Origin: a virus
IMG/VR virus record: IMGVR_UViG_3300009060_000001
Location: 1-64,000 of that record
Reading direction: 5' to 3' (one strand)
Length of the DNA: 64,000 nucleotides
Shown: piece after piece, positions 1 through 64,000 of the stretch
How positions within the stretch are numbered: position 1 is the first letter of the stretch
Layout: every line of letters begins with the position of its first letter
Position numbers and translations under genes: made by a program
The notes under the pieces: generated by a model
Database searches by the model: none
What the model was told of the DNA's origin: nothing
The model's input: the letters and a program-made list of their open reading frames with translations, nothing else

Positions 1-66
1 AACAATAACAGCATTGTCGGGTTTCCGCCATCCTTTCCTTCGGGATCGTTTTAATCGTTTGGCCAT
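1..66 (-). CDS. Partial gene, N-terminus of a DUF4326-like protein
   Basis: The start codon is at 66 and the gene runs off the left edge after 22 codons. The basic N-terminus (MAKRLKRSRRKGWRKP) followed by DNAVIV resembles the opening of DUF4326 phage proteins, in which an RxxGWxxP segment precedes the core. It starts 3 bases after the upstream gene stops, so it is probably the next gene of the same minus-strand operon. With so little visible, the family call is tentative. Confidence 0.5.
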   Translation of the reverse strand, partial: MAKRLKRSRRKGWRKPDNAVIV

Positions 67-69
67 AAA

Positions 70-666
70 CTATCCTCCCACTTCTGCTTTTGCATCTTCA
101 AACGCTTTATTGATCTTCTTCATCGTTTCATCCGATCCCCCGGCATCGCTGTGATGCTGTTTGGCCAACCGGTTTCGGGCTTTTTTCACTTCCTGCATGG
201 TAACTTGATCCTTGGGCTTGTCCAGCTCCAGGACTTTCGGCCAGTCCGAACGCTCCGGAAGGCGAAGGTAACTTTCACCGCGCTTCTCGGCCATCACAAA
301 ATCAACTCCACCATGCCGAACCTTGGTACGATCTGCCTTTATGCAGTGGTAAATAGCTTGCACGTTGCAGCGCACTTTGTTGTACCGATCCACCGGGATA
401 CACAGCTCCATCCCATCCCAAGTAAAATATACGCATACGCCGGGATCATCCGGGCGCTTATTACCCAGGGTAACATTGGAAGAAAATAATATATCCTCCA
501 CCTTACGATCGGAATCCTTAGCCAACCGGCGCAGCTCATCCCGGACGTTTTCCATTGCCTGAAAGAGCGTTACCTTAAATTGAGATTTCTCCGGATTCTT
601 GGTTCTGCTTATATGGTCGGGCCATTGCAGTGGATACTCGCTTTTGTTTGCAAATTTTTTACTCAT
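70..666 (-). CDS. Protein with C-terminal J-domain-like segment
   Basis: 198 residues. The first 150 match nothing I recognise. The last ~45 read like helices II-III of a DnaJ J-domain: a basic helix (ARNRLAKQHH), a loop HSDAGGSDE and a helix MKKINKAFEDA. The catalytic HPD tripeptide that stimulates DnaK is HSD here, and helix I is not obvious. Comparable short J-like tails occur in phage proteins near replication genes, so a link to host DnaK or a helicase loader role is possible but inferred. It opens directly onto the partial gene downstream and sits in the replication operon. Confidence 0.6.
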   Translation of the reverse strand: MSKKFANKSEYPLQWPDHISRTKNPEKSQFKVTLFQAMENVRDELRRLAKDSDRKVEDILFSSNVTLGNKRPDDPGVCVYFTWDGMELCIPVDRYNKVRCNVQAIYHCIKADRTKVRHGGVDFVMAEKRGESYLRLPERSDWPKVLELDKPKDQVTMQEVKKARNRLAKQHHSDAGGSDETMKKINKAFEDAKAEVGG

Positions 667-677
667 AACTGATTCCC

Positions 678-1184
678 TTAATCGTTAAATAGATTAGTCT
701 GTTCTGATTTATCTTGGTAAAGGCTGCTTCCTAACTCCAAGTTGTCTGGCTCTCGAAACGGTTCATCGCTTAAATCCAATACCGAAAATTTTCCCTTTTT
801 ATAATCTTCAAACATACTGCTGCGAACTCCTTCATATTGGATGTAATCATTGAAATATTTTTTGATCTTCTTTCGCCGGTAGATCGTAGGTTTGCAGCTT
901 AACAGAAAGCATACAAGCACATACCCGATGGGCAAGGATGTAGGAAATGAATCATTATCCAATACTACATTAGCCCCGAAGTGATTAGGATAATGTTCCC
1001 ATGCAGCTGGGTTCTCCTGGCGCATCTGTTCGCTGGTAATAGAAAAAACCCAATCCCGAATAATTACCGAAACGTACCCTTCGGGAGCTTTCATTTCTTT
1101 CTCCGGATCTGCCAAATCGTTTTTAGTAATCTGAAAACTATGGGGTGTAGCATCCTGTATGCTTTCGGGGATCTTAAAACTCAT
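678..1184 (-). CDS. Hypothetical protein with C-terminal QTNLF peptide
   Basis: 168 residues, family not recognised. There is one hydrophobic stretch near residues 85-98 (LPIGYVLVCFLLS), then a basic patch (YRRKKIKKYF), so a membrane-associated segment is possible. The C-terminus ends EQTNLFND; QxxLF near a terminus is the form of bacterial sliding-clamp binding peptides, and similar tails recur in other proteins of this window. The start overlaps the stop of the preceding gene by four bases (ATGA type), implying translational coupling. Confidence 0.6.
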   Translation of the reverse strand: MSFKIPESIQDATPHSFQITKNDLADPEKEMKAPEGYVSVIIRDWVFSITSEQMRQENPAAWEHYPNHFGANVVLDNDSFPTSLPIGYVLVCFLLSCKPTIYRRKKIKKYFNDYIQYEGVRSSMFEDYKKGKFSVLDLSDEPFREPDNLELGSSLYQDKSEQTNLFND

Positions 1185-1387
1185 ATTTCTTCGTATGTTT
1201 TACCTTGCTTTTCAATTTCATCTATCAACAAATCAAAATGATCCTCAATGTAGTTGGCCACCGCTGGCCATTGATCGATCCAATCCTGTTTCCAGTACCA
1301 AAGCAGCGTTTCAGCTGGTACATTAACCATCATATTACCCTTGTCCTGTCCAAACGGCATCCGGGAAGTATCAGTTAGTTTTCCCAT
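1181..1387 (-). CDS. DUF3820-family small protein
   Basis: 68 residues. The core RMPFGQDKGNMMVNVPAETL followed by LWYWKQDW matches the DUF3820 pattern (PFGKYKG, then a P and a YLxW helix). DUF3820 proteins are small phage and bacterial proteins of unknown function, often near replication or nuclease genes. The gene is coupled by ATGA overlap to the downstream one. Function is not inferable beyond the family. Confidence 0.7.
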   Translation of the reverse strand: MGKLTDTSRMPFGQDKGNMMVNVPAETLLWYWKQDWIDQWPAVANYIEDHFDLLIDEIEKQGKTYEEI

Positions 1388-1408
1388 TATAATGGTTTCT
1401 AAGATTAC

Positions 1409-1792
1409 TCATAGTTGAGCCGGTTTTTCTTCAAATTCCCATCCGGGATCTTTAAATTCTTTGTTGTGTTGGTCCCAATTACAACTGACACATACAACGG
1501 CTCCATTGCGGTGCTTTTGCACCTTATCTTCATGGCACTGCTCGCAAGGATAAGGCAACAAATAAGGCCATTCATGGATATGATTAAAATGCAGCATATT
1601 AATGGCCCACAGTATTTTCTTTTTACCCCACCACCATGCAAGCTTATGCCAGTATTTTTTCCATCCGGAGCCATCGATGCCGGTAATTGAACATGAAAAA
1701 GTAATATTGTTATATGATCCACGCATCAAGGGCTTCTTTTTACCATTCGGATAAATGCTCCAGGTTACTTCACTTTCCGTTATATTCGGCAT
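1409..1792 (-). CDS. Hypothetical zinc-ribbon protein
   Basis: 127 residues. The C-terminal half has two CxxC knuckles, CEQC and CVSC, about 18 residues apart, the spacing of a zinc ribbon; the N-terminal half is rich in W, K and G. No enzyme motif is visible. It overlaps the stop of the upstream gene (1770) by 23 bases, so the two are probably co-translated. It might be a small nucleic-acid-binding or HNH-remnant protein, but no HNH residues are convincing. Confidence 0.6.
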   Translation of the reverse strand: MPNITESEVTWSIYPNGKKKPLMRGSYNNITFSCSITGIDGSGWKKYWHKLAWWWGKKKILWAINMLHFNHIHEWPYLLPYPCEQCHEDKVQKHRNGAVVCVSCNWDQHNKEFKDPGWEFEEKPAQL

Positions 1793-2252
1793 CTTCCCTG
1801 TGCATTACTTTTAAAATTTCATCGACCTGTTGATGCGTTGCCCCGGCCTTAATAAGATAACTCCGGGCAACCGCATCATCTAAAAACTCGCCATTTTCGC
1901 GTACAAAACAATCCATTTCCCACAGCCAATGCACCAAGGCTTCCTGCTTATCCCAGCATTTCAGGAGCACCTCGGCATCATCGCGGAACTGCTGCACCGG
2001 CAACGGTTTGTCGGTCAACGAGAAATAAAATTTATTTTCTTGCTGGAGATGATTCCATACGCGCTGGCGCTCCTGCTCGCTTTCATCATCCAACGGCTGC
2101 ATTATCTGATCCCCGAAACGAGATATATTATCACCGGCTTGGGATAGCATTCGTCCCAGCAGCTCCGGTGTCATTCCTTTGGGATCTTCGGTGTTGAGCA
2201 CCAATTTAACAGTTACTTTGTCCTTGATTCGTTTCATATCTGGCTTATCCAT
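1770..2252 (-). CDS. Hypothetical replication-operon protein
   Basis: 160 residues, acidic, mostly helical by composition, family not recognised. The start is supported by a clear Shine-Dalgarno AAGGAG five bases before ATG, showing that at least some genes here use canonical ribosome binding. It lies directly downstream of the DnaB-like helicase gene with an 18-base gap. A second in-frame ATG five codons in is possible. No catalytic motif is seen. Confidence 0.6.
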   Translation of the reverse strand: MDKPDMKRIKDKVTVKLVLNTEDPKGMTPELLGRMLSQAGDNISRFGDQIMQPLDDESEQERQRVWNHLQQENKFYFSLTDKPLPVQQFRDDAEVLLKCWDKQEALVHWLWEMDCFVRENGEFLDDAVARSYLIKAGATHQQVDEILKVMHREDAEYNGK

Positions 2253-2270
2253 GTTTCTCCTTTTTAAAAA

Positions 2271-3803
2271 TTAAAATGGAAGATCTTCATCAATTCCCTG
2301 GGGATCTTCCCCGGGATCATGTTTCCCCTGCATCCATAAATCATTATCGGTATTGGATCGCTCGGCCTTTTCTCTTTCGTGATCCCACTCTTGGAAGATG
2401 GCATAATTCTCTAACCATAAATGTTTTTCCATACCGGTAGGACCGTTTCTGTTTTTGGCCAATATGATTTCAGCCATACCTTTGGTAGAAACTCCGGCTT
2501 CGGTTCGATTAATTTTATAATACTCTGGCCGGTATAAAAAGAGTATCATCTCGGCATCTTGCTCGATCGATCCGGATTCGCGAAGATCAGAAAGCTGGGG
2601 CCGGTTATCACCACTACGCGATTCAACGGCGCGCGATAGCTGCGATAAGGCGATAAAGGGAACATCAAAATCTTCTGCAAATCCCTTAAAGCTTCCAGAG
2701 ATATAAGCAACTTCTTGCTCGCGCGTTCCGATATTCTTTTCCTTGGTATTTTTAACTTTCACCAACTGTAAATAATCGGCTGCAATCCATCCAAGGCCAT
2801 ACTCGGTAGCAATCATCCGAGCTTTTGCTCCAATATCCTGTACGGTATTCCTGGAGTTATCTTCTATGAAAAGGACGCAATCTTTAGTATTAGAAACTTC
2901 AATAACTTCCTTGCCATCAAATTTCATCTTCACACCTAAATATTCGGCTGCATTCACTAAGGCATGTTTTTCATCGTTATTGAGCCTCCCCCGGCGCGCC
3001 ATGTGCATATCAACCTTAGCCATCATGCAAAGCAATCGGAGCAATAACATTTGTTCTTGCATCTCAAAAGAGAACAGAAGAATGGGCTTGTCATAGCCAG
3101 CCAGTATTTGATTCATTATGATGGTAAGCAAATAAGCTGTTTTCCCCATACTTGGCCGACCAGCGATATAGGATACATGGCCGGATGGAAATCCGGCAGT
3201 CAGTCTATCGATCGGAAGATAAGTTGGAAGCCCTACAATACCCTGATCGTTAACATTTCGGCCGGTTATGGCATCGGTAAGAACTTCTTTAATGGCTTCG
3301 TTCGCTGATTTTGGAACTTTTAGATAACTTATCTGCTCCAATCGTTCATGGATCCGTTTCCATCGATCCATGAGATCGTAAGGATCGGATTCGGAATCGT
3401 AGGCTTCCCGGATAATATCATCTGCACCAAGAATAAGCTTTCGCTTTAATGCTTTTTCATTGAGAATCTGAATGTGATAATCAATGTTTGCAGCTGATGA
3501 AACCGATCGGGTAAGTTCCGAAAGATAACCGGCTCCGCCACAGCTGGCCAATAATCCTTTATCGCGCAAATATTGTTCAACAGCAAGCATATCGGGATAC
3601 CCTTCCTGCTCATGCAGAAATTTAAGAGCATCGAAAATATGCTGATGAGCCAGTTTGTAGAAATCATCGCGATTTGCGCGATCCAATCCCATGAGAAGGG
3701 CTTCGCCTTCAATAAGCATTGATCCCAGTACCGCTTCTTCTACTTCAACAGCTTGGGGCGGTACTCTACCTTCGGCATTTAATATTCGATCATCCTTGTT
3801 CAT
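2271..3803 (-). CDS. dnaB: Replicative DNA helicase, DnaB family
   Basis: 510 residues, a little longer than bacterial DnaB. The N-terminal domain (about 15-115) has the DnaB pattern PPQAVEVEEAVLGSML. The RecA-like domain carries Walker A GRPSMGKT at about 215-222, a Walker B-like region near LGWIAADYLQL, and the later RPEYY and LAKNRNGPTG segments typical of DnaB. It would unwind DNA as a ring hexamer at the phage fork. The C-terminus is EDLPF, close to the SSB acidic tip. The start overlaps the initiator gene's stop, a lambda O-P-like arrangement in which initiator precedes helicase function. Confidence 0.95.
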   Translation of the reverse strand: MNKDDRILNAEGRVPPQAVEVEEAVLGSMLIEGEALLMGLDRANRDDFYKLAHQHIFDALKFLHEQEGYPDMLAVEQYLRDKGLLASCGGAGYLSELTRSVSSAANIDYHIQILNEKALKRKLILGADDIIREAYDSESDPYDLMDRWKRIHERLEQISYLKVPKSANEAIKEVLTDAITGRNVNDQGIVGLPTYLPIDRLTAGFPSGHVSYIAGRPSMGKTAYLLTIIMNQILAGYDKPILLFSFEMQEQMLLLRLLCMMAKVDMHMARRGRLNNDEKHALVNAAEYLGVKMKFDGKEVIEVSNTKDCVLFIEDNSRNTVQDIGAKARMIATEYGLGWIAADYLQLVKVKNTKEKNIGTREQEVAYISGSFKGFAEDFDVPFIALSQLSRAVESRSGDNRPQLSDLRESGSIEQDAEMILFLYRPEYYKINRTEAGVSTKGMAEIILAKNRNGPTGMEKHLWLENYAIFQEWDHEREKAERSNTDNDLWMQGKHDPGEDPQGIDEDLPF

Positions 3804-4759
3804 TGTGGGATATAAATGGTTTCATCTTCAAATTCGAGGATCTGAAACTGGCCAAGTATGCTGGCCAAAGGTTCTCTAAATTTTTCTTGCGCATACTGTT
3901 GGGCTTGCTCTTTTGTCATTCCTCCGGCTTCAATAGCTTTCTGTTTTCGGGATACGCTCCGGGAATCGTATTGCTCCCACCAATCAAGATATTCTTTGTC
4001 GTTAAGCCAGGTACTTGACATCGGGATGCCTTGACGATCATCGCCTTCTCGATCTGCCATCGCTGCGCGAAAGACAACGGCGCCTTTGATAATCTTCTGC
4101 GGATCTTCGCCTTCCTTCTCCAGTAGGCGCTTGAAATATTTCTTCGATCGTTGTTTGGGATTCCGATAGTTCGGTCCGCGATCCGGATAATATTTCCAAA
4201 ACAGATCAAATAATTCTTCCAATGATTTCCCATACCACTTACCATTTTTTTCGTCTTGGGGCTCCGGTGAACTTTCTTCACCGGGGCCGAACCCAAATAA
4301 TGTATCTTGTTTGTTTTTATGTGTATTAATAGAAGGCGGTGAACTTTCTTCACCATTTTGGTGAACTTTCTTCACCGTATCCGGTGAACTTTCTTCACCA
4401 TTCGGTTCATTTATCCGGTGAACTTTCTTCACCGATTTCTGAATATCTTCGGGGACTTCCTGGCCAATAGTTATGGCGCGAACCATGAGATTCCATAGCT
4501 CCGTAGCCCTAACTTTTCCGGTAGAGTTTTTCTCCAGTAAGCGCGCATCTTCCAGATCTGCATCGCTATATTTATCTACAATTTTAATTGTACTCCGCTT
4601 CGAGATACCGGCTATGCTACCAATTTTTTCTCGGCTTTTTTTACACCAATCTTCTTCGTCTGTAAGCCGATTTATTGTGTCAATAACCACATACTCATTA
4701 TTAGTGAGCCCTAACGCATCCCGAAGATCATGGATTATCTTCGTATAGTATTGTTGCAT
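3800..4759 (-). CDS. Replication initiator, lambda O-like
   Basis: 319 residues. Residues 1-100 look like a winged-helix DNA-binding domain (REKIGSIAGISKRSTIKIVDKY). A repetitive linker at about 108-165 is built from alternating VKKVH and GEESSP peptides. The C-terminal part (FDLFWKYYPDRG and following) resembles DnaD-like or helicase-loader tails found in phage initiators. The repetitive linker DNA contains five identical 17-base palindromes, so the gene carries its own candidate origin as lambda gene O does. It is immediately followed by and coupled to the helicase gene. The functional call rests on architecture and context. Confidence 0.75.
   Translation of the reverse strand: MQQYYTKIIHDLRDALGLTNNEYVVIDTINRLTDEEDWCKKSREKIGSIAGISKRSTIKIVDKYSDADLEDARLLEKNSTGKVRATELWNLMVRAITIGQEVPEDIQKSVKKVHRINEPNGEESSPDTVKKVHQNGEESSPPSINTHKNKQDTLFGFGPGEESSPEPQDEKNGKWYGKSLEELFDLFWKYYPDRGPNYRNPKQRSKKYFKRLLEKEGEDPQKIIKGAVVFRAAMADREGDDRQGIPMSSTWLNDKEYLDWWEQYDSRSVSRKQKAIEAGGMTKEQAQQYAQEKFREPLASILGQFQILEFEDETIYIPQ
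4266..4433. repeat. Candidate replication origin: five palindromic iterons
   Basis: GGTGAACTTTCTTCACC occurs exactly five times: 4266-4282, 4338-4354, 4360-4376, 4383-4399, 4417-4433. Each is an interrupted palindrome, GGTGAA and TTCACC around a 5-base centre. An AT-rich stretch lies between the first copy and the other four (about 4291-4336), a plausible unwinding element. The repeats lie inside the initiator gene, as lambda's do. Three copies are read as GEESSP and two as VKKVH, that is in different frames, so conservation is of DNA rather than protein. Confidence 0.8.
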
Positions 4760-4767
4760 GGGGTCTA

Positions 4768-5331
4768 TTAATCTTCACGATCCAACTTTCGCTTTAAAAA
4801 TTCCATGAGATCTCGTTTAAATACTTTTGCATGGCTGCCCCGGGGATCGATATAACGATAATCGATCATAAATTGAATAAGCAGTTCGGCCAAATATTCC
4901 AACCTAAGATCCTCTATGGCCTTGCCAGCATGTTCTTTTTGTATATGCTTACGCTCATGCTCTCGGCTATGATTATAAACGCTCTGGAGTAATTTATGAA
5001 AGTCATTCAGATTGAACATCAACGCATAAAGCTCCATCTCGTAGATCCCTTGGCGTTCATCCTCTTTTACTACCTTAATCGTTGGATGATGGCTAGAGTC
5101 CATAAATTTCTGGGCTAGGGGCTTGGCCAGTAAATCTACAATATAAGATTTCGGAGCAGCATCCAGGTTGTGTGTACCAATTTTACGGGCACTTGTTATT
5201 CCATGTTCTTTAAGCCAATCAAAAATTTCCCGGGGAACAAAGGTAGTTTCCGCCAGCAGCTTTAAAAAAAGCTCGCGGTCAGGGAGATCGATATTTTTAT
5301 TATGGGGCATAAGCCAGGGGTTAAAATTCAA
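4768..5331 (-). CDS. Hypothetical protein
   Basis: 187 residues, highly charged and helical, with HSREHERKHIQKEHAGK near the middle. I do not recognise the family. It lies between the ASCH protein and the initiator, overlapping the ASCH gene end by 11 bases; a second ATG seven codons in (MPHNKN) would reduce the overlap to nothing. Position suggests a replication accessory role, for instance a loader, but no AAA+ motif is present. Confidence 0.55.
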   Translation of the reverse strand: MNFNPWLMPHNKNIDLPDRELFLKLLAETTFVPREIFDWLKEHGITSARKIGTHNLDAAPKSYIVDLLAKPLAQKFMDSSHHPTIKVVKEDERQGIYEMELYALMFNLNDFHKLLQSVYNHSREHERKHIQKEHAGKAIEDLRLEYLAELLIQFMIDYRYIDPRGSHAKVFKRDLMEFLKRKLDRED

Positions 5332-5902
5332 AAGGTATATGAGAAGCTTTGGGGTCTTTACTTACTTCCAACTCACGTATGGTACGCGCCGGGACACTGA
5401 AAAAATTAAGTTGGCCTTTATAGGGAATGAATTTAAGGGGGACTGCATGTTGCAACTGAAATCCAATCGGACCGGTGAACCAACAGTTATCCATTTCTGT
5501 AACGACATCGACCATATTACATACTCCAACAATACCACCGGTTCTAAATTCCTTCGGGCGCGGAAGATAATTTAAATCATCCATACCAGTATCCATATAA
5601 GCATATCCATCAAAATCAAATGTTTTAGAAGCGTGAATGAGTAAAGGCCCCCGATAGGATGGTTCGTATTTCCAGTCCCGGTTTTCGACCGGTTTAAATC
5701 GATTTACGATGGCCCAGGCCCAAGGCTGGCGTATGCTAAGAGCCCTGGTTTCTGTTGGGATCTCAAATAGCTTGTCCCAAGTTACACCGCGATCATCAAT
5801 AATGGTATTGGAAGTTATTGATGCACCCTGGTGATTCAAATTATAGAAACCCAACCAAAGATCTGCTTTATTATCTCTTACAATTTTAAACTTATTTCCC
5901 AT
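5321..5902 (-). CDS. ASCH-domain protein
   Basis: 193 residues. From residue ~53, RALSIRQPWAWAIVNRFK, then ENRDW and YRGPLLIHASK, is the signature of the ASCH domain, a PUA-like fold that binds RNA or modified nucleobases. Some ASCH proteins are amidohydrolases acting on N4-acetylcytidine. The first 50 residues are an extra N-terminal part. It contains GQLNFF, similar to the clamp-type peptides noted elsewhere. It is adjacent to the Gp37/Gp68 gene, a common pairing in phage genomes. Confidence 0.85.
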   Translation of the reverse strand: MGNKFKIVRDNKADLWLGFYNLNHQGASITSNTIIDDRGVTWDKLFEIPTETRALSIRQPWAWAIVNRFKPVENRDWKYEPSYRGPLLIHASKTFDFDGYAYMDTGMDDLNYLPRPKEFRTGGIVGVCNMVDVVTEMDNCWFTGPIGFQLQHAVPLKFIPYKGQLNFFSVPARTIRELEVSKDPKASHIPFEF

Positions 5903-6183
5903 TATCCTTTTTCTAAATTATTGAGTACAAATTCTTTTCCGGCATCAGTAACGATGAAATGATAATACATTGCTTCCCCGGTTTTGGAAATCATATTCTC
6001 TTTTTTCTTAGAATATTTCATAAATCCCCTTTCAACTAATTTCATAAGATCAGCGAAAGGTTCCGTATTATCCCAAGCATAATATCGGTTCCGATAGGGC
6101 TCATCTACGCCAGGCTTATCCAGTCCCAGCGCGTGAACCATCTTGCTAAATTGTGAATCTGTTATATTAGCTTCTTTAAACAT
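5902..6183 (-). CDS. Small hypothetical protein, winged-helix-like
   Basis: 93 residues between and coupled to the Gp37/Gp68 and ASCH genes; its start lies 8 bases inside the former and its stop abuts the latter. The pattern of an N-terminal helical part, FADLMKLVERGFMKYSKK, then a YYHFIVTDAGKEFVLNNL tail resembles small winged-helix proteins where a beta-wing precedes TDAGKEF. DNA binding is plausible but not shown. Confidence 0.55.
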   Translation of the reverse strand: MFKEANITDSQFSKMVHALGLDKPGVDEPYRNRYYAWDNTEPFADLMKLVERGFMKYSKKKENMISKTGEAMYYHFIVTDAGKEFVLNNLEKG

Positions 6184-7336
6184 TGGCTGGATCTCCGATT
6201 AATCTGTGAATTTGTTTGGGCCATTTATGGATCAATCGATCGGGCCCCGGGGGGTTTTTTAATCCCTGCTTCTGCATAACTAATCCGCCTTGGGGTAAAG
6301 AGTTTCCGGGATCATAGGTAAAGAACTTATCACCATTCCAATATCCATGCTGGCTTAAACTATCCTCTTTAAAATCGGGATGAAGCTCATCTATCCAAGC
6401 CCCATACTGTTTAAAGAAATAGGCTACGTCATGTTCTTGGCATTGAACGCGGATTTCATGTTCCCAAGCTGGTTTCATGGGCCGGGCGTGGTGGCCGGAT
6501 TCTCCGCCGGTTATCACCCAATCGATCGCCATAGGGCCATCGGCTCTACCTTCATTGATGCTATCCTGCAATAATGTTGCAGCATGGGGATCATTGTAAA
6601 GTTGGGCTTTTATTCGATCCAGTGTAGAAAGATGGTTCGAAAGATCCAGTGGACCAATTAACGGTTCGCAGCTAAGAAATTTCATATCAGCTGGCGTATT
6701 AACTAAAGGCAGAATCCGTTCATGTAAAACTTCCTGGCTTTCAATACTTGTGCCTACTCCAACGTTTAACAGGTAGCCACGATTACCATAGGCCCGGGAC
6801 ACTTTTTGGCGCGCATTCTCGATATTATCAAACCAAAAGGTAGCTGCTGCCATCGGCCCGGTAACTCTGCCATCCAAGGTTTCTGCCCAAGTACGGCGGA
6901 GATGTTTCATCATTCGCTTAGGGCGCTTGGTAAGGATTAAAAAATAGTGCCTGGGAGCCAGCGCCATCGCTGCAAACACTCGATCGATAGTTTCCTGCTT
7001 AACTTCCGGATGAAATAAATCGCTCATCGAGTTAACAAATACAATGCTGGGTTTCTGCCAGCGGATAGGATCTTGAAGTCGATCGGGCAGATCTACAATT
7101 TTCCCATTCCATTTGGCTTCGTACTTCTCTTTCTCCGGATTGTACTTTACAATTTTTTGATAGGCTTTTTGAACCTTGGTTGGATTATCACGAACCCGGC
7201 CTTGATTGGCCACACGCGCGGACATGGTAAGCGCATAGCAATTTTGGCAGCCCTTACTCTTTTTGTCGCATCCCAAGATCATGTTCCACGACCGGCCATT
7301 TTCGCCAGTCCATTCTATATCGGTTTTACTACTCAT
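6176..7336 (-). CDS. Phage Gp37/Gp68 (DUF5131) family protein
   Basis: 386 residues. The N-terminus (TDIEWTGENGRSWNMILGC, then KGCQNCYA) is diagnostic of the Gp37/Gp68 family, whose three cysteines resemble a radical-SAM-like cluster site. Further conserved blocks seen are VFVNSMSDLFH, LTKRP, VGVGTSIES and WVITGGESGHHARP. The enzymatic reaction of this family is not established. It is full length for the family and its neighbours are a winged-helix-like protein and an ASCH protein. Confidence 0.9.
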   Translation of the reverse strand: MSSKTDIEWTGENGRSWNMILGCDKKSKGCQNCYALTMSARVANQGRVRDNPTKVQKAYQKIVKYNPEKEKYEAKWNGKIVDLPDRLQDPIRWQKPSIVFVNSMSDLFHPEVKQETIDRVFAAMALAPRHYFLILTKRPKRMMKHLRRTWAETLDGRVTGPMAAATFWFDNIENARQKVSRAYGNRGYLLNVGVGTSIESQEVLHERILPLVNTPADMKFLSCEPLIGPLDLSNHLSTLDRIKAQLYNDPHAATLLQDSINEGRADGPMAIDWVITGGESGHHARPMKPAWEHEIRVQCQEHDVAYFFKQYGAWIDELHPDFKEDSLSQHGYWNGDKFFTYDPGNSLPQGGLVMQKQGLKNPPGPDRLIHKWPKQIHRLIGDPANV

Positions 7337-7358
7337 ACTAATCCCAATTAAAAAGTTG

Positions 7359-7442
7359 TTATTTCATCTGCTGGTTTCTCGGATAAAATAAGATTAAAAT
7401 TAAAATTGCTATCAAGAATTCAAGTATTAACTTCCATTTCAT
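7359..7442 (-). CDS. 27-residue single-pass membrane peptide
   Basis: A short ORF, MKWKLILEFLIAILIL and onward, with an unbroken hydrophobic core of about 15 residues, positively charged at the N-terminus and ending RNQQMK. Its ATG follows the stop codon of the upstream gene without a gap (TAAATG), the arrangement of translational coupling. That adjacency and the clean transmembrane profile are the reasons for calling it. Function unknown. Confidence 0.55.
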   Translation of the reverse strand: MKWKLILEFLIAILILILFYPRNQQMK

Positions 7443-8030
7443 TTATACTTCGCCATCATCGTTTATTTCTCCTGTTTGTTTGTCGATTCGGATTTGATTG
7501 ATAGGTAAGGCGCAGGATGGATCCCTTTGGCAAGCTATCTTCATAGCCACCCGGGGATCCACCTGGTTGGAGTCCATTGCGCCATACACATATTTGCGAC
7601 CGCTACCGATCGCCATATATGTTTCTTCTATTACTTCATAAAAAGCAGCATCGAGATAATAGATTTTATTTTCGACCTTTATAAACCGGCAATGACTAAA
7701 ATCAAAATCGCGGTATAACTCGAACCCTATTTCGCTGGCCTTATCAATAATCAATTCAATGATTTCTTCGGGGGTATATTCCAGTTTGGGCGGAATCTTG
7801 TTTTGGAAATGCTTTCTTTCAGAATGATTGTAAAAAGATTTATGGATCTCTCGCGCTGCGCGATGCCATACCTGTGATTTAGAGCAACAGCCAACATCTG
7901 CAACTAATATATCATTGAATCTGTAAACTTTTTTACCGGCGCGAATTTCCATTAATCCGGAATATTTCCGACCGCTATCAGAAAGGATCTTATATTGATC
8001 GCCTTCATCAATCGCTAAAATAACACTCAT
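7443..8030 (-). CDS. Proteasome/HslV-like Ntn-hydrolase-fold protein
   Basis: 195 residues. The N-terminus (SVILAIDEGDQYKILSDSG) and the later MAIGSGRKYVYGAMDSNQ followed by AMKIACQRDPSCALPI follow the 20S proteasome beta/HslV pattern: an N-terminal strand, a DSG turn, the AIGSGxxYAxGA strand and an alanine-rich helix. In true proteases the mature N-terminal residue is threonine; here Ser2 would follow the initiator Met, so catalysis is uncertain. Phage-encoded relatives exist. It is followed immediately by the small membrane peptide. It could be a protease or a scaffold of this fold. Confidence 0.6.
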   Translation of the reverse strand: MSVILAIDEGDQYKILSDSGRKYSGLMEIRAGKKVYRFNDILVADVGCCSKSQVWHRAAREIHKSFYNHSERKHFQNKIPPKLEYTPEEIIELIIDKASEIGFELYRDFDFSHCRFIKVENKIYYLDAAFYEVIEETYMAIGSGRKYVYGAMDSNQVDPRVAMKIACQRDPSCALPINQIRIDKQTGEINDDGEV

Positions 8031-8057
8031 GGGGAGAATTTTGGGGTTATAACTAAA

Positions 8058-9173
8058 TTAAAATGGGAGATCGTCCATATCATCCATCGCATCGACCATC
8101 CGTTGCATCCAGTCCTGAAATTGCTCTGGAGAAATAAGGTAATTATGTTTGCCCGATTTATGCTTTTTTACATTCGTTTTAATTTCTTGCAGCCAGTCCC
8201 GATCCAGGAAAACACCTTGGGGATCATCTTCATCGAATTTACTGATATTAGAAATAAGCTGCTGCATCTGCTTTTCATTTATACCCTTTTTCTGCGACTG
8301 GCTTTGTTTCTGGCTACCTTTATTCTGGCTTTTTGGGGACTGCTTGCTTCGTGTGTTCCCTTTATTTTTTGGGCTCTTATTCTTCTTATTCGTTGATCCT
8401 CCGGAACCGTTTCCTTTGCCATTACCAGAATTGATGTTAGGATTGTTTTCGTGAACGATGGTAGTATTAATATTATCCAACCGCTTCTGAATTTTTGAGT
8501 CAACAAAATCGATCAATCGCTCGGCCTTTTCATAGGATACGCTATCGCAATCTTCTTCCCAGCTATCAATCACTTCCTGAAATTTTGCTTCGCTATCATC
8601 TTCCAGATACTTTATTAAGCGCTGCATCCTCCGGAACTGTTCTGGAGTCATATACTTTGGCAGAAATTCTTTCGGCAATACCGGCCGGTCCCATCGAACG
8701 GTAAAATCCCAGGATTTCTTTGAAAACTTATCGTAGGAATCCCATTCATCCTGTGGGCGTTTGATGGCATAGAGCTGGGGAACAAACTGCGTGTATAATC
8801 CTACGTCCCACTGCTCGGCAGCCCGGCGAAGCGATTTACTGGATACGCTTTTAACCATATCAATATTACTGGCTGTATCCATTGCAGCGCCATCCCAATT
8901 TGGGATCCATTCATCCCCATATCGCAAAAGGATAGCCTGGTAGAGCCCGGCATTACCAAGTGTAATCAATTCATTCTTCCAATTACCCTTTCCGCAAACA
9001 ATATTAAAGCGCGTAATGATAGATTCCCTTCGCACGTAAGGAGCAACGGCAATAACCGCCTTATTATAAGAATCTCCATAACTAAAGTTACTCACCCATT
9101 CCAGATCCCGGAATGCAAAAGGCCGTTTTAGGCGCTCAACGGCGCGTTCAAAATCAAATTCCTTTTTACTCAT
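8058..9173 (-). CDS. Rad52-family single-strand annealing protein
   Basis: 371 residues from the ATG at 9173, which overlaps the upstream stop (ATGAGTAA) and precedes the conserved LKRPFAFRDLEW block. The core shows the Rad52/Rad22 pattern: VAPYVRRESIITRFNIVCG, KGNWKNELI, and SSKSLRRAAEQWDVGLY. A low-complexity G/N/S/K linker follows, then a C-terminal helix and the acidic tip DDMDDLPF, resembling the SSB tail. It would anneal complementary strands for recombination or end repair. A longer start at 9230 is possible but adds unconserved residues. Confidence 0.85.
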   Translation of the reverse strand: MSKKEFDFERAVERLKRPFAFRDLEWVSNFSYGDSYNKAVIAVAPYVRRESIITRFNIVCGKGNWKNELITLGNAGLYQAILLRYGDEWIPNWDGAAMDTASNIDMVKSVSSKSLRRAAEQWDVGLYTQFVPQLYAIKRPQDEWDSYDKFSKKSWDFTVRWDRPVLPKEFLPKYMTPEQFRRMQRLIKYLEDDSEAKFQEVIDSWEEDCDSVSYEKAERLIDFVDSKIQKRLDNINTTIVHENNPNINSGNGKGNGSGGSTNKKNKSPKNKGNTRSKQSPKSQNKGSQKQSQSQKKGINEKQMQQLISNISKFDEDDPQGVFLDRDWLQEIKTNVKKHKSGKHNYLISPEQFQDWMQRMVDAMDDMDDLPF

Positions 9174-9450
9174 TTGGTTTCTCGGTTTTTTGATTGAAAT
9201 CCCAATACCACTCAGTGGTAAACTTGACAATTCGGCTGCGCAAATGCTTACTTGTGGCCCGGCCAGCTGCTACATTATTAATTAAGGAGGATTGAACTGT
9301 TGGATCAAAATCCTTTAACAACATTTTACTACCATCCTTTTCAATAAAGTGATCGCCTTTTTTGTCAAAAAGACCATAATTGATCCGGGCCATCTCAAAT
9401 TCGTTTGATATATCTGGATAATAATGTCCAGGCTTGATCTTCTTCGCCAT
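9166..9450 (-). CDS. Hypothetical protein upstream of annealing protein
   Basis: 94 residues, not recognised; charged, with a short tail QKTEKPNE overlapping the annealing-protein start. A single globular domain is likely. The overlap implies co-translation, so a recombination-related function is a reasonable but unproven guess. Confidence 0.6.
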   Translation of the reverse strand: MAKKIKPGHYYPDISNEFEMARINYGLFDKKGDHFIEKDGSKMLLKDFDPTVQSSLINNVAAGRATSKHLRSRIVKFTTEWYWDFNQKTEKPNE

Positions 9451-9493
9451 GTGATAAATATATTTACTATGTAGTTAAAGTTCCAAATGCTTT

Positions 9494-9510
9494 GTAGTGC
9501 GATACACTAC
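9494..9510. promoter_or_regulatory. Inverted repeat GTAGTG-5-CACTAC
   Basis: A perfect 6-base inverted repeat with a 5-base centre overlaps the stop codon of the leftmost-promoter gene (9507-9788) and lies 44 bases before the next start. It may be a short operator or an RNA hairpin that tunes expression of the operon below it. No T-run follows on either strand, so simple termination is unlikely. Confidence 0.4.
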
Positions 9511-9788
9511 GATTCAAGATCACAGTTTTGTTCCAGTGTGCGCCGAATCATATCAGAAATTTCCGGATCTAACCTGGACTCTCCGAATACATTAATCATA
9601 TTATTCAGCAAAACTTTATAACGTTTGTGAGCATTCAAACGTCTTTCTAAACTATCTATAAAATTCGTTAATTGGGTGGCATCTTTGGCTCGAACAGGAT
9701 CTTTGTTAATTAAAATATCTTTGTCTGGAGTTCGCAAATAGAAATAACTACCCGAGCTGTTTTTAATATATTTGATCCGGTTTCCCAA
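9507..9788 (-). CDS. Hypothetical protein, first gene of minus early operon
   Basis: 93 residues beginning with a TTG codon (TTG GGA AAC); no ATG is available upstream in frame. Basic and helical (DSLERRLNAHKRYKVLLNNMI); family not recognised. It is first in the minus-strand operon and lies back to back with the plus-strand operon beginning at 9857, so both promoters must lie in the 68-base gap. First-gene position would suit a regulator, but no helix-turn-helix is clear. Confidence 0.55.
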   Translation of the reverse strand: MGNRIKYIKNSSGSYFYLRTPDKDILINKDPVRAKDATQLTNFIDSLERRLNAHKRYKVLLNNMINVFGESRLDPEISDMIRRTLEQNCDLES

Positions 9789-9792
9789 AATA

Positions 9793-9821
9793 TTGACTGT
9801 GTAGATAAATTTCTTTACTCT
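9793..9821 (+). promoter_or_regulatory. Sigma-70-type promoter for plus operon
   Basis: TTGACT at 9793-9798, 17 bases, then TACTCT at 9816-9821. The -35 is near consensus, the -10 moderate. The predicted start near 9828 gives a ~29-base leader to the ATG at 9857. It lies in the divergent gap with the minus early operon. Confidence 0.5.
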
Positions 9822-9856
9822 TAGGATAACAAATCCGAAGCAAAGATCACAGGCGG

Positions 9857-10159
9857 ATGGCCAAGAAGAAAAAGTATTCTAAAAAAGAAACAATCTACTT
9901 TCAGACTCTTATCGTAACTTTTGAACATCCCGAAACCGGCAAGGAAACTACACGCCGGTTCGTTGGTAAAGCTTTATTCACACCCGAAGTTCTGGATGAA
10001 ATGATCGAAGCCGATATGGAGATGCCTGATATACTTTATTTAGAAAACATGGAGCGACCTTTCAAAATCGAGATTGATGGCGAAGATGAGCGAAGTGTTG
10101 AGATCCATCAAAAACTTGTAGAAATAGAACGTAAACGAATGCAACAGGAAGGTAACTAA
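9857..10159 (+). CDS. Hypothetical protein
   Basis: 100 residues. A lysine-rich N-terminus (MAKKKKYSKKE) is followed by a beta-rich segment and an acidic helical C-terminus (IHQKLVEIERKRMQQEGN). Family not recognised. First gene of the plus-strand operon; its stop overlaps the next start as TAATG, a standard coupling. Confidence 0.6.
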   Translation: MAKKKKYSKKETIYFQTLIVTFEHPETGKETTRRFVGKALFTPEVLDEMIEADMEMPDILYLENMERPFKIEIDGEDERSVEIHQKLVEIERKRMQQEGN

Positions 10160-10569
10160 TGGACAAGGATTTACAGCAGCAGCTTATACGAAATTTAAAT
10201 CAGATGTTTGCTATAACCGTAGAATCCCGGAGAATTATCAATAAAATTGTGAACGAAACTCATAGCCCTTGGATGATTACGGCATCATTGAATCTTAATA
10301 TCAGCATCAATTATTTAAAAGGATTTTATCATTATACCCAGCTATCAACAGATGAAATAGATGCCGTTGAAGTTGTGGATACCGATAATGTTCAGGACTA
10401 TCTCATGCTCTTTGGGAGTTGTCTGGGGGATGTAATACAGATTTATGAAACCAACAACTTCCAATCATTGATAGCAGAAAAGAATTGGAATCCGGTCCTC
10501 ACCGAACTGCTTATAGGTTTTTATCATAACGTTTTTGAAGCAAAATGTACCATCGAGCTCCAAATATAA
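10159..10569 (+). CDS. Hypothetical helical protein
   Basis: 136 residues, largely alpha-helical, not recognised. It begins within the previous stop (TAATG). The pattern of alternating acidic and hydrophobic residues (STDEIDAVEVVDTDNVQDYLMLFGSC, here only its first part is quoted as STDEIDAVEVV) indicates a soluble globular protein. No motifs point to activity. Confidence 0.55.
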   Translation: MDKDLQQQLIRNLNQMFAITVESRRIINKIVNETHSPWMITASLNLNISINYLKGFYHYTQLSTDEIDAVEVVDTDNVQDYLMLFGSCLGDVIQIYETNNFQSLIAEKNWNPVLTELLIGFYHNVFEAKCTIELQI

Positions 10570-10591
10570 ACCGCAACCAACACAACCATAT

Positions 10592-10984
10592 ATGAATAAA
10601 TCCTCACATTTCAACCGATTAAGTAATGTTATTTCTATAACAGTTATTTTTGTTGTTTTATTTTTGATTGTTGATTATAGCTTGGGAGAAACCTTTACCT
10701 GCGAAGGCCATGTGGCAACGCATACTTTTGTCAGACAAACCGAAGTGCATTTTCGGCCAGCACCGAAACCTAATGTTTGGATCCCAGTAGACGATTCAAC
10801 TATTTATGGGCTAGTACTTACCTATCAGCATCAAGCTTCGATTATGCCTGTTCCGACCGAATATGCTTACGAAGTAAAAAATGGAGATGTGATTCCATTA
10901 AAGGTAAAAACCGGATTTATAACAGGCCATATTTATAATACCCGAATCGAATATCCAATTTGGGAAAACTGGAAGAAGAAATAG
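10592..10984 (+). CDS. Membrane-anchored or exported protein
   Basis: 130 residues from the ATG at 10592, 22 bases after the preceding stop; an upstream alternative start at 10535 would overlap the previous gene by 35 bases. A hydrophobic segment (VISITVIFVVLFLIVDYSLG) near residues 12-31 is a signal anchor or signal peptide; the remaining ~100 residues are beta-rich and would face the periplasm. Unknown function; a host-envelope or superinfection-exclusion role would suit an early exported phage protein but is only inference. Confidence 0.5.
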   Translation: MNKSSHFNRLSNVISITVIFVVLFLIVDYSLGETFTCEGHVATHTFVRQTEVHFRPAPKPNVWIPVDDSTIYGLVLTYQHQASIMPVPTEYAYEVKNGDVIPLKVKTGFITGHIYNTRIEYPIWENWKKK

Positions 10985-11038
10985 ATGGGACGTAAGAAAA
11001 CCCACGAATATGAATATAAGATAGGCCGGATGAATTAA
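10985..11038 (+). CDS. 17-codon micro-ORF
   Basis: Begins directly after the previous stop (TAG then ATG) and ends MGRKKTHEYEYKIGRMN. Basic. The exact abutment and the TAATG junction with the next short ORF suggest a chain of coupled micro-genes. With so few residues it may be chance or a leader; no comparison was possible. Confidence 0.25.
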   Translation: MGRKKTHEYEYKIGRMN

Positions 11039-11109
11039 TGTATATGCACCGTTATAATGCACCTAACTTTGTGCAGTTATCTCAATGTGAATATGAAACC
11101 CCAAATTAA
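11038..11109 (+). CDS. 23-codon micro-ORF
   Basis: Starts in a TAATG overlap with the previous micro-ORF and encodes MYMHRYNAPNFVQLSQCEYE and three more residues. It ends 11 bases before the next real gene. A weak hairpin (TGCAC/GTGCA) lies within it. Treated as a possible coupled small gene; evidence is position only. Confidence 0.25.
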   Translation: MYMHRYNAPNFVQLSQCEYETPN

Positions 11110-11120
11110 CTTAATTATTT

Positions 11121-11714
11121 ATGTTACGATCACCTGATGGAACCCCCCTTTGGAGTGGGAAACCAAACGATAAAGAAAACGAAAAACTACGGGGGGCAAA
11201 ATTAAACGAAATAGCCCAGGATTTGAATGATGATGAGCTTTCCGATGAGCAGAAAGTACTTAGGTATGGATCTCATCTGGAATGGTTTTTAGAACAAACC
11301 CGAATGCTGCTGGGCGCTCAACAGAAGGCCCAAAGCGAAGGAGTTTTTGATGTATCAATACACACTGTTGGAATTGCTAATGGGCTTATTCTGGCTTCGG
11401 CTATCTTCCTGGGAGAACAGGGGGACCCTCCTACGCGGAAGATCCCTAATAAGCTGCGCCATCGAAGCGATGAGCTGCTGGCCGAGAAAGTGAAAGGATT
11501 TATTATAACTTTGATTACGCAGCTGGAAGCTGTTATCTGCATAGAAGATAACAAACCCAAGGGCTACGGAGAATACGATGTGCAGGAAGCCTATGCGCGG
11601 TGGCATAATGATACTGTTGAGCATTTAAACAACTGCCCGGTTTCATTTCCAGAGCTCCAAGCAGCGATTAATCGCATCGGAGAATTTCACCGAAAGAACC
11701 ATAACGATGAATAA
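11121..11714 (+). CDS. Hypothetical protein
   Basis: 197 residues, soluble, mostly helical; not recognised. The middle has a hydrophobic helix (GIANGLILASAIFLGEQGD) unlikely to be membrane-spanning given the charged surroundings. It overlaps the next gene by 8 bases, so it is co-translated with the alpha-CTD-like protein. Confidence 0.6.
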   Translation: MLRSPDGTPLWSGKPNDKENEKLRGAKLNEIAQDLNDDELSDEQKVLRYGSHLEWFLEQTRMLLGAQQKAQSEGVFDVSIHTVGIANGLILASAIFLGEQGDPPTRKIPNKLRHRSDELLAEKVKGFIITLITQLEAVICIEDNKPKGYGEYDVQEAYARWHNDTVEHLNNCPVSFPELQAAINRIGEFHRKNHNDE

Positions 11715-12132
11715 AGAAGATTATACTGAAACTGTGTTGGGGGCTGCGTTTGATGTAGCCCACAATCAGCTTAAGAAGAAGAACATTAGCTTTCCCTTTT
11801 GTGTAATCACTGCAATACCCCAAGGGGACGACAAACAGGAGCAGCTGAAATTTATAGTGCAGCATAATACCGATACCGATCTTCTCCGGAAGATCCTAAA
11901 AGAGCTGCTGCAAAAGATGGATACCAACAGAGCTGTAACTATCGGTCGCTCCCAAATGGGCCAGCGAGCCATCAATGTGTTGCAGATGATCGGCTTCGCG
12001 CCGGGAGATCCGCTGCAAGTGCTACAAGGCATCAGCTACCATGAGTTGATTAGTGTCCGCAACTGTGGCCCAAAGACCGTAAAGGAGATAACCGATACGC
12101 TGGATAAACATAATATACAATGGAAAAAGTAA
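11707..12132 (+). CDS. Protein with RNA polymerase alpha-CTD-like domain
   Basis: 141 residues. Residues ~85-141 follow the RNA polymerase alpha C-terminal domain: a helix RAINVLQMIG, then LQGISYHELISVRNCGPKTV and KEITDTLDKHNI, matching the RxxNxLxxxGI ... DLLxIRNxGxKSLxEI pattern including the RNxG helix-hairpin-helix turn. The first 80 residues are different and unrecognised. In bacteria alpha-CTD contacts UP-element DNA and activators, so this protein may redirect host RNA polymerase or simply bind DNA. It overlaps the upstream gene and is 3 bases from the downstream one. Confidence 0.7.
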   Translation: MNKEDYTETVLGAAFDVAHNQLKKKNISFPFCVITAIPQGDDKQEQLKFIVQHNTDTDLLRKILKELLQKMDTNRAVTIGRSQMGQRAINVLQMIGFAPGDPLQVLQGISYHELISVRNCGPKTVKEITDTLDKHNIQWKK

Positions 12133-12135
12133 ACT

Positions 12136-12480
12136 ATGGGATCTGACAAAGGTTTTTTTAGTAGGCTTCGATCAGTGGATCCGGAAGTCAACCAAGACTT
12201 CCTTAAGCCGGTATTGCCGGAAGGATATATAAGGGAAAAGCCAGAATCAATCCGGCTTCCCAGGGATCGAGAATCTATAAACAAGGCAGTTAAAGAGATA
12301 GTAGAAACCAACCTGGAGGAAAACGATCCTCATACCGTACAAACGCCGGGCCACCGGCTGCTGGATCGGATCGAACGGCTGGAACGAAAGATCGATCAGA
12401 TCTTTGGGGATCATGTTCTTATTAATGGAAGATGGATTAAAAAGAGTAATTTAACGATAAAGACTGATGGCGAAGATTAG
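12136..12480 (+). CDS. Hypothetical protein with coiled-coil
   Basis: 114 residues, not recognised. A helical segment LLDRIERLERKIDQIFG near residues 74-90 is a short coiled coil. The C-terminus overlaps the next start by 14 bases. It begins MGSDKGFFSRLRS, superficially like the first residues of the giant ejection protein (MGSDKEE), which is probably coincidence. Confidence 0.55.
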   Translation: MGSDKGFFSRLRSVDPEVNQDFLKPVLPEGYIREKPESIRLPRDRESINKAVKEIVETNLEENDPHTVQTPGHRLLDRIERLERKIDQIFGDHVLINGRWIKKSNLTIKTDGED

Positions 12481-12676
12481 GACTGGCATTGTAGTAGATA
12501 ATTATAAACTGGATCGTTTTAAGAAGAAGCTGGGCAAAAATGATTTTGAAATTGCAGCTACCGAAAAATTCACCGGCACAACTACTTCGATTATTTTATC
12601 GGTGGATCCTGATAGAATTCCAGAACTGAAAAAGCTATTGGGAGAACTCCAGTTGTATTTTAAAAGGAGGAATTAA
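12467..12676 (+). CDS. Small hypothetical protein
   Basis: 69 residues with an alternating beta-alpha pattern (DFEIAATEKFTGTTTSIILSV, of which FEIAATEKF is the strand), ending in a basic helix. Start overlaps the previous stop; the next gene starts at its last base with an AAAAGGAGG ribosome site just inside this gene. Not recognised. Confidence 0.55.
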   Translation: MAKIRTGIVVDNYKLDRFKKKLGKNDFEIAATEKFTGTTTSIILSVDPDRIPELKKLLGELQLYFKRRN

Positions 12677-13026
12677 TGGATTATGTGAATATGGATATTG
12701 GGATGATGAAACAACAGCTGGATGAACTTCATTATACAGAAGGGATTGATACCGTTGCACTGCCCCGGGATGAGTTTAACCGGTTAAATCAAAAGCTTGC
12801 CGATTATATGGGCCATCGCATGTTGTTTCAACTTTCAAAAGAGCGATTCCAGGACCGCATTTTATTTTATGGGGTATCGATTTATCCCACAGATGAAATT
12901 GAGGATGGCTGGGAACCCGATGGCCAGGAAGTGGGATTTGAAGAAAATAATGATCCTTTCGAAACCTTTGATCCGGAAATGTTTGCTGCGGTATTAGAAA
13001 TGCTTTCGCAGAAAACTAAAGAATAG
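12676..13026 (+). CDS. Hypothetical acidic protein
   Basis: 116 residues, strongly acidic towards the C-terminus. Preceded by AAAGGAGG five to six bases before ATG, one of the strongest Shine-Dalgarno sequences in the window, so it may be highly translated. Family not recognised. A palindrome-like hairpin follows its stop. Confidence 0.6.
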   Translation: MDYVNMDIGMMKQQLDELHYTEGIDTVALPRDEFNRLNQKLADYMGHRMLFQLSKERFQDRILFYGVSIYPTDEIEDGWEPDGQEVGFEENNDPFETFDPEMFAAVLEMLSQKTKE

Positions 13027-13035
13027 ATTCGAAGC

Positions 13036-13060
13036 AACTGTTCGGAAATTCCGGACAGTT
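13036..13060 (+). promoter_or_regulatory. 11-bp hairpin between plus-strand genes
   Basis: AACTGTTCGGA pairs with TCCGGACAGTT around a 3-base loop, with one G-T pair. There is no T-run directly after; TTTATATATC follows. It sits 30 bases before the next gene and could be an RNA processing or operator site. AACTGTTCGGA also occurs at the hairpin after the capsid gene (35108), which hints at a shared role. Confidence 0.45.
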
Positions 13061-13089
13061 TATATATCTAACCTAAAACACATAGTACT

Positions 13090-13554
13090 ATGAGTTCACC
13101 GATCGATCACATGCTCCCAAAAGATTGGGATGATTGGAGTCCCGGAGAGAAGGAAACCTTCTTTCGGGAAAATGCCGAAGATGTAGAACATAAAACCATA
13201 ACCAAACCGCTTTCACGAAAGGAGCTGGAAGATGCCCAGCAGGAGCTATCGATTGCTTCTGTGGACCTTCGAAAGAAGGAGCGCGAGTACGATAAAGTTA
13301 AAGAGAAATGGCGCGAAGAAATCATCAAACCGCGCAAGGAAAAGGTTGACGTTCTCCTGGATCAGCTGGAAAACGAAGCCGAAGAAATGGAAGGCAACGT
13401 ATTCTTGCTTCGCGATTTTCAGCGCGAGATGGTTTATGAAGTCTTGGCCGATGGCACAGTCATAAATGCCCGGCCGATGATGCACAAAGAGAAGCAGTTT
13501 AAAACACAATCGCACATGCGAAGTGCTGCGGTCAACGATAATCCTAACGAATAA
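13090..13554 (+). CDS. Coiled-coil protein
   Basis: 154 residues. The middle (about 45-105) is a long charged helix, KKEREYDKVKEKWREEIIKP and continuing to DQLENEAEEMEG, a coiled coil. The C-terminal portion is beta-like. Not recognised. It is paired with the DUF2303-like gene 12 bases downstream, and the two may form a complex. Confidence 0.6.
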   Translation: MSSPIDHMLPKDWDDWSPGEKETFFRENAEDVEHKTITKPLSRKELEDAQQELSIASVDLRKKEREYDKVKEKWREEIIKPRKEKVDVLLDQLENEAEEMEGNVFLLRDFQREMVYEVLADGTVINARPMMHKEKQFKTQSHMRSAAVNDNPNE

Positions 13555-13566
13555 TAATTCATCATT

Positions 13567-14304
13567 ATGTCAGACGAAGAAGCTAAAAAAGATACCCGGC
13601 GAGTCCATATTACTCCGCACAAAGAAGTGCAAACGCTCATCCTTCGGGAATCAACTAACGCTCCCGAAATACGGCAGCCGGTTAAAGTGCGGATTCGGGG
13701 GAATATTTTTGCGCCCCAGGAATGGTATGAGATGCGCTGGCAGCAGGAACTTATTGATCCGAAACTGGCGCATGTGGAAGTGGATCGTTGGCAGGGAATC
13801 ATCAAGCTTTATGTCAACGAATCAGATGTGGAACAGCCAATTATCACTGGAACGCTGGCAGAAAATCCGGACCTGGAGAAGCTGGGCATCAATCAAGGCA
13901 ATATGTACGATAAGGATTCCTTTGTTGAAATGCTAAAAATGAACCGGCATCTATTCCAGGATCAATCTGTTAATATGTCATTGGTCGCAAAGTTGAAAGA
14001 TTTTGTGGTCGATGTCAGGAAGAAGATTGAAGATAAAGACGATCACCGGGGAAATATTAATATCGCGCTGCGCCAGACAGCCGAAACAGATCTTCCGGAA
14101 ACCTTCAATCTGGAGATGCCCATCTTTCGTGGGAAGCCATCCCAGGTTTTTGAAGTCGAACTTAACTTCAATGTGAAAAGCAATAGTATCTTCTTCTGGC
14201 TTACATCGCCGGATCTGGCCGAACAGATAGGAACCACCAAGGATAAGATCATCGAAAATGCTTTAAAGGGCATGGATGAGAATCTTATCATCATCGAAAA
14301 GTAA
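13567..14304 (+). CDS. DUF2303-like phage protein
   Basis: 245 residues. The C-terminal third (LPETFNLEMPIFRGKPSQVF then ELNFNVKSNSIFFWLTSPDL) resembles DUF2303 phage proteins, in which an FxLxxPVFxG motif precedes paired beta strands. DUF2303 members occur near recombination genes in several phages, with no established function. Last gene of the plus operon, followed by a strong terminator. Confidence 0.45.
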   Translation: MSDEEAKKDTRRVHITPHKEVQTLILRESTNAPEIRQPVKVRIRGNIFAPQEWYEMRWQQELIDPKLAHVEVDRWQGIIKLYVNESDVEQPIITGTLAENPDLEKLGINQGNMYDKDSFVEMLKMNRHLFQDQSVNMSLVAKLKDFVVDVRKKIEDKDDHRGNINIALRQTAETDLPETFNLEMPIFRGKPSQVFEVELNFNVKSNSIFFWLTSPDLAEQIGTTKDKIIENALKGMDENLIIIEK

Positions 14305-14329
14305 TACCCCAAAAGCCACCTAAAATAGA

Positions 14330-14361
14330 AAAGGCCAGCTCGCTTGGGCTGGCCTTTCTTT
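14330..14361. terminator. Bidirectional terminator
   Basis: AAAGGCCAGC and GCTGGCCTTT form a 10-bp stem (14330-14339, 14348-14357) followed by CTTTTATT on the plus strand; on the minus strand TTTTCTATTTT follows the stem. It lies between the converging plus operon and the lysis end of the minus operon and would stop both. Confidence 0.85.
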
Positions 14362-14435
14362 TATTCTCTTAGGTGCTAAACTAAAGAATAATGAAAAGAG
14401 TGCTCTCAACTCTTACCATTGCTAAAATAGGTAGA

Positions 14436-15098
14436 TTACAAGGCATATCCAAGAATGAATGCTGCCACCGTTGCTACTTCTGTCCAAGGGAATCGCCTAC
14501 CTTTGGGTTTTAGCGGTGTCGTTGATACTACTTTTAGGCTATCGAAATCCGGAGATGTGGTTAGTGCCTTTACCGATGATCGATCATCATTAATAAAGAT
14601 CGCCTGGTCAATTCTCACGCGCCTAAGCTGGCTTATTTCAGGCGTATCCAAAAATAGCGAGTCATTACGTATGCCACCGCGAGCAACGGCTTCTATGAGT
14701 CCATTTCCGAAGGTTGCTCGTTTCTCTAGTGTTGTATCGGCAAATGTTTGCTCGGTACTGTCGGAATCGTTTTTAAGATCCCATATTGAAAGCGAAGAAA
14801 CTTCTTGTAGGCTATCGACCTTTAAATTTAGCTTCCCAATAATCTTATTATAGGAAGCCAGCTTGTCTTTGTTTTTGTCCACATAATCGCGGAATGCCTT
14901 GGAAGTATTGGCCAGGGAATCTTTAATCTGCGATTTATCAACGCGCAGCGCTTGGGTAAGCGTAGTTAAGGAATCAAGTTTTTTTGATTGTTCGGCCGTT
15001 TCGTATTTAATTTTCTCTGGCGTAAAATACCTGGTAAGGCCAACAGTTAACAAAAGTACTACTATTCCTAATCCTATTTCTTTTGGGGAAAAACTCAT
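14436..15098 (-). CDS. Spanin-like double-anchor coiled-coil protein
   Basis: 220 residues. An N-terminal transmembrane helix (IGLGIVVLLLTVGLTRYF, about 7-24), a long coiled-coil-prone middle, a beta-rich part, and a C-terminal hydrophobic segment (VATVAAFILGYAL) ending at the stop. This inner-anchor plus periplasmic-rod layout next to a holin suggests a spanin-like role in disrupting the outer membrane. There is no lipobox. It overlaps the holin stop by four bases. A tail-chaperone or unrelated membrane role cannot be excluded. Confidence 0.5.
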   Translation of the reverse strand: MSFSPKEIGLGIVVLLLTVGLTRYFTPEKIKYETAEQSKKLDSLTTLTQALRVDKSQIKDSLANTSKAFRDYVDKNKDKLASYNKIIGKLNLKVDSLQEVSSLSIWDLKNDSDSTEQTFADTTLEKRATFGNGLIEAVARGGIRNDSLFLDTPEISQLRRVRIDQAIFINDDRSSVKALTTSPDFDSLKVVSTTPLKPKGRRFPWTEVATVAAFILGYAL

Positions 15099-15775
15099 GC
15101 TGCTTCCTTTTCTTTTTTGATTACTGTAACATCTTCATTGCCAAAATAATATGCTTGCGATTCGGCAAACTCCTTGGCTGCTTCTTCATCTACCTTGTCC
15201 CATAGCTCTGGCCAATCAATGTTATCTAACTGGCCCTTCTTTTTGTAAAGCTTAAAGGCTACCCTGGCAAAAGCAGTCATTTTTACGTGTTTCAATACGC
15301 TCCAAATTTCATGGCCGGTAAGAATTAAAAATAGCACATATTGGAACCATCCCAGCGCATCCGGAAACATATTAGCCCCCACAGTAACAGCAATGATCCC
15401 GATAGAATACATTACGGATTTATAAAATGTTTTCATCCATTTTTTGGGATGAAATCTTATCCTGGAATCGATAATGGCCCGGATGGATCCGGCGATAAAA
15501 TCAAGGAATACCAAGATTATTAACCCTTCAACAAGATTCTTAGGAGTTACAAATAGCTGCGCTACTTGCTGTGGCTCGAAAAATCCTTGCATATACGCAA
15601 ATATCCCGTAGGCCCCTCCCAGCAATGCTTTATATCTAAACTGATAAGGGATTTCGGCAATGGGTCGTAAAAAAGGGCGGATAGCCGTGTACCAAAACAT
15701 ATTAATATACCCCGTTTTGTGAGTTACAATTATGGTTTTGTTTGGAAGTTCTATCGTTTCTCTAACTGTTTCCAT
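15095..15775 (-). CDS. Phage holin-like membrane protein
   Basis: 226 residues with three to four transmembrane helices between about 45 and 150, including LVEGLIILVFLDFIAGSIRA and SVMYSIGIIAVTVGANMF. The DFIAGSIRAIID element resembles the toxin-secretion/phage lysis holin family. A charged cytoplasmic tail follows. It is coupled to the spanin-like gene and lies 40 bases after the DUF5675 gene, the usual location of a lysis cassette in this phage type. Confidence 0.65.
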   Translation of the reverse strand: METVRETIELPNKTIIVTHKTGYINMFWYTAIRPFLRPIAEIPYQFRYKALLGGAYGIFAYMQGFFEPQQVAQLFVTPKNLVEGLIILVFLDFIAGSIRAIIDSRIRFHPKKWMKTFYKSVMYSIGIIAVTVGANMFPDALGWFQYVLFLILTGHEIWSVLKHVKMTAFARVAFKLYKKKGQLDNIDWPELWDKVDEEAAKEFAESQAYYFGNEDVTVIKKEKEAA

Positions 15776-15814
15776 AGCTAGTAAATCACTCCTATTTTTT
15801 TATTTTTGGGGATC

Positions 15815-16297
15815 CTAGATGATTTTACCTTTTTGTATGTGGAATAACACCTTCCCTCCTTGATTGAGTTCTTTACTTAAAGCCGGATAAACTATCCGGT
15901 ACGCATCTCTGGCACTTCCAACGTTAAAATTATTATGCCCATCATTCCTTTTTTGGGGATTCGTGCCGGTCATAGGGCAACCTTTAGTATTTTCATCTGT
16001 ATTGCCTGGATGGAGCTCAATGTACTTAAAGCCTTGCACCCCTAGCAAATGGATCATTCCAATGTGATTGATAATGGGATCATTTGCAAATACTTGCTTG
16101 TAATGATTGTGAAGTCCTCCTTCGGCACGAATCTCTGTTTCATACGTGCCATAAGGGATAGCTGTTTCTCCTGGAACCTTGGGGCCTTCGCGAACTTGGT
16201 CCTCCAGGATAAAACATTTAAATTCATCGTTGAAGTTCATGTGAGAGAGTGTTGAATCGTCCCCGAAAGCAAATCTATTAATATAAACGTGAATCAT
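15815..16297 (-). CDS. DUF5675-family protein
   Basis: 160 residues from the ATG at 16297; a reading from 16390 would add 31 unconserved residues overlapping the giant gene. The conserved blocks are FILEDQVREG, GETAIPYGTYE, IHLLGVQGFKYIELHPGN and TKGCPMTG. DUF5675 is common beside lysis or tail genes of phages of Bacteroidota. The HPGN...GC arrangement recalls L,D-transpeptidase-like active sites, so a role at peptidoglycan is possible but unproven. Placed between the ejection protein and the holin. Confidence 0.8.
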   Translation of the reverse strand: MIHVYINRFAFGDDSTLSHMNFNDEFKCFILEDQVREGPKVPGETAIPYGTYETEIRAEGGLHNHYKQVFANDPIINHIGMIHLLGVQGFKYIELHPGNTDENTKGCPMTGTNPQKRNDGHNNFNVGSARDAYRIVYPALSKELNQGGKVLFHIQKGKII

Positions 16298-16302
16298 AAT
16301 AT

Positions 16303-19300
16303 TTAATCTGTTTTTACTGTTCCGCTTTGAGCCAGGATGGAAGCAGCTATTTCGGTCATTTGTTTCTCTAGCTGATCGGCTTGCTGCCAATTCTTGTTTT
16401 TTCGCAACTCTTTAACCTGTTTGTATAACTGTTGCAGCGTATTGGCTGTTTTGTGAAATTGAGCCAATTTTCGTATCTGCATATCCAATTGCCGGATTCG
16501 TTTAATATCTTCCGGATTGCCGGTGTTGGCTTTTTCAAGATCATCCCGGGAACGTTTCAAAGATTGAAACTTCTGATCTAAATCAGTGATTTTCTGTGTG
16601 CTCTGGCTATACCAACCATCCGGAGTTCGCTGCACTAATTTTCCTCCCAAGGGAATGTCCGCAGCTGTAATGGGTTCTCCCCTGGCAATTTTATCTTTAA
16701 ACTCTAGGGCCCGGCCAAGCAGATTACCGGTAACATTATTCACTACATGCTGAATTTTTAAAGGACTCATGTGGCTTATTTTACCCAAGGTTTTATAAAA
16801 ATTAGGTGTCGTTGTAAAAGCTTGCTGCTCGGGTGGATATTCTTGCAGCCAAGGCGGAACAATAGGTTCCTTCCAATAAAATTGATAATTCACTGCTCCT
16901 TCAATAAGCGAAGTAAGCTGTGGTCCAACAGCCATTTGGAAAATAGGTGATAATCCTCCAGATACCGGGGTATCTCCCATTCTGCTCAAAACAGTCTTAG
17001 CAAATTCGCCAGCCGGTAATTTTGATTTATTAGCTGCATTATCCAGGGAAATCCATGTAAATGCCTGAATAGCCCCTGTAGGCCCATAATCAAATGGTAC
17101 GCGGTAAGCCCCAAATAACGGCATATAATTTTTTCGCTCTTGATTGGTACGATTTTCAAGCTCTTTCCGGCGCTTTTCAGGCGTAGCAGCGGTAGAGATA
17201 GCCCATGCTATCGCCGTTGGTACGGCTACTCCCATTCCAAGACGAAGGCCCTGTTGCCAGCGGATCCTGCTATCCGGATGAACCAACCGGTGAAGCGTTT
17301 CAGAGAATATTTGTGTGGATGGATTAATGAATCCTCCAGCTCGATAGGCTGCATGGATGGTTGAATTCCCCGGCCGTTCCCCGAAATTTCCTGAAACGAA
17401 ATCGTGGGCCATCATGGCAGCTTCATCGCTATGGCCCATGTGTTTCATTTGAAGGTAAGCGCCAATGCGCGGAGCTTCTTCAACGGCTGTTGATAACCGG
17501 CTCATACCTGTTGCTTCCATAAACAGATGGAAGGGCTTATTAAGCAACACATTGGGTGCTACAAAGGTATAATGGGCGGCTTTATCTTTCCAGTCCATCT
17601 TATCCCAATTTTGGGGGAATAGCCCTTCTTTAAGAATCTGCTTAAACCGGCTTTCATTAAATTGCCTTTCTTCGGAGATCGAATCATACATGGTACGCGA
17701 AAGCAATTCCGTATCCACAACATCGGTCTCATCATTGCCGGTAAGCTTGGCCAGCATACCACTAGCGAAATAATATCCTGGGGTGATAGATTTCATAAAA
17801 TCACCTACCGTTTGATCGTCCACCGTATATTCCGGAGGAAGCCCAAAGTAAGCGCCAGTGCTGGCGTCCCGGGGCAGGTTACGCCCAATAAAATCCAATG
17901 TATTGGTTATAGATTTCTTCCAAGGTGCCGTGGCCTTAGCAATGGTATTCCAGAATTTAGCTGCTCCCCCGGTCTTTTCGGTACGGGCAAAATAATCGTA
18001 CATATAAGGATTTTTCAGCTGGTAAAAAACTCTGGCCCCATTACGTTTAGCAGCGATAATATTTATCCCCTGGGGATCGGCTCCGCGCCAGATAGGCATA
18101 CCCGTTGATGCAATATTAATTTGTTCGGGTTTAATAGGATTAGGCTGCATCACTTCGCTGGGATCTACTCCCATGCTGGCAGCAGCTTCTTCCCGGCGTT
18201 GATTGTTAAGATAATCAGCAACCACCTTAGCCATTTCTTCGGGCTTTAAGTCTGCCACTTTTTTTGTATCCAGCTGAATAGGAGATACTAATCGATTTAT
18301 GGGAACTTTTGCTTCCATCGGAATATCATCGCGCCGGTTCATTTCTTCGGCCATATAAATGGGAGCCAGCATTGCGCGATTCTGATAATAAGCATCAACT
18401 ACTTGATACGTTCGCTGTTGGATAGCTTTCAGTAAAGGAAGCATGGGATGATCGCCACCCTTTACCCCCCGGAATCCGGCATCTGCTTCCGGAATCGTTT
18501 TATCGCGAGTTGTATTTTCTCCCTTGCCCTCTACATCTTTGAGCAATGGCATATAGAACTCATAGGCAGATTTCATCCGAATGGCTTCGCCCAGGCTTTT
18601 GTCCCCTCCCAGGTATCCGGTCAGGAGCAGCTTATCCATATAATCGTTTATTTCGTTGAAATAACCTTTCCATTCCGGATTTGCTTGTTCAAATTCATTA
18701 ACCTTTTGGGCTACAACCGATGGCTTGACTTCTGTAATCCCGGTATAGGGAGCCAGCTTTTTAATAAGTCGCTCCAGGGAAACCTTATATTGAGAATAAA
18801 ATTCAAATTGTGGCCACGCATCCTTTCCGATCTTCTGTAATGTTTCTTCAATGGGAAGGTCGTGCAATACGATTTGATTCCCATGCTCACCGGCCGGATC
18901 GGTGAGCTTGTTTTCGAGTTCGTCAGAAATATTGAATCCAGCTTCGCGCAGCTGGTCAATTTGGTCCTGGGTAGCAATAACGCCATCTCCGGTACTCATA
19001 ATTTTAAGGCCGGAACCATGCAGGGCATCTTTTGCAATGCCAGGAATCCGGTTGGTTATCTGATGGGCCAGTCGGAAATCCGCTTTTGTTTCGCGGATGT
19101 CTTTCATAAACTCCCGGGCCTTTTGTTTGCCTTCGTTATTATCGTCATAAATATCAGTAAAGGCTTTATAGACCGCATCACGCTCCCATTGATGGATGGC
19201 CCAATTACGTCCCAAAGCCGTAAACGTGAATCGATCGAAAACATCCTTGGCCTTTTCCGTTAATGGATTGGGATCCGGCCCGGTATCCTTATTGGCAGCG

Positions 19301-22300
19301 CGAAGCATTGCGACCGGTCCGCGTTCTGAATGAAGTTTATATAACCGAGCTGCATCTTGCAGATTATCCAATAACTCTGGAGCATCTGCTTTCATGGCAT
19401 TTACTAAGTTAGTCGTTAAATCCAACGAAGATGTAAACTCTGGATTTAAGATATAACTACGTGCCCATTCGGCAAAATACTCTGCCGGGGAATCCGCAGA
19501 AGCTCTCGATATGCCAGCTTCTTCTAATGGTTCCTTGATTTGATCCCAATCAAATTGTTCTAAGAAATCCGGATGAACATCTTGGATCTGATGATGAATA
19601 CCATGAGCAGCTTCATGAAAGACAGCTACATCGCCGGGCTCGCGCGCTCTTACCAATCTGGCAGAATGCTGGTAATGAGCAGGATTCCGAGTAGTTGTGT
19701 TCACTTTCCCTACGCGCATCTCGATACCTACGGCATCATTAAGGAAATTAATGATCGACCGCATTCCTACTTCGCTACCATCCGGATCGTTTTTAATTTT
19801 CTTAGCCAGCTGTTTAGCTTTTTTGCTCTTTATCTGATCCACATCGGCCCAAGCAATATCATAGTCGCCCTGTGGTTGCAGATCCCGGATATGATCGATG
19901 CCGGAATTTCGGCTGGCCATATTTACCGTTGGGGTTATGTTTTTAGAACCTGATTTATCTTTTGCTGGGCTACGCTGCTGCTCCTGTCCTCCGCCCTCCT
20001 GCTGTTGGGATTGGTTAGGCCGGAAGGCTTCCTCAAAAGCTTGTTTGGCCCCAGCTTCCGTGTTGCCGGGTGTTTCGAAACGTTCAAATAAGTTAGTTTC
20101 TCCATCGATTCGATTGGCGTAATTTCGGATTAAAGTTCTAATAGCAGTTTGTGTACCTGTTGTACCCAGCTGCTTCATTATTGCCGAGCTTGGCCGTTGT
20201 ACATCAAGCAATATTTGGGCCAGCTGGACTTCCTGGTTGGTGTAAGCTTCGTTTCCCTGGGAAAAAACATCTTGTTGGTTCACAAAATCCGATGCGGTTT
20301 TCATGCTTTTATTCTTGCGCACATTCCAAACAATATCAACGGCATTTTGCAAGGTGGTTGATAGGTCTGCTGGAGTATTAAGGTAGCGGATCAACGTGCC
20401 ATAAGAGCGTTCTATCCCCCGGATTACATCGTGTGGCATTTCGGAAAATTTGCGAATGGTATCCCGGCCAGTGTCGCTGTCAAATATTAAGCTACGGAAC
20501 ACATCAGCCATAAAATCTTTTCCCTTAACAGTAATCTTATTTTCATTATCCAGAAATTCCGATCGATCGATGTCTGGAAGAAGATCAACAATACGGGGTC
20601 CAACATCATCCAGGATGCTTCGAATGGTTTCGGCATCGGAACTGTCAATAATCCGGCCAATCTTTTGGCGATCGGCTTCCGGAAGATTGCGAACGGATGC
20701 CTTAGCTTCGTCAATAGGATCCAATCGGGCTTCGGCCGTATTCTTAATATTACCTAATCGAATAGCTTCTTTGTCGTTTACGTCCATCACACGAACCAAG
20801 ACCGGCCGTTTCATTTGAGCTACCTGGTTTTTATCCAATCCAAATCGTTCGGCTTGGGTTACCAGATACCCTTTATAATTTTGAGCCTTGCCGGGATTCT
20901 CCGAATACGCCAGTTGTAGAGAAATCGACCGGCCGTTCCCCTGAATAACCTCTCCGCGCGCGTTTGTAATAGGAGCCCCATAAAAGGCCAGATCATTGCC
21001 GGTGATAGAATCTGGATTCAGCTTTTGGGCAATTTGCTTATGCTGGGCAATATATTTCCGGCCGCGGCGATCGCGCGGTTGGCCTTTGGATATAACGTGT
21101 TTAGAGTTTAACGATCCATCGGTATTGTGGGATGCTTGTAGATCCCGGGCTTCCAGTACAGCATAATGGCCAGGATGATCTTCCGATCCATCGGGCTTAA
21201 ATGAAATCTTTATATCCGATCCATTCTGTTTGAATACGCTGTCTGAATTACGGACTTCTTCTATCGGACTGCTAAACAAACGATCAAAAATTCTGCGTTG
21301 ATCCTTATTGATGATAACAGCATCATCTTGCTGGCTCAACGATTGGTAGATATTTTGCAGCCATTCCTTAAACCGAGTAAAAAGCCCTTTTACTTCTTCG
21401 TTCGGAGCCTTGCCATCGGCCAGGTATTTAACAAAGCGAGTAGCAAACTTTTCTTCATGCTGTGGAGTCCATTTCCCATCTTCCACATTCAGCCAAGCTT
21501 CCATCCGGTGAAGATCATCTTCGGGGAGGTCCCTTCGAAATACTTTACCTAGCTGGCGAACGATCGTTTCAAAATCATCCTCATTTTCAAATAAATGAAT
21601 AATAGCGCGCTCGTCATTATCAAATGAGATCGCTTGCTTGCCAGGCATTCCATCGTACAAATTAACTGGCTCCTGAAATGCCTTGTAATCGGTTCGGGAT
21701 TCCAATACTCCGGAAGCGCGCATAGAATCATAGGTTCTTCTGCTGCCTTCTCCTGGTTGAACAGTCAACACATCTGCAAGGCCATCTCCGGATTTGCTAA
21801 AAGACTTGGATAATTCTCCGAAATACCCTTTATGCAGCCGGAAGTCTTTCGGACTAAGGTTGGATACCAATACAGAGCTAGTAGCGCCAGAGCGATCCAT
21901 ATAAGTGCGTAGTTCGGTGGCAAACTTGCTATGGCCAATACCCTCTCTGGCCATTCCGATTTGTGGTTGATTCTTCATGTGTAAGAATCCTATAACTTCC
22001 TTTTGATGATTCAATAATATAGCAGAGTATTTGTCTGCCAAAGAAAATTTTCGGGATTCAATGAATTGAGCAACTTCGCCGGGGCTTGTTATTTGAAAAC
22101 GTTCACCGGGAGGACTATAATTTTTTGTGTTTTTAAATCGTCCCCAGCTAAATACGGGTACATCCCGGGATGTCGTTGCATAAGGTCCTTCCAGCGATTC
22201 GGCTCGCTGTTCCACAGTAGGCACATCGCTGGTTCCTTTAGGGCCAACCTCATCAAACACCCCATAGAGTCCAGAATTCCTATTTATAATAATCGAATCC

Positions 22301-25300
22301 CTCATTCTAACGCCAGCTGGCAATCGTTCTTTTATTTTTTTATGCATACTAAGATCAGCTCGGGAAGATTTTAAGTTTCCGCTGGGATGGTTATGAACCA
22401 AGGTAACTTCTTGGATGTCGTAACGCTGCACGAAGTCTGTAACAGCCGTATGATCGATTGCAGAATGAGCAGGTCCCCCCATGCCAACATTAAGAATAAT
22501 GGCTTCACCATTCCGATCTATCCCTACAATGTATCCTTGTTCAATAGCTGCGTTTTCCAGCTGTGAAAACATAAAGGCTATATCGGCATCCGTTCGAACC
22601 TGTTGGTTGCGACTCACCGGCTTAATATTATCCCAGGGAATGTATTGGCGTTCCTGCATAGTGAATTCCAGGTTATCCCCTTGGGTTATTTCTCTCATAC
22701 CTGGATGTGCCGGTATGGTTTCTTCGGGAGCTGGCTCGTTTGGATTTTCATCGAAGAACCCAAGTTGCCGGGCGCTTTGGTATTCCATAATACGACCATC
22801 CGGCAGCTGCACGTAATTCCCATTTTCACTGTACGAAACACCGGTTTTTTCTTCAAGCCTATTACCAACATCCTGCATGGAATTTATATCATCTCCATAG
22901 GACTCGATAACTTCATTGGCTTGGCCATCGGTAATGGGTGGCTGTTTGGTAATACCGGCCAACCGGCGCTTCCAGTATTCTGCTTCATCTCGGCCATTTT
23001 GTTCGGCCCACACACGCGCGCGCTGGGAAATCAAGTTAATAATACCATCAACTTGTTCTGCGGTAATATCAGCATTGTTATTCAGCTGTTCGCGAAACTT
23101 CTCCTTCGTCATGGTTTCTGTATGTCGGCGCGGAGTTTCCTCCGGGGGAATCTCTTTATTATCAAGATCCTTAGTAGTAGATTCCAACAAGTCCGGATAA
23201 GCAGAAAGTATTTCTTCGGATACCGGCCGGTTATCTTCTAAAGCTTGAGCAACAGCTGTCTTATGCTCGGGAATAAATTTATTGTCAATGAGATTTGAAA
23301 TTTCTTCTTCACTCATTCCATCCGGAAGTTCATCGATGCGATGCTGCACGTATTCTTCGGGCATCTGATGATGGGGCTTTAATTCAATCGATTTTTCACC
23401 GGCGCGATCCAGTAGCTTGTTAACCAAATCCCCGGTTGTCATATCTTCTGTTGGAGTAATGCCGTTTTCTTTTGCTACTTGTTCTTGCCAGGTTTCCCCC
23501 TCTTTGACATCTGACATTACCATATCCGGCATATTGGGATTCTGCTGGTAATCTCTAATTAATTTACGTGCCGAATCGGTTAACTCGACTCCTTGGTTGG
23601 CTTGCTGTTCAGATTGGCCAGTATTTGCATCCGTTTGCTCCTGGGAAGATCCAGGTACTTCATTTTGGTTCTCATCGATACTTTGTTGCTGCTGATTATT
23701 GGGTTGGGGATTGTTGTCGATGATTTCATTTTCAAAGGCAATTAATTGGTTAAAAAGTTGTGGCGCGTTGTTTGCTCCGGATTGCTGGAGCTGCTGCGTT
23801 TTTTCATCGATCCAATCCAAAGCGCGGATCTGTTCAGCTTCGGTAAGGGGTTGGCCTTGATCGAATTTGTCAAAAACAGTGGTCATCCGGGGATCGCCAT
23901 CGTCCAGCCGGAATTCGCTTGTATTTACGCCCTGCGGAGTTAACTCCCGGTGGGCTTGATCAACGGCCTGGGTAAATGCTTCGGGATCCACGTTGGGCTG
24001 CGTACCGCGTCCGAAGTACTGCTGCCACATTACTTGCTCTACAATATCCGGATCGCGGAAGGTACGGCGGTTGCCATCTTCATCAGCCATCGTAACACTT
24101 TGTACTTCTCCAGCATCATTCGTATTACTAGAAAGCCAGCTATAATTTTTCGTCTGCTGGGGTTCGCCGGTAAGCCGATCGGTTTCTGTTAATTGAAATT
24201 GGTCGGTTTTGGGATCCGTAAGTTGCATAGTTCGTACAGGGGGCTGGGTAGCCCGTTGCAGCTCGGTATCAGAAAGCTTTGTAGAAGTATCTTTATAGGT
24301 GTCGGGAACCTCTACAATCTGATTATCACCGGTATCAATAACAATATTCCCTTCGGAATCCTGCGTAAGTGTTCCGCTATAATCGCCCATAGTTACTTGG
24401 TCGCCCATTACATCTTCAATCGTTCCTTGCTGGGCTTGCTGATCGCGCATTTGCTGGAGCTGCTGGTTATGGATCTCATTCCGGCGTTGCTGGAGCTGCC
24501 GGATAGATTTATCAAATTCTTCTGTGGGTTCACCCCGGGTTTCGGCAATATCACGATTGCGAAGGATCCGGTCGGTTTCTTCGGTTATTTGTTTTATTTG
24601 GGTATTTAAATCGGCATCCTCATTTATATTAGAAGTAGCTCGTTGATCCGGGGAATAACCGCTATTCTTTTCAAGTTCCTGTGTAAACTTCTCCCAATGA
24701 TCCAATACTTGCTGATCGTTATAGTTTTGAACCCCTCCATGATCCGGAATCACTTCTTCTTCCAGGATGCTATTTCTGCGCGTTTGCCACAACTGGAAGT
24801 TATGATCTTTTAAATCCGGATTTCTTGCATCAGTTATCTGATTGGCTTCGGTATAGATCTCTTGCTGCGATGATCCATCCCTGGTATAAGGCAACGATAT
24901 TTTAATTCCTGGTTTCTGCGGGGCTTCCTGTTGCTCAATATTCAAACCGGCTTGCCTAGCAGCCGATTTCACATTGGCATTTCGCTGTGGATCCGAAGTT
25001 TCATTAAATACCATGTGCCCCTGGGTTCCACGAGATTTTGGAGCTCCAGATTCGTTTCTGCTTCCAGGGTGGTCAACTTGTAATCCGGAATCACCGGAAT
25101 TGATTTCATACCCCATTGAAGTGGCAGCCTTGGCATAAGGAACTAATCCCGAATCCAGCTGAATAGATTTTCCGGAAGGCTGTTCCACATCTTGTTTTAT
25201 AGGTTTATTATAGGTCTTTTGTTCTTCCGGACTCATATTTTGATATTCTTCCGGAGAGAGAAATTCCCGGCCGGTTACATCCACATTTGATTGTGGGGAC

Positions 25301-27387
25301 CGTTGGCCGGTGGGCTGGCCAGCTTCTTCGGCTGGAGCTACCTGTTGAGCTTGGCTGGCCGATTGACCTTTTGCTTGCTGGCTGGTATTGGAAGAATATC
25401 CTTTGCCATAGGCTTGCTTCCGGCGATTGATAGACTCGTTGGTTTCTTGGGGCTGGGGGCCTTTCTGGTTTTGCTTTATTTTAAGCTTGATGGCTTCCTG
25501 ACGATTTTCGGCCATCTGTTTATGGATGTTCTGTTCTATAATAGACAACCGCGACAAGGCCATATCGTGATTCAACGTAGGTTTTTTATCTTTTTCACGT
25601 TGGATCTTCTCTTGTTCAATCCGTTGCTTCTCTGATTCTACCGCTTTAAGCTGCTCTTGAATTGATCCATCGGTAGGGATCGATATTGTTACTCCACGCT
25701 TAGGACTGTTTTTGGTTTGGTCCGGCCCCTCATGTTGCTGCTGCTGTCCTTCGGAATCTAATTGCTGTTGCGCTGCCATAGACTCTGCGACAGTCCCAAA
25801 AGTAAAAGTAGTTGTACCTCCTACTGCGGATCCAACAGCGGTGGCTTCGGGAACTCCATCCATTAAATTGCGATCGGGATCCCATCCGTATTTGGCTCCT
25901 ACATTGCCCATTACCTGTTGAACACCTTCGGTCAATCCTTCGATTGAGGATTGTTTCCCGGAACTTTTTAGGAGCATATAAAACCTTCGTGATAACGATT
26001 GGCCCACTTCTTTCGTTATTTCTTCTTTAGCTGCCTTACCTAATCCTGATTTTGCCAGCGCATCTTCTACGTATTTAAAAAGATAGCGATCGGCAATACC
26101 TTCAAATACAGCCGAAGCCATTCCGGAAGCAACGGCCAATGCTTTCTCGCCTTCGGTGGCTTTACGGCCTTCTTTTTCGGCGGTCTTGCGCATATCTTTA
26201 AGTTGTGATCCAATCTCAATAGGGGCAGCTCCAGCGGTAGCTGCAAGTAATTCCCCGGCAGTACTCACCGGGCCAAGGACTTTCATTGCTCCGATGCCTG
26301 GTAACATGGAAGGAGCCGTTTCACCGGCCTTGGCTGCCAGCCAAGATGGAAGGAGCGCTGGGTTCTGCCATATATCTTCTAAGGTTTTCCCTTTCAGATT
26401 TCGATTTATCCGGATTTTATCTTCTTCACCTAAAGACTCAAAATAATCCGCTGCTTTCTTAAAATTTTCGCGCATTTTTTTTGTTGTCTTATCCGGACCG
26501 TTTAATGGTGAATCAAACGGATCAAAATAAAACTGTCCCAAAAATTCAGCGGTTTGTGATGGAAGCACACTCACAATTCCGCGAGCTACACCTTTTGCAG
26601 CTTCGGTGGCTACCCCAGGATCAGGCCAATGTATATTTTTTACGGTATTCTTATACTCTGTTGGCGTTATTTTTCCAGAAACAAGATCCTGTTTTGCTTC
26701 TTTCATTTGCAGCTCGGCCAAGGCTTCCTGTTTTGTACGCTCTCGCCTTTTCTTTTTTATACGGCGCTCATCTTGCCCCTGCCAGTGCAGGGCTCCAGTT
26801 TTGGATATACGGGGTTGCCCAGGTCCTTTGGACATATCATTCATGGCTTGGCCAGCTTGTTCGTGCTGGGCCTTTTGATAGGCTTCCATCGAATCATATT
26901 GATCCAACGATTCTGTTGAGTCGAACGCAGCATTGGCTGATTGTTCAACATCAAGATCCAACTGGCGCAGATGCTTGGGAATATCCATGCCGGTAAGTCC
27001 CAATGCCATTCCCTTATCCTGTTCTCCGGGTTTTATTTGACCGGTTAGAATACCTTCAAACTGATTTAGGTTCTTCGGAATGCCATGTATGCGCCCTTGG
27101 GATTGCTGATCCATCAAGAACTGATGGAATTTTTTTCGGTATCCCGGATCCTGAAACCATTGCTGAAACTTACCATAGTCCTCCGGGACTCCTTCCATTG
27201 GAGTGTTAGATTGAACTTTAATTAGCTCGTCATGGAGAATCTTTAATCTGTCGGAACCATCCGATGTACCCTGCCCATTAATATCCGGCTTACTAGCTGT
27301 CGAATCTTTGGAAGATGAAGTATCAGTGGAAGCATTGGCTTCCCCGTTTGTTTTCTTTTTTTTTGTTTCTTCTTTATCAGATCCCAT
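16303..27387 (-). CDS. Giant polyvalent ejection protein (3694 residues)
   Basis: By far the largest gene. Readable modules, with approximate residues: a low-complexity Q/N/E-rich N-terminal region; a RadC-like JAB domain near 1600-1690 with HNHPSGN and SRAD metal-ligand motif; a ddrB-like ParB-superfamily domain around 2080-2440 (YGAPITN, then GNGRSISLQLAY); a zincin-like HEAAHGIHH at about 2591 with a downstream EYFAEW acid; and a long C-terminal part (ALGRNWAIHQWERD and onward) like the large polyvalent protein-associated domains. Such proteins are packaged and ejected with DNA. No transglycosylase motif was seen. It follows the two smaller internal proteins as T7 gp16 follows gp14 and gp15. 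Confidence 0.85.
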   Translation of the reverse strand: MGSDKEETKKKKTNGEANASTDTSSSKDSTASKPDINGQGTSDGSDRLKILHDELIKVQSNTPMEGVPEDYGKFQQWFQDPGYRKKFHQFLMDQQSQGRIHGIPKNLNQFEGILTGQIKPGEQDKGMALGLTGMDIPKHLRQLDLDVEQSANAAFDSTESLDQYDSMEAYQKAQHEQAGQAMNDMSKGPGQPRISKTGALHWQGQDERRIKKKRRERTKQEALAELQMKEAKQDLVSGKITPTEYKNTVKNIHWPDPGVATEAAKGVARGIVSVLPSQTAEFLGQFYFDPFDSPLNGPDKTTKKMRENFKKAADYFESLGEEDKIRINRNLKGKTLEDIWQNPALLPSWLAAKAGETAPSMLPGIGAMKVLGPVSTAGELLAATAGAAPIEIGSQLKDMRKTAEKEGRKATEGEKALAVASGMASAVFEGIADRYLFKYVEDALAKSGLGKAAKEEITKEVGQSLSRRFYMLLKSSGKQSSIEGLTEGVQQVMGNVGAKYGWDPDRNLMDGVPEATAVGSAVGGTTTFTFGTVAESMAAQQQLDSEGQQQQHEGPDQTKNSPKRGVTISIPTDGSIQEQLKAVESEKQRIEQEKIQREKDKKPTLNHDMALSRLSIIEQNIHKQMAENRQEAIKLKIKQNQKGPQPQETNESINRRKQAYGKGYSSNTSQQAKGQSASQAQQVAPAEEAGQPTGQRSPQSNVDVTGREFLSPEEYQNMSPEEQKTYNKPIKQDVEQPSGKSIQLDSGLVPYAKAATSMGYEINSGDSGLQVDHPGSRNESGAPKSRGTQGHMVFNETSDPQRNANVKSAARQAGLNIEQQEAPQKPGIKISLPYTRDGSSQQEIYTEANQITDARNPDLKDHNFQLWQTRRNSILEEEVIPDHGGVQNYNDQQVLDHWEKFTQELEKNSGYSPDQRATSNINEDADLNTQIKQITEETDRILRNRDIAETRGEPTEEFDKSIRQLQQRRNEIHNQQLQQMRDQQAQQGTIEDVMGDQVTMGDYSGTLTQDSEGNIVIDTGDNQIVEVPDTYKDTSTKLSDTELQRATQPPVRTMQLTDPKTDQFQLTETDRLTGEPQQTKNYSWLSSNTNDAGEVQSVTMADEDGNRRTFRDPDIVEQVMWQQYFGRGTQPNVDPEAFTQAVDQAHRELTPQGVNTSEFRLDDGDPRMTTVFDKFDQGQPLTEAEQIRALDWIDEKTQQLQQSGANNAPQLFNQLIAFENEIIDNNPQPNNQQQQSIDENQNEVPGSSQEQTDANTGQSEQQANQGVELTDSARKLIRDYQQNPNMPDMVMSDVKEGETWQEQVAKENGITPTEDMTTGDLVNKLLDRAGEKSIELKPHHQMPEEYVQHRIDELPDGMSEEEISNLIDNKFIPEHKTAVAQALEDNRPVSEEILSAYPDLLESTTKDLDNKEIPPEETPRRHTETMTKEKFREQLNNNADITAEQVDGIINLISQRARVWAEQNGRDEAEYWKRRLAGITKQPPITDGQANEVIESYGDDINSMQDVGNRLEEKTGVSYSENGNYVQLPDGRIMEYQSARQLGFFDENPNEPAPEETIPAHPGMREITQGDNLEFTMQERQYIPWDNIKPVSRNQQVRTDADIAFMFSQLENAAIEQGYIVGIDRNGEAIILNVGMGGPAHSAIDHTAVTDFVQRYDIQEVTLVHNHPSGNLKSSRADLSMHKKIKERLPAGVRMRDSIIINRNSGLYGVFDEVGPKGTSDVPTVEQRAESLEGPYATTSRDVPVFSWGRFKNTKNYSPPGERFQITSPGEVAQFIESRKFSLADKYSAILLNHQKEVIGFLHMKNQPQIGMAREGIGHSKFATELRTYMDRSGATSSVLVSNLSPKDFRLHKGYFGELSKSFSKSGDGLADVLTVQPGEGSRRTYDSMRASGVLESRTDYKAFQEPVNLYDGMPGKQAISFDNDERAIIHLFENEDDFETIVRQLGKVFRRDLPEDDLHRMEAWLNVEDGKWTPQHEEKFATRFVKYLADGKAPNEEVKGLFTRFKEWLQNIYQSLSQQDDAVIINKDQRRIFDRLFSSPIEEVRNSDSVFKQNGSDIKISFKPDGSEDHPGHYAVLEARDLQASHNTDGSLNSKHVISKGQPRDRRGRKYIAQHKQIAQKLNPDSITGNDLAFYGAPITNARGEVIQGNGRSISLQLAYSENPGKAQNYKGYLVTQAERFGLDKNQVAQMKRPVLVRVMDVNDKEAIRLGNIKNTAEARLDPIDEAKASVRNLPEADRQKIGRIIDSSDAETIRSILDDVGPRIVDLLPDIDRSEFLDNENKITVKGKDFMADVFRSLIFDSDTGRDTIRKFSEMPHDVIRGIERSYGTLIRYLNTPADLSTTLQNAVDIVWNVRKNKSMKTASDFVNQQDVFSQGNEAYTNQEVQLAQILLDVQRPSSAIMKQLGTTGTQTAIRTLIRNYANRIDGETNLFERFETPGNTEAGAKQAFEEAFRPNQSQQQEGGGQEQQRSPAKDKSGSKNITPTVNMASRNSGIDHIRDLQPQGDYDIAWADVDQIKSKKAKQLAKKIKNDPDGSEVGMRSIINFLNDAVGIEMRVGKVNTTTRNPAHYQHSARLVRAREPGDVAVFHEAAHGIHHQIQDVHPDFLEQFDWDQIKEPLEEAGISRASADSPAEYFAEWARSYILNPEFTSSLDLTTNLVNAMKADAPELLDNLQDAARLYKLHSERGPVAMLRAANKDTGPDPNPLTEKAKDVFDRFTFTALGRNWAIHQWERDAVYKAFTDIYDDNNEGKQKAREFMKDIRETKADFRLAHQITNRIPGIAKDALHGSGLKIMSTGDGVIATQDQIDQLREAGFNISDELENKLTDPAGEHGNQIVLHDLPIEETLQKIGKDAWPQFEFYSQYKVSLERLIKKLAPYTGITEVKPSVVAQKVNEFEQANPEWKGYFNEINDYMDKLLLTGYLGGDKSLGEAIRMKSAYEFYMPLLKDVEGKGENTTRDKTIPEADAGFRGVKGGDHPMLPLLKAIQQRTYQVVDAYYQNRAMLAPIYMAEEMNRRDDIPMEAKVPINRLVSPIQLDTKKVADLKPEEMAKVVADYLNNQRREEAAASMGVDPSEVMQPNPIKPEQINIASTGMPIWRGADPQGINIIAAKRNGARVFYQLKNPYMYDYFARTEKTGGAAKFWNTIAKATAPWKKSITNTLDFIGRNLPRDASTGAYFGLPPEYTVDDQTVGDFMKSITPGYYFASGMLAKLTGNDETDVVDTELLSRTMYDSISEERQFNESRFKQILKEGLFPQNWDKMDWKDKAAHYTFVAPNVLLNKPFHLFMEATGMSRLSTAVEEAPRIGAYLQMKHMGHSDEAAMMAHDFVSGNFGERPGNSTIHAAYRAGGFINPSTQIFSETLHRLVHPDSRIRWQQGLRLGMGVAVPTAIAWAISTAATPEKRRKELENRTNQERKNYMPLFGAYRVPFDYGPTGAIQAFTWISLDNAANKSKLPAGEFAKTVLSRMGDTPVSGGLSPIFQMAVGPQLTSLIEGAVNYQFYWKEPIVPPWLQEYPPEQQAFTTTPNFYKTLGKISHMSPLKIQHVVNNVTGNLLGRALEFKDKIARGEPITAADIPLGGKLVQRTPDGWYSQSTQKITDLDQKFQSLKRSRDDLEKANTGNPEDIKRIRQLDMQIRKLAQFHKTANTLQQLYKQVKELRKNKNWQQADQLEKQMTEIAASILAQSGTVKTD

Positions 27388-27390
27388 CTA

Positions 27391-28752
27391 TTACCGATTT
27401 CCAGAGTTTGAATTATCATTCTGGCCATATTGCAGCATTTCTCCGTTTTGATAGGTTTGGAACGCTCGGCCAGGATTGCCCATATCCGATTGATTATTGT
27501 CGGGATTTTCGGGGCCTTGGGGGGCTTTGTTTAAACTTATCCTATTATAAAACTTATACGCTGTTATCATTTCATCCGGCATATCCAACTGTTGCATTTT
27601 AACAAGGATGGCGCGCTGGGAATCTGCTGGTGCATGGGTTTCGGGAAGTTGCTTGGCATTCATTCCTTCTTTTTGCAATTCTCCAAAGCTGGTTGCATTC
27701 AGCTCCAACTGCCGGGCAACACCTTGAATAAATTTCAGGTTTTTATATTCGGTTTTTGTTTCTTCGGGAACAGCCTTGTTAACATCGCCGTTGTCCAGAA
27801 AAATCTGATCTTCCAGTTGGTTAATGCGTTTATTTTGGGCTTTCATATACAGTGGAACGAATTCCTTCACATAGTCGGGCTGGGCATAAGATGGCCAATC
27901 GGAATCCTTATTAGCATTATCACTTGTTTTAATTTTAGCATTCGCATTAACGCGAGCTTTCTCTAACCCATATTTCAGCTCATCTTCGTTGCGCTGGGTT
28001 TCGTATTTTTGAGTTATTTTTTCGCGCGCAGTTTTCCCCTTTTCTCTCATCTGTTCGCGATTATTAAGCTGGGTTTGTTGATAACCCTCCCGGCCCAATG
28101 TAGAAACAAATTGATTTCGAAAATTACGATCCTGCTCGGCTCGTTTCTTTTTATCCTCTAGAGCCTTGGCTTTCATATAAACCCCTTTAGCCTTATCAGC
28201 AGCATCTAAATCCTGTTGGGCTTTATCTCTAAGGGCTTGGGCATCATCACGAATCTCTGAAATGGCAGAGTTATCAGTGGCCCCCATATTGGTTCCAGCA
28301 GCTTCCATATCATTGGCAAGGCTTTCTAATCGCTTTGCCTTGTCAAGCTTTTGAGCTGCCCGGCGAGTATGCTTTTTTACTTTTTCTCGATTGCCATACA
28401 ATTTGTTACGCTGCTCCTTATTAAGTAGGGCAGCTGCCAGGTTTTCTAGTCCCTGGTTAAACCCTTTCGTTGAATAAGAATATTCATTGCCGGGAATCGC
28501 ATTCCCAGGAGCTTCGGGGGGCTGGATAGGTTGTAACTTTTTAACTTCCCCGGAAAGGACAGCTAATTTTTGGGCATCTTCTGGAGTAAAAACGGTAGGC
28601 TGGCCATAAGCTTTCGTATAAACATCTTCCGCACCTTGCATACTTTGGAGCATGGTTTCTGGATCAAATCCCAAAAGGGTTAATCCATCCTCCATTTTAG
28701 TGGGATCAATTTTCTTTTTCTTTTTCTTTTTATCGCCATCGCCAAATGCCAT
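27391..28752 (-). CDS. Internal virion protein, T7 gp15-like position
   Basis: 453 residues. A lysine-rich start (GDKKKKKKKIDPTKM) is followed by a long stretch of charged helix (about 100-260) consistent with coiled coil. No catalytic motif. It lies 3 bases before the giant ejection protein and after a small membrane-tagged protein, the gp14-gp15-gp16 order of podoviral ejectosomes. The functional call is from position and composition. Confidence 0.6.
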   Translation of the reverse strand: MAFGDGDKKKKKKKIDPTKMEDGLTLLGFDPETMLQSMQGAEDVYTKAYGQPTVFTPEDAQKLAVLSGEVKKLQPIQPPEAPGNAIPGNEYSYSTKGFNQGLENLAAALLNKEQRNKLYGNREKVKKHTRRAAQKLDKAKRLESLANDMEAAGTNMGATDNSAISEIRDDAQALRDKAQQDLDAADKAKGVYMKAKALEDKKKRAEQDRNFRNQFVSTLGREGYQQTQLNNREQMREKGKTAREKITQKYETQRNEDELKYGLEKARVNANAKIKTSDNANKDSDWPSYAQPDYVKEFVPLYMKAQNKRINQLEDQIFLDNGDVNKAVPEETKTEYKNLKFIQGVARQLELNATSFGELQKEGMNAKQLPETHAPADSQRAILVKMQQLDMPDEMITAYKFYNRISLNKAPQGPENPDNNQSDMGNPGRAFQTYQNGEMLQYGQNDNSNSGNR

Positions 28753-28754
28753 AA

Positions 28755-29471
28755 TTATCCTCCTTTTACGCCCATAGCTGCAATGTTAGCTCCATTTCCA
28801 AGCGCATCCATAAACATTTGTTTGTCTGCGGTAGATTTTCGCGCGGAACGCGAGTATGCTTTTTCAGCTGCCCCGGAAAGTGCAGCAAATTGGTTCTGGC
28901 GAGCACCAAGGACACTCTGATACAGATTGGATTTTCTATTTTTGGCATTTTCTTCGCGCTGCAAATTCATGCGCGTTACCCGATCATTATATTCATTCAT
29001 TACATCGGTAATACTCTTATTGGATTGCTCGGTAAGCTTGCCCAATGTCGCTTGGATTGATCCGGTAACATCTCCCCCACCGGCAGCAACGGCTTTAGCC
29101 AAGTTGGAAGCAGTTCCGGCTTCTCCAGCCTGGATCCGATCAGTTAAATTCTGGATCGATTGGCCATATACTTGTTCAGCTGTATCGTTATAGCTGGTTT
29201 TCATATTGTCGGCCAAGCCAAGCGTACTTGCTATCTGTTGATCGAATTTTTGTTGGGATTTTGCGCGCGCAGCATCTATTCGTTGAGCACGATCACGTAA
29301 TCTTCTTCGCTGTTTCCCTCCTAAAATATATTGAAGCCCACCCCCTATGGCGGATCCTGCTGCCAAGGCTGCGAGCATTCCTATAATGGCATGGTTAACC
29401 GGGAATCCATAGTTAGGCCCCCAAAGGAACACCTCTAAGGCGTGTTTTAAAAAATGAATTACATCAGTCAT
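28755..29471 (-). CDS. Internal virion protein with transmembrane segment, T7 gp14-like position
   Basis: 238 residues. Hydrophobic HAIIGMLAALAAGSAIGGGL at about 27-46 is a single transmembrane or membrane-insertion helix, followed by a long Q/A/K-rich helical region with AVAAGGGDVTGS. Proteins of this layout in podoviruses are ejected and form a channel in the outer membrane. It is 5 bases downstream of the nozzle-like gene. Sequence similarity to gp14 is not evident; the call is by architecture. Confidence 0.6.
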   Translation of the reverse strand: MTDVIHFLKHALEVFLWGPNYGFPVNHAIIGMLAALAAGSAIGGGLQYILGGKQRRRLRDRAQRIDAARAKSQQKFDQQIASTLGLADNMKTSYNDTAEQVYGQSIQNLTDRIQAGEAGTASNLAKAVAAGGGDVTGSIQATLGKLTEQSNKSITDVMNEYNDRVTRMNLQREENAKNRKSNLYQSVLGARQNQFAALSGAAEKAYSRSARKSTADKQMFMDALGNGANIAAMGVKGG

Positions 29472-29476
29472 AATAG

Positions 29477-32400
29477 TTATTGCCTTGCTTTTCCTAGGTT
29501 TGGCAGTTTAAAATATTTCATATCTACGCTAGAAATGAAACCATCGCCATCGCCGGTGATATTTATCCGCATTTTAGGCATTATTGCTCTCTTATGAAAC
29601 TGAAAGCTGTTACCCGAAATATCAGCTACTTCTACCGGTGAAGAATCATCAGCGGAGAATGCTTTGCTCCAGCTGTTCGTATTAGATTCCAAACGTTCGC
29701 GCTGCAAGTCGAGTTCTACTTGCACGTTATATGCCTGGCCCCCTACGTCAACTTCCAAGATTTTAAATTGAGTCCGCGGATTTCCCAAATGTTTTGTTGT
29801 CATACTGCCTTGGATGTAATAGGAATCCGAAGCTCCTTGGCCAACATCATCATAAACGCTTAAAAGATCCCCGTAGCACACATCGCCACCAATGGCCAGG
29901 ATAACATTGTCATGGGCATAGACTCCATGCCTTACATTGCTACTTATTTGCGGTCCATCATAAACAAACGTTCTTACGGCTTGATCTTCATAATCGTAAA
30001 CCAATACATGATCGCTGTCAAATATAAACCAAAATTCAGATCGAGCCCTATTTACAAAAGATGCTTTCAGATCATTAGCTAAGAAGTCGTATTCCAAGTT
30101 GTCAACGATTTTCTGTGGTTTAGATGCTCCGGAAATTATTTCAAGGCCATCTTCACTATGCAACACAACATAATCGCCTAATCGCTGGGCTCCTTCGCGG
30201 CTGCGGAGATGAAATCCTTCGTAGAATTTCTCAATATCTTTTTTGTATGCCCCCCCTTGGTCAACTAGGTAAGCCATCTGGAGATTACGATCGGTAACGA
30301 TAAGAAATTGATAGCGCATCAACGTTTTATCAATATCAAACTTTAATGGGATTGCCCGTTTTATTTCAGCCTGATCCTGAATGGGTTTTTGGCCAGGGAT
30401 CTCAAATTGCTGGAAGGGAATCCCTACAATAATATAATTTTGTAAATCAACCGATTCTAAAATATCCGATCCCGTTGGAGCATTAAAGGTAGATGCCTGA
30501 ATATCGTCCAGTTGGCTGGTAGTATTTGGTAAATCAATAATTTTGCCATGAGCTCCGGCATCTCTGATCCCTATCTCTTTGATTAGATGAAAATGCTTTG
30601 TGCCATCATTCGTCCTTCCTAATACATATACCTTGCTAACTAGATTGTTTAAACTATGTATTTGAAGCCTATTGGCATTTACTTCGGAAGCCGATCCGCT
30701 GGGAACAGTCCCGGCATCTCCACCACCGATAGAGTCTGTTGCTGCCGTAGTTACCCCGACATCGCCAGTTACATCGATAACCAATCCGTTACCCACTGTA
30801 CCATACTGTCGGTATGCTAATTGGCATTTCCAGGTTCCATCGCCATTATCAACCTTCGTTGCCTTCCATTCAAAATCGATCGCCGGAGTATTTTGGATCT
30901 CGGCAATATATTTATCGACAATTCCTTCAAGAGTATCAGTATCAGCAATGGTAATGGGATTCGTTGCGTTGCCATCAATGCTTATCGTGTGATCCTCTGT
31001 GGATCCTCCAGAAAGGGCATTGGCTGTTACATCTATTCCACCAATAGCTTGCTGGCAGCCATCGGATCCTCCAGCAGTATAGCCAGTTTTTAAATCGCGG
31101 AACGATTCCCCTGGAGCTGCTACCTTAAAAGTATCTATGGCTATTTTATTTTGGGCTATGCGAACAATGAATTGAATATCATTCCAAGATGTTCCTGGCT
31201 GGTCAGCTTCAACGATTACTCCTGGATAGTCTGTGCCATTAATCGTAAATGTAGTTGATAATGCACTCCAATCCTGGGAGATTGTAGGATCGCTATTAAT
31301 CGCTCCATACAACTGCGAAGCAATCACTTCCAAGGGCTCTGATCCATAGATAGTTAGCCCATTTTGCAGCTGACTGCCATCAATCTCAAAATCTAATGTT
31401 CCCTGATCGCTGCCACTCATTCGATTATTTACTACTGCAATAAATCCTTTAGCCGGTACGCCTTGCGGATTTTGAGCTCCAGACAAAGAAGGATCCTGGG
31501 TATCAAATGTAACACCTGGACCATCGGTTCCCCCAGCCGTTTGCGCATCGGCAGCTACGGTAACGTCCACCGAGGGCCTGGAAAAACCGATCGTTGTGCC
31601 ATTATCAGAAGCGCCTGGAGTATCGCTGGTAATCAAGCAGCGCCAATTTCCCCCACCTATATCCACCTTGCTGGCAGTCCAATTAGCGGAGATCGTTCCA
31701 TTGCCATTTAATTGAGCAACATATTTATCCACGATCCCTTCCAGCGTATCGGTTTCTACGACCGTAATAGCTGCGGTAGTCGTAGCTCCAACGGTTATTG
31801 TATGATCTTCTTGGCCATCATCTCCGCCAGCTGTGGGGGTTTGCACAGCCACCGTAACATCAACATCTCCGGAGATGCTTAAAACACTGCCATCCCAGGA
31901 TGAGTTGGTTACATTAGAAGATAATAAGCATCGCCAGGTTCCATCGCCATTATCTACTTTAGAAGCAGTCCAATCAGCAGAAATTGTTCCATCACCATTA
32001 ATTGCGCTCACGTATTTGTCAACGATTCCTTCAAGGGTATCAGTATCATTGATCGTTATAGCACCGGTCGCATTCCCATCAATAGTTAAGGTATGATTTT
32101 CCGAAGAACTAGCTGCCAGATTATTGGCCGTGACATCATAATAGCCTTCCGATGGGCTGGCTGCCAGAGCATTAGCTGTTACATCAATATTAGCCGTAGA
32201 AGCAATTGGAACGGGTTCAATGTTAACGACATCGTTATTAAAAGATTCCCCAAAGCGCTTTTCAGTATATTGTACTTGGTCGGCTTGGGGAGTGGTAGCT
32301 GTTATCCGCATAGTGGCCGAAGCTACTACGGCTGCGCGGATAGCTTCGGCTACATCGGGCGGAGTAGCTTGATTAACCGTATTGAGAGATACCGTAACCG

Positions 32401-34210
32401 TTATCCCTTGATAGGTTACAGTAAGATCCCCATCAACCTGGCATCCCTGGGTAACGGTATGGAATCCCGATGCTTTGGTTTGATCGCAAGCGACCGGCGT
32501 AGTTGAGCTAGTCGATCCTTTCTGCAAATATTCGTTTGTTTCAACGATATTTGATCGTTTTCCATCGCTATACTCAAACATAAAAGCCAACGCCATATTA
32601 TTAGAGAGCTGTGTAGTGGGAGTTATATTAACATAAATATTCTCCTGGCTGGCAGTGGCCGGGTTTGTGTAAACGCTGGGAATAGGCCGATTTACTTCGT
32701 ATCCGGCCATCATAAGGCTTCCTTCAAATGGAGCTATGGAATTAGGTTTTATTTGTCCTGGTCCAAAAAGATCAGAAACCCCTCCAGACATAGGAAATTC
32801 TTCAATTAAGGGACGTAATAATTTATCGTCAATAGTTGAGTCTTGGAGAACTGTTTTATTCTTATCTACCTCCCGAATTATAAAAAATGGAGAGTTTTCA
32901 TATCCCGGGGAGCTTGGAGTAAAAGCTTGTTCTGGAGAGGCTTTCCACCGCGTAGCACAAAGAAATCGTACAAACACATTGGATGAAGCCGGAGAAACGG
33001 TAAACTTTATTTTTACAGATCCATTATCATATATTTCTGATGCTTGAAGCTCTGCTTGGTAGGGCCTTCCAGGCAGAGCAATAGAGCCATCATTAAGTTG
33101 ATCCAATAAAAAGTATCCGCGATAAATCTTTGGGGCCGAATAATTGCTGTTCGATTCTACACTATCACCACCGGAACTTAATTGTTTATTGGCTGGTTGC
33201 CCTACCAATGATTTAAGATCCGGATTATAGGGGAATACAATATTGCGATCAGAATAATCTTCTCCTGGAGTGCTAGGATCGCCAATTGCTGTGGTTGCTT
33301 CTATTCCTGTGGGATCTTGCCAAGTTAATGTAGAAGGGCCTACATCTGTTAATTTCGCCACATAACTTTTAAATGAAGGATCTCCATTTTCATCAAGCGG
33401 TATGTAATATTTTTCAATAACAAACTCGGTACTGGAGCCATTTACAGTATATGATAATGGAGCATCTCCAGGGCCAAAAGTAAAAAATCGAGTGCTTTTA
33501 TAATCGTTACCGGCTGCATCGGTCAGGTATTGCCCTCCCTGATATACATATCGGAAGGAATTTACATCATATTGGGATGGATCCAATACTCCTTCGGTAA
33601 TATTGTCGGCCTGGGAATTGACAATAGGAACTCCCGAAGTCCAGCTGGCATTCGGATATACAAGAACCTGTTCTCCCTTAGAAAAATTATAAAAGTTTTC
33701 ATCAGTCAGCTCGCCGGTGAGAAATGAATCCGATAAAATATAAGATTGATCGTAATTCATGAATGTAAAAGCAGAACCGGCATTAATATCATAATACTTA
33801 CCCGTTCCAGCATCGTAAGAAAACGCATATAAGAATTCTCCATTATGCGTGATCTGAATTTGCTCATTCGTGGGAAAGCCAGTAAGGATTGTTGTAGAGG
33901 AATTATCGGTAATATTCCAAAGCAAAATATCACCGGCCGTATTATGAATGGCTAGAAAATCTTTCAATACTCCGCTTACCCGAGTAGCAAAAGGGTAAAG
34001 AGTAACAACGCTGCCAAAGACTGTTTTTTGTATTGTCGTTCCACCCCTGCGCTTTATACGAAGGTAAGGCCCATCGTATTCAAGGCGTACATTCCGGAGT
34101 TCCTGGAAGTTCTCCATGCGGTTGCCAGGCACTAAATTCATAAACTCCCGGGATGCCCCCTTGGAGTCCCCAATATTTTTGGACATATTTCGCAGCGCGT
34201 CTATTCCCAT
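29477..34210 (-). CDS. Tail nozzle / tail tubular protein B-like with inserted repeats
   Basis: 1577 residues, about double the usual nozzle length. The N-terminus (RLEYDGPYLRIKRRGGTTIQK) and C-terminal part with QAVRTFVYDGP and KMRINITGDGD resemble tail tubular protein B. The middle holds three ~60-residue repeats (HTLTIDGNATGAITI..., DTLEGIVDKY, DNGDGTW) at about 31900-32100, 31620-31815 and 30800-31000, plus a divergent copy. These look like Ig-like surface decorations. It follows the adaptor and precedes the ejection proteins, matching podoviral gene order. Confidence 0.65.
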   Translation of the reverse strand: MGIDALRNMSKNIGDSKGASREFMNLVPGNRMENFQELRNVRLEYDGPYLRIKRRGGTTIQKTVFGSVVTLYPFATRVSGVLKDFLAIHNTAGDILLWNITDNSSTTILTGFPTNEQIQITHNGEFLYAFSYDAGTGKYYDINAGSAFTFMNYDQSYILSDSFLTGELTDENFYNFSKGEQVLVYPNASWTSGVPIVNSQADNITEGVLDPSQYDVNSFRYVYQGGQYLTDAAGNDYKSTRFFTFGPGDAPLSYTVNGSSTEFVIEKYYIPLDENGDPSFKSYVAKLTDVGPSTLTWQDPTGIEATTAIGDPSTPGEDYSDRNIVFPYNPDLKSLVGQPANKQLSSGGDSVESNSNYSAPKIYRGYFLLDQLNDGSIALPGRPYQAELQASEIYDNGSVKIKFTVSPASSNVFVRFLCATRWKASPEQAFTPSSPGYENSPFFIIREVDKNKTVLQDSTIDDKLLRPLIEEFPMSGGVSDLFGPGQIKPNSIAPFEGSLMMAGYEVNRPIPSVYTNPATASQENIYVNITPTTQLSNNMALAFMFEYSDGKRSNIVETNEYLQKGSTSSTTPVACDQTKASGFHTVTQGCQVDGDLTVTYQGITVTVSLNTVNQATPPDVAEAIRAAVVASATMRITATTPQADQVQYTEKRFGESFNNDVVNIEPVPIASTANIDVTANALAASPSEGYYDVTANNLAASSSENHTLTIDGNATGAITINDTDTLEGIVDKYVSAINGDGTISADWTASKVDNGDGTWRCLLSSNVTNSSWDGSVLSISGDVDVTVAVQTPTAGGDDGQEDHTITVGATTTAAITVVETDTLEGIVDKYVAQLNGNGTISANWTASKVDIGGGNWRCLITSDTPGASDNGTTIGFSRPSVDVTVAADAQTAGGTDGPGVTFDTQDPSLSGAQNPQGVPAKGFIAVVNNRMSGSDQGTLDFEIDGSQLQNGLTIYGSEPLEVIASQLYGAINSDPTISQDWSALSTTFTINGTDYPGVIVEADQPGTSWNDIQFIVRIAQNKIAIDTFKVAAPGESFRDLKTGYTAGGSDGCQQAIGGIDVTANALSGGSTEDHTISIDGNATNPITIADTDTLEGIVDKYIAEIQNTPAIDFEWKATKVDNGDGTWKCQLAYRQYGTVGNGLVIDVTGDVGVTTAATDSIGGGDAGTVPSGSASEVNANRLQIHSLNNLVSKVYVLGRTNDGTKHFHLIKEIGIRDAGAHGKIIDLPNTTSQLDDIQASTFNAPTGSDILESVDLQNYIIVGIPFQQFEIPGQKPIQDQAEIKRAIPLKFDIDKTLMRYQFLIVTDRNLQMAYLVDQGGAYKKDIEKFYEGFHLRSREGAQRLGDYVVLHSEDGLEIISGASKPQKIVDNLEYDFLANDLKASFVNRARSEFWFIFDSDHVLVYDYEDQAVRTFVYDGPQISSNVRHGVYAHDNVILAIGGDVCYGDLLSVYDDVGQGASDSYYIQGSMTTKHLGNPRTQFKILEVDVGGQAYNVQVELDLQRERLESNTNSWSKAFSADDSSPVEVADISGNSFQFHKRAIMPKMRINITGDGDGFISSVDMKYFKLPNLGKARQ

Positions 34211-34222
34211 GCCGTTGATTCA

Positions 34223-35086
34223 TTAGTATGAAAAATGTGGAACAATTACGTTGTTATCTTTCGGTTTTTGGCTTTCATGGCCAAGCTTTTGCTCATCTCT
34301 TTCTTGTTTGCATAGCGCCCTGGCTTTTTTAGCCGATGTAGGTAGTAGCCAAAGCAATGTTTCATATATCATCAACTCCATTGACCAATGGGGGGCTAAA
34401 ACGGTGTAAGCATTATAATCTTCGTTATCTACGTTGGCTTCCCCAATATCATCGAGATTAACGTTGCCTGGCATAACCCGGGCTGTAAATTGCAGATAAC
34501 GGGGGCTTTCAAACATCGTTCCCAGCGTTATCCTGCTTTCGCTAACACTAAAATAGCATAATGGATCTTGCCGGTTATCCTGATATGTTCGCCCAAAATA
34601 TTGTTCGGATAAAATTTCATTAGTGTGGATCCGGCCTTGATAATCCTCATAGGATACTTTCCGGAAATGCGCACTTTGGCGAGCTCCGCCGGCCGGATAA
34701 TCACTAAAAATGTTTAGGAACCGATCCGGGATAGAAATGATGTTCAGGAATTTTTCTTTGCCCAGGAAGTAATTCCGATCGCGCGTAGTAAGATTTGTTT
34801 GGCCTTTTATGTTATCAACATAATTTGCCCAATCGCGATAGTTTTCATGCAGGAACACGTTATTAGTATCAGCAGGGACAAAGACCACGACGACTGCTTC
34901 CAAGTCCATATCTCGTGTAACGATACGATCAGCATGGTTTATAGCCCTTATTAAACTGATATATTTCTTGCATTTTCGGTAATCAAACGAAGAAATCAGT
35001 TTATCCTGATGGAAGGATTGAAGTTCATTCTGTACGCGAACCGCCAGCTCATTTGTCGATATATCTCTACGGATTTTATGGGCCAT
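34223..35086 (-). CDS. Tail tubular protein A-like adaptor
   Basis: 287 residues. It starts with helix and continues with a beta-rich middle and a C-terminal helical region (APHWSMELMIYETLLWLLP). Its position directly after the capsid gene and before the nozzle-like gene fits the adaptor (gp11-like) that joins portal to nozzle. No direct motif proves it. It shares a general layout with the 221- and 314-residue proteins further along, so the three may form the connector set. Confidence 0.5.
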   Translation of the reverse strand: MAHKIRRDISTNELAVRVQNELQSFHQDKLISSFDYRKCKKYISLIRAINHADRIVTRDMDLEAVVVVFVPADTNNVFLHENYRDWANYVDNIKGQTNLTTRDRNYFLGKEKFLNIISIPDRFLNIFSDYPAGGARQSAHFRKVSYEDYQGRIHTNEILSEQYFGRTYQDNRQDPLCYFSVSESRITLGTMFESPRYLQFTARVMPGNVNLDDIGEANVDNEDYNAYTVLAPHWSMELMIYETLLWLLPTSAKKARALCKQERDEQKLGHESQKPKDNNVIVPHFSY

Positions 35087-35102
35087 AAGAAATGGGTTTG
35101 GA

Positions 35103-35146
35103 CTATAACTGTTCGGAGAGCCCGAAGGCCCTCCAAACAGTTATAG
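35103..35146 (-). promoter_or_regulatory. Long hairpin with TTCG loop after capsid gene
   Basis: On the minus strand CTATAACTGTT pairs with AACAGTTATAG and the inner GGAGGGCC pairs with GGCTCTCC, giving about 20 pairs including G-T pairs, closed by TTCG, one base after the capsid stop codon. No T-run follows, so it is more likely an mRNA stabiliser or partial terminator raising capsid over downstream proteins. Confidence 0.7.
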
Positions 35147-35147
35147 G

Positions 35148-36815
35148 CTACTTACCATTGTAGGCAGCAATAACCATCGATCCCTGGTTGTCATACCCGG
35201 AATTATGATTCTTGCCAGTTGCCCATTCGATTCTACGGCCACCACCAAAGAACTCTTGGCCGAGTCCTAAGATGTTGCCATAATCATCTTCCTTACGGCG
35301 ATCCAAGTTAAAAACAGGACCGGGGACAAAACCCAGCGCGGATGCTCCAAGCAGGATCATGCGATCAATCTTATTGCCACCGTTAGCTCCGATCGCGCTA
35401 TCAGCGCCAGCTGGCTGTTCTTCGGCAGCAGCAGCACCGTTGGCTTGGGTTCGGAAAGTACGCTGCCCGTAATTAAGGCGGATACGCAATTTTCGGCCGG
35501 TTCCATCGGTGTTATCCTTGGTAAAGGTCATGCCAGGAGCATCGACCGTTCCATCGCCGGTACGTGCATCAAGACCACCGGCAGCAGTTACGCTATATTG
35601 ATAATCATCAGCATTATAGCAGTACTCATAGGTGTGCATTTCCTGATCGAGCTTTTCAGCTTCGCGGATAACAAGGTTGCGATACATCTTGTCATTCTCG
35701 TTAATCAGTGGATGCTGATACATTTTGCCATTAAAGGCATCGCCAAAGCGCTTCTCCAGATCGGGATCATCCAGCAGCATATTCATCATTGCCGGGGAAA
35801 CCAGCAAGATATATTTGGCTCCAGCACCGCCTTCGCTCATGCGATAGCGGATTGGGACAAGACGAAGGAATTTCGTCTGTGCTACGATAAGATCCAGCAT
35901 CTTACGGCCGGGAAGGGCCGTAGAATCAACCAAACCAACAGTTTCGTGAACCTTTCCAGTCCAAGAAGTAGCTGTAAGCGTTCCACCCGAAGCATCGGCC
36001 ACATCGTTAGCAGATACCAATTTATAATCCGGATCCGAAACCGAACCATTATTGACAAAGGCAAAGGTATTGGGATGCTCGAAAGGAGCTCCAACGCCCA
36101 TTCCAGCGCTTCCGGCGACCGGATCACCATCATTGATGGTATTGTCGGCTTGGGCAATACGGGTGTATAAGTGAGGACTCCAACCTTGATGGTACGTAAC
36201 AATACGATCAGCATCCTTATACCGGCCAGAAAGATCGGTAACGTGCTGAACAAGCAACTCTAAGAGCTGCCCACCAAGTTCTTGTTCGGACATGCGAACA
36301 TCTTCTTCATAAGCGGAAAAGAAATAGCTTTGCAGAGCAAACTTAATATTTTTCCGATTTCCCTGGACTTCGTAACCAACGCGATCTTGCCCTTTAACGC
36401 GGACATAACCGGTGTTACTGGCATCACCGAACAGGACTTCTTCATCGCCATCGAAAGGCGGAATATGTACGGTGTCGGTGAGCGTATCTCCGGCCATCTT
36501 CTTCAAATCATAATATTCAATGAAGGGAGGACCATAAATATCATCACGTTCTGAAATTCTTCGCCGGGACTTATTCAGTCCGGTATATTCAGGCCGCGAA
36601 AACATAGATTTATACAATGAAGCCCAATACGCAGATTGAGATAGGTCTCTCCATTGTTTTTGAATTCCAGGATCACTTAAAGTAGTAGGGCCAATAGCTG
36701 CAAAAGCAACTCCCAGGCCATGAAGGCCAGGAATTTGAGCAATAGCCAAACCACCTAATGCAAAAATAGCCAAGTGCAGAACTGCACCAAGCACATAGAG
36801 TAATTTCCGTTTCAT
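35148..36815 (-). CDS. Major capsid protein, N4-gp56 / DUF4043-like
   Basis: 555 residues. The block TTLSDPGIQKQWRDLSQSAY, then IEYYDLKKMAGDTLTDTVHI and later GRRIEWATGKNHNSGYDN, resembles N4-gp56 family capsid proteins. A well-placed AGGAG lies 7 bases before the ATG. Unusually the first ~42 residues are strongly hydrophobic (LLYVLGAVLHLAIFALGGLA), like a signal or anchor ahead of the conserved start of the fold. It is followed by a strong hairpin. It would assemble with the scaffold upstream. The family call is by eye. Confidence 0.75.
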   Translation of the reverse strand: MKRKLLYVLGAVLHLAIFALGGLAIAQIPGLHGLGVAFAAIGPTTLSDPGIQKQWRDLSQSAYWASLYKSMFSRPEYTGLNKSRRRISERDDIYGPPFIEYYDLKKMAGDTLTDTVHIPPFDGDEEVLFGDASNTGYVRVKGQDRVGYEVQGNRKNIKFALQSYFFSAYEEDVRMSEQELGGQLLELLVQHVTDLSGRYKDADRIVTYHQGWSPHLYTRIAQADNTINDGDPVAGSAGMGVGAPFEHPNTFAFVNNGSVSDPDYKLVSANDVADASGGTLTATSWTGKVHETVGLVDSTALPGRKMLDLIVAQTKFLRLVPIRYRMSEGGAGAKYILLVSPAMMNMLLDDPDLEKRFGDAFNGKMYQHPLINENDKMYRNLVIREAEKLDQEMHTYEYCYNADDYQYSVTAAGGLDARTGDGTVDAPGMTFTKDNTDGTGRKLRIRLNYGQRTFRTQANGAAAAEEQPAGADSAIGANGGNKIDRMILLGASALGFVPGPVFNLDRRKEDDYGNILGLGQEFFGGGRRIEWATGKNHNSGYDNQGSMVIAAYNGK

Positions 36816-37126
36816 GGGTATTCTCCTGCTATGGGGTTTTGGGTGATAATTTATTTCATGCGCAACAGATTGGGTATTTGCAGCATGGGATCGCCATGAG
36901 AACTTACCCCTAACTTAATAGGCGTTTGTTGCTCTTCGGCCCAGTGGGGATCACCCTAAGCAGGATCGCTACTTTTGCGAGCGTGTGAGCTAACACTGAA
37001 AACGATGCCTAACGTAATCGTCTTGAATGTTGCTACTGACAATTAAGCGAATATTTGTTATATATTCAAGTCTAAAGGAATATATCCTTTGGTTGCAACC
37101 AAATTTTAACTTTAAACAACAATATT
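36816..37126. other. 311-base divergent intergenic region
   Basis: This gap separates the capsid gene (minus) from a lone plus-strand gene. The right part holds the plus promoter and two overlapping palindromes described separately. The left part near the capsid start carries AGCAGGAGAATACCC before ATG. I see no minus promoter of good consensus and only very short ORFs (13 and 11 codons) on the minus strand, which I do not call. Confidence 0.6.
37036..37103 (+). promoter_or_regulatory. Promoter with two overlapping palindromes
   Basis: CTGACA (37036-37041), 17 bases, TATATA (37059-37064). Just downstream, AAAGGA and TCCTTT arms span 37074-37090 and overlap a perfect 16-base palindrome TTTGGTTGCAACCAAA at 37088-37103. 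Placed between start site and the ATG at 37127, this is either an operator bound by a dimer or a leader hairpin that controls the single gene downstream. Confidence 0.6.
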
Positions 37127-37855
37127 ATGCGTAACAAACTATTAAAGGAAGGTTATATTTTAATAGCCGGAGGAAGGGATCTAACGAGAATTCAGAGAGA
37201 ATACAAGTTGGCTGCCTTTAAGATGAAAACGAAAGTTCCTGGGGATTATACGCCTGGCCGGAACGATGATAAGGAAGATGGCTTTGAACCGGGATCCGAA
37301 CTTATCAATGGGCATGGCGATATTTTTAAATGTATCGATTCTACCGTAGGCAAGGCCAGCTGGATCCAGATCGGGAACATCTCTGATCTTACTGCCGATT
37401 CCCATCTTAACGATGTATTGAAAGAAGCCCAGCAACAGATCAAAGCTATTGAAACCAATGGTTCTGAAAGCAAGGCAGAAGTTGCCAAGTCCGATGGGTC
37501 CGAAGAATCCGGGGAGGATAACACAAAAGAGGATAAGGAGAAATCCGAAGCTTCTGGCGATGCCGATCCAGTTAAACAGGAGTCCCCGGATAAGACTAGC
37601 AAGGAGAAATCGAACAAAAAGAAACCGGCTTCTAATTCTCCGGATATTCTGGAAACTGATTCGGGACCGATGAAAGGGAAAACACCCTTGCCGGAATCTG
37701 CCCCTTATTACAAATACCTAACCGAAAAGAATGGCATTGAAACAGTTGAAAAGCTGACTAGAATAGCCAAAGATAATGGGTTAAAAGACCTAAAATACAT
37801 GAATGAAAGTCGCGCCCAAGATGTAAAATCATGGCTATTTGACGAAGAAGATTAG
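37127..37855 (+). CDS. Lone plus-strand protein between capsid and scaffold
   Basis: 242 residues. N-terminal ~100 residues are globular (including DYTPGRNDD and GDIFKCIDSTVGKASWIQ, recalling carbohydrate- or coat-decorating modules). The middle ~100-175 is a highly acidic, Ser/Lys-rich disordered linker. A C-terminal helical domain (PYYKYLTEKNGIETVEKL to WLFDEED) resembles a head- or DNA-binding tail motif, with helix-hairpin-helix-like repeats. It is transcribed against both flanking structural operons, with its own promoter and terminator. Decoration protein or regulator are both possible. Confidence 0.6.
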   Translation: MRNKLLKEGYILIAGGRDLTRIQREYKLAAFKMKTKVPGDYTPGRNDDKEDGFEPGSELINGHGDIFKCIDSTVGKASWIQIGNISDLTADSHLNDVLKEAQQQIKAIETNGSESKAEVAKSDGSEESGEDNTKEDKEKSEASGDADPVKQESPDKTSKEKSNKKKPASNSPDILETDSGPMKGKTPLPESAPYYKYLTEKNGIETVEKLTRIAKDNGLKDLKYMNESRAQDVKSWLFDEED

Positions 37856-37885
37856 GTTTAGTTGCATCAATTAAGCCACATAAAA

Positions 37886-37917
37886 AAAAGGCCATCCTTG
37901 TTCGGGGATGGCCTTTT
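37886..37917. terminator. Bidirectional terminator
   Basis: AAAAGGCCATCC pairs with GGATGGCCTTTT (12 bp, 8-base loop), preceded by an A-run and followed by T-rich sequence, so it can end transcription from either side. It lies between the lone plus gene and the end of the minus-strand scaffold gene. Confidence 0.85.
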
Positions 37918-37936
37918 GTATTATGCCTATGGGGTA

Positions 37937-39541
37937 TTAGCTGCCCATAATCGAGCGAGCCAACCGGCCAATATCCTTATTGGTTTTAGCCAGCCCTTCT
38001 TCATCCGCGCCAGGGGGAATATAGCTATGGCCTTGACTGGATCCCGGGGTAGGTATTTCATCCTCATAGCTACTCTTTCGCTTACCTTGATTTCCCTGAT
38101 CCTGTTTTGTCTGTTGGGTTGTGCGATCTTTGCCTTCTTGTTCAGACACCCAGTTCTGCCAATCTTGGGTTATATAATACCACCCTTCCTCGGTAGTCAG
38201 ATCGTATTTACCAATATTTTGAGGATGGTACGCATACTGGCGCAGAGCTTTAATAGGAGCCGAATCCTTGGAATGTTTAAAAACCGGTAAGGCGTTAGGG
38301 CCTTCACCGCGATCTTCGGCAAAACGGAAGAACGCTTGATCCCTTCGTTGCATAAGCTCGGCATCAGAGAGTTCGGTATCCTGATCTTGGACCTCCCGGA
38401 AATTTTGCTCGGCTTCCCACCAATCCTTGATGGTTTGCCGTTGCTCATTCATATCATCCATAAGCTCCTGGCGCTGCTGGGTGAGCCGGTCCATCTTAGC
38501 ATTGTATTCTTTTATGCCATGTTCTTCGGCATAATTTTCATCATCGCGATGATCTTCGATCTCCTGATTCACTTCGGCCAAGTTATTATCGATAACTTCA
38601 TCAGTTAAGTTCATAACATCTTCCAGCTGGGCCTTATCTGGAAGTTCCGCAATGCGATCGGCCAGCCCTAACTCTCGGGATGCCTGATTGGCCTTTTTTT
38701 GAAGCTTATTACGCTGGGTTTCAGCTTCTCTTTTTTTACGGGACTGCTTGGCCTTTGTAGTAACCCGATCGACCTTACCGCTGGTAGCTTTGATACCGCG
38801 ATCAATATCAGATATGAAGCTCTTTAATTCATCATCGGATACTTCCGCGCCGTGATTATAATCGCGAAAATCCTCAATATGCTTTTTTAGATCCGGATCG
38901 ATAATAGCTCCAAGCTGGGAGTTGTTTTCTTCGAGCGTATTTTTCAGCTCATCCATTTTCTCGATCTTGGCTGCAACTGCCATTTGAGCATCCATACGCG
39001 ATTCGTAGGCATTCGGATACACATTCTCCGGGTCCTCAACATCTCTGTTGGGATCGTAGAATTTAGCATCTTCGCCATCGCCACCTTCATCGCCTTGCTG
39101 GCCCTGCTGCTGTTTCTGCTGGGCTTTCTTCTTTTGATCGCCACCTTCATCGCCTTGCTGGCCCTGCTGCTGTTTCTGCTGGGCTTTCTTCTTTTGATCG
39201 CCACCTTCATCGCCTTGCTGGCCTTCGGGTTCTTCTCCACCGGAAAAAGGAGCATCGCCACCGGAATCATCATCGGCAAAATAGCCAAGATGGCGTTCCA
39301 TCGGATCCTTCTTATCGCCACCGGATCCATCGCCACCGCCCGAAATGGACTGTGTTAAGGTTTTTATGGACTGATTATTTTCAGAAACGGCAGCTGCCTG
39401 GGTATTGCCCCCTTGGCCACCGGATCCGCCACCTCCATTTCCATCACCCCCACCATCACCGGATCCGCCACCGGATCCACCGCCATCATCGGGGGGAGAG
39501 AAATAGTGCATAGGGATTGGAAACAAGAAATATTCATTCAT
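37937..39541 (-). CDS. Scaffold-like acidic coiled-coil protein
   Basis: 534 residues. A glycine-rich start, then a 20-residue tandem (QQGDEGGDQKKKAQQKQQQG) repeated twice and a part, then long acidic and basic helices (about 200-420). It sits between portal and capsid in the minus operon, where scaffolding genes lie in podoviruses. Composition (low hydrophobicity, coiled coil, disordered N-terminus) agrees. It ends in IGRLARSIMGS. No protease domain is visible. Confidence 0.65.
   Translation of the reverse strand: MNEYFLFPIPMHYFSPPDDGGGSGGGSGDGGGDGNGGGGSGGQGGNTQAAAVSENNQSIKTLTQSISGGGDGSGGDKKDPMERHLGYFADDDSGGDAPFSGGEEPEGQQGDEGGDQKKKAQQKQQQGQQGDEGGDQKKKAQQKQQQGQQGDEGGDGEDAKFYDPNRDVEDPENVYPNAYESRMDAQMAVAAKIEKMDELKNTLEENNSQLGAIIDPDLKKHIEDFRDYNHGAEVSDDELKSFISDIDRGIKATSGKVDRVTTKAKQSRKKREAETQRNKLQKKANQASRELGLADRIAELPDKAQLEDVMNLTDEVIDNNLAEVNQEIEDHRDDENYAEEHGIKEYNAKMDRLTQQRQELMDDMNEQRQTIKDWWEAEQNFREVQDQDTELSDAELMQRRDQAFFRFAEDRGEGPNALPVFKHSKDSAPIKALRQYAYHPQNIGKYDLTTEEGWYYITQDWQNWVSEQEGKDRTTQQTKQDQGNQGKRKSSYEDEIPTPGSSQGHSYIPPGADEEGLAKTNKDIGRLARSIMGS
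39077..39223 (-). repeat. 60-base tandem repeat, about 2.4 copies
   Basis: The unit beginning near 39077, 39137 and 39197 is identical over its 60 bases in the first two copies and for the first ~27 of the third. It lies within the scaffold gene and encodes a 20-residue disordered K/Q/G/D-rich segment, so copy number can vary without frameshift. Confidence 0.9.
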
Positions 39542-39545
39542 AATA

Positions 39546-41873
39546 CTATTGTTGTGTTACGTTGGGGTTTGCTTGATTTAAGGCTGGAGTGGTTGATTGA
39601 TGGGGATTAGCCCCTTGTGCCGAACCTGTCAGTTGCTCGATGGCCCCTGAAAGATCTTTTTGAAGCGATGGATAATTTCCGGAAAATATCATGCGCAGTG
39701 TGTCGGGATTCGCTTTGGCCAAGTCCGAAACAAAGCTCTGCATAAGTCTAAGCAAGTTTTGATCGATGTCTGCCTTGTCTTTGGCCCATTGTCGCCGGTC
39801 GCGTAATTGCTCATACTGTTGGGCTTGATCCTGGAGTTTAGCTTGAAGTTTACGCTGCTCTGCTGAAAGCTTGTCGATCTGATCCATGCTTTTGTCGAGT
39901 CCCGGGATGCGCATACCTTCGTTGTGGAAGTTGCGAAGCAAGATACGGCCAGACTGGGTTTGGATGTATGGTTCCAGGAATTGCAGCATACGCAAGTAGA
40001 AATTCGTTTTTTCCACCGGCTTGTCGGGAACGATATTTCGAGCGTTCACCCGAATGTTAAACATGAGTCCGCCAATATCATTAAGGATCTGATTGGCCAC
40101 AATACGATACCCGTTAACAGGATCCCATTGCTGGTAATGGAAGTCCGGCATATTAAGAACAAATTGCTCCTTATCACCATTTGAGTTCTTTCTGGAAAAC
40201 TCGATTCGGCGCTGGCCATCAAATTGTACAATATTATTGTAAAGCCGATTGCCCATCTCTTTAGCATTAAAATGCAGAATATCGGTTGTGTTTGTGTGCA
40301 TCATTTGAGAATCCTGGCTGGCCAGCTGTTGCTGGAGTCCACTATACCCGGCCTGTTCGCCTTTCCAGGAAGCCGTAGCCTTCATAGAACGATCGGTCGC
40401 TTGTTCTTCCAGCTGCATGAGCGCTGCATAAGAGGAAGGAAATGCCGGGGGCCTATTATCCATAACAACATCAGATAGCTTGGCATTACGATACCCAAAG
40501 CCCAATTTTTTAGGATCAATCGATACCCATCGATTCCCCTTGGATAAATCTTTCAAATCATCATCAGAGATTAATCCATCCAGGTAAAATCCTCCGCCTT
40601 TGATCTGTCGGCCGAAATATCGCAACATTCCATTGTGAAGCTTATTATGGACAAGTGCAGGATCTCGGCCGAATTTAACCATTCCTATTCCGCAACTATG
40701 TTTGGAAGAAGGATAATGGACACATTGAACCAAGTCGAATTGATTATGATTATAGGTATCCATATCCATATCAACAATGCCAGCACCTTGCACACGAGTA
40801 ACATATCCAATGGCATAGCGCGGTTTGTCCTTTCGAATCGTTTCTCGCTTTTGCTGGCCCGGATACCCCACATTAATATCCAACGTTTCTACAACAGGAA
40901 ATTTAACGCGATGATGGGTTACTGTAACGGTATCATTCAGATCATCTTCAAGCAGCTGCAAATAAGGGCTCATCTCTTGGGCTGGTTCCGAAAGCCCGGA
41001 AAAAATTTGACCGGCGGAATCTGGATACCTCATTCGCGCTTCGGCAACAGATATGTTTTCCATCCAATGAACTTGCCGGTGAATAGGATCGTCAAAACTG
41101 CGTGATTTAGGCCCAGCTGCTCCCCGGTAGTTAATCACATTGAAAGTGGGGATATATTCAATTTGATGATAATTAAAAACTCGCTCGTATTTTTCGAGTT
41201 CTTCTGGAGTAATAAAATTTCGTTTTTGTATCATGTTCCGGAAGATGGCAAAATCCGGATTGCTCATATCTATGCCATGCCCAAATCGAAGGACTCCCCG
41301 GCCCAGGGCTATCATATCGTACTTATACTGATTATAAGCCAAATCCATATTGGTATTATCCTTTATATCCTGCGCCCAATAGTTCATTGATCGGATAGCC
41401 TGGGTATCATCCGGATTCATCGCTTCGGCATAGAAAGAAGGCTTTACCCCGGAGATTGATCCCATTTTTCTATCTACATTAGCCGAAACTAAATTAATAT
41501 AAGCTTCCTGCTCTGCTTGATCGCGGATACTGTCATAGGATTCTCGCGTTAACCGGCCATCTAACGGATGCTCGTAATCTTCGGGACCATCTGATTCCAG
41601 CAGGGGCAATGCTTCGGCTGCTCGATCGTAATACATCCACCAATATTGTTGATGGCGCATATCCTTTTCCATTTCATTGGCAAAGAAATGATCCAGCTGA
41701 TCTAAATTCATTTGTTGTGGCAGATCTTTGCCTTGTCCCTCCGGCAAAAGATCGCGTACATCCCCAATAAATTGATCGAAAGCCCATATATAGAAACGAA
41801 GATCATTCAGGCTAAAATCATCGTCTTGCTGGGCTCCAATATGTATGGCCGGACTCTGTGCAGGACCAATCAT
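39546..41873 (-). CDS. Portal protein
   Basis: 775 residues. Long, mixed alpha/beta protein with the portal-like segments YDSIRDQAEQEAYINLVSAN, GVLRFGHGIDMSNPDF and a long C-terminal helix rich in Q and R (KLSAEQRKLQAKLQDQAQQ). Length fits podoviral portals of N4/P22 type. It lies between a tail adaptor gene and the scaffold gene, the expected position. It would form the dodecameric DNA entry ring docking with the terminase motor. Confidence 0.8.
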   Translation of the reverse strand: MIGPAQSPAIHIGAQQDDDFSLNDLRFYIWAFDQFIGDVRDLLPEGQGKDLPQQMNLDQLDHFFANEMEKDMRHQQYWWMYYDRAAEALPLLESDGPEDYEHPLDGRLTRESYDSIRDQAEQEAYINLVSANVDRKMGSISGVKPSFYAEAMNPDDTQAIRSMNYWAQDIKDNTNMDLAYNQYKYDMIALGRGVLRFGHGIDMSNPDFAIFRNMIQKRNFITPEELEKYERVFNYHQIEYIPTFNVINYRGAAGPKSRSFDDPIHRQVHWMENISVAEARMRYPDSAGQIFSGLSEPAQEMSPYLQLLEDDLNDTVTVTHHRVKFPVVETLDINVGYPGQQKRETIRKDKPRYAIGYVTRVQGAGIVDMDMDTYNHNQFDLVQCVHYPSSKHSCGIGMVKFGRDPALVHNKLHNGMLRYFGRQIKGGGFYLDGLISDDDLKDLSKGNRWVSIDPKKLGFGYRNAKLSDVVMDNRPPAFPSSYAALMQLEEQATDRSMKATASWKGEQAGYSGLQQQLASQDSQMMHTNTTDILHFNAKEMGNRLYNNIVQFDGQRRIEFSRKNSNGDKEQFVLNMPDFHYQQWDPVNGYRIVANQILNDIGGLMFNIRVNARNIVPDKPVEKTNFYLRMLQFLEPYIQTQSGRILLRNFHNEGMRIPGLDKSMDQIDKLSAEQRKLQAKLQDQAQQYEQLRDRRQWAKDKADIDQNLLRLMQSFVSDLAKANPDTLRMIFSGNYPSLQKDLSGAIEQLTGSAQGANPHQSTTPALNQANPNVTQQ

Positions 41874-41893
41874 AATTAATAAGTTTATTTAAA

Positions 41894-42838
41894 TTATTGG
41901 CTTGCTTGTTTCTGTTGCTGCTCTTTCGCCTGTTTGGTTTCACTATTGTTGGCCGGAGTTAGAACTTCGATAAGCTGGCCAAGTGTCTGCTCGGCAATTT
42001 CATAGGCATACGTGCTGTCGATGGGCAGATCGATCGTTCCCCGGTCGGTAAACGATGCCGTTGCCCCGGTAGCACCGGTATCTGTAAAGGTAATATCCAA
42101 TAGTTGATTCATGGGCATATCCTGGCGATGCTTTAATGTCAGTGTATCGCCCGAACTATACACTGCATCATAATAGAAATTCGTTTTAGCATTAATAGCA
42201 TCCGTAATTTTTGTGGCCACAGTAGCAGCAGGATTGCCGTTAGATAATGTAACTGTTATAGAATTTGTACCATCTGATATGGTTACATCGCCACTGGATG
42301 TCGCTCCAGATGTTATTTGAAGGTCGCCCCCATACTCGCTACCTTCCTCGGCTGCATGGACACTATGGGGCTTTTGAAGCATCTGTACGGCAAAAGTTAC
42401 CCCTGCCGGCGCGTAAAATTTTCTTTTCACTTCACTAATGGCGAACACATGGGTATTAGGCCCATACATCAAAGAGTTAGCCATAAATTCCACATCAAGC
42501 TTGCTTGTGGCTTCCTCCCAGCCTACTTCTTCGGTATCCAGCAGGATGCCAAAGATTCCTTTATCAGATCGTTCTAAAAATAATTGATTAGGAAAATCAT
42601 ACGCATTTACAGCCTTATATGTGCGTTTTTTTGTCAACGTTTTTTCAAAGAAAAGGTCTGGAATAGCTGCTGGATCCAACTCTCGACACACCCGGAGTAA
42701 TCCTTCGGATGTAGCTTTGGCCAATCGTTGCGGGGCAGTAAGCATAAGATAATCCTGCTCTGAAAGATTCCTATGGACCAGGTTCCTTAATCGATCTAAA
42801 ACATCTTCAATATGTTCGGAATAGGTTAAATTCGACAT
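41894..42838 (-). CDS. Adaptor-like protein with inserted Ig-like module
   Basis: 314 residues. The start MSNLTYSEHIEDVLDRLRNL is helical; a middle block (RKFYAPAGVTFAVQML) is beta-rich. At about 175-215 an insert DVTISDGTNSITVTLSNG ... ATKITDAINA resembles the repeats in the nozzle-like protein. The C-terminus is a Q/K-rich tail. It sits directly upstream of the portal. It is probably a head-tail joining or decoration protein; the direct role is inferred. Confidence 0.5.
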   Translation of the reverse strand: MSNLTYSEHIEDVLDRLRNLVHRNLSEQDYLMLTAPQRLAKATSEGLLRVCRELDPAAIPDLFFEKTLTKKRTYKAVNAYDFPNQLFLERSDKGIFGILLDTEEVGWEEATSKLDVEFMANSLMYGPNTHVFAISEVKRKFYAPAGVTFAVQMLQKPHSVHAAEEGSEYGGDLQITSGATSSGDVTISDGTNSITVTLSNGNPAATVATKITDAINAKTNFYYDAVYSSGDTLTLKHRQDMPMNQLLDITFTDTGATGATASFTDRGTIDLPIDSTYAYEIAEQTLGQLIEVLTPANNSETKQAKEQQQKQASQ

Positions 42839-42840
42839 AA

Positions 42841-43506
42841 CTAATCATAGGTTTCTTCAAGCATAGATTGAAACTGTGCCATAGCTGGATCCCTTATCGT
42901 TACTCCAGATACATGAGCTGCCACTAAATGAACGGCGCGCTCGGTATCATTATCATCATTAAATGGCCATTGAAGGGTATCATAACTATCCGGATTACCG
43001 GTAGTGTTTTTGGGCCGGGTGAAGCTGGCAACATAATTTACTTTTAGTTCAGTAACATTTGAAGCATATACCAAGCCATTACCATAGTCAAGAGCCAGCA
43101 GCTTTCGCTTGCCTTGAAATTTTCTGTTCCCCAATGACAAAAGGGTATTTTTAGGAATAGAATGATCTGGCGGTACAATGTGCCCATCTAGCAAAAAATA
43201 AGCAATCCCAAGATCTATCGGACCATTTTTTGTGTCGAATCGCAATGAAAAGGCATCGTTGGGAATAGGATATTTTTTTACGACATCATAAGCATCCTCG
43301 GAACGTTGGCCAATGCTAGTTCCACTTAGAACACTCGAATCAGCTAAAGATAGTCTTGCCAGGGGAAGCGTTTTCCCAATAGCCAGAGCTGCGTTATAAA
43401 GAAGATTCAGCTGTTCATCAAGCTTAGATGTACCGGATGGCCATGCTTCTTCATCACGCAACTCATTATCAAGTCGCGGAATGAGCTTATCGTAAGTAAT
43501 GGCCAT
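42841..43506 (-). CDS. Head-tail joining protein-like
   Basis: 221 residues. Helical start (DKLIPRLDNELRDEEAWPSG) then beta-rich core (IDLGIAYFLLDGHIVPPDHS) and a C-terminal helix (HLVAAHVSGVTIRDPAMAQF). This order is typical of gp6/gp11-like adaptors. Three bases separate its stop from the next gene and three from the small basic gene upstream. Function by analogy and position. Confidence 0.5.
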   Translation of the reverse strand: MAITYDKLIPRLDNELRDEEAWPSGTSKLDEQLNLLYNAALAIGKTLPLARLSLADSSVLSGTSIGQRSEDAYDVVKKYPIPNDAFSLRFDTKNGPIDLGIAYFLLDGHIVPPDHSIPKNTLLSLGNRKFQGKRKLLALDYGNGLVYASNVTELKVNYVASFTRPKNTTGNPDSYDTLQWPFNDDNDTERAVHLVAAHVSGVTIRDPAMAQFQSMLEETYD

Positions 43507-43509
43507 CTG

Positions 43510-43656
43510 TTAGCAGTTGATCTTAACCTTCCTGCCATGCCGGGATCTTGCTGTTTTTACCGATCCGCGCGTAGGTCGCTTGCCAACCTTGCGATCATCG
43601 CGATCCCGGGGATTTCGATCGTCCATATCTTTCCTTCGTGTTCCATGAGTATTCAT
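43510..43656 (-). CDS. 48-residue basic protein
   Basis: MNTHGTRRKDMDDRNPRDRD and continuing is dominated by R, K, D and G, with a basic second half (KRPTRGSVKTARSRHG). It ends three bases before the next gene's start and lies ~90 bases after the propeller gene, so it fits the operon tightly. Possibly a small packaged DNA-binding peptide. The CGTTAGGACT sequence lies 34 bases upstream of its start. Confidence 0.55.
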   Translation of the reverse strand: MNTHGTRRKDMDDRNPRDRDDRKVGKRPTRGSVKTARSRHGRKVKINC

Positions 43657-43749
43657 AATAGCCACGTTTTTTATTTATGGGGTAATGAAAAGTCCTAACG
43701 GAATTAAGAAACGCACAAATTTCGTTCTTTTCAATGCTTTTATTAAAAA

Positions 43750-44631
43750 TCAGAAAGCGAAAGACTTTGCCGAAGTCGTTTTATTGGATATATCCTTGCT
43801 ATCTTGCAGGGATATTGTTGTTACATCCCCTGGCGTTGAAAATCCGTATTGATATATAGCATCAGATCCTTTTGAAAGTAAGAACAATTTATCCTCATTG
43901 GCATTTAAATAGATGCCGGTATAACCACTAGCTGCTGTAACGCTTTGTTGGAGCTGGCCCGAAATGCTTGTAAGATCCCAGGCAGTATTCATTGTATATT
44001 GCCGAACAGACTGAATAAAGTTATCAATAACATAAATCCGTGTTCCAGCCCCTCCTACTCGAAGATCCACCGGCGAAGCATGACCGGGATTAGCAATTGA
44101 ATATTTTGCCAAATATTGCCAACTGCTTATATCCCAAGCCTTACTAAAGCCAAAAGAAAAGATTGAATCATCATTATCATCCGGAACAAACATCTTGGTT
44201 CCATCTGGCTTAAATTCAAACCCTGTGATGTCATAAAGCCCCCCTCCAGAGAAGGTTGTAACGCGGTTAAAGAACATCGTTCTAACATCCCAGGCCGTAC
44301 CAAGTCCATATTCATACACATCAGTATCCGAAATCGCCCCCCCCACAGCTTCTGAAAAATAAGCAGCCCTACCATCTGGCCGGAAATAAATATCAGAAGG
44401 TATATTCATGGTATCATCCATTTGATAGGCATACTCAAATGAAATCGTTGGAAGGGACCAGGATGTCGAAAGGGAATATTTATAAATAGTCCGCGTACTC
44501 CCATCAAGAACAAATATCTGATTCCCATTGGTATATTGGGAGCCCTCTCCAGGCAAGGAAAAAGAACCTTGATGATCCTGGCATATTTTAAGGAAAGACT
44601 CGTAAGAACGTTTAATTATTAGATTGCTCAT
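43750..44631 (-). CDS. Beta-propeller-like tail protein
   Basis: 293 residues, with repeats of the form YxLSTxW (KYSLSTSWSLPTISF, YEYGLGTAWDVRTMF, FSFGFSKAWDISSWQY, RQYTMNTAWDLTSISG, YQYGFSTPGDVTTISL), each with interspersed IYVxD strands. This is the pattern of propeller domains found in phage tail fibres and receptor-binding proteins. It directly follows the fibronectin protein, and the two probably form the host-contact apparatus. Confidence 0.7.
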   Translation of the reverse strand: MSNLIIKRSYESFLKICQDHQGSFSLPGEGSQYTNGNQIFVLDGSTRTIYKYSLSTSWSLPTISFEYAYQMDDTMNIPSDIYFRPDGRAAYFSEAVGGAISDTDVYEYGLGTAWDVRTMFFNRVTTFSGGGLYDITGFEFKPDGTKMFVPDDNDDSIFSFGFSKAWDISSWQYLAKYSIANPGHASPVDLRVGGAGTRIYVIDNFIQSVRQYTMNTAWDLTSISGQLQQSVTAASGYTGIYLNANEDKLFLLSKGSDAIYQYGFSTPGDVTTISLQDSKDISNKTTSAKSFAF

Positions 44632-44635
44632 AACA

Positions 44636-46810
44636 TCACCTTACTTGCTGGGCTCCGGCCGATAAAAACGAAGGCATAGTAGCATTCCATTTTTTGGCAA
44701 ATATCCAATCTGTTTTGGCATATCCTCCAGCTGGATTATAACCATTACTTATTCGAATAACTCCCGGAGTTGCATCAATAGAAAATTTAGAAAGATTCCT
44801 ACTAGAATTCAGATTAAAATCAGACCTGTAAACAAGCCCATTTATTTCGCTATCGGTATCTAGTTTTGGTTGCAATCGCAGCCAATATCTTTCTCCAATA
44901 GATAAAGATTGCCCCAAAACAGTACTACTTTGATGTTGACCATGGGCCGCGGACCTTACTCTGATATACCAGCCATTATTATTGTAAGAAAACAGGTAAT
45001 CCTGCGCATCTCCATTTTTAACTATTGCAATCCCAAATTGAGTACACCCCCCATATTCTTGGTATGTTAACAATTCTATGGGTACATCAAAGGTGTTAAT
45101 AGATTCAATGATCTCTCCTGTAACTGTAAGCAAACTGTTGGAAACTGAAACATTCGGATTATCTCCCCATTTATTTGTATCCAGGGAAGCGCCTTCGAAA
45201 TCATCAAAGAAAATAAATGTCGCATCTCCATTGCTTACATTACTGGCAGATCCATTGCCATAATAGCAATAAATCGAATTATTGTTTTCAAGACTTGCAT
45301 CAACCTTAACCCATACTTTAGCTATTGCATCAGTTCCGGTTCCCGTTACCCGTTCAACCCAAAAAGAATAGGCGGTTTCTTCGGCCAAGTTGCCAAAATT
45401 AATATCACCACTATCATTTTTGCCGGTGGGGAAATTCTGGCTATTACCGTTGAGATGGAAATCGAATCCGGTCCCCCCATTGGTATTTGCCTGAAATCCT
45501 ATAAGCAGGGGAACCTGAAAGTTTGTACCGGCTCCAGTCGCGCCGGTAATATCAATTTGTTTCTTGTACATATAACCAGCCATATACGAAGATAGAGTAA
45601 CACTAACAATAGCCGAAGCAGCCGATTCAGCGCCTTCGGTATCAACTGCTGTTACATAGAAATCGTATGATTGGCCATTTGTCAAATTAAGATCTTCGTA
45701 ATTCAATGTCCCTTTTGGTATTAAACTGCTATTACTTTTAACACCATCCTCATACACGTTGTATCCGGCAAGATCATGTTCTGGACTGGCATCCCAGCTA
45801 ATAGTAGCACTTTGATTGCCTGGATTAGCATTTACTCCGGTAAGAGCTGCCGGAGCAACATTTTGCGTTGTCTGCGATACAATGTTGGAAGCCGCGGACT
45901 CATTGCCATTTCCATCTTCGGCCGTTACATAGAAACTATAATTGGTATTTTCGATAAGGCTTGCAACTTGCTGCGGAGAGCTAACCAGGGAATACTGTTT
46001 AATGCTGTCCACATACACGTTATACCCGGCTACATCGGATTCCGGGCTATCTGTCCAAGAAAGTGTTACGGTTGTGTCGGTAAAGGAATCAATGGCCAAA
46101 TTAGTAGGAGCCGAAGGAGCTTGGGTATCAGTAACAGTAGCCGAAACGATGGATGAAAATCCGGATTCATTCCCGGATCCATCAACGGCCGTAATCTTCA
46201 TATCATAAGAATCCCCATTTATCAAATTCGGAATATTGTAATTTATTGCAGATACCAGCCCATTGGTATTAGCCTTGCTGTATCCAGTCCCGGCATCGAC
46301 ATACACGTTATACCCGGCAAGATCCCCTTCGGAATTAGGATTCCAGGACAGATCAATAGAATTGTTTGTCGCCTGATCTACGGCCAGGCCGGTAGGAGCT
46401 GCCGGAGCCACAATATCAATCGGATTGGCTGTAACATGGTTGGAATCATTACTTTCTATGCCATTTTTAACCGATACTACCCAAATATCGTAATTATCAT
46501 CAGTAACCAAATTCGTTACATGGTAATTAGAAACAGCTATTCCAGTAACTTCCTGCTCCAGAATGCCAGTTGTATTGTTATAAATTTTTACACTGTAATC
46601 ATCAAAAGGATAGGCTAAATCATCCCAATCTAAATCCGCTTCTGATTTAGTAACGTTTGAAATGGAAAGATTTTGTGGTTTCCTGGGCCCGACAATAAAG
46701 CTGCCGGACTCTGCGATACGGAGGAAGGATTTATACTCTGGATTCCGATCGATTCTAAGATAACTCCGATCGCGCCGGTTAACCAATAGATATGTTTCTG
46801 TGCAATCCAT
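44636..46810 (-). CDS. Tail fibre: fibronectin III repeats and DUF2341
   Basis: 724 residues. Four fibronectin type III domains at about 35-125, 135-228, 230-318 and 320-410, each with APxAPTxL and the LAGYNVYVD core. A DUF2341 module follows from about 415 (YKKQIDITGATGAGTNFQVP, then SIYCYYGNG and FFDDFEG), a carbohydrate-binding-like beta-sandwich. The C-terminal 130 residues are another beta domain. Its start overlaps the previous stop by one base. It is likely surface-exposed and involved in receptor or glycan binding. Confidence 0.8.
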   Translation of the reverse strand: MDCTETYLLVNRRDRSYLRIDRNPEYKSFLRIAESGSFIVGPRKPQNLSISNVTKSEADLDWDDLAYPFDDYSVKIYNNTTGILEQEVTGIAVSNYHVTNLVTDDNYDIWVVSVKNGIESNDSNHVTANPIDIVAPAAPTGLAVDQATNNSIDLSWNPNSEGDLAGYNVYVDAGTGYSKANTNGLVSAINYNIPNLINGDSYDMKITAVDGSGNESGFSSIVSATVTDTQAPSAPTNLAIDSFTDTTVTLSWTDSPESDVAGYNVYVDSIKQYSLVSSPQQVASLIENTNYSFYVTAEDGNGNESAASNIVSQTTQNVAPAALTGVNANPGNQSATISWDASPEHDLAGYNVYEDGVKSNSSLIPKGTLNYEDLNLTNGQSYDFYVTAVDTEGAESAASAIVSVTLSSYMAGYMYKKQIDITGATGAGTNFQVPLLIGFQANTNGGTGFDFHLNGNSQNFPTGKNDSGDINFGNLAEETAYSFWVERVTGTGTDAIAKVWVKVDASLENNNSIYCYYGNGSASNVSNGDATFIFFDDFEGASLDTNKWGDNPNVSVSNSLLTVTGEIIESINTFDVPIELLTYQEYGGCTQFGIAIVKNGDAQDYLFSYNNNGWYIRVRSAAHGQHQSSTVLGQSLSIGERYWLRLQPKLDTDSEINGLVYRSDFNLNSSRNLSKFSIDATPGVIRISNGYNPAGGYAKTDWIFAKKWNATMPSFLSAGAQQVR

Positions 46811-47235
46811 TACTTATCATCCAAAGAGAATTCACCCCGTTGGAGCTGATATGGATCTCCACCGGCATCGGTAACAACGATTCGATACCAATAGGGAACC
46901 AAAAGTTCCAAATTGGCAATTAATGTATCCCAAACCAAAGTATGTTTGATTTGATTTTGTTTTCCGGCTGCTGTCCCAGCTGCATTTTCTGTAATCGTCC
47001 AATCCTGACTGGCTATTGTAACCAGCGCATTAGCATTATCATCGGAATGATGGCTTAAAATATAGAGAGCAATGGAAGAACCGGTGAAATCGAATTCCGG
47101 ATTATTTGTTGGATCCGTATCCTCATCATGCTCTTTACAAGTAACTGTAATCGGATAATTGGTTCCATAGGGGACCGAAATATCTTCTTCATATACATCC
47201 CGGGGAGAAGTAAGTCTATAAGTTACGGTGCTCAT
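46810..47235 (-). CDS. Tail/fibre-associated protein, possible baseplate-upper-like
   Basis: 141 residues, beta-rich, including YEEDISVPYGTNYPITVTCK, FDFTGSSIALYILSH and VPYWYRIVVTDAGGDPYQL. The pattern of a short beta-sandwich ahead of fibre genes resembles fibre-attachment modules (BppU-like N-terminal domains). It directly precedes the fibronectin fibre gene and overlaps it by a base. Moderate evidence. Confidence 0.45.
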   Translation of the reverse strand: MSTVTYRLTSPRDVYEEDISVPYGTNYPITVTCKEHDEDTDPTNNPEFDFTGSSIALYILSHHSDDNANALVTIASQDWTITENAAGTAAGKQNQIKHTLVWDTLIANLELLVPYWYRIVVTDAGGDPYQLQRGEFSLDDK

Positions 47236-47308
47236 TGTCTGTTTATTTAAGGGTTAAAATAGAAGTCCTAAACTCTCCGTTTCCAGGTATCCGCTTTCTC
47301 GCGCCGAT

Positions 47309-47407
47309 TTAATGGGCAATAATGTAAACTATGCCCCAAACTATGAAATAAACGGCAAAAACGCCTACAATTACGGCCCATCCAATTTTCTCGCGGTCAT
47401 TTTTCAT
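47309..47407 (-). CDS. 32-residue single-pass membrane protein
   Basis: MKNDREKIGWAVIVGVFAVY and 12 further residues: a charged N-terminus then about 22 hydrophobic residues to the end. The ATG lies 11 bases inside the patatin gene's 3' end, so the two genes are overlapping and probably coupled. It is a candidate small holin-like or anti-holin-like protein, as it sits beside patatin, but this is inference only. Confidence 0.5.
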   Translation of the reverse strand: MKNDREKIGWAVIVGVFAVYFIVWGIVYIIAH

Positions 47408-48317
47408 AGATATTTGCCCCCAAAGCGTTTTGCGCAGCTTCGTACCCCAAGCTCAACAGGTTATTAAGATGTCGCCTGGAGAAGTCCAGCCCACTGCCGA
47501 TCGGTGTTTCGGGAGTTATAACATCAATATCGATATGCCGGTAATAGCGATCAGAACCCGGCTTTCGCAGTTGAATGCCTTTGGATTGGGCTTGGCCTAC
47601 CAGGTTATTTACATTCTCAACGCTCTTTATATCGTTTATAAATACTTCATGGGTAAGGATGCCAATTGATTTCCGGGCAATATTAAAGAGATCATTGGTA
47701 ACTAGGCTGCGCTTGAAGCCCAACGGTTCGGTCGTTATGGCGATGATACGATCACAACCATTATCAATGAGATCCGCCAGGGGAGCAATATTTACCAATC
47801 CTCCATCCACAAAAGGCTCATTTTCAATGCGTACCGGGGGCCATACCACCGGAATGGATGTACTGGCCAGCAGCACCTTATGAAATTTAGCTACGTCATG
47901 GCCATATAAACCACTGTGATATTTTCCGGTATCAATATCAACGCGCCCAATCTCCAGAGCCAACTTAATATCGCTGGGCATGATGTTTCTGGCAATCAGC
48001 TCGGCCAACGCGCCGTTATCGTACACTGCATCCACCGGTCCACCGATCCCCATCTTCCATTTGGCAAACTCCCATGCCAACTCATACCATTTTTTCTTGC
48101 GATACACATCGGATTGGGTGATCCTCTCCCATATTGTATGCAGCGCCACTACTTTCCTGGCAGCCACAAACGCGCCGTTGAGCGCACCAACGCTCACTCC
48201 AGCGACCGCATGATAGCTGTATCCTTGCTCTTTGAGCCATCGAAGGGCTCCGGCTTGGAATGCTCCTTTTGCTCCACCGCCCGAAAGGGCTATACCTATT
48301 TTTTCAGCCTGTGCCAT
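47397..48317 (-). CDS. Patatin-like phospholipase
   Basis: 306 residues. Oxyanion loop GGGAKGAF (about 13-20), nucleophile GVSVG with Ser42, and the second catalytic residue Asp171 in DGG. These are the complete patatin dyad motifs. Enzymes of this family hydrolyse acyl ester bonds of phospholipids. Placed among late structural genes, it may be a virion enzyme attacking membrane, or a host-membrane agent during lysis. It lacks a signal peptide. Confidence 0.9.
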   Translation of the reverse strand: MAQAEKIGIALSGGGAKGAFQAGALRWLKEQGYSYHAVAGVSVGALNGAFVAARKVVALHTIWERITQSDVYRKKKWYELAWEFAKWKMGIGGPVDAVYDNGALAELIARNIMPSDIKLALEIGRVDIDTGKYHSGLYGHDVAKFHKVLLASTSIPVVWPPVRIENEPFVDGGLVNIAPLADLIDNGCDRIIAITTEPLGFKRSLVTNDLFNIARKSIGILTHEVFINDIKSVENVNNLVGQAQSKGIQLRKPGSDRYYRHIDIDVITPETPIGSGLDFSRRHLNNLLSLGYEAAQNALGANIYEK

Positions 48318-48320
48318 AGT

Positions 48321-48668
48321 TTACCCTTCCTTACGATAATACATGGTATAGGCCAGCGTTACTTGCTGCGTGCCGGTCGTGTTGGTAAACTGAAAGTCCG
48401 CAATATCTTCCGGGCTATTCAACCAAAATTCATCGCCCTGAACACGTTGATGTCCCGGATTGGCCGATGGATCGATCCCCTCTGCGAACGTTACATCGTT
48501 CGTATTGACCGTAATTCTGCATTTTTGCGCCTGTTGGCCGTTTCGCGTATAGTCAGCCTGGGCAAAACTTTTGGCTGCATCAGCCGTATTCTGAATTGTG
48601 GATGTGATTCCCGGAACTAACAACTGTCGTTGCTCGGTTTCCTGGATAGAATTGTTTCGGCGTTTCAT
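48321..48668 (-). CDS. Hypothetical structural-block protein
   Basis: 115 residues, beta-rich after a basic N-terminus (MKRRNNSIQETEQRQLL). It ends VTLAYTMYYRKEG, resembling a small capsid-decoration or tail protein. Not recognised. It lies three bases before the patatin gene. Confidence 0.5.
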   Translation of the reverse strand: MKRRNNSIQETEQRQLLVPGITSTIQNTADAAKSFAQADYTRNGQQAQKCRITVNTNDVTFAEGIDPSANPGHQRVQGDEFWLNSPEDIADFQFTNTTGTQQVTLAYTMYYRKEG

Positions 48669-48679
48669 AATGATAAAAT

Positions 48680-49069
48680 TTATCGTTCAGATTTTATTTC
48701 GGGTAAATCAACTACCTTGCCAGCCATATCGTGCGTACAATCGCCACAATATTGGATCTTGCCCTTAGTAATGATGCTATGGCAGATCTTACATTCCGGC
48801 GCGGAAGTATCCGGATGCTGCTCATTGTAGCTGCACCAACATTCTTTTTTACTATGGCCAGGGACGTAATGGCCGGTTCGCAGCAATAGCGAAGGTCGGA
48901 AGGTCGGCCGTTCGAGATTTCCGTTGAACTCCCACACCAACTTCTGATCCTTATTGGTATAAATCAAGTGTTCTTCATCACATGCCGGACAAACAAAGCA
49001 ATATCCAATGATCTTCCAATCATCATCGCCCTGCTTGTTCGGTATTTTGTACGCTCTTACTTTTGCCAT
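48680..49069 (-). CDS. DUF6527-family protein
   Basis: 129 residues. CFVCPACDEEHLIY, then WEFNGNLERPTFRPSLLLR and later CHSIITKGKIQYCGDCTHDM match the DUF6527 arrangement with paired CxxC and the PTFxPSLL segment. These small zinc-binding proteins are common in phage structural blocks without known function. It is two bases from the next gene. Confidence 0.7.
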   Translation of the reverse strand: MAKVRAYKIPNKQGDDDWKIIGYCFVCPACDEEHLIYTNKDQKLVWEFNGNLERPTFRPSLLLRTGHYVPGHSKKECWCSYNEQHPDTSAPECKICHSIITKGKIQYCGDCTHDMAGKVVDLPEIKSER

Positions 49070-49070
49070 A

Positions 49071-49592
49071 TCACTGTTGGAGATCTATAAATTCAGTTGA
49101 TTGATACTGATCGGAACCCTTTTGGGCAAAAATATCAACTCGCAATATCTGTGGACAGCTGAATGTATGGTACACTTGCACCCGGTAGCCAGTCAATTCA
49201 ACACCCCATCCATCGTAGGATACAGTAGGGCCTGTGCAACGTGTTTTGATCCAAGCGGTATCCGCTTTCGTGCTGAATGCTAATCCAAGGGTGTATTCCG
49301 GCGCGCCGGTCTGCCGGGCTATCGACCATTGCACATTGGCAATAGGATCCGGAGTTACAACAATCCGCATCAGTAGATTCCTCACTACATTAATAGTATC
49401 CCCTGGCACTTGAAAAGCAGCGTTCACCGCGCTTTCCAAGCTCTTATGCTCGGTATAATGATTAGATAGGGTATCGAGTTTAAATAGCACCTGATAATCA
49501 CTGGACTCGTCAGCAACGATCTGTACCTTGTCCAGCTGCGCGCGGACAATCCCCGGGACGATCAATAGTACCATCAATAGAAGCTTTTTCAT
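49071..49592 (-). CDS. Exported protein with signal peptide
   Basis: 173 residues. The N-terminus MKKLLLMVLLIVPGIVRAQL is a textbook signal peptide with a probable cleavage after VRA. The mature part is beta-rich with two cysteines (RCTGPTV, FSCPQI) that could form a disulfide. A secreted phage protein in the late operon suggests a periplasmic function such as lysis support. It overlaps the upstream gene by four bases. Confidence 0.6.
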   Translation of the reverse strand: MKKLLLMVLLIVPGIVRAQLDKVQIVADESSDYQVLFKLDTLSNHYTEHKSLESAVNAAFQVPGDTINVVRNLLMRIVVTPDPIANVQWSIARQTGAPEYTLGLAFSTKADTAWIKTRCTGPTVSYDGWGVELTGYRVQVYHTFSCPQILRVDIFAQKGSDQYQSTEFIDLQQ

Positions 49593-49834
49593 AATGGCGA
49601 CCCCACAACTCCGAAGATGCTCAAAAATTGCTTGGCCATTTGACCCACATTAAGCCCTAACGCTCCCCCTATCCAATAGATAAGGACTAACCCCAATGCG
49701 ATGACTGCTACTCGTATAACGAGCGCCAACACCGCTGTTCCGGATATTTTGTTATCCGCATCACGTAATCTAAGCCAGCTCCCACCTTTGCGCGTGAGCG
49801 CCCGGCCGATCGCTTCCTTTATCGTATTCCACAT
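49589..49834 (-). CDS. Small membrane protein
   Basis: 81 residues. A soluble basic N-terminus (~1-28) and one strong transmembrane segment (TAVLALVIRVAVIALGLVLI, about 33-52), then a second weaker hydrophobic stretch. It directly follows TerL and overlaps the signal-peptide gene. Possibly a second holin-type protein. Confidence 0.5.
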   Translation of the reverse strand: MWNTIKEAIGRALTRKGGSWLRLRDADNKISGTAVLALVIRVAVIALGLVLIYWIGGALGLNVGQMAKQFLSIFGVVGSPL

Positions 49835-49852
49835 GGTTCTCCTTTTTTATGG

Positions 49853-51445
49853 TTACATGGCATCGCGGAACGATTCCCCGCGCCGTTGATTTTTGATATA
49901 CTTTTCAAGCCGATTGATCCTGGATCCATAATCCGCTTTAGGATCCTGTTTGGCTACTTTTTTCACTGGAACAAAGTCTGGAGGACTCTCCGCGCACAGC
50001 AGTAGGTTCTTCGTTTCATCGATCGCGTGATCTACCGAATCCTTATGAATAAGCTCCGGATCTGTTTCCGAATGCTTGGCTGCCAGAAGTTCATTGATCG
50101 TTGGATCGCACTGTCCTTTGAAAAACTGTAAATCCGGCTCAACCTCTAAGTTTTCATGGTGTTCATCAAGTTCAAAATGCAAGGCCGTATGAACGCCCAT
50201 AACAGCCGTTACTCGGTTATATTTTACTTCATAAAGGGGAATGCCTTCCTTGGCAAATAGATCCTCCCAGGTTATATCTCCGCCCTCTATATCCATATTA
50301 TTGTGCTTTTGGAAAGCCCAAGTATCACTCACAACAAATTCCGGCGCGCGACCGCCCGTAAACTTGCAGGCTTCTATCTTATCACAGATTGTTTGCACAT
50401 GCTCGGGAGCCTTTATTGATGGACCATCTCCGGGATCCCCATAGTATTGCATGATCTTATACTTCTTACCCTTCGGAGTAACGGCATATAGCCCAAAGGA
50501 GCAGGGAGCCCCTACACCGGCATCCAATGATCCAATTAATCGCCAATGATGCGGTATAACAAATTCCTCTGGATCCTTTTGATGATTAACTGGATAATCC
50601 TTTAGAATCTCTTTAGGATCTACTTCGTGAAACATCCGGATAACGGTAAACATCAGACCAACAAAGGCATCCGGATCGCCTTTCAAGTAGGCTTCTCGCA
50701 ACTGCTTAGGCAGCTCTCGAAGCGTATTTACATATTGGGGATCTTTCTCCAGTAATGCGCGATTCTGATCTAACGGCGCGAAAATAAAAATATAATCATC
50801 CTTATTCTCACCATCGGAGTAGGTTTTATCCCAAAACCACCGGCGAAGGGCATTGTGGCCAGGACCGCCCCAATTAAAAGTAAACAGAGTTCGGGGCATA
50901 TAATCGGCATTTCTGTTGATCGCAATATCAGAAGGCCGGTTATTCTTATACATCCCCTTCATCATTTCTTCGGTAAAATGACCAGCTTCTTCCAGGATAT
51001 ATAAATCGGCCGAAACCCCTTCAAATTGATCCACATCGCTGGGATTGTTGCAATACATAAATTGCACCATGCCCCCGGATGGCATATAGAATATCTTGTC
51101 TTGTTCGGAGTATTGAATAATTTCTTTATCTAAGAAATCTCGGAGTTCATTCTTGGCAGGAAGGATATGGTTTCTTTTGAGCGTGGTAAGACGAGAGCGC
51201 ACAACTACAACTACAATAGGAAGGTTATATGTTAATCCAAAGGCAACGGCTCGCGCGCCGTAACTCTTTCCTCCGCCTTTGGGGCCACCAAAGCCAATCC
51301 TTCGCCAAGGAGCGCCTGGAGCCATACACTTGCCTAATATTTTCTGAGAACCAAGCAGCTCGTCATTAGTAGGATGTCCTTGCAGCTTATATGGCCACTG
51401 CAATTCATTCGTAGCTGTTGGCTTCAAATGGGTGTTTATAGCCAA
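49853..51445 (-). CDS. terL: Terminase large subunit
   Basis: 530 residues. Walker A GGPKGGGKS at about 53-61, Walker B YILEE at about 149-153 with the following AGHF coupling region, and a nuclease domain beginning RLIGSLDAGVG (Asp308) with DTWA further along. These are the ATPase and endonuclease halves of TerL. The start is a TTG; no ATG lies between it and the upstream stop. CGTTAGGACT sits 16-25 bases upstream on the coding strand, in place of a Shine-Dalgarno. Unusually it is ~2.6 kb from the TerS gene. Confidence 0.9.
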   Translation of the reverse strand: MAINTHLKPTATNELQWPYKLQGHPTNDELLGSQKILGKCMAPGAPWRRIGFGGPKGGGKSYGARAVAFGLTYNLPIVVVVVRSRLTTLKRNHILPAKNELRDFLDKEIIQYSEQDKIFYMPSGGMVQFMYCNNPSDVDQFEGVSADLYILEEAGHFTEEMMKGMYKNNRPSDIAINRNADYMPRTLFTFNWGGPGHNALRRWFWDKTYSDGENKDDYIFIFAPLDQNRALLEKDPQYVNTLRELPKQLREAYLKGDPDAFVGLMFTVIRMFHEVDPKEILKDYPVNHQKDPEEFVIPHHWRLIGSLDAGVGAPCSFGLYAVTPKGKKYKIMQYYGDPGDGPSIKAPEHVQTICDKIEACKFTGGRAPEFVVSDTWAFQKHNNMDIEGGDITWEDLFAKEGIPLYEVKYNRVTAVMGVHTALHFELDEHHENLEVEPDLQFFKGQCDPTINELLAAKHSETDPELIHKDSVDHAIDETKNLLLCAESPPDFVPVKKVAKQDPKADYGSRINRLEKYIKNQRRGESFRDAM

Positions 51446-51557
51446 AATAGATATTTTGATAGTCCTAACGAGAACACTAGAAAGTTACCAAAATTTCTAT
51501 ATTTTACAATTGAACATACTGATCCCTGATTTTGTGCCGTCTGCATAAATCAGCGAA

Positions 51558-51590
51558 AGGCTCCAGTTGATAGCTGGGGCCTTTTTATTT
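51558..51590 (+). terminator. Plus-strand terminator
   Basis: AGGCTCCAG pairs with CTGGGGCCT around a 7-base loop and is followed by TTTTTATTTT. No plus-strand gene lies to its left for tens of kilobases, so it may stop antisense transcription leaking from the terminase region. The unpaired opposite-strand counterpart is the next entry. Confidence 0.7.
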
Positions 51591-51591
51591 T

Positions 51592-51628
51592 GAAAAAATA
51601 CCGGCCAGTCATTTCCAGACCAGCCGGT
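51592..51628 (-). terminator. Minus-strand terminator before TerL leader
   Basis: On the minus strand ACCGGCTGGTC pairs with GACTGGCCGGT (11 pairs including two G-T) around TGGAAAT, then ATTTTTTC. It ends transcripts from the tRNA and recombinase genes, so TerL and the late operon must start from a promoter in 51446-51591. Confidence 0.85.
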
Positions 51629-51673
51629 TTATACGTTGGCTTAAGTACAAATCAGCCCAACCAAATGGGCCAG

Positions 51674-51744
51674 TTGCCCGGGGAGGATTCGAACCTCCGT
51701 TTTCGGCTCCAAAGGCCAACGTCCTGCCACTAGACGACCGGGCA
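51674..51744 (-). tRNA. tRNA-Gln (anticodon TTG)
   Basis: 71 bases. Acceptor TGCCCGG pairs with CCGGGCA, discriminator A, no encoded CCA. D-stem GTC/GAC, anticodon stem TTGGC/GCCGA with loop CTTTGGA (anticodon TTG), 4-base variable region, T-stem GGAGG/CCTCC with TTCGAAT. All stems close, so it should be functional and would read CAA codons. Confidence 0.9.
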
Positions 51745-51880
51745 ATGAACCGGCCGGGATCTCCCCGACCGGAACCCTGTAAGGTTTCCTCCAGTAACTT
51801 GTACTGAAAGAGCATTGGCATCGAGCGCGATGTCGTTTTTAGATATGCACAATGCCAATGGGTAAGGTGCTTAGCGTTCG

Positions 51881-51970
51881 TTGACCGAATGGGACTCGAA
51901 CCCACATTCCCTGGTGATAGCTGCTAGCAGCCCTTTAGTCAGGTGTCCTATCCAATTAGACGACCGGCCA
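51881..51970 (-). tRNA. tRNA-like gene with abnormal anticodon arm
   Basis: 90 bases. Acceptor TGGCCGG/TCGGTCA (two G-T pairs), D-arm GTCTAATTGGATAGGAC, T-arm GTGGG-TTCGAGT-CCCAT and discriminator A are all intact. Between D and T arms there are 39 bases instead of about 23, and no normal 5-bp stem with a 7-base loop can be formed. The only outer pairing is CCTG/CAGG, which encloses 26 bases containing GCTGCTAGCAGC, a perfect palindrome. Amino acid identity is therefore undetermined. It may be a pseudogene, an insertion, or an unusual RNA. Confidence 0.6.
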
Positions 51971-51973
51971 ATA

Positions 51974-52222
51974 TTATTTTCGTTGAATCTTATGCAGCGG
52001 AAATACGGCTGCATTCACAACGCGATCCTCATGCTCAATTATTTCCTTCCTGTGAGAGCGAAGGAATACTAGCTCAAAATCATTCGTAAATGCCACTGTC
52101 TGCGCATATTCATCTTTCTTCTTACTTACCTTCACTACATTGTTATGTGTCCGCGATCGCTGCGGAGATTTTAAAATAGCGAACTCCTGTCCCTTTCGTA
52201 ATTTAGCCATCGTTATCTTCAC
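51974..52222 (-). CDS. Small hypothetical basic protein
   Basis: 82 residues, rich in K, R and H, with an internal ATG at residue 5 (MAKLRKGQEFAILKS) that is the more likely start. Beta-rich; possibly a nucleic-acid-binding SH3-like fold. It overlaps the 128-residue upstream gene by four bases and ends four bases before the tRNA-like gene. Not recognised. Confidence 0.5.
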   Translation of the reverse strand: MKITMAKLRKGQEFAILKSPQRSRTHNNVVKVSKKKDEYAQTVAFTNDFELVFLRSHRKEIIEHEDRVVNAAVFPLHKIQRK

Positions 52223-52605
52223 TCATAGTTATCTAAACAGTATTTAACTTCGTTAATAAGTTCAATGAATTCTTCGGAAAACCCATCCACATTTTTCTCA
52301 ATATAATGGACTAGATTCCGGGATGCACCTTTTAGGGCTTCTTGTTTTAAATAGGCATCAACCTTCTTCGATACTTCGACCGAACGTTTGGCCTGGGCCA
52401 CCGGATCTTCTGCCTTATCCAAGTCTAACCCTTCCACATTATCGTTGATCTGTGCCAGGCGCATAACAATACCAGCAAGCTCATAATAAGAGCCAACGGA
52501 AAACGCTTGCCCACTGGCAGTACTTAGCAGCACAACCGCTATACGCTCGTTAAAAATGGCTTCATCCAATTGTAATTCGTAATTCGAAACAAATCTTGAA
52601 ATCAC
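52219..52605 (-). CDS. Hypothetical helical protein
   Basis: 128 residues, helical throughout (for example RLAQINDNVEGLDLDKAED). Overlaps the recombinase stop by four bases (ATGA) and the next gene similarly, so the three form one coupled unit. The family is not recognised; a role with the recombinase is suggested only by linkage. Confidence 0.55.
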   Translation of the reverse strand: MISRFVSNYELQLDEAIFNERIAVVLLSTASGQAFSVGSYYELAGIVMRLAQINDNVEGLDLDKAEDPVAQAKRSVEVSKKVDAYLKQEALKGASRNLVHYIEKNVDGFSEEFIELINEVKYCLDNYE

Positions 52606-53189
52606 TGTGCTAATATGGCTTGATTAATCTTTTCGGTGTCCGCGCCGATGTAGTGCAGCGTGGTTTCAACGTTTTTATGGCCAAAAGCTTTCTGCGTAGC
52701 GCGAATATCATGGCCGGTATTCTCGTAAACGCGCATCCCAAAAGTCTTTCGCATACTATGAGTACCTACGCGATCGTAGATATTAAGCGCATTGGTAGCT
52801 TTTTTGAGGATCCGAATGGCCTGAACATTCGTTATAGGCTTATTATCGCCTTTTCTGGACTGAAATATGTACCAACCCCGGCTAAAACCATCTTGTTCCC
52901 GAAGCTGCTCTACATGCTGCATAACGGCTTCTTCCATGCGATCATGTACTGGAATAGCCATCCGATCGCCATTTTTTTTCATGTTGGAAGGAGATACCCA
53001 AACCTTGCCAACCATATTACCATCTGGAGTAAACAGATCTTTTATTTTAAGGCTCAATACCTCGGAGATCCGATACCCGGCAAAGCGCTGAATAGCAAAC
53101 ATCGCGCGATTGCGGAGCTGACTCTTGGTTAAAAAGTATTGTTCAATCTCATTGTATTCTTCATCGGTTAAATCCCGGCGAGCGGCCAT
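52602..53189 (-). CDS. Minimal tyrosine recombinase
   Basis: 195 residues from the ATG at 53189 (MAARRDLTDEEY), chosen because the similar second recombinase also begins at this point; earlier in-frame ATGs at 53213 or 53258 would add a hydrophobic tail. Catalytic residues: Arg40 (GYRISE), a lysine region near KKNG, His144 and Arg147 (HSMRKT), His171 (GHKN) and Tyr180 (LHYIG). The N-terminal core-binding domain is missing. It may integrate the phage or resolve genome dimers. It lies next to tRNA genes, the usual attachment targets. Confidence 0.85.
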   Translation of the reverse strand: MAARRDLTDEEYNEIEQYFLTKSQLRNRAMFAIQRFAGYRISEVLSLKIKDLFTPDGNMVGKVWVSPSNMKKNGDRMAIPVHDRMEEAVMQHVEQLREQDGFSRGWYIFQSRKGDNKPITNVQAIRILKKATNALNIYDRVGTHSMRKTFGMRVYENTGHDIRATQKAFGHKNVETTLHYIGADTEKINQAILAQ

Positions 53190-53354
53190 ATTAATCCCAA
53201 TTTTGGTTCCCATTATAATTCCAATCATCCAACCTAAAGAAAGAAGGGAGCCCTGCACGATGGTTGCTAAAAGCTGCGTTTACATGACTTTGACATCGGC
53301 CAGGACTCTCCGTTCCCAGGTGCTACAATGTTAGTAAACTTCTTTAACAGTGTC

Positions 53355-53397
53355 AAATAAAAAAGCGCTCTGGACCAACCGATAAGTCCAAAGCGCT
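53355..53397 (-). terminator. Minus-strand terminator below structured RNA
   Basis: AGCGCT-TTGGAC and GTCCA-AGCGCT form an 11-bp stem with one mismatch (53364-53397) followed on the minus strand by TTTTTTATTT. It terminates the tRNA-fMet transcript and separates it from the recombinase operon. Confidence 0.85.
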
Positions 53398-53418
53398 GAT
53401 GAGCAAACAAATCCTTGT

Positions 53419-53523
53419 GGCCCTACGGTAGATTCCGGAAACCAAAGGTATCCTACTTTACTACCGGCTCCTGAAAAGCAACGCAGTTCGGCCGGTTTCA
53501 GGTTCGGCTTCACCACTCGGGCC
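53419..53523. ncRNA. Candidate multibranch structured RNA
   Basis: About 105 bases closed by GGCCC (53419-53423) and GGGCC (53519-53523), enclosing two perfect helices: CGGTAG/CTACCG (53426-53431 with 53461-53466) and CCTGAAA/TTTCAGG (53470-53476 with 53496-53502). It lies between tRNA-fMet and a strong minus-strand terminator, so minus transcription is more natural; on the plus strand GGGCC is followed by TTTTT. It lacks a TTCGA T-loop, so it is not a normal tRNA. Strand and function are unknown. Confidence 0.45.
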
Positions 53524-53560
53524 TTTTTCTGTGTGGTTTAATGGCAATAAATCAAATTTG

Positions 53561-53633
53561 TGGCGAGAGCTGGATTCGAACCAGCGACCTCCGGATTATG
53601 AGCCCGGCGAGCTACCAGCTGCTCTACCTCGCT
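53561..53633 (-). tRNA. tRNA-Met, initiator-like (anticodon CAT)
   Basis: 73 bases. Acceptor AGCGAGG/TCTCGCC leaves position 1-72 unpaired (A-C), as in bacterial initiator tRNAs. Anticodon stem CCGGG/TCCGG with loop CTCATAA shows the GGG run of initiators, with one G-T pair replacing G-C. T-arm GCTGG-TTCGAAT-CCAGC, discriminator A, CCA not encoded. It is likely an initiator tRNA, carried so that phage initiation continues when the host pool is depleted. Confidence 0.85.
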
Positions 53634-53664
53634 ATAAAACCCCTGCCAGCTAAGACAGGGTAAC

Positions 53665-53694
53665 ATTATACATATAATGATAGAATGATAGTAA
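53665..53694 (-). promoter_or_regulatory. Promoter for tRNA-fMet transcript
   Basis: On the minus strand, TTACTA (plus 53689-53694), 18 bases, then a perfect TATAAT (plus 53665-53670). It lies 32 bases ahead of the tRNA; between them a short hairpin (CCCTG/CAGGG, 53641-53660) forms the leader. Confidence 0.6.
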
Positions 53695-53702
53695 ATGAGC
53701 GT

Positions 53703-53742
53703 AAAAAAAGAAAGCCCCCAGGGGGATTAGTTCCGGGGGCTT
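53703..53742 (-). terminator. Minus-strand terminator below TerS
   Basis: AAGCCCCC/GGGGGCTT arms (53712-53719, 53735-53742) followed on the minus strand by TCTTTTTTTAC. It ends a transcript coming from TerS at 54056 and isolates the tRNA promoter. Confidence 0.8.
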
Positions 53743-53814
53743 GTGATGATTGGTTTCAGCTTGGGATGCTGTGAATGCTGGGACGTATGATTGGAAACCC
53801 AGCAAGAACCAATT

Positions 53815-54027
53815 ATGGAAGATAAATTCGGGGATAGTGCATACCAAAAGGGCCTCATCTATCCTTTTGGATTTCTAGGCATAGATCCCTACACCATCCC
53901 TGGGCTAGCTGACCAGGCCAAGGTACAATCAGTAAAAAAAGGTAGCAGCCAGGCTCCTCATTCCCGGCTGCATCAACCATCAAACAACTCATTCGAGTTG
54001 GGCACATTTCAACCGTTAGAAGTATAA
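53815..54027 (+). CDS. Doubtful plus-strand ORF, 70 residues
   Basis: MEDKFGDSAYQKGLIYPFGF and on, a hydrophilic sequence on the opposite strand to TerS and tRNAs, with no promoter or strong ribosome site visible and no terminator after it. The gap (53743-54055) otherwise contains nothing I recognise. It is listed as the only ORF of acceptable composition there; it may be noncoding. Confidence 0.25.
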   Translation: MEDKFGDSAYQKGLIYPFGFLGIDPYTIPGLADQAKVQSVKKGSSQAPHSRLHQPSNNSFELGTFQPLEV

Positions 54028-54055
54028 CAAATCATTGGAACATCACCAACGTAAA

Positions 54056-54718
54056 TTAATGGCTCCGTTTGTTTTTTAGATCTTCGGGAATAAGAGCATC
54101 CACTGATTCTTCGATAATTTCAGCATTTTCAATTTCCGAAATATCTTCTTGAACTTCTTGGGGTAACTGTGGAGCGCGAACCGTAAGGTTCTGATTAAAC
54201 TCGATGTTTTGCTGCCTTCGCTGCTTGGCCGGGCCAACACGATCCATAAAATCAGAAATGGCTCGCATCTCCGATCGGCCTAGCGTTTTTTCCCCGGCAG
54301 CACCTTTAGCCAAGTTTAATGTTACTTTTGGTAAATAAGACAAAAGGATATCCTCGGATGCTTGGACTGATTCCTCCATTCGCGTTTTCCGGGATTCGGC
54401 CAGATACCGATCCCAAGCTTCCGCGCGGTTAATCCAATCATAATCAATGCTCCATTTCTGGATGTTGCCGGTTGATGTTTTCTTCCCATAAATCACCTTG
54501 GCCAGCTTTTGCTGTGATCGTTCATGTGGGCCAAGATCAAGATACAGAAGGAAAGCACTGTATGCCGTTGTGGATTCCTTTGGAAGCTGATCCCAGGGCA
54601 TTTGGTTGCGATCGGATTTTTCAAGCTCCTTTTTATTGCGTGTGTTTTTTTGAATATACGGATGCACTTCGCCATGAAGGGCATAAGAAAAACTATTGGA
54701 ATCGCCTTTCTCGCTCAT
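54056..54718 (-). CDS. terS: Terminase small subunit-like
   Basis: 220 residues. An N-terminal charged tail, then WDQLPKESTTAYSAFLLYLD followed by RSQQKLAKVIYGKKTSTGNIQ and WSIDYDWINRAEAWDRYLAE: a helix-turn-helix followed by the RAxAWDxYL helix, the pattern of phage small terminase DNA-binding domains. The later helical region would oligomerise and the C-terminus contact TerL. It is separated from TerL by tRNAs and a recombinase, which is unusual. Upstream (54719-55492) lies a noncoding stretch in which the packaging site may sit. Confidence 0.7.
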   Translation of the reverse strand: MSEKGDSNSFSYALHGEVHPYIQKNTRNKKELEKSDRNQMPWDQLPKESTTAYSAFLLYLDLGPHERSQQKLAKVIYGKKTSTGNIQKWSIDYDWINRAEAWDRYLAESRKTRMEESVQASEDILLSYLPKVTLNLAKGAAGEKTLGRSEMRAISDFMDRVGPAKQRRQQNIEFNQNLTVRAPQLPQEVQEDISEIENAEIIEESVDALIPEDLKNKRSH

Positions 54719-55363
54719 AATGGGGTAATCGATTGGGGTTGAGTTATTTTGAATATATAATTTGAGATGGGGTTCTAAAAATAAAACATCTCTCTCGCGG
54801 TGGGGATTTTTAATAGAATGCGCGCAGGGACCCGCGATTTTTGGCCACGCACCGGTCGCAAAAACATCGTTGGGGCCCCCTTTTAGCCTGGACTAACATT
54901 AATGATAGATGCAGCTAGATGGCCAGATCCATCCCGAGGTTGCTCGAATGTAAAGTATTATAGAATAGTTAACATTCATTTGTATGAATGCAGGCCATAA
55001 ACGGCATTTTGGGGATAAACGCCTAAAAACTGGCTTCACATTTTGATTTTAAGGGCTTCGCTTGGATTCCGGCATTCAAACCATGCAGCTATTTCGGGAT
55101 TTCTGGCCAGATCCGGCAAAGATCCAGCTGCCCGGCTGTGGGTTCTGGCAACCTTCGCCACATCCTGACAAAGTGCGCAAGACTGGCCAGAATTTTCGGG
55201 ATCAAAATGCAGCAGCAGCCAACAACCAAATTGAACCAAATCAACAAACTTATATAACAATATGAAGCGCTAGCGTGATACGATTCTTTACCAGTGTGCC
55301 CTTTAAAGCTTGTAAAGGCCATTTAGGGCAAAATTCCAGAGCACCCAAAAACATAAGACAAGT

Positions 55364-55378
55364 TTCTTGAATCAAGAA
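55364..55378. promoter_or_regulatory. Perfect 15-base palindrome TTCTTGAATCAAGAA
   Basis: Seven-base arms around a central A. It lies 115 bases before the recombinase gene and about 40 before its candidate promoter, so it may be a repressor operator or a recombinase core-site arm pair. No second copy of it was noticed in the window. Confidence 0.4.
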
Positions 55379-55418
55379 GTTTATTAACGCACAAAAATAC
55401 CTTAGCAGCTTATACGGA

Positions 55419-55446
55419 TTGATTTCGTTCAAAATTGCATTATCTT
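55419..55446 (+). promoter_or_regulatory. Possible promoter for second recombinase
   Basis: TTGATT (55419-55424), 16 bases, TATCTT (55441-55446). It is only moderate, 46 bases before the ATG. Confidence 0.35.
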
Positions 55447-55492
55447 CTGAATGAGTTATTAAAAAACTACTAAACACGTAATTAAATAAGTT

Positions 55493-56134
55493 ATGAGAGG
55501 AGCCAGACCGCTAGAGCATCCCGAAGTAGAGCAGCTACTAAGAGAAGGTTTTACAGGCCAGTTTAAGCACCGTAACAGATCACTTTTTGCAATAGGTGTA
55601 TCCACTGGATTCCGATGCAGTGAGCTACTAGCGTTAACCTTTCGGGATGTGATCCATAGACGTTATCCAAAAGACTGGATCAAGATTAACAAACGACACA
55701 CGAAGGGAAAGACACAAGGACGGACAAACCAGCTGCAACCATTCGCTAAGAAATCCCTGCAACCTTGGATCGAAATCCGAAGGGAGCAGCAGCCAGAAAT
55801 ACCCATACTACTGGATGCACCTGTTTTTTTGTCAAGAGAGATCAACCAGCGGACCGGAGAAATAAAAGCTATTAGCCTGGATCAAGCTGGCAAGATCCTG
55901 CGCGCTGCTTTCAAGCGCTGCGATATTACTGGCAGCGTATCAACTCACACGATGCGCAAGACATTCGCTAAAATTGCCTACCGGAATGCCGTAAAAAAAT
56001 ATCAGGCCGGAGAGCTGCTAAAAGAACCCATCTTTGTAGTTAAAGACCTGTTAGGCCACAAACATCTAAATGATACCCTTAAATATTTATCATTCTTGGG
56101 CAGCCAGATAGATGAATTTGATTATCAATTTTGA
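55493..56134 (+). CDS. Second minimal tyrosine recombinase
   Basis: 213 residues. Arg41 in GFRCSE, His152 and Arg155 in HTMRKT, Gly-His at 188-189 (LLGHKH) and Tyr198 (LKYLS). Like the recombinase at 52602 it begins at the catalytic domain without a core-binding domain; the two share the domain layout but differ throughout in sequence, so they are not a recent duplication. A leader without a Shine-Dalgarno precedes ATG. The gene is followed by the first promoter cassette of the accessory block. Confidence 0.85.
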   Translation: MRGARPLEHPEVEQLLREGFTGQFKHRNRSLFAIGVSTGFRCSELLALTFRDVIHRRYPKDWIKINKRHTKGKTQGRTNQLQPFAKKSLQPWIEIRREQQPEIPILLDAPVFLSREINQRTGEIKAISLDQAGKILRAAFKRCDITGSVSTHTMRKTFAKIAYRNAVKKYQAGELLKEPIFVVKDLLGHKHLNDTLKYLSFLGSQIDEFDYQF

Positions 56135-56146
56135 TAAAGAAACCTA

Positions 56147-56175
56147 TTGATTAAAAGGACAGATTTATTTATATA
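56147..56175 (+). promoter_or_regulatory. Promoter cassette 1
   Basis: TTGATT (56147-56152), 17 bases, TATATA (56170-56175). The sequence around it (AAACCTATTGATT, AAAGGACAGATTTATT) is nearly the same as cassette 2, differing in a few positions. TTAGGTGCTA follows at 56195 and the ATG at 56208. Confidence 0.8.
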
Positions 56176-56207
56176 TCCGGTACACAATAATCAATTAGGT
56201 GCTAAAC

Positions 56208-56525
56208 ATGGATACAATAACAAGAACAGACGTTTTAAATCATTTTGAAACGGCAATAACAGCAATTCGACAATTCCGGGAAAGCTGGCGCGGACGTTTT
56301 AGCCGTAGCATTTTAGGCAGCTTTAAAGATCTTGAATACAACATAGATCAAGAGCTCCAGATGATCGACTATTTAACCGTACACCCATCCAGCAGCTTCA
56401 CCAATGATGATTGGGCTCTTTTTGATAAGCTTACATTAATCATTGATGAAGATCTGGAGCAGCTGCGACACCAGCGAATAAAACCGGCAAAGATAACCCT
56501 CACTAATCAATACAATAACTTTTAA
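56208..56525 (+). CDS. Hypothetical protein behind promoter cassette 1
   Basis: 105 residues from the ATG after TTAGGTGCTAAAC; a GTG inside the motif (56199) is rejected as start. Mostly helical, with a basic patch SWRGRFSRSILGSF and acidic helix WALFDKLTLIIDEDLEQL. Not recognised. First of the accessory block, so expected to be expressed early. Confidence 0.6.
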   Translation: MDTITRTDVLNHFETAITAIRQFRESWRGRFSRSILGSFKDLEYNIDQELQMIDYLTVHPSSSFTNDDWALFDKLTLIIDEDLEQLRHQRIKPAKITLTNQYNNF

Positions 56526-56542
56526 CCTTTTAGGTGCTAAAT

Positions 56543-57226
56543 ATGAATGAACGAATCGAAAAACTAAAGAAGAAACAAGCCGAAGAACTGGCCAAGGCCG
56601 AAGCCGAAGAATCAGCGCGCAAGCTGATCCCGGAAAAATACTTGTCCACATTCTTGCAATACCGGAGCAAAAAACTGGCAGAGTTTGGCGCGACCTACCG
56701 ACCGGAAAACATTTCGAACGCTATGGCGCTGCTGGATCTATTCGACAAAGAGCCAACCAGCTCGGTACTAGCTAAGGGGACGTTTACCGGATTTCGGGAA
56801 AAGTCTATTGCCGAAGCGGACGAAAGCATGAACGAAATTACCAATATTGTGCCGTTCTGGATCAAGGTGGATGAGTCCCCACATTCGCACGATGCTAATA
56901 TTGTTTTTAACTATCCGATCACATCCGGCATTGTTGGCATAAGCATAGAGCTCCCATCTCATTTACTGCGCAAATTAGTACAGGTAACGTTTAAGCGCGT
57001 AGATTTTCGCGGTGGGTATCGTTTTGATAATGTGCGCGCACACGTTTTAGATCCGGCACAAGTCTTATACGATGGCTCTGAATCCGTAGCCAATGCAGCA
57101 AGCCCCATAAAATGGGGTAGAGGTGGCAACGAGTACGTAAATGACTATACATTTTACTGGCTGCCAACCGGAGTAGAACCGGCAAGTTGGTACGAAGTTT
57201 TAAAAAGCTTATTGCGCAAAGTTTAG
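56543..57226 (+). CDS. Hypothetical accessory protein
   Basis: 227 residues from the ATG after TTAGGTGCTAAAT. N-terminal charged helix (NERIEKLKKKQAEELAKAEA), then a mixed domain with SSVLAKGTFTGF and beta-rich sections SGIVGISIELPSHLLRKLVQ. No family recognised. It lies 17 bases after the preceding gene; no promoter of the cassette type precedes it. Confidence 0.55.
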   Translation: MNERIEKLKKKQAEELAKAEAEESARKLIPEKYLSTFLQYRSKKLAEFGATYRPENISNAMALLDLFDKEPTSSVLAKGTFTGFREKSIAEADESMNEITNIVPFWIKVDESPHSHDANIVFNYPITSGIVGISIELPSHLLRKLVQVTFKRVDFRGGYRFDNVRAHVLDPAQVLYDGSESVANAASPIKWGRGGNEYVNDYTFYWLPTGVEPASWYEVLKSLLRKV

Positions 57227-57312
57227 CGCCTATAACCTGTGGCCGGGATGTTGATCCGTTCCGGCTTCTTCTCTCAACTTAACCCACAACCATAAAAAAA
57301 ATAGGTGCTAAT

Positions 57313-57783
57313 ATGTTCACTTACCACGCTAGAGGAGTTAAACACGAACGCGACAGCGAAGGCAATAAGCTGGATCACATCCAGCAAATTACCAACGACA
57401 GCGAAACCCCGGAATTTTGGAGCGTTTACCGGCGGAACCCGGACGATCCCACATCAACGCGCTGTATTGCTGATTTCTTTGGAGATGATATGGAACGCAA
57501 TGCAAAAGATTTTGAGCTGCTAAAAAATGACTGTCCGGCAGCCGATAGAATAGCCGTTCTTATTACGCGCATAAATGCCGTAAAAAATACGTGGCTGGAA
57601 GTTTATAAAGTTCCGCGCGCTGGCTGCAAGATCGAAGGCGGAAAGCGCGCGACCGCTATTTTTGTCAACGGCAAAAAATTAGATAGCCAACTGGCAGCCA
57701 TTCAATACGTTCATCAGGTTTTTGGTGTAGCGTATGCCAAAGATTTGAAAGCTGCTTTTAAAACCCAATACTGGCCAGTTTAA
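57313..57783 (+). CDS. Hypothetical accessory protein
   Basis: 156 residues, after the 9/10 motif ATAGGTGCTAAT. Contains RNPDDPTSTRCIADFFGDDM and TRINAVKNTWLEVYKVPRAG. Some positions recall small DUFs of Bacteroidota phages but none is identified. It is followed by a small membrane protein gene. Confidence 0.55.
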   Translation: MFTYHARGVKHERDSEGNKLDHIQQITNDSETPEFWSVYRRNPDDPTSTRCIADFFGDDMERNAKDFELLKNDCPAADRIAVLITRINAVKNTWLEVYKVPRAGCKIEGGKRATAIFVNGKKLDSQLAAIQYVHQVFGVAYAKDLKAAFKTQYWPV

Positions 57784-57806
57784 TTTTAATCTTAGGTGCT
57801 AACCTT

Positions 57807-57971
57807 ATGGATGCTATTATTGTATTATCAATCGGAACGCTGGCATGTTTTATAGGAGCATGGAGAACAGAGGACCAAAACAATAGAGATATTTATCTCA
57901 TTTGTGCCATTGTTTTCCTGTTCATTATTGCCAGTCATGCCATGTTTAACCCTTACTTACAACTTAAATAA
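57807..57971 (+). CDS. 54-residue two-helix membrane protein
   Basis: Begins after TTAGGTGCTAACCTT. Hydrophobic segments IIVLSIGTLACFIGAW (about 4-19) and IYLICAIVFLFIIASH (about 29-44) separated by a charged turn TEDQNNRD. The length is below usual gene-calling limits, but the motif, the membrane profile and the 7-base gap to the next gene all support it. Possible envelope or exclusion function; unknown. Confidence 0.6.
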   Translation: MDAIIVLSIGTLACFIGAWRTEDQNNRDIYLICAIVFLFIIASHAMFNPYLQLK

Positions 57972-57978
57972 GCCAACT

Positions 57979-58347
57979 ATGAAAACCATCGAACAAAAAA
58001 CAATCGGGCCGGATCAATTTAACGAAAGGCTAGCCAATGTAAATCGTTACTGGAATAACATCGAAAAACGTGGGGAAGCCAAGAACCAGGCAAGCGAAGA
58101 ATTAAAAGAAAAATGCCGTTTCATCTTCGTGCGCGATGATGGTTGGAGTATTGCCAGCGCTGCATATTATCCAGCGCTCCAGCTCTGGCCAGATGATTGG
58201 GAAATTATTTACACGCTGCGCAAACCTCACCAAACATTAGAGGGCAATTCCAAGCGCTCAAAATGGACCGGAACAAAACGGCAATTCATGGACAACATGA
58301 GCGATGCCAGCGGTCGCGTATTTAGCGATGCAGATCCCGGACTCTAA
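57979..58347 (+). CDS. Hypothetical accessory protein
   Basis: 122 residues from the ATG at 57979; an upstream GTG reading overlaps the membrane gene and is rejected. Contains KCRFIFVRDDGWSIASAAYY and a basic C-terminus ending FSDADPGL. Lacks the TTAGGTGCTA motif, so it may be translated by coupling to the 54-residue gene. Not recognised. A strong terminator follows. Confidence 0.55.
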   Translation: MKTIEQKTIGPDQFNERLANVNRYWNNIEKRGEAKNQASEELKEKCRFIFVRDDGWSIASAAYYPALQLWPDDWEIIYTLRKPHQTLEGNSKRSKWTGTKRQFMDNMSDASGRVFSDADPGL

Positions 58348-58374
58348 TCAACGGTAGTAAACCCCGGAAGGATC

Positions 58375-58409
58375 GAGCTGGCCAGTTTAACCGCTGGCTG
58401 GCTCTTTTT
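58375..58409 (+). terminator. Terminator between accessory operons
   Basis: GAGCTGGCCAG pairs with CTGGCTGGCTC (11 pairs, two G-T) around an 8-base loop, followed by TTTTTAT. Promoter cassette 2 begins 14 bases further, so this separates two transcription units. Confidence 0.85.
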
Positions 58410-58422
58410 ATAAACAAACTTA

Positions 58423-58451
58423 TTGATTTAAAGGACATATTTATTTATATA
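58423..58451 (+). promoter_or_regulatory. Promoter cassette 2
   Basis: TTGATT (58423-58428), 17 bases (TAAAGGACATATTTATT), TATATA (58446-58451). Nearly identical to cassette 1 from the AAACTTATTGATT upstream box to TATATA. TTAGGTGCTA is at 58476 and overlaps the ATG at 58485. Confidence 0.8.
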
Positions 58452-58484
58452 CAAGTACTGAAACATTAATTAATCTTAGGTGCT

Positions 58485-59015
58485 ATGACTGATTTTATTA
58501 TTTCGCTGCAAGTTGCAGACGATTCATTTCAAGAACTGGACACAAAAGCACACAAAAACAGCGCTGGCCATGTAACCGGATCAATGGTTTTACAGAATGC
58601 TATTAGCAGGGCCGTTGAAGATACTGGCGTATCGGTTGGCTACCTTAGTATGAAGATGCTAGCCACCGTTAAGCGCGATGATCCAGAGCTAAGAATAAAC
58701 TGCGAAGCCCTAGCCGAGCACATCCCGATAAAAGGGAACGCGCTGGCTTCTGGCGATGATGAGCTGGACAGACGAACCGAACAGCTTATTCAGGAGCAGC
58801 TGGAAGCCGGAAATATTTGGGCATGGTGTACGGTTGAAGTATCAGTAGAATGGAACGGGATCGAATCCGAAGAAGAATATTTAGGATGCTGTTCGTATAA
58901 ATCCCGAAGCGATTTCGCGGAAAATTCTGGCTATTATGAGGACATGGTAAGTACATGCCTTGACAATCTTAATAAAAAACTGGCGGATCTCCGCCGGAAA
59001 TCCCTGGAAGTATGA
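58485..59015 (+). CDS. Hypothetical accessory protein
   Basis: 176 residues, start inside TTAGGTGCTATG. Two sequence blocks, HVTGSMVLQNAISRAVEDTG and the cysteine-containing YLGCCSYKSRSDFAENSG, are separated by a variable acidic region. The last codons overlap the methyltransferase start by four bases. Family not recognised. Confidence 0.55.
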   Translation: MTDFIISLQVADDSFQELDTKAHKNSAGHVTGSMVLQNAISRAVEDTGVSVGYLSMKMLATVKRDDPELRINCEALAEHIPIKGNALASGDDELDRRTEQLIQEQLEAGNIWAWCTVEVSVEWNGIESEEEYLGCCSYKSRSDFAENSGYYEDMVSTCLDNLNKKLADLRRKSLEV

Positions 59016-59836
59016 ACAGCTTAATATCTCTTTACGATGCAAGTGGCAACTGGCCGGAACCGTTCGCGCGTTCCGGCTGGATTGTCCATCAACTAGATCT
59101 AAAATTAGGCTATGATGTTTTAGATTTTGATACCGCACAGCGATGCCTTGAAACCTTTGGCGATGTGGATGGAATTCTGGCAGCTCCAGAGTGCCGAGTC
59201 TTTACCAATTCAAGCGCATGGAAATGGCCAGACTATAACCGCGATGGTGAAACCGAAGCATCGTTGCAGCTGGTCCGGCAAGTGCAGCGCTTTGCAGAAC
59301 TCTTTAAGCCTACGGATTTCGATTATTACCGCGAATCCGGGAAGCCGTTCTTTTGGGCGCTGGAGAACCCACCCGGACGATTGCCTAAGCTGGTCCCGGG
59401 ATTGGGGGAAGCTTTTTTCTTTCATCCTTGGGAGTATGCCGGTTATCTGGATCACAGTGAAGAAGATCTGGCTCGACTGGAGCAGCTTCGAAATACTCCA
59501 GTAAAAGATATTACTTGGGAGGATGCCGAATTTGTGCTTGATTGCAACGCCTATACCAAACATACCGGCATTTGGGGGGAATTCTGTAGGCACATCCCAA
59601 AGAAACCCATTCTGCCGGTGAAGTGCTGCCCATCCGGTAGCCCTATGCAAATGCTTGGGGGCAACAGAGAGCGCACGAAAGAAATTAGAAGCAGGACACC
59701 GCTGGGGTTTGCCCGAGCGTTCTACGAAGCAAATAAAGACTATCAAGCGCCATTGTCCCGGGACAAACAGACTGGCCTATTCGGGACTGGCGACAAAAGC
59801 GAAGATGATCCAATGGCCTGGATCATGCGAGATTAA
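59012..59836 (+). CDS. DNA cytosine methyltransferase-like protein
   Basis: 274 residues. SLYDASGNWPEPFARSGW resembles the SAM-binding motif I of C5 methyltransferases (LFxGxG), followed by HQLDLKLGYDVLDF (motif II region) and ILAAPECRVFTNSS, where the usual PPC catalytic loop reads PEC. WALENPPGRL matches the ENP motif IV. The target-recognition domain is small. It also contains KQTGLFG. Whether it methylates DNA is uncertain given the altered loop. It overlaps the preceding gene by four bases. Confidence 0.65.
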   Translation: MNSLISLYDASGNWPEPFARSGWIVHQLDLKLGYDVLDFDTAQRCLETFGDVDGILAAPECRVFTNSSAWKWPDYNRDGETEASLQLVRQVQRFAELFKPTDFDYYRESGKPFFWALENPPGRLPKLVPGLGEAFFFHPWEYAGYLDHSEEDLARLEQLRNTPVKDITWEDAEFVLDCNAYTKHTGIWGEFCRHIPKKPILPVKCCPSGSPMQMLGGNRERTKEIRSRTPLGFARAFYEANKDYQAPLSRDKQTGLFGTGDKSEDDPMAWIMRD

Positions 59837-59844
59837 GAAACTTA

Positions 59845-59873
59845 TTGATGATATAAAGTTATTTCTTTATAAT
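59845..59873 (+). promoter_or_regulatory. Promoter cassette 3
   Basis: TTGATG (59845-59850), 17 bases, perfect TATAAT (59868-59873). The upstream AAACTTATTGATG is conserved with the other two cassettes, the spacer less so. TTAGGTGCTA at 59896, ATG at 59908. Confidence 0.75.
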
Positions 59874-59907
59874 ACCCTTTCACGTTAACAAATTCTTAGG
59901 TGCTACT

Positions 59908-60144
59908 ATGAATAAAACAAAGAAGCTTCGCGAACTGGAGCAAAAGCATATCAGTAAAGGTACGCCAGTAATGATCCGGGCCCCTGAATCTATGCGCGTA
60001 TCCAAGTTTAATGGCCGTAAAGGAGAAATTAAGCGGATTAAATGCGGTTACAATCCCATTCCCGAGATAGAGCTAGAAGATGGGACACAGTTAGCCGTAG
60101 AATTGAAGTACTTAGTCATACCACAACAAACTAACCTATTTTAA
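59908..60144 (+). CDS. Small KOW-like protein with QTNLF tail
   Basis: 78 residues. Core GTPVMIRAPESMRVSKFNGR, GEIKRI and the EIELEDGTQLAVELKYLVI strand pattern looks like an SH3/KOW fold for nucleic-acid or ribosomal contacts. The C-terminus is QQTNLF, a sliding-clamp-type peptide. It is first after promoter cassette 3 and is followed by a 99-residue gene with no gap beyond two bases. Confidence 0.6.
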   Translation: MNKTKKLRELEQKHISKGTPVMIRAPESMRVSKFNGRKGEIKRIKCGYNPIPEIELEDGTQLAVELKYLVIPQQTNLF

Positions 60145-60146
60145 TT

Positions 60147-60446
60147 ATGCCTGCTACAAGAGCTTTAAAAGGAACCGTAGCCCTAGAAATGGCTGTCAGT
60201 ATTGAAGAACAAGCGCAGCGCGCTGGAATCCCGATGCGTAAGGTAGCCCAAACGATGAGCAAAAATATAAATGATCTGGATGAACTTTTTGAGGATGGCG
60301 GACACGTTCGATGCGTTCATTTTATGGATATTGGAGATCAAAAATATGCCAGGCAATTTGGAGAAATCGAATCACCGGATTGGGAAATTGCCAGATTCGA
60401 AGTTAAAGATTTAGCTGTTGAGCTGCTGGAATTGAAATATTTGTAA
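60147..60446 (+). CDS. Hypothetical protein
   Basis: 99 residues, helical start (RALKGTVALEMAVSIEEQAQ) and a C-terminal beta part (ARFEVKDLAVELLELKYL). It is coupled to the KOW-like gene. No motif precedes it. Not recognised. Confidence 0.55.
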   Translation: MPATRALKGTVALEMAVSIEEQAQRAGIPMRKVAQTMSKNINDLDELFEDGGHVRCVHFMDIGDQKYARQFGEIESPDWEIARFEVKDLAVELLELKYL

Positions 60447-60478
60447 AGATCCTACCTTAGAAGTCCTAACGTAATCGT

Positions 60479-60510
60479 AGCTGGTCTGCTGATTCGGGCC
60501 AGCTTCCTTT
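60479..60510 (+). terminator. Terminator before next motif gene
   Basis: AGCTGG and CCAGCT arms (60479-60484, 60499-60504) around a 14-base loop, followed by TCCTTTTC. Moderate. AGTCCTAACG lies just before it (60462). Confidence 0.6.
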
Positions 60511-60541
60511 TCACTATAACCGAAACCTAATCTTAGGTGCT

Positions 60542-60970
60542 ATGATTAAACTAACCGAAGCGCGACCGCGCGAAATCCTCATGTACTTAGAGCTGGAGCA
60601 TGGCGGACAAACCTACGAAATCGAGTGCGAAGTTGATGCCGAAATGGGAATCGTCAACCGCGTAAGCGAAATAAATGGAAACGAGCTGCCAGATTTGGCC
60701 GTAGAGCGCGCAAAAAGATATATACAACACTGCAACTGGAGCTTTGAAGCATCGGGCGAACGCGATCCCTTTCCGATTCCCATCGATGTAGTTGTGGCCA
60801 TTAAAGGAGGAACATTTCACGAACTTTGGACCAACCGTTCTAACGTCAATATTCACAAAATTGATATTGATAAGGACAGCGAAGATCCGGTACTGTATCA
60901 AAAGGTAAAAGCCGAAACTATTGGCAATCCCATGAAGATGGTTCAAAAATATCAATCCGAATTTAAATAA
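60542..60970 (+). CDS. Hypothetical protein
   Basis: 142 residues starting within TTAGGTGCTATG. Contains HGGQTYEIECEVDAEMGIVN and KRYIQHCNWSFEASG. Its YEIECEVD strand resembles one in the following protein (FDVEFEGEDYKI), so the two may be distant relatives. No promoter of the cassette type precedes it. Confidence 0.55.
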   Translation: MIKLTEARPREILMYLELEHGGQTYEIECEVDAEMGIVNRVSEINGNELPDLAVERAKRYIQHCNWSFEASGERDPFPIPIDVVVAIKGGTFHELWTNRSNVNIHKIDIDKDSEDPVLYQKVKAETIGNPMKMVQKYQSEFK

Positions 60971-60978
60971 CTCTTATT

Positions 60979-61467
60979 ATGAATCTTTCCGATGCTAAAG
61001 AACTGGCCAAGGGCGATACTGTGTATATGACAGTAAGCCAGGCAGAAAACAATTATGGGCTGCGCTATGTAGGGCAGCCGTTAACCGTTTCCCATATTGC
61101 AACCAACAGCGATCAACATCCGGGATATGATGAAGCAACCGGCGGAATCCTGTTTTATTTTGAAGAACTTGAATTCTCTTTATACGAATGGGAGATTCAG
61201 CTGGATGATCCGGATGTGGTTTATGGATTCAAAGCAAAGTTGGAGCGTTCGGATTTTCACGAAGTAAGTTTATTTTTCGATGTGGAATTCGAAGGCGAAG
61301 ATTACAAGATCTGGATTTTATACGATCTGGAGCAGCGCGCTATTGTGCAAATGACAGAGCAAGCGCATAGCAGAGATATTTCTGATATGCTGGCTGCGCG
61401 TTTAGAGGACCGCGTAACCAACAAACTGAAATTCCATACATCAATTGAAGATAATGGATCAGCTTAG
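60979..61467 (+). CDS. Hypothetical protein
   Basis: 162 residues, beta-rich, with FDVEFEGEDYKIWILYDLEQ and a C-terminal helix. Its end overlaps the PAPS reductase-like start (ATG at 61454 is within it). Not recognised. Confidence 0.55.
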   Translation: MNLSDAKELAKGDTVYMTVSQAENNYGLRYVGQPLTVSHIATNSDQHPGYDEATGGILFYFEELEFSLYEWEIQLDDPDVVYGFKAKLERSDFHEVSLFFDVEFEGEDYKIWILYDLEQRAIVQMTEQAHSRDISDMLAARLEDRVTNKLKFHTSIEDNGSA

Positions 61468-62476
61468 TTTTTTTGATTTAGATAAACAGGCACAACAGCA
61501 AGAAATCATTTCCAACCTGGAGAGCTACGATTATTTTATCGTAGCTTATTCAGGGGGGAAAGATTCTACGGCTGCATTCCTGCATCTGTTAGAGCTGGGC
61601 GTTGATCCAGACAAGATCGAGCTGTGGCATCACGATGTTGATGGGCGCGATAGTCCCCGGCTTTTTGACTGGCCATGTACGGATGCGTATTGTAGGGCGT
61701 TCGCGGATGCGTTCGATGTGGATCTATATTATTCCTGGAAGCCTGGAGGAATGGAAGCCGAGATGAACCGCGAGAATCAAAAGAGCATTCCTACAAAATT
61801 TGAAAGCCCTAAAGGACTGCAAACGGCTGGGGGTGGAAAAGGAAAATCAAAGACTGTAAAGAAATTTCCAGCTGTGGGAGCCATAACCGATGGGCGCTGG
61901 TGCAGTGCGATCCTAAAAATAGATGTTTCGCGTGTGGCCATTAATAACCAAGACCGCTTTATAGGCAAAAGGGTGTTGTTTATTACTGGCGAGCGCGCCG
62001 AAGAATCTGCCAACCGGGCCAAGTATAATCCCATCGAAGTGCATCATACCGATAACCGCGATGGAAAGCGAAGAATCCGGCATGTGGATCATTGGCGACC
62101 GGTGCTGTATTGGGATGAAATGGATGTATGGGAAATCATTGGCCAGTATAACGTAAATGTGCATCCGGCTTATCATTTGGGGATCAACCGGGTAAGCTGT
62201 GCATGGTGCATCTTTGCCAGTCCTGATCAACTGGCCACTGTTAACCTGGTACTGCCAGAGCAAGGCGTAAAGATCCGCCGGTACGAGATAGATTTCAATC
62301 ACACGATCCGGAAAGATCAAACCCTGGAGGAAACCTTGGCCAAGGGCCAGCCGTTCGAAGATGCAACGCCGGAGCTTATCGAAGCAGCTAAGAGCGAAGA
62401 ATTTAATCAATGTATCATCTTAGATAACTGGAAAATGCCAGCTGGAGCCTTTGGGGATGCAGCTGGCCCAACTTGA
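61454..62476 (+). CDS. PAPS reductase / DndC-like PP-loop ATPase
   Basis: 340 residues from ATG at 61454 (a TTG at 61445 is rejected). N-terminus MDQLSFFDLD carries a clamp-type QLSFF peptide. PP-loop SGGKDST at 33-39 is complete, and HHDVDGRD and GRWCSAILKI follow. C-terminal cysteine cluster SCAWCIF is present. This family activates sulfate- or nucleobase-type substrates by adenylation. Phage members may take part in sulfur or base modification of DNA, which would fit the nearby methyltransferase. The reaction here is not established. Confidence 0.8.
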   Translation: MDQLSFFDLDKQAQQQEIISNLESYDYFIVAYSGGKDSTAAFLHLLELGVDPDKIELWHHDVDGRDSPRLFDWPCTDAYCRAFADAFDVDLYYSWKPGGMEAEMNRENQKSIPTKFESPKGLQTAGGGKGKSKTVKKFPAVGAITDGRWCSAILKIDVSRVAINNQDRFIGKRVLFITGERAEESANRAKYNPIEVHHTDNRDGKRRIRHVDHWRPVLYWDEMDVWEIIGQYNVNVHPAYHLGINRVSCAWCIFASPDQLATVNLVLPEQGVKIRRYEIDFNHTIRKDQTLEETLAKGQPFEDATPELIEAAKSEEFNQCIILDNWKMPAGAFGDAAGPT

Positions 62477-62494
62477 AATCAACCACTGATACCA

Positions 62495-62782
62495 ATGAAA
62501 GAACTAACTAAAAAAATGTACGAGAATCGGGATCACATTGCGGAAGCCCTGGGCAACCGGGACGATTATTTTGTCCATCAGCAAGATGAGAATATCATCC
62601 TTGTTAGAAACCATAAAGATTTAGTTGGACCTATGGATCAGTCCATCGACTGGACAGTAATTCTAATCGAAGGGGGGATCTGGCAATACAACTTTACCAA
62701 TAAATCAGTGAGCGAAAATTCAAAGTACGTGCCGGTACAGGATGCAATCAAGAAAATTCTAACAGATGCTAACTTAAATTAA
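62495..62782 (+). CDS. Hypothetical protein
   Basis: 95 residues. EALGNRDDYFVHQQDENIIL then WTVILIEGGIWQYNF. Globular, family unknown. No Shine-Dalgarno; leader ACCACTGATACCA precedes ATG and resembles the ACTACCGATACC leader of 63374. Confidence 0.5.
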   Translation: MKELTKKMYENRDHIAEALGNRDDYFVHQQDENIILVRNHKDLVGPMDQSIDWTVILIEGGIWQYNFTNKSVSENSKYVPVQDAIKKILTDANLN

Positions 62783-62808
62783 TCCTAAAATAAAAGAGCT
62801 CTAACCCA

Positions 62809-63081
62809 ATGGCAGTTACCGAATCAACCAAAGCATTGAAGTACGTTACAACGTGCTTGCACTCAACCTTACTTAAACTGGCCTACCCGGAGCATTCCAA
62901 CAATCCCAAGACGCTTGTGAAGCAGAATATATCTGAAATCGAGCGCTGCCTGGAAACCATCAAAGAAGAAGATGAAGTTAATGAGATGGTATGGCCAATC
63001 CTGGAGGATCTGAAAGCCGTAGCCGAACGATCCTGGGATATTCGCAACGGTGAAGACCCGGAGCAATCGAATTTATTTTAA
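62809..63081 (+). CDS. Hypothetical protein with QSNLF tail
   Basis: 90 residues, helical (TTCLHSTLLKLAYPEHSNNP, then RCLETIKEEDEVNEM). Ends GEDPEQSNLF, the same clamp-type ending as the KOW-like protein. Not recognised. Confidence 0.55.
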   Translation: MAVTESTKALKYVTTCLHSTLLKLAYPEHSNNPKTLVKQNISEIERCLETIKEEDEVNEMVWPILEDLKAVAERSWDIRNGEDPEQSNLF

Positions 63082-63104
63082 TCTCAACCAACCAAATAAA
63101 TACA

Positions 63105-63362
63105 ATGAGTAAATCTCAAATGGGAGCATTCGTTCAATTCTGTGGCCACAACGGCGGATTTGTCGCTGACATCTTCGAAGTTGAGGGCGCTAATGTAGTT
63201 GTAGCTAATGAAAAGGTTACTCCGAATAATATTCTTCGTCCGGGCGATGAAGAATATAAAGAACCAACACATCATCTTTCCGATTTTCCGGAAGCCGGAG
63301 TATGGAAGCAACACAAAGGCTTCTTTGTCGTCCCGAAAGATCAAGTAAAACAGCTAAATTAA
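63105..63362 (+). CDS. Hypothetical protein
   Basis: 85 residues. GAFVQFCGHNGGFVADIFEV then VVVANEKVTPNNILRPGDEE. Small beta-barrel-like composition; not recognised. Confidence 0.5.
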   Translation: MSKSQMGAFVQFCGHNGGFVADIFEVEGANVVVANEKVTPNNILRPGDEEYKEPTHHLSDFPEAGVWKQHKGFFVVPKDQVKQLN

Positions 63363-63373
63363 CTACCGATACC

Positions 63374-63571
63374 ATGAACAATTCTGCAAAAATAGAATCC
63401 TTAGAGGATGCCGACACTAAAATCAGGGATGTAAGGAGCGAAGTTAGAAAGCTGGAAAAGAAGGATGAGTTAAATATCCATGAGCAAAACCGGCTGATAA
63501 ATTGCAAGTACTACCTTAGCAAAGCCCTAAACAATCTCAATCAGGCAATTAGCTATTTATCTAATCAATAA
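63374..63571 (+). CDS. Small coiled-coil protein
   Basis: 65 residues from the ATG at 63374 (an upstream reading from 63302 overlaps the previous gene and is rejected). Mostly one charged helix (DADTKIRDVRSEVRKLEKKD). Not recognised. Confidence 0.5.
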   Translation: MNNSAKIESLEDADTKIRDVRSEVRKLEKKDELNIHEQNRLINCKYYLSKALNNLNQAISYLSNQ

Positions 63572-63607
63572 ATAAACTTAACTCCACTTCAATAAATCTA
63601 CAGTACA

Positions 63608-64000
63608 ATGGCTGAAAAACAAAACATAAAGAAAGTTCACGACCGTATAGCAAGCCAATTTGGCCAGGGGAAAAGCAAGCTGCTGGCTTTTATGTATCAA
63701 TGGGCCGAGCAATCGGTAGGCGGAAGCCCTACGTGTGTTTACCCGGTGTTCCCCAACGATCCACGCGCCGGAAGCTTTGAACTGGCCATCGTCAATAAAC
63801 ACATGGCCGGTGTCGCGCGATCCGGGATCTACATAAGCCATCAATATAGCCGACATAATGATGCAGTAGCATTGGTTAACCGAATGAACAGAGTAATCTT
63901 CGGGATTTCCCATATCCAAACAACCATCATCGTTGAAGCTAACAAAGAGAACCAACAAGAAAAGGATGAAATCCTATTCAATAAAGCTATGGCCAAATTT
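63608..64000 (+). CDS. Partial gene at right edge
   Basis: 131 codons visible, open at the window end, beginning MAEKQNIKKVHDRIASQFGQ. Includes FELAIVNKHMAGVARSGIYI and VALVNRMNRVIFGIS. Mixed alpha/beta; not recognised. It follows the preceding gene with a 36-base gap and continues the same operon. Confidence 0.55.
   Translation, partial: MAEKQNIKKVHDRIASQFGQGKSKLLAFMYQWAEQSVGGSPTCVYPVFPNDPRAGSFELAIVNKHMAGVARSGIYISHQYSRHNDAVALVNRMNRVIFGISHIQTTIIVEANKENQQEKDEILFNKAMAKF

Follow-up and report, generated by a model that had tools for sequence, protein, structure and literature searches.

A Ten-Base Motif Anchored to Seven Gene Starts of a Tailed Phage and Its Antisense Copy in the Holin-Operon 3′ UTR

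The window analyzed here, a stretch of 64,000 nucleotides, comes from a 67,825-base virus record (IMG/VR record IMGVR_UViG_3300009060_000001) whose two ends share an exact 123-base repeat. A contig about 99.8% identical to the record (G007) spans the joint of this repeat, and the shared ends and the contig together indicate a complete circle of about 67.7 kb. Genes for a portal, a terminase, a capsid, a DnaB-like helicase, and two tyrosine recombinases identify a tailed phage; neither a capsid search nor methyltransferase homologs in genomes provided a host assignment. When the terminase and genes 56543, 60542, and 58485 were used to find relatives, they led to near-identical contigs, to very distant ones, or to none. 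The motif region described below is absent from G007, the sole close relative.

A motif at seven starts downstream of the integrase

A search of the whole 67,825-base record yielded seven exact copies of the ten-base sequence TTAGGTGCTA, all on the plus strand, while the minus strand contains none and a reversed-pattern control has no match in the same record. Six of the exact copies and one 9/10 match, ATAGGTGCTA, stand in front of genes. The features of this region, whose gene calls are mechanical, are as follows (the distance is that from AGGTG to the ATG).

55493 to 56134, plus strand: tyrosine recombinase, adjoining the motif gene block on its 5′ side
56145 to 56175, plus strand: promoter-like block TATTGATTaAAAGGACAgATTTATTTATATA upstream of copy 1, matching 58421 to 58451 at 29 of 31 positions
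56195 to 56204, plus strand: motif copy 1, before gene 56208 to 56525 (105 aa); distance 6 bases
56530 to 56539, plus strand: motif copy 2, before gene 56543 to 57226 (227 aa); distance 6 bases
57241 to 57266, plus strand: terminator-like hairpin before copy 3
57301 to 57310, plus strand: motif copy 3, the 9/10 match, before gene 57313 to 57783 (156 aa); distance 5 bases
57792 to 57801, plus strand: motif copy 4, before gene 57807 to 57971 (54 aa, a hydrophobic small ORF); distance 8 bases
58375 to 58404, plus strand: terminator-like hairpin before the promoter of copy 5
58421 to 58451, plus strand: second copy of the promoter-like block, upstream of copy 5
58476 to 58485, plus strand: motif copy 5, before gene 58485 to 59015; distance 2 bases
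59012 to 59836, plus strand: DNA methyltransferase gene, overlapping the end of gene 58485 to 59015
59845 to 59873, plus strand: sigma-70-like promoter TTGATG-17-TATAAT, upstream of copy 6
59896 to 59905, plus strand: motif copy 6, before gene 59908 to 60144 (78 aa); distance 5 bases
60479 to 60504, plus strand: terminator-like hairpin before copy 7
60533 to 60542, plus strand: motif copy 7, before gene 60542 to 60970 (142 aa); distance 2 bases

The start-associated copies are confined to 56195 to 60542, a non-structural region 3′ of the integrase, and share a single orientation. At all seven starts the motif either ends no more than 5 bases before the ATG or overlaps its A; at 58485 and 60542, the A of the ATG is the final A of the motif. 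An earlier note on this DNA had reported both the seven plus-strand starts, six exact and one 9/10, and the occasional use of the motif's A as the first base of ATG, and the whole-record search confirms these points; its count is incomplete only in that a seventh exact copy, at 14369, was missed. The GTG within the motif was rejected as a start codon, being out of frame in most copies. An 8-mer is common to 7 of the 82 start-upstream windows, a number that none of 1,000 shuffles reached (the maximum was 6, seen once), and by our scaling of the motif search about 0.1 exact copies of TTAGGTGCTA are expected by chance in the window.

Genes that lie close behind a preceding gene (57979, 59012, 60147, 60979, and later ones) are without the motif. 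The motif genes have gaps on their upstream side, some of them with a terminator-like hairpin and three with a sigma-70-like promoter. In the three promoter-bearing cases the −10 box ends about 19 to 25 bases 5′ of the motif, so that the motif should be within the mRNA; the other four copies have no promoter block and are located in operon gaps. No promoter was found between motif and start at the motif genes examined, which bears out the placement of the motif in mRNA leaders at translation starts. The sequence from promoter to motif has diverged between the two blocks that are alike at 29 of 31 positions, and in a third leader, which has another promoter, the motif is intact. This pattern points to selection on the motif rather than to recent copying alone.

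In other viral contigs, exact matches to TCTTAGGTGCTATG were found in at least 119 stretches; the multi-copy contigs inspected among the listed matches look like chance occurrences in coding sequence. The phage specificity that the earlier note had proposed is thus supported, as judged from these sequences, and the assignment of TTAGGTGCTA as a start-anchored mRNA element peculiar to this phage is, in our view, secure.

Ribosome pairing and the fixed flanks

The tail of 16S rRNA contains CACCU, to which the AGGUG of the motif is an exact 5-base complement. Because AGGUG pairs with the 5′ side of the anti-Shine-Dalgarno (anti-SD) sequence, a gap of 2 bases corresponds to a gap of 4 in the GGAGG frame. 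In that frame the seven motif genes have spacings of 4, 4, 7, 7, 8, 8, and 10, compared with about 3 to 7 for the clear GGAGG-type genes of the same phage. Short spacing is therefore no argument against SD pairing, and the earlier objection that gaps of 2 bases are too short has to be abandoned. By its sequence, AGGUG is a weak Shine-Dalgarno with acceptable spacing. Most gene starts of the phage are without a Shine-Dalgarno, although some clear ones are present, with 5 genes having an SD of at least 7 bases against 0.4 expected.

Of the ten fixed positions of the motif, five do not belong to the AGGUG core that pairs. For TT and CTA, 16S rRNA offers no contiguous complement, and yet these flanks are fixed, as the earlier note had said, so that conservation is not confined to the bases that pair with 16S. 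Since these flanks stay fixed while the surrounding leaders diverge, a second reader of the motif is likely. A co-regulated gene set read by a trans-acting partner, likewise proposed earlier, continues to be the most likely reading.

An ordinary ribosome binding site, whose ten bases are alike through promoter/leader cassettes copied from one ancestor, would account for the exact 5-base complement and its aligned spacings of 4 to 10, would fit a phage that has other clear SD genes, and gains from the two promoter blocks, whose similarity shows that copying has occurred. It leaves unexplained that TT and CTA are fixed without 16S pairing where the promoter-to-motif leader has diverged, that four copies stand without a promoter block, that the distance to the ATG ranges from 2 to 8, and that an analogous motif of another phage (G008, below) has no SD at all. 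We consider this explanation rather unlikely.

A candidate antisense RNA from the holin-operon 3′ UTR

The copy at 14369 is the only exact one that is not at a gene start. It lies between two convergent operons, in the following surroundings.

14329 to 14358, both strands: bidirectional intrinsic terminator-like hairpin between the convergent operons, with T-rich tails on both strands
14362 to 14390, minus strand: predicted hairpin UAUUCUUUAG-(UUUAGCAC)-CUAAGAGAAUA, with the anti-motif in its loop
14369 to 14378, minus strand: orphan exact copy in the holin-operon 3′ UTR, read on this strand as the anti-motif UAGCACCUAA, a candidate antisense seed
14436 to 15098, minus strand: last gene of the operon (220 aa, N-terminal membrane segment, spanin-like by eye)
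15095 to 15775, minus strand: holin (PF05105, above the Pfam cutoff)

The anti-motif lies 57 bases after the stop codon of the last gene, and minus-strand transcripts of the holin operon should include it. Because the operons are convergent and the bidirectional terminator would end plus-strand transcripts before the orphan, the latter is expected to be transcribed mainly as antisense; a promoter for a separate small RNA was not found. The 3′ UTR is predicted to fold (z = −3.65) into a small hairpin, then the hairpin with UUUAGCAC in its loop, and then the terminator. Shuffling of the flanks around an unchanged core matched both the stability of the fold and the openness of the core in 0.8% of trials; the anatomy had been inspected before the statistics were chosen. 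The antisense sequence has 12 to 16 bases of contiguous complementarity with six of the seven starts, while the 9/10 start at 57313 pairs poorly, its best stretch being elsewhere. Complementary sequence and terminator are thus both encoded by the phage, at 14329 to 14390 on the minus strand, and G007 has the same sequence here, out to 200 bases on either side of the orphan.

This antisense copy points to, without proving, control of the whole set by a small antisense RNA. As the best reading we tentatively propose that TTAGGTGCTA is a start-anchored target site for an antisense RNA of the phage. Working like the Start-Associated Sequences (SAS) discussed below, the motif would tie the seven small non-structural genes into one post-transcriptional regulon. 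Its AGGUG core would pair weakly with the 16S tail, and a second partner, reading the whole sequence, would account for the conservation of all ten bases. As this partner, the best candidate is an RNA from the holin-operon 3′ UTR, which would expose the UUUAGCAC portion of the anti-motif in a hairpin loop right before the terminator and could pair with six of the seven leaders over those 12 to 16 bases, which would mask the SD and, at two of the genes, also the A of the AUG. We infer that such an RNA is produced and forms pairs in the cell, with repression as the outcome. The gene set would then be shut off once the lysis operon is transcribed, and the phage would switch off an early or accessory gene set with one RNA.

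Similar anatomy was observed in other phages, which were reached via the methyltransferase in the motif block. In G008, the start motif ACATCTGACA, which is without an SD, precedes five starts (one copy ending in ACG), and its antisense copy ACACATCTGAC, with 11 matching bases, lies in a 3′ UTR right before a terminator-like hairpin (fold z = −4.77), a weak terminator on the antisense strand. In G002, AAACCACA precedes about six starts, and an antisense copy lies one base before a canonical terminator with seven T. A common test was based on antisense copies of start 8-mers no more than 20 bases before a terminator; the baseline for a start 8-mer to have such a copy is 2 to 5% in this phage (G000), G008, and G002. 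Strong start motifs have a pre-terminator antisense copy in G000, G008, and G002; those of G009 and G005 (2 of 5 phages) have none, and in two phages an ordinary SD k-mer occupies the same place. The G005 motif was rejected as a translation element, as it is promoter-like (TAAACACTAG, followed by TATAAT 5 to 7 bases before the ATG). The excess of antisense copies is suggestive but not conclusive, because each motif contributes several overlapping 8-mers and because the test was designed with the pattern already known. With slightly more reserve than for the present phage, we propose that some phages possess a multi-gene regulon run by a single dedicated antisense RNA, with a start-associated target at every gene and its complement once before the terminator in the 3′ UTR of another operon, such that the sequence of the site varies and the anatomy recurs. 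Start motifs may also mark co-expressed, uncharacterized small genes in metagenomic phages.

For the orphan alone, one may suppose that it is a relic of a cassette that was inserted behind a terminator and lost its gene, its antisense reading being accidental. Gaps between convergent operons are usual insertion spots, and three start copies likewise follow terminator-like hairpins. Against this, the orphan has no start codon at normal spacing (the next ATG is 15 bases past AGGTG), its flanks form an inverted repeat that places the motif in a loop, and G008 and G002 show this placement again, each with a motif of its own. A relic is therefore unlikely.

The motif might also serve as the operator through which an RNA-binding protein, of phage or host origin, blocks or helps initiation at the seven starts, in the manner of T4 RegA, which as one regulator acts on many early mRNAs at or over their start codons (PMC3014915). 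Overlap with the start codon is likewise a property of RegA operators (PMC3014915), a single protein could read all ten bases, and the block encodes several small uncharacterized proteins; single-sequence structure models of two of them (pLDDT 42 and 53) were too poor for use. RegA sites, however, are loosely conserved and A+U-rich (PMC3014915), while the present motif hardly varies. The block proteins that were tested yielded no RNA-binding family, and a RegA homolog had no match among the proteins scanned, a part of the phage's ORFs. A protein operator seems improbable. An element acting at the DNA level, either a promoter part or a repressor operator, is very improbable: although TAG-GTG-CTA, the core, forms a short inverted repeat in every copy and three copies stand about 20 to 25 bases past a promoter-like −10 box, the other four have no promoter nearby, the motif is anchored to the start codon and not to the −10 box, the palindrome is shorter than a dimer operator usually needs, and a start motif of the promoter type has the form seen in G005.

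Relation to phage antisense RNAs and SAS elements

Like C4 of P1, sar of P22, OOP and PreS of lambda, and 24B_1 of phi24B (PMC8198154, PMC12197685), the proposed regulator would be a phage-encoded RNA pairing with mRNA. The described RNAs act on one or few targets, C4 and sar blocking the synthesis of a single phage protein, Ant (PMC8198154, PMC12197685), whereas in the present case a single element in a 3′ UTR would fit seven starts by way of a repeated, dedicated target site.

The closest known thing to TTAGGTGCTA is the SAS of Cluster K mycobacteriophages, GGGATAGGAGCCC, described together with an extended SAS (ESAS) (Pope et al. 2011, PMC3203893). Both are short, asymmetric, multicopy sequences found a few bases 5′ of the ATG (within about 3 to 9 bases for SAS, a placement seen at all seven starts here) of many non-structural genes near the integrase. 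Both combine an SD core with fixed, non-pairing flanks, here AGGUG with TT and CTA, and both have a single orientation, promoters upstream of a subset, and a lone copy away from starts. TTAGGTGCTA nevertheless differs from the consensus GGGATAGGAGCCC and would work like SAS without being SAS: sequence and phage are unrelated, the motif has 10 bases instead of 13 and serves seven genes, and its orphan lies in a holin-operon 3′ UTR before a terminator. The 17-base imperfect inverted repeats of ESAS were not seen in the aligned leaders, where a sigma-70-like promoter block is present instead.

In subcluster K1, the lone opposite-strand SAS reads GCGCGG-CCTCCTATCC-CCGCGC on the plus strand and is identical in six phages; the annotations of Anaya and some other phages treat the gap containing it as noncoding, and in further ones a predicted gene overlaps this gap. 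Fionnbharth (K4) has an anti-SAS in a different place, GGCTCGTG-TCCTCCTATC-CGCGAGCC. Both lineages thereby place the anti-SAS in the loop of a hairpin. Flank shuffles gave 1.9% for the K1 loop and 0.15% for that of Fionnbharth. Candidate antisense copies in ZoeJ (a real minus-strand start) and Kratio (coding) were rejected. The K1 loop is changed or lost in Keshu, Ekdilam, Amgine, and SirPhilip, which keep 14 to 17 SAS cores, and an exact antisense SAS copy is absent in TM4, Pixie, Unicorn, and Aminay; TM4, Pixie, Keshu, Ekdilam, and others have 12 to 23 SAS cores and no anti-SAS loop. The antisense model therefore does not hold for SAS in general, and a general co-occurrence of loop and SAS in Cluster K was rejected, as distant subclusters keep SAS without the loop. 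For the function of SAS, a question that dates from 2011, a matching antisense copy in front of a terminator offers a concrete and cheap test.

Genome form

Because an exact repeat of 123 bases lies at both record ends (window 1-123 and the end of stretch L008), and the joint of these ends is spanned by the near-identical contig G007, the phage genome is complete and circularly mapped.

Recombinase and tRNA region

Two short tyrosine recombinases in the window flank a tRNA-Met together with a stretch that is largely noncoding:

52602-53228, minus strand, tyrosine recombinase, 208 aa
55493-56134, plus strand, tyrosine recombinase, 213 aa

A degenerate motif copy, CCAGGTGCTACAATG (53316-53330, plus strand), is found in this region upstream of a very short ORF. 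A third tRNA, missed by ARAGORN, was recognized by an Rfam match at window 51881-51970 on the minus strand.

Start motifs and antisense copies in other phages

About 20 genes of phage G005 carry TAAACACTAG followed by TATAAT, 5 to 7 bases upstream of the ATG (L037-L039, mainly 38000-59990), an arrangement that resembles a class of promoters specific to this phage, from which leaderless mRNAs would be made. Several genes of G009 are preceded by ACACGAAAGG, an extended SD-type start motif (L285-L286), of which no antisense copy was found in G009. Five G008 genes are preceded by ACATCTGACA, a separate start motif without an SD (L199/L278-L280), and one antisense copy of it is located upstream of a terminator-like hairpin. 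For the G002 start motif, AAACCACA (L287-L290, record position 24605), an antisense copy lies 1 base upstream of a canonical terminator.

Among Cluster K mycobacteriophages, anti-SAS, the antisense copy of the Start-Associated Sequences (SAS), lies in hairpin loops in both Cluster K1 and the K4 phage Fionnbharth, at two unrelated places:

L159 28683-29067, anti-SAS hairpin loop, Cluster K1
L295 364-456, anti-SAS hairpin loop, Fionnbharth
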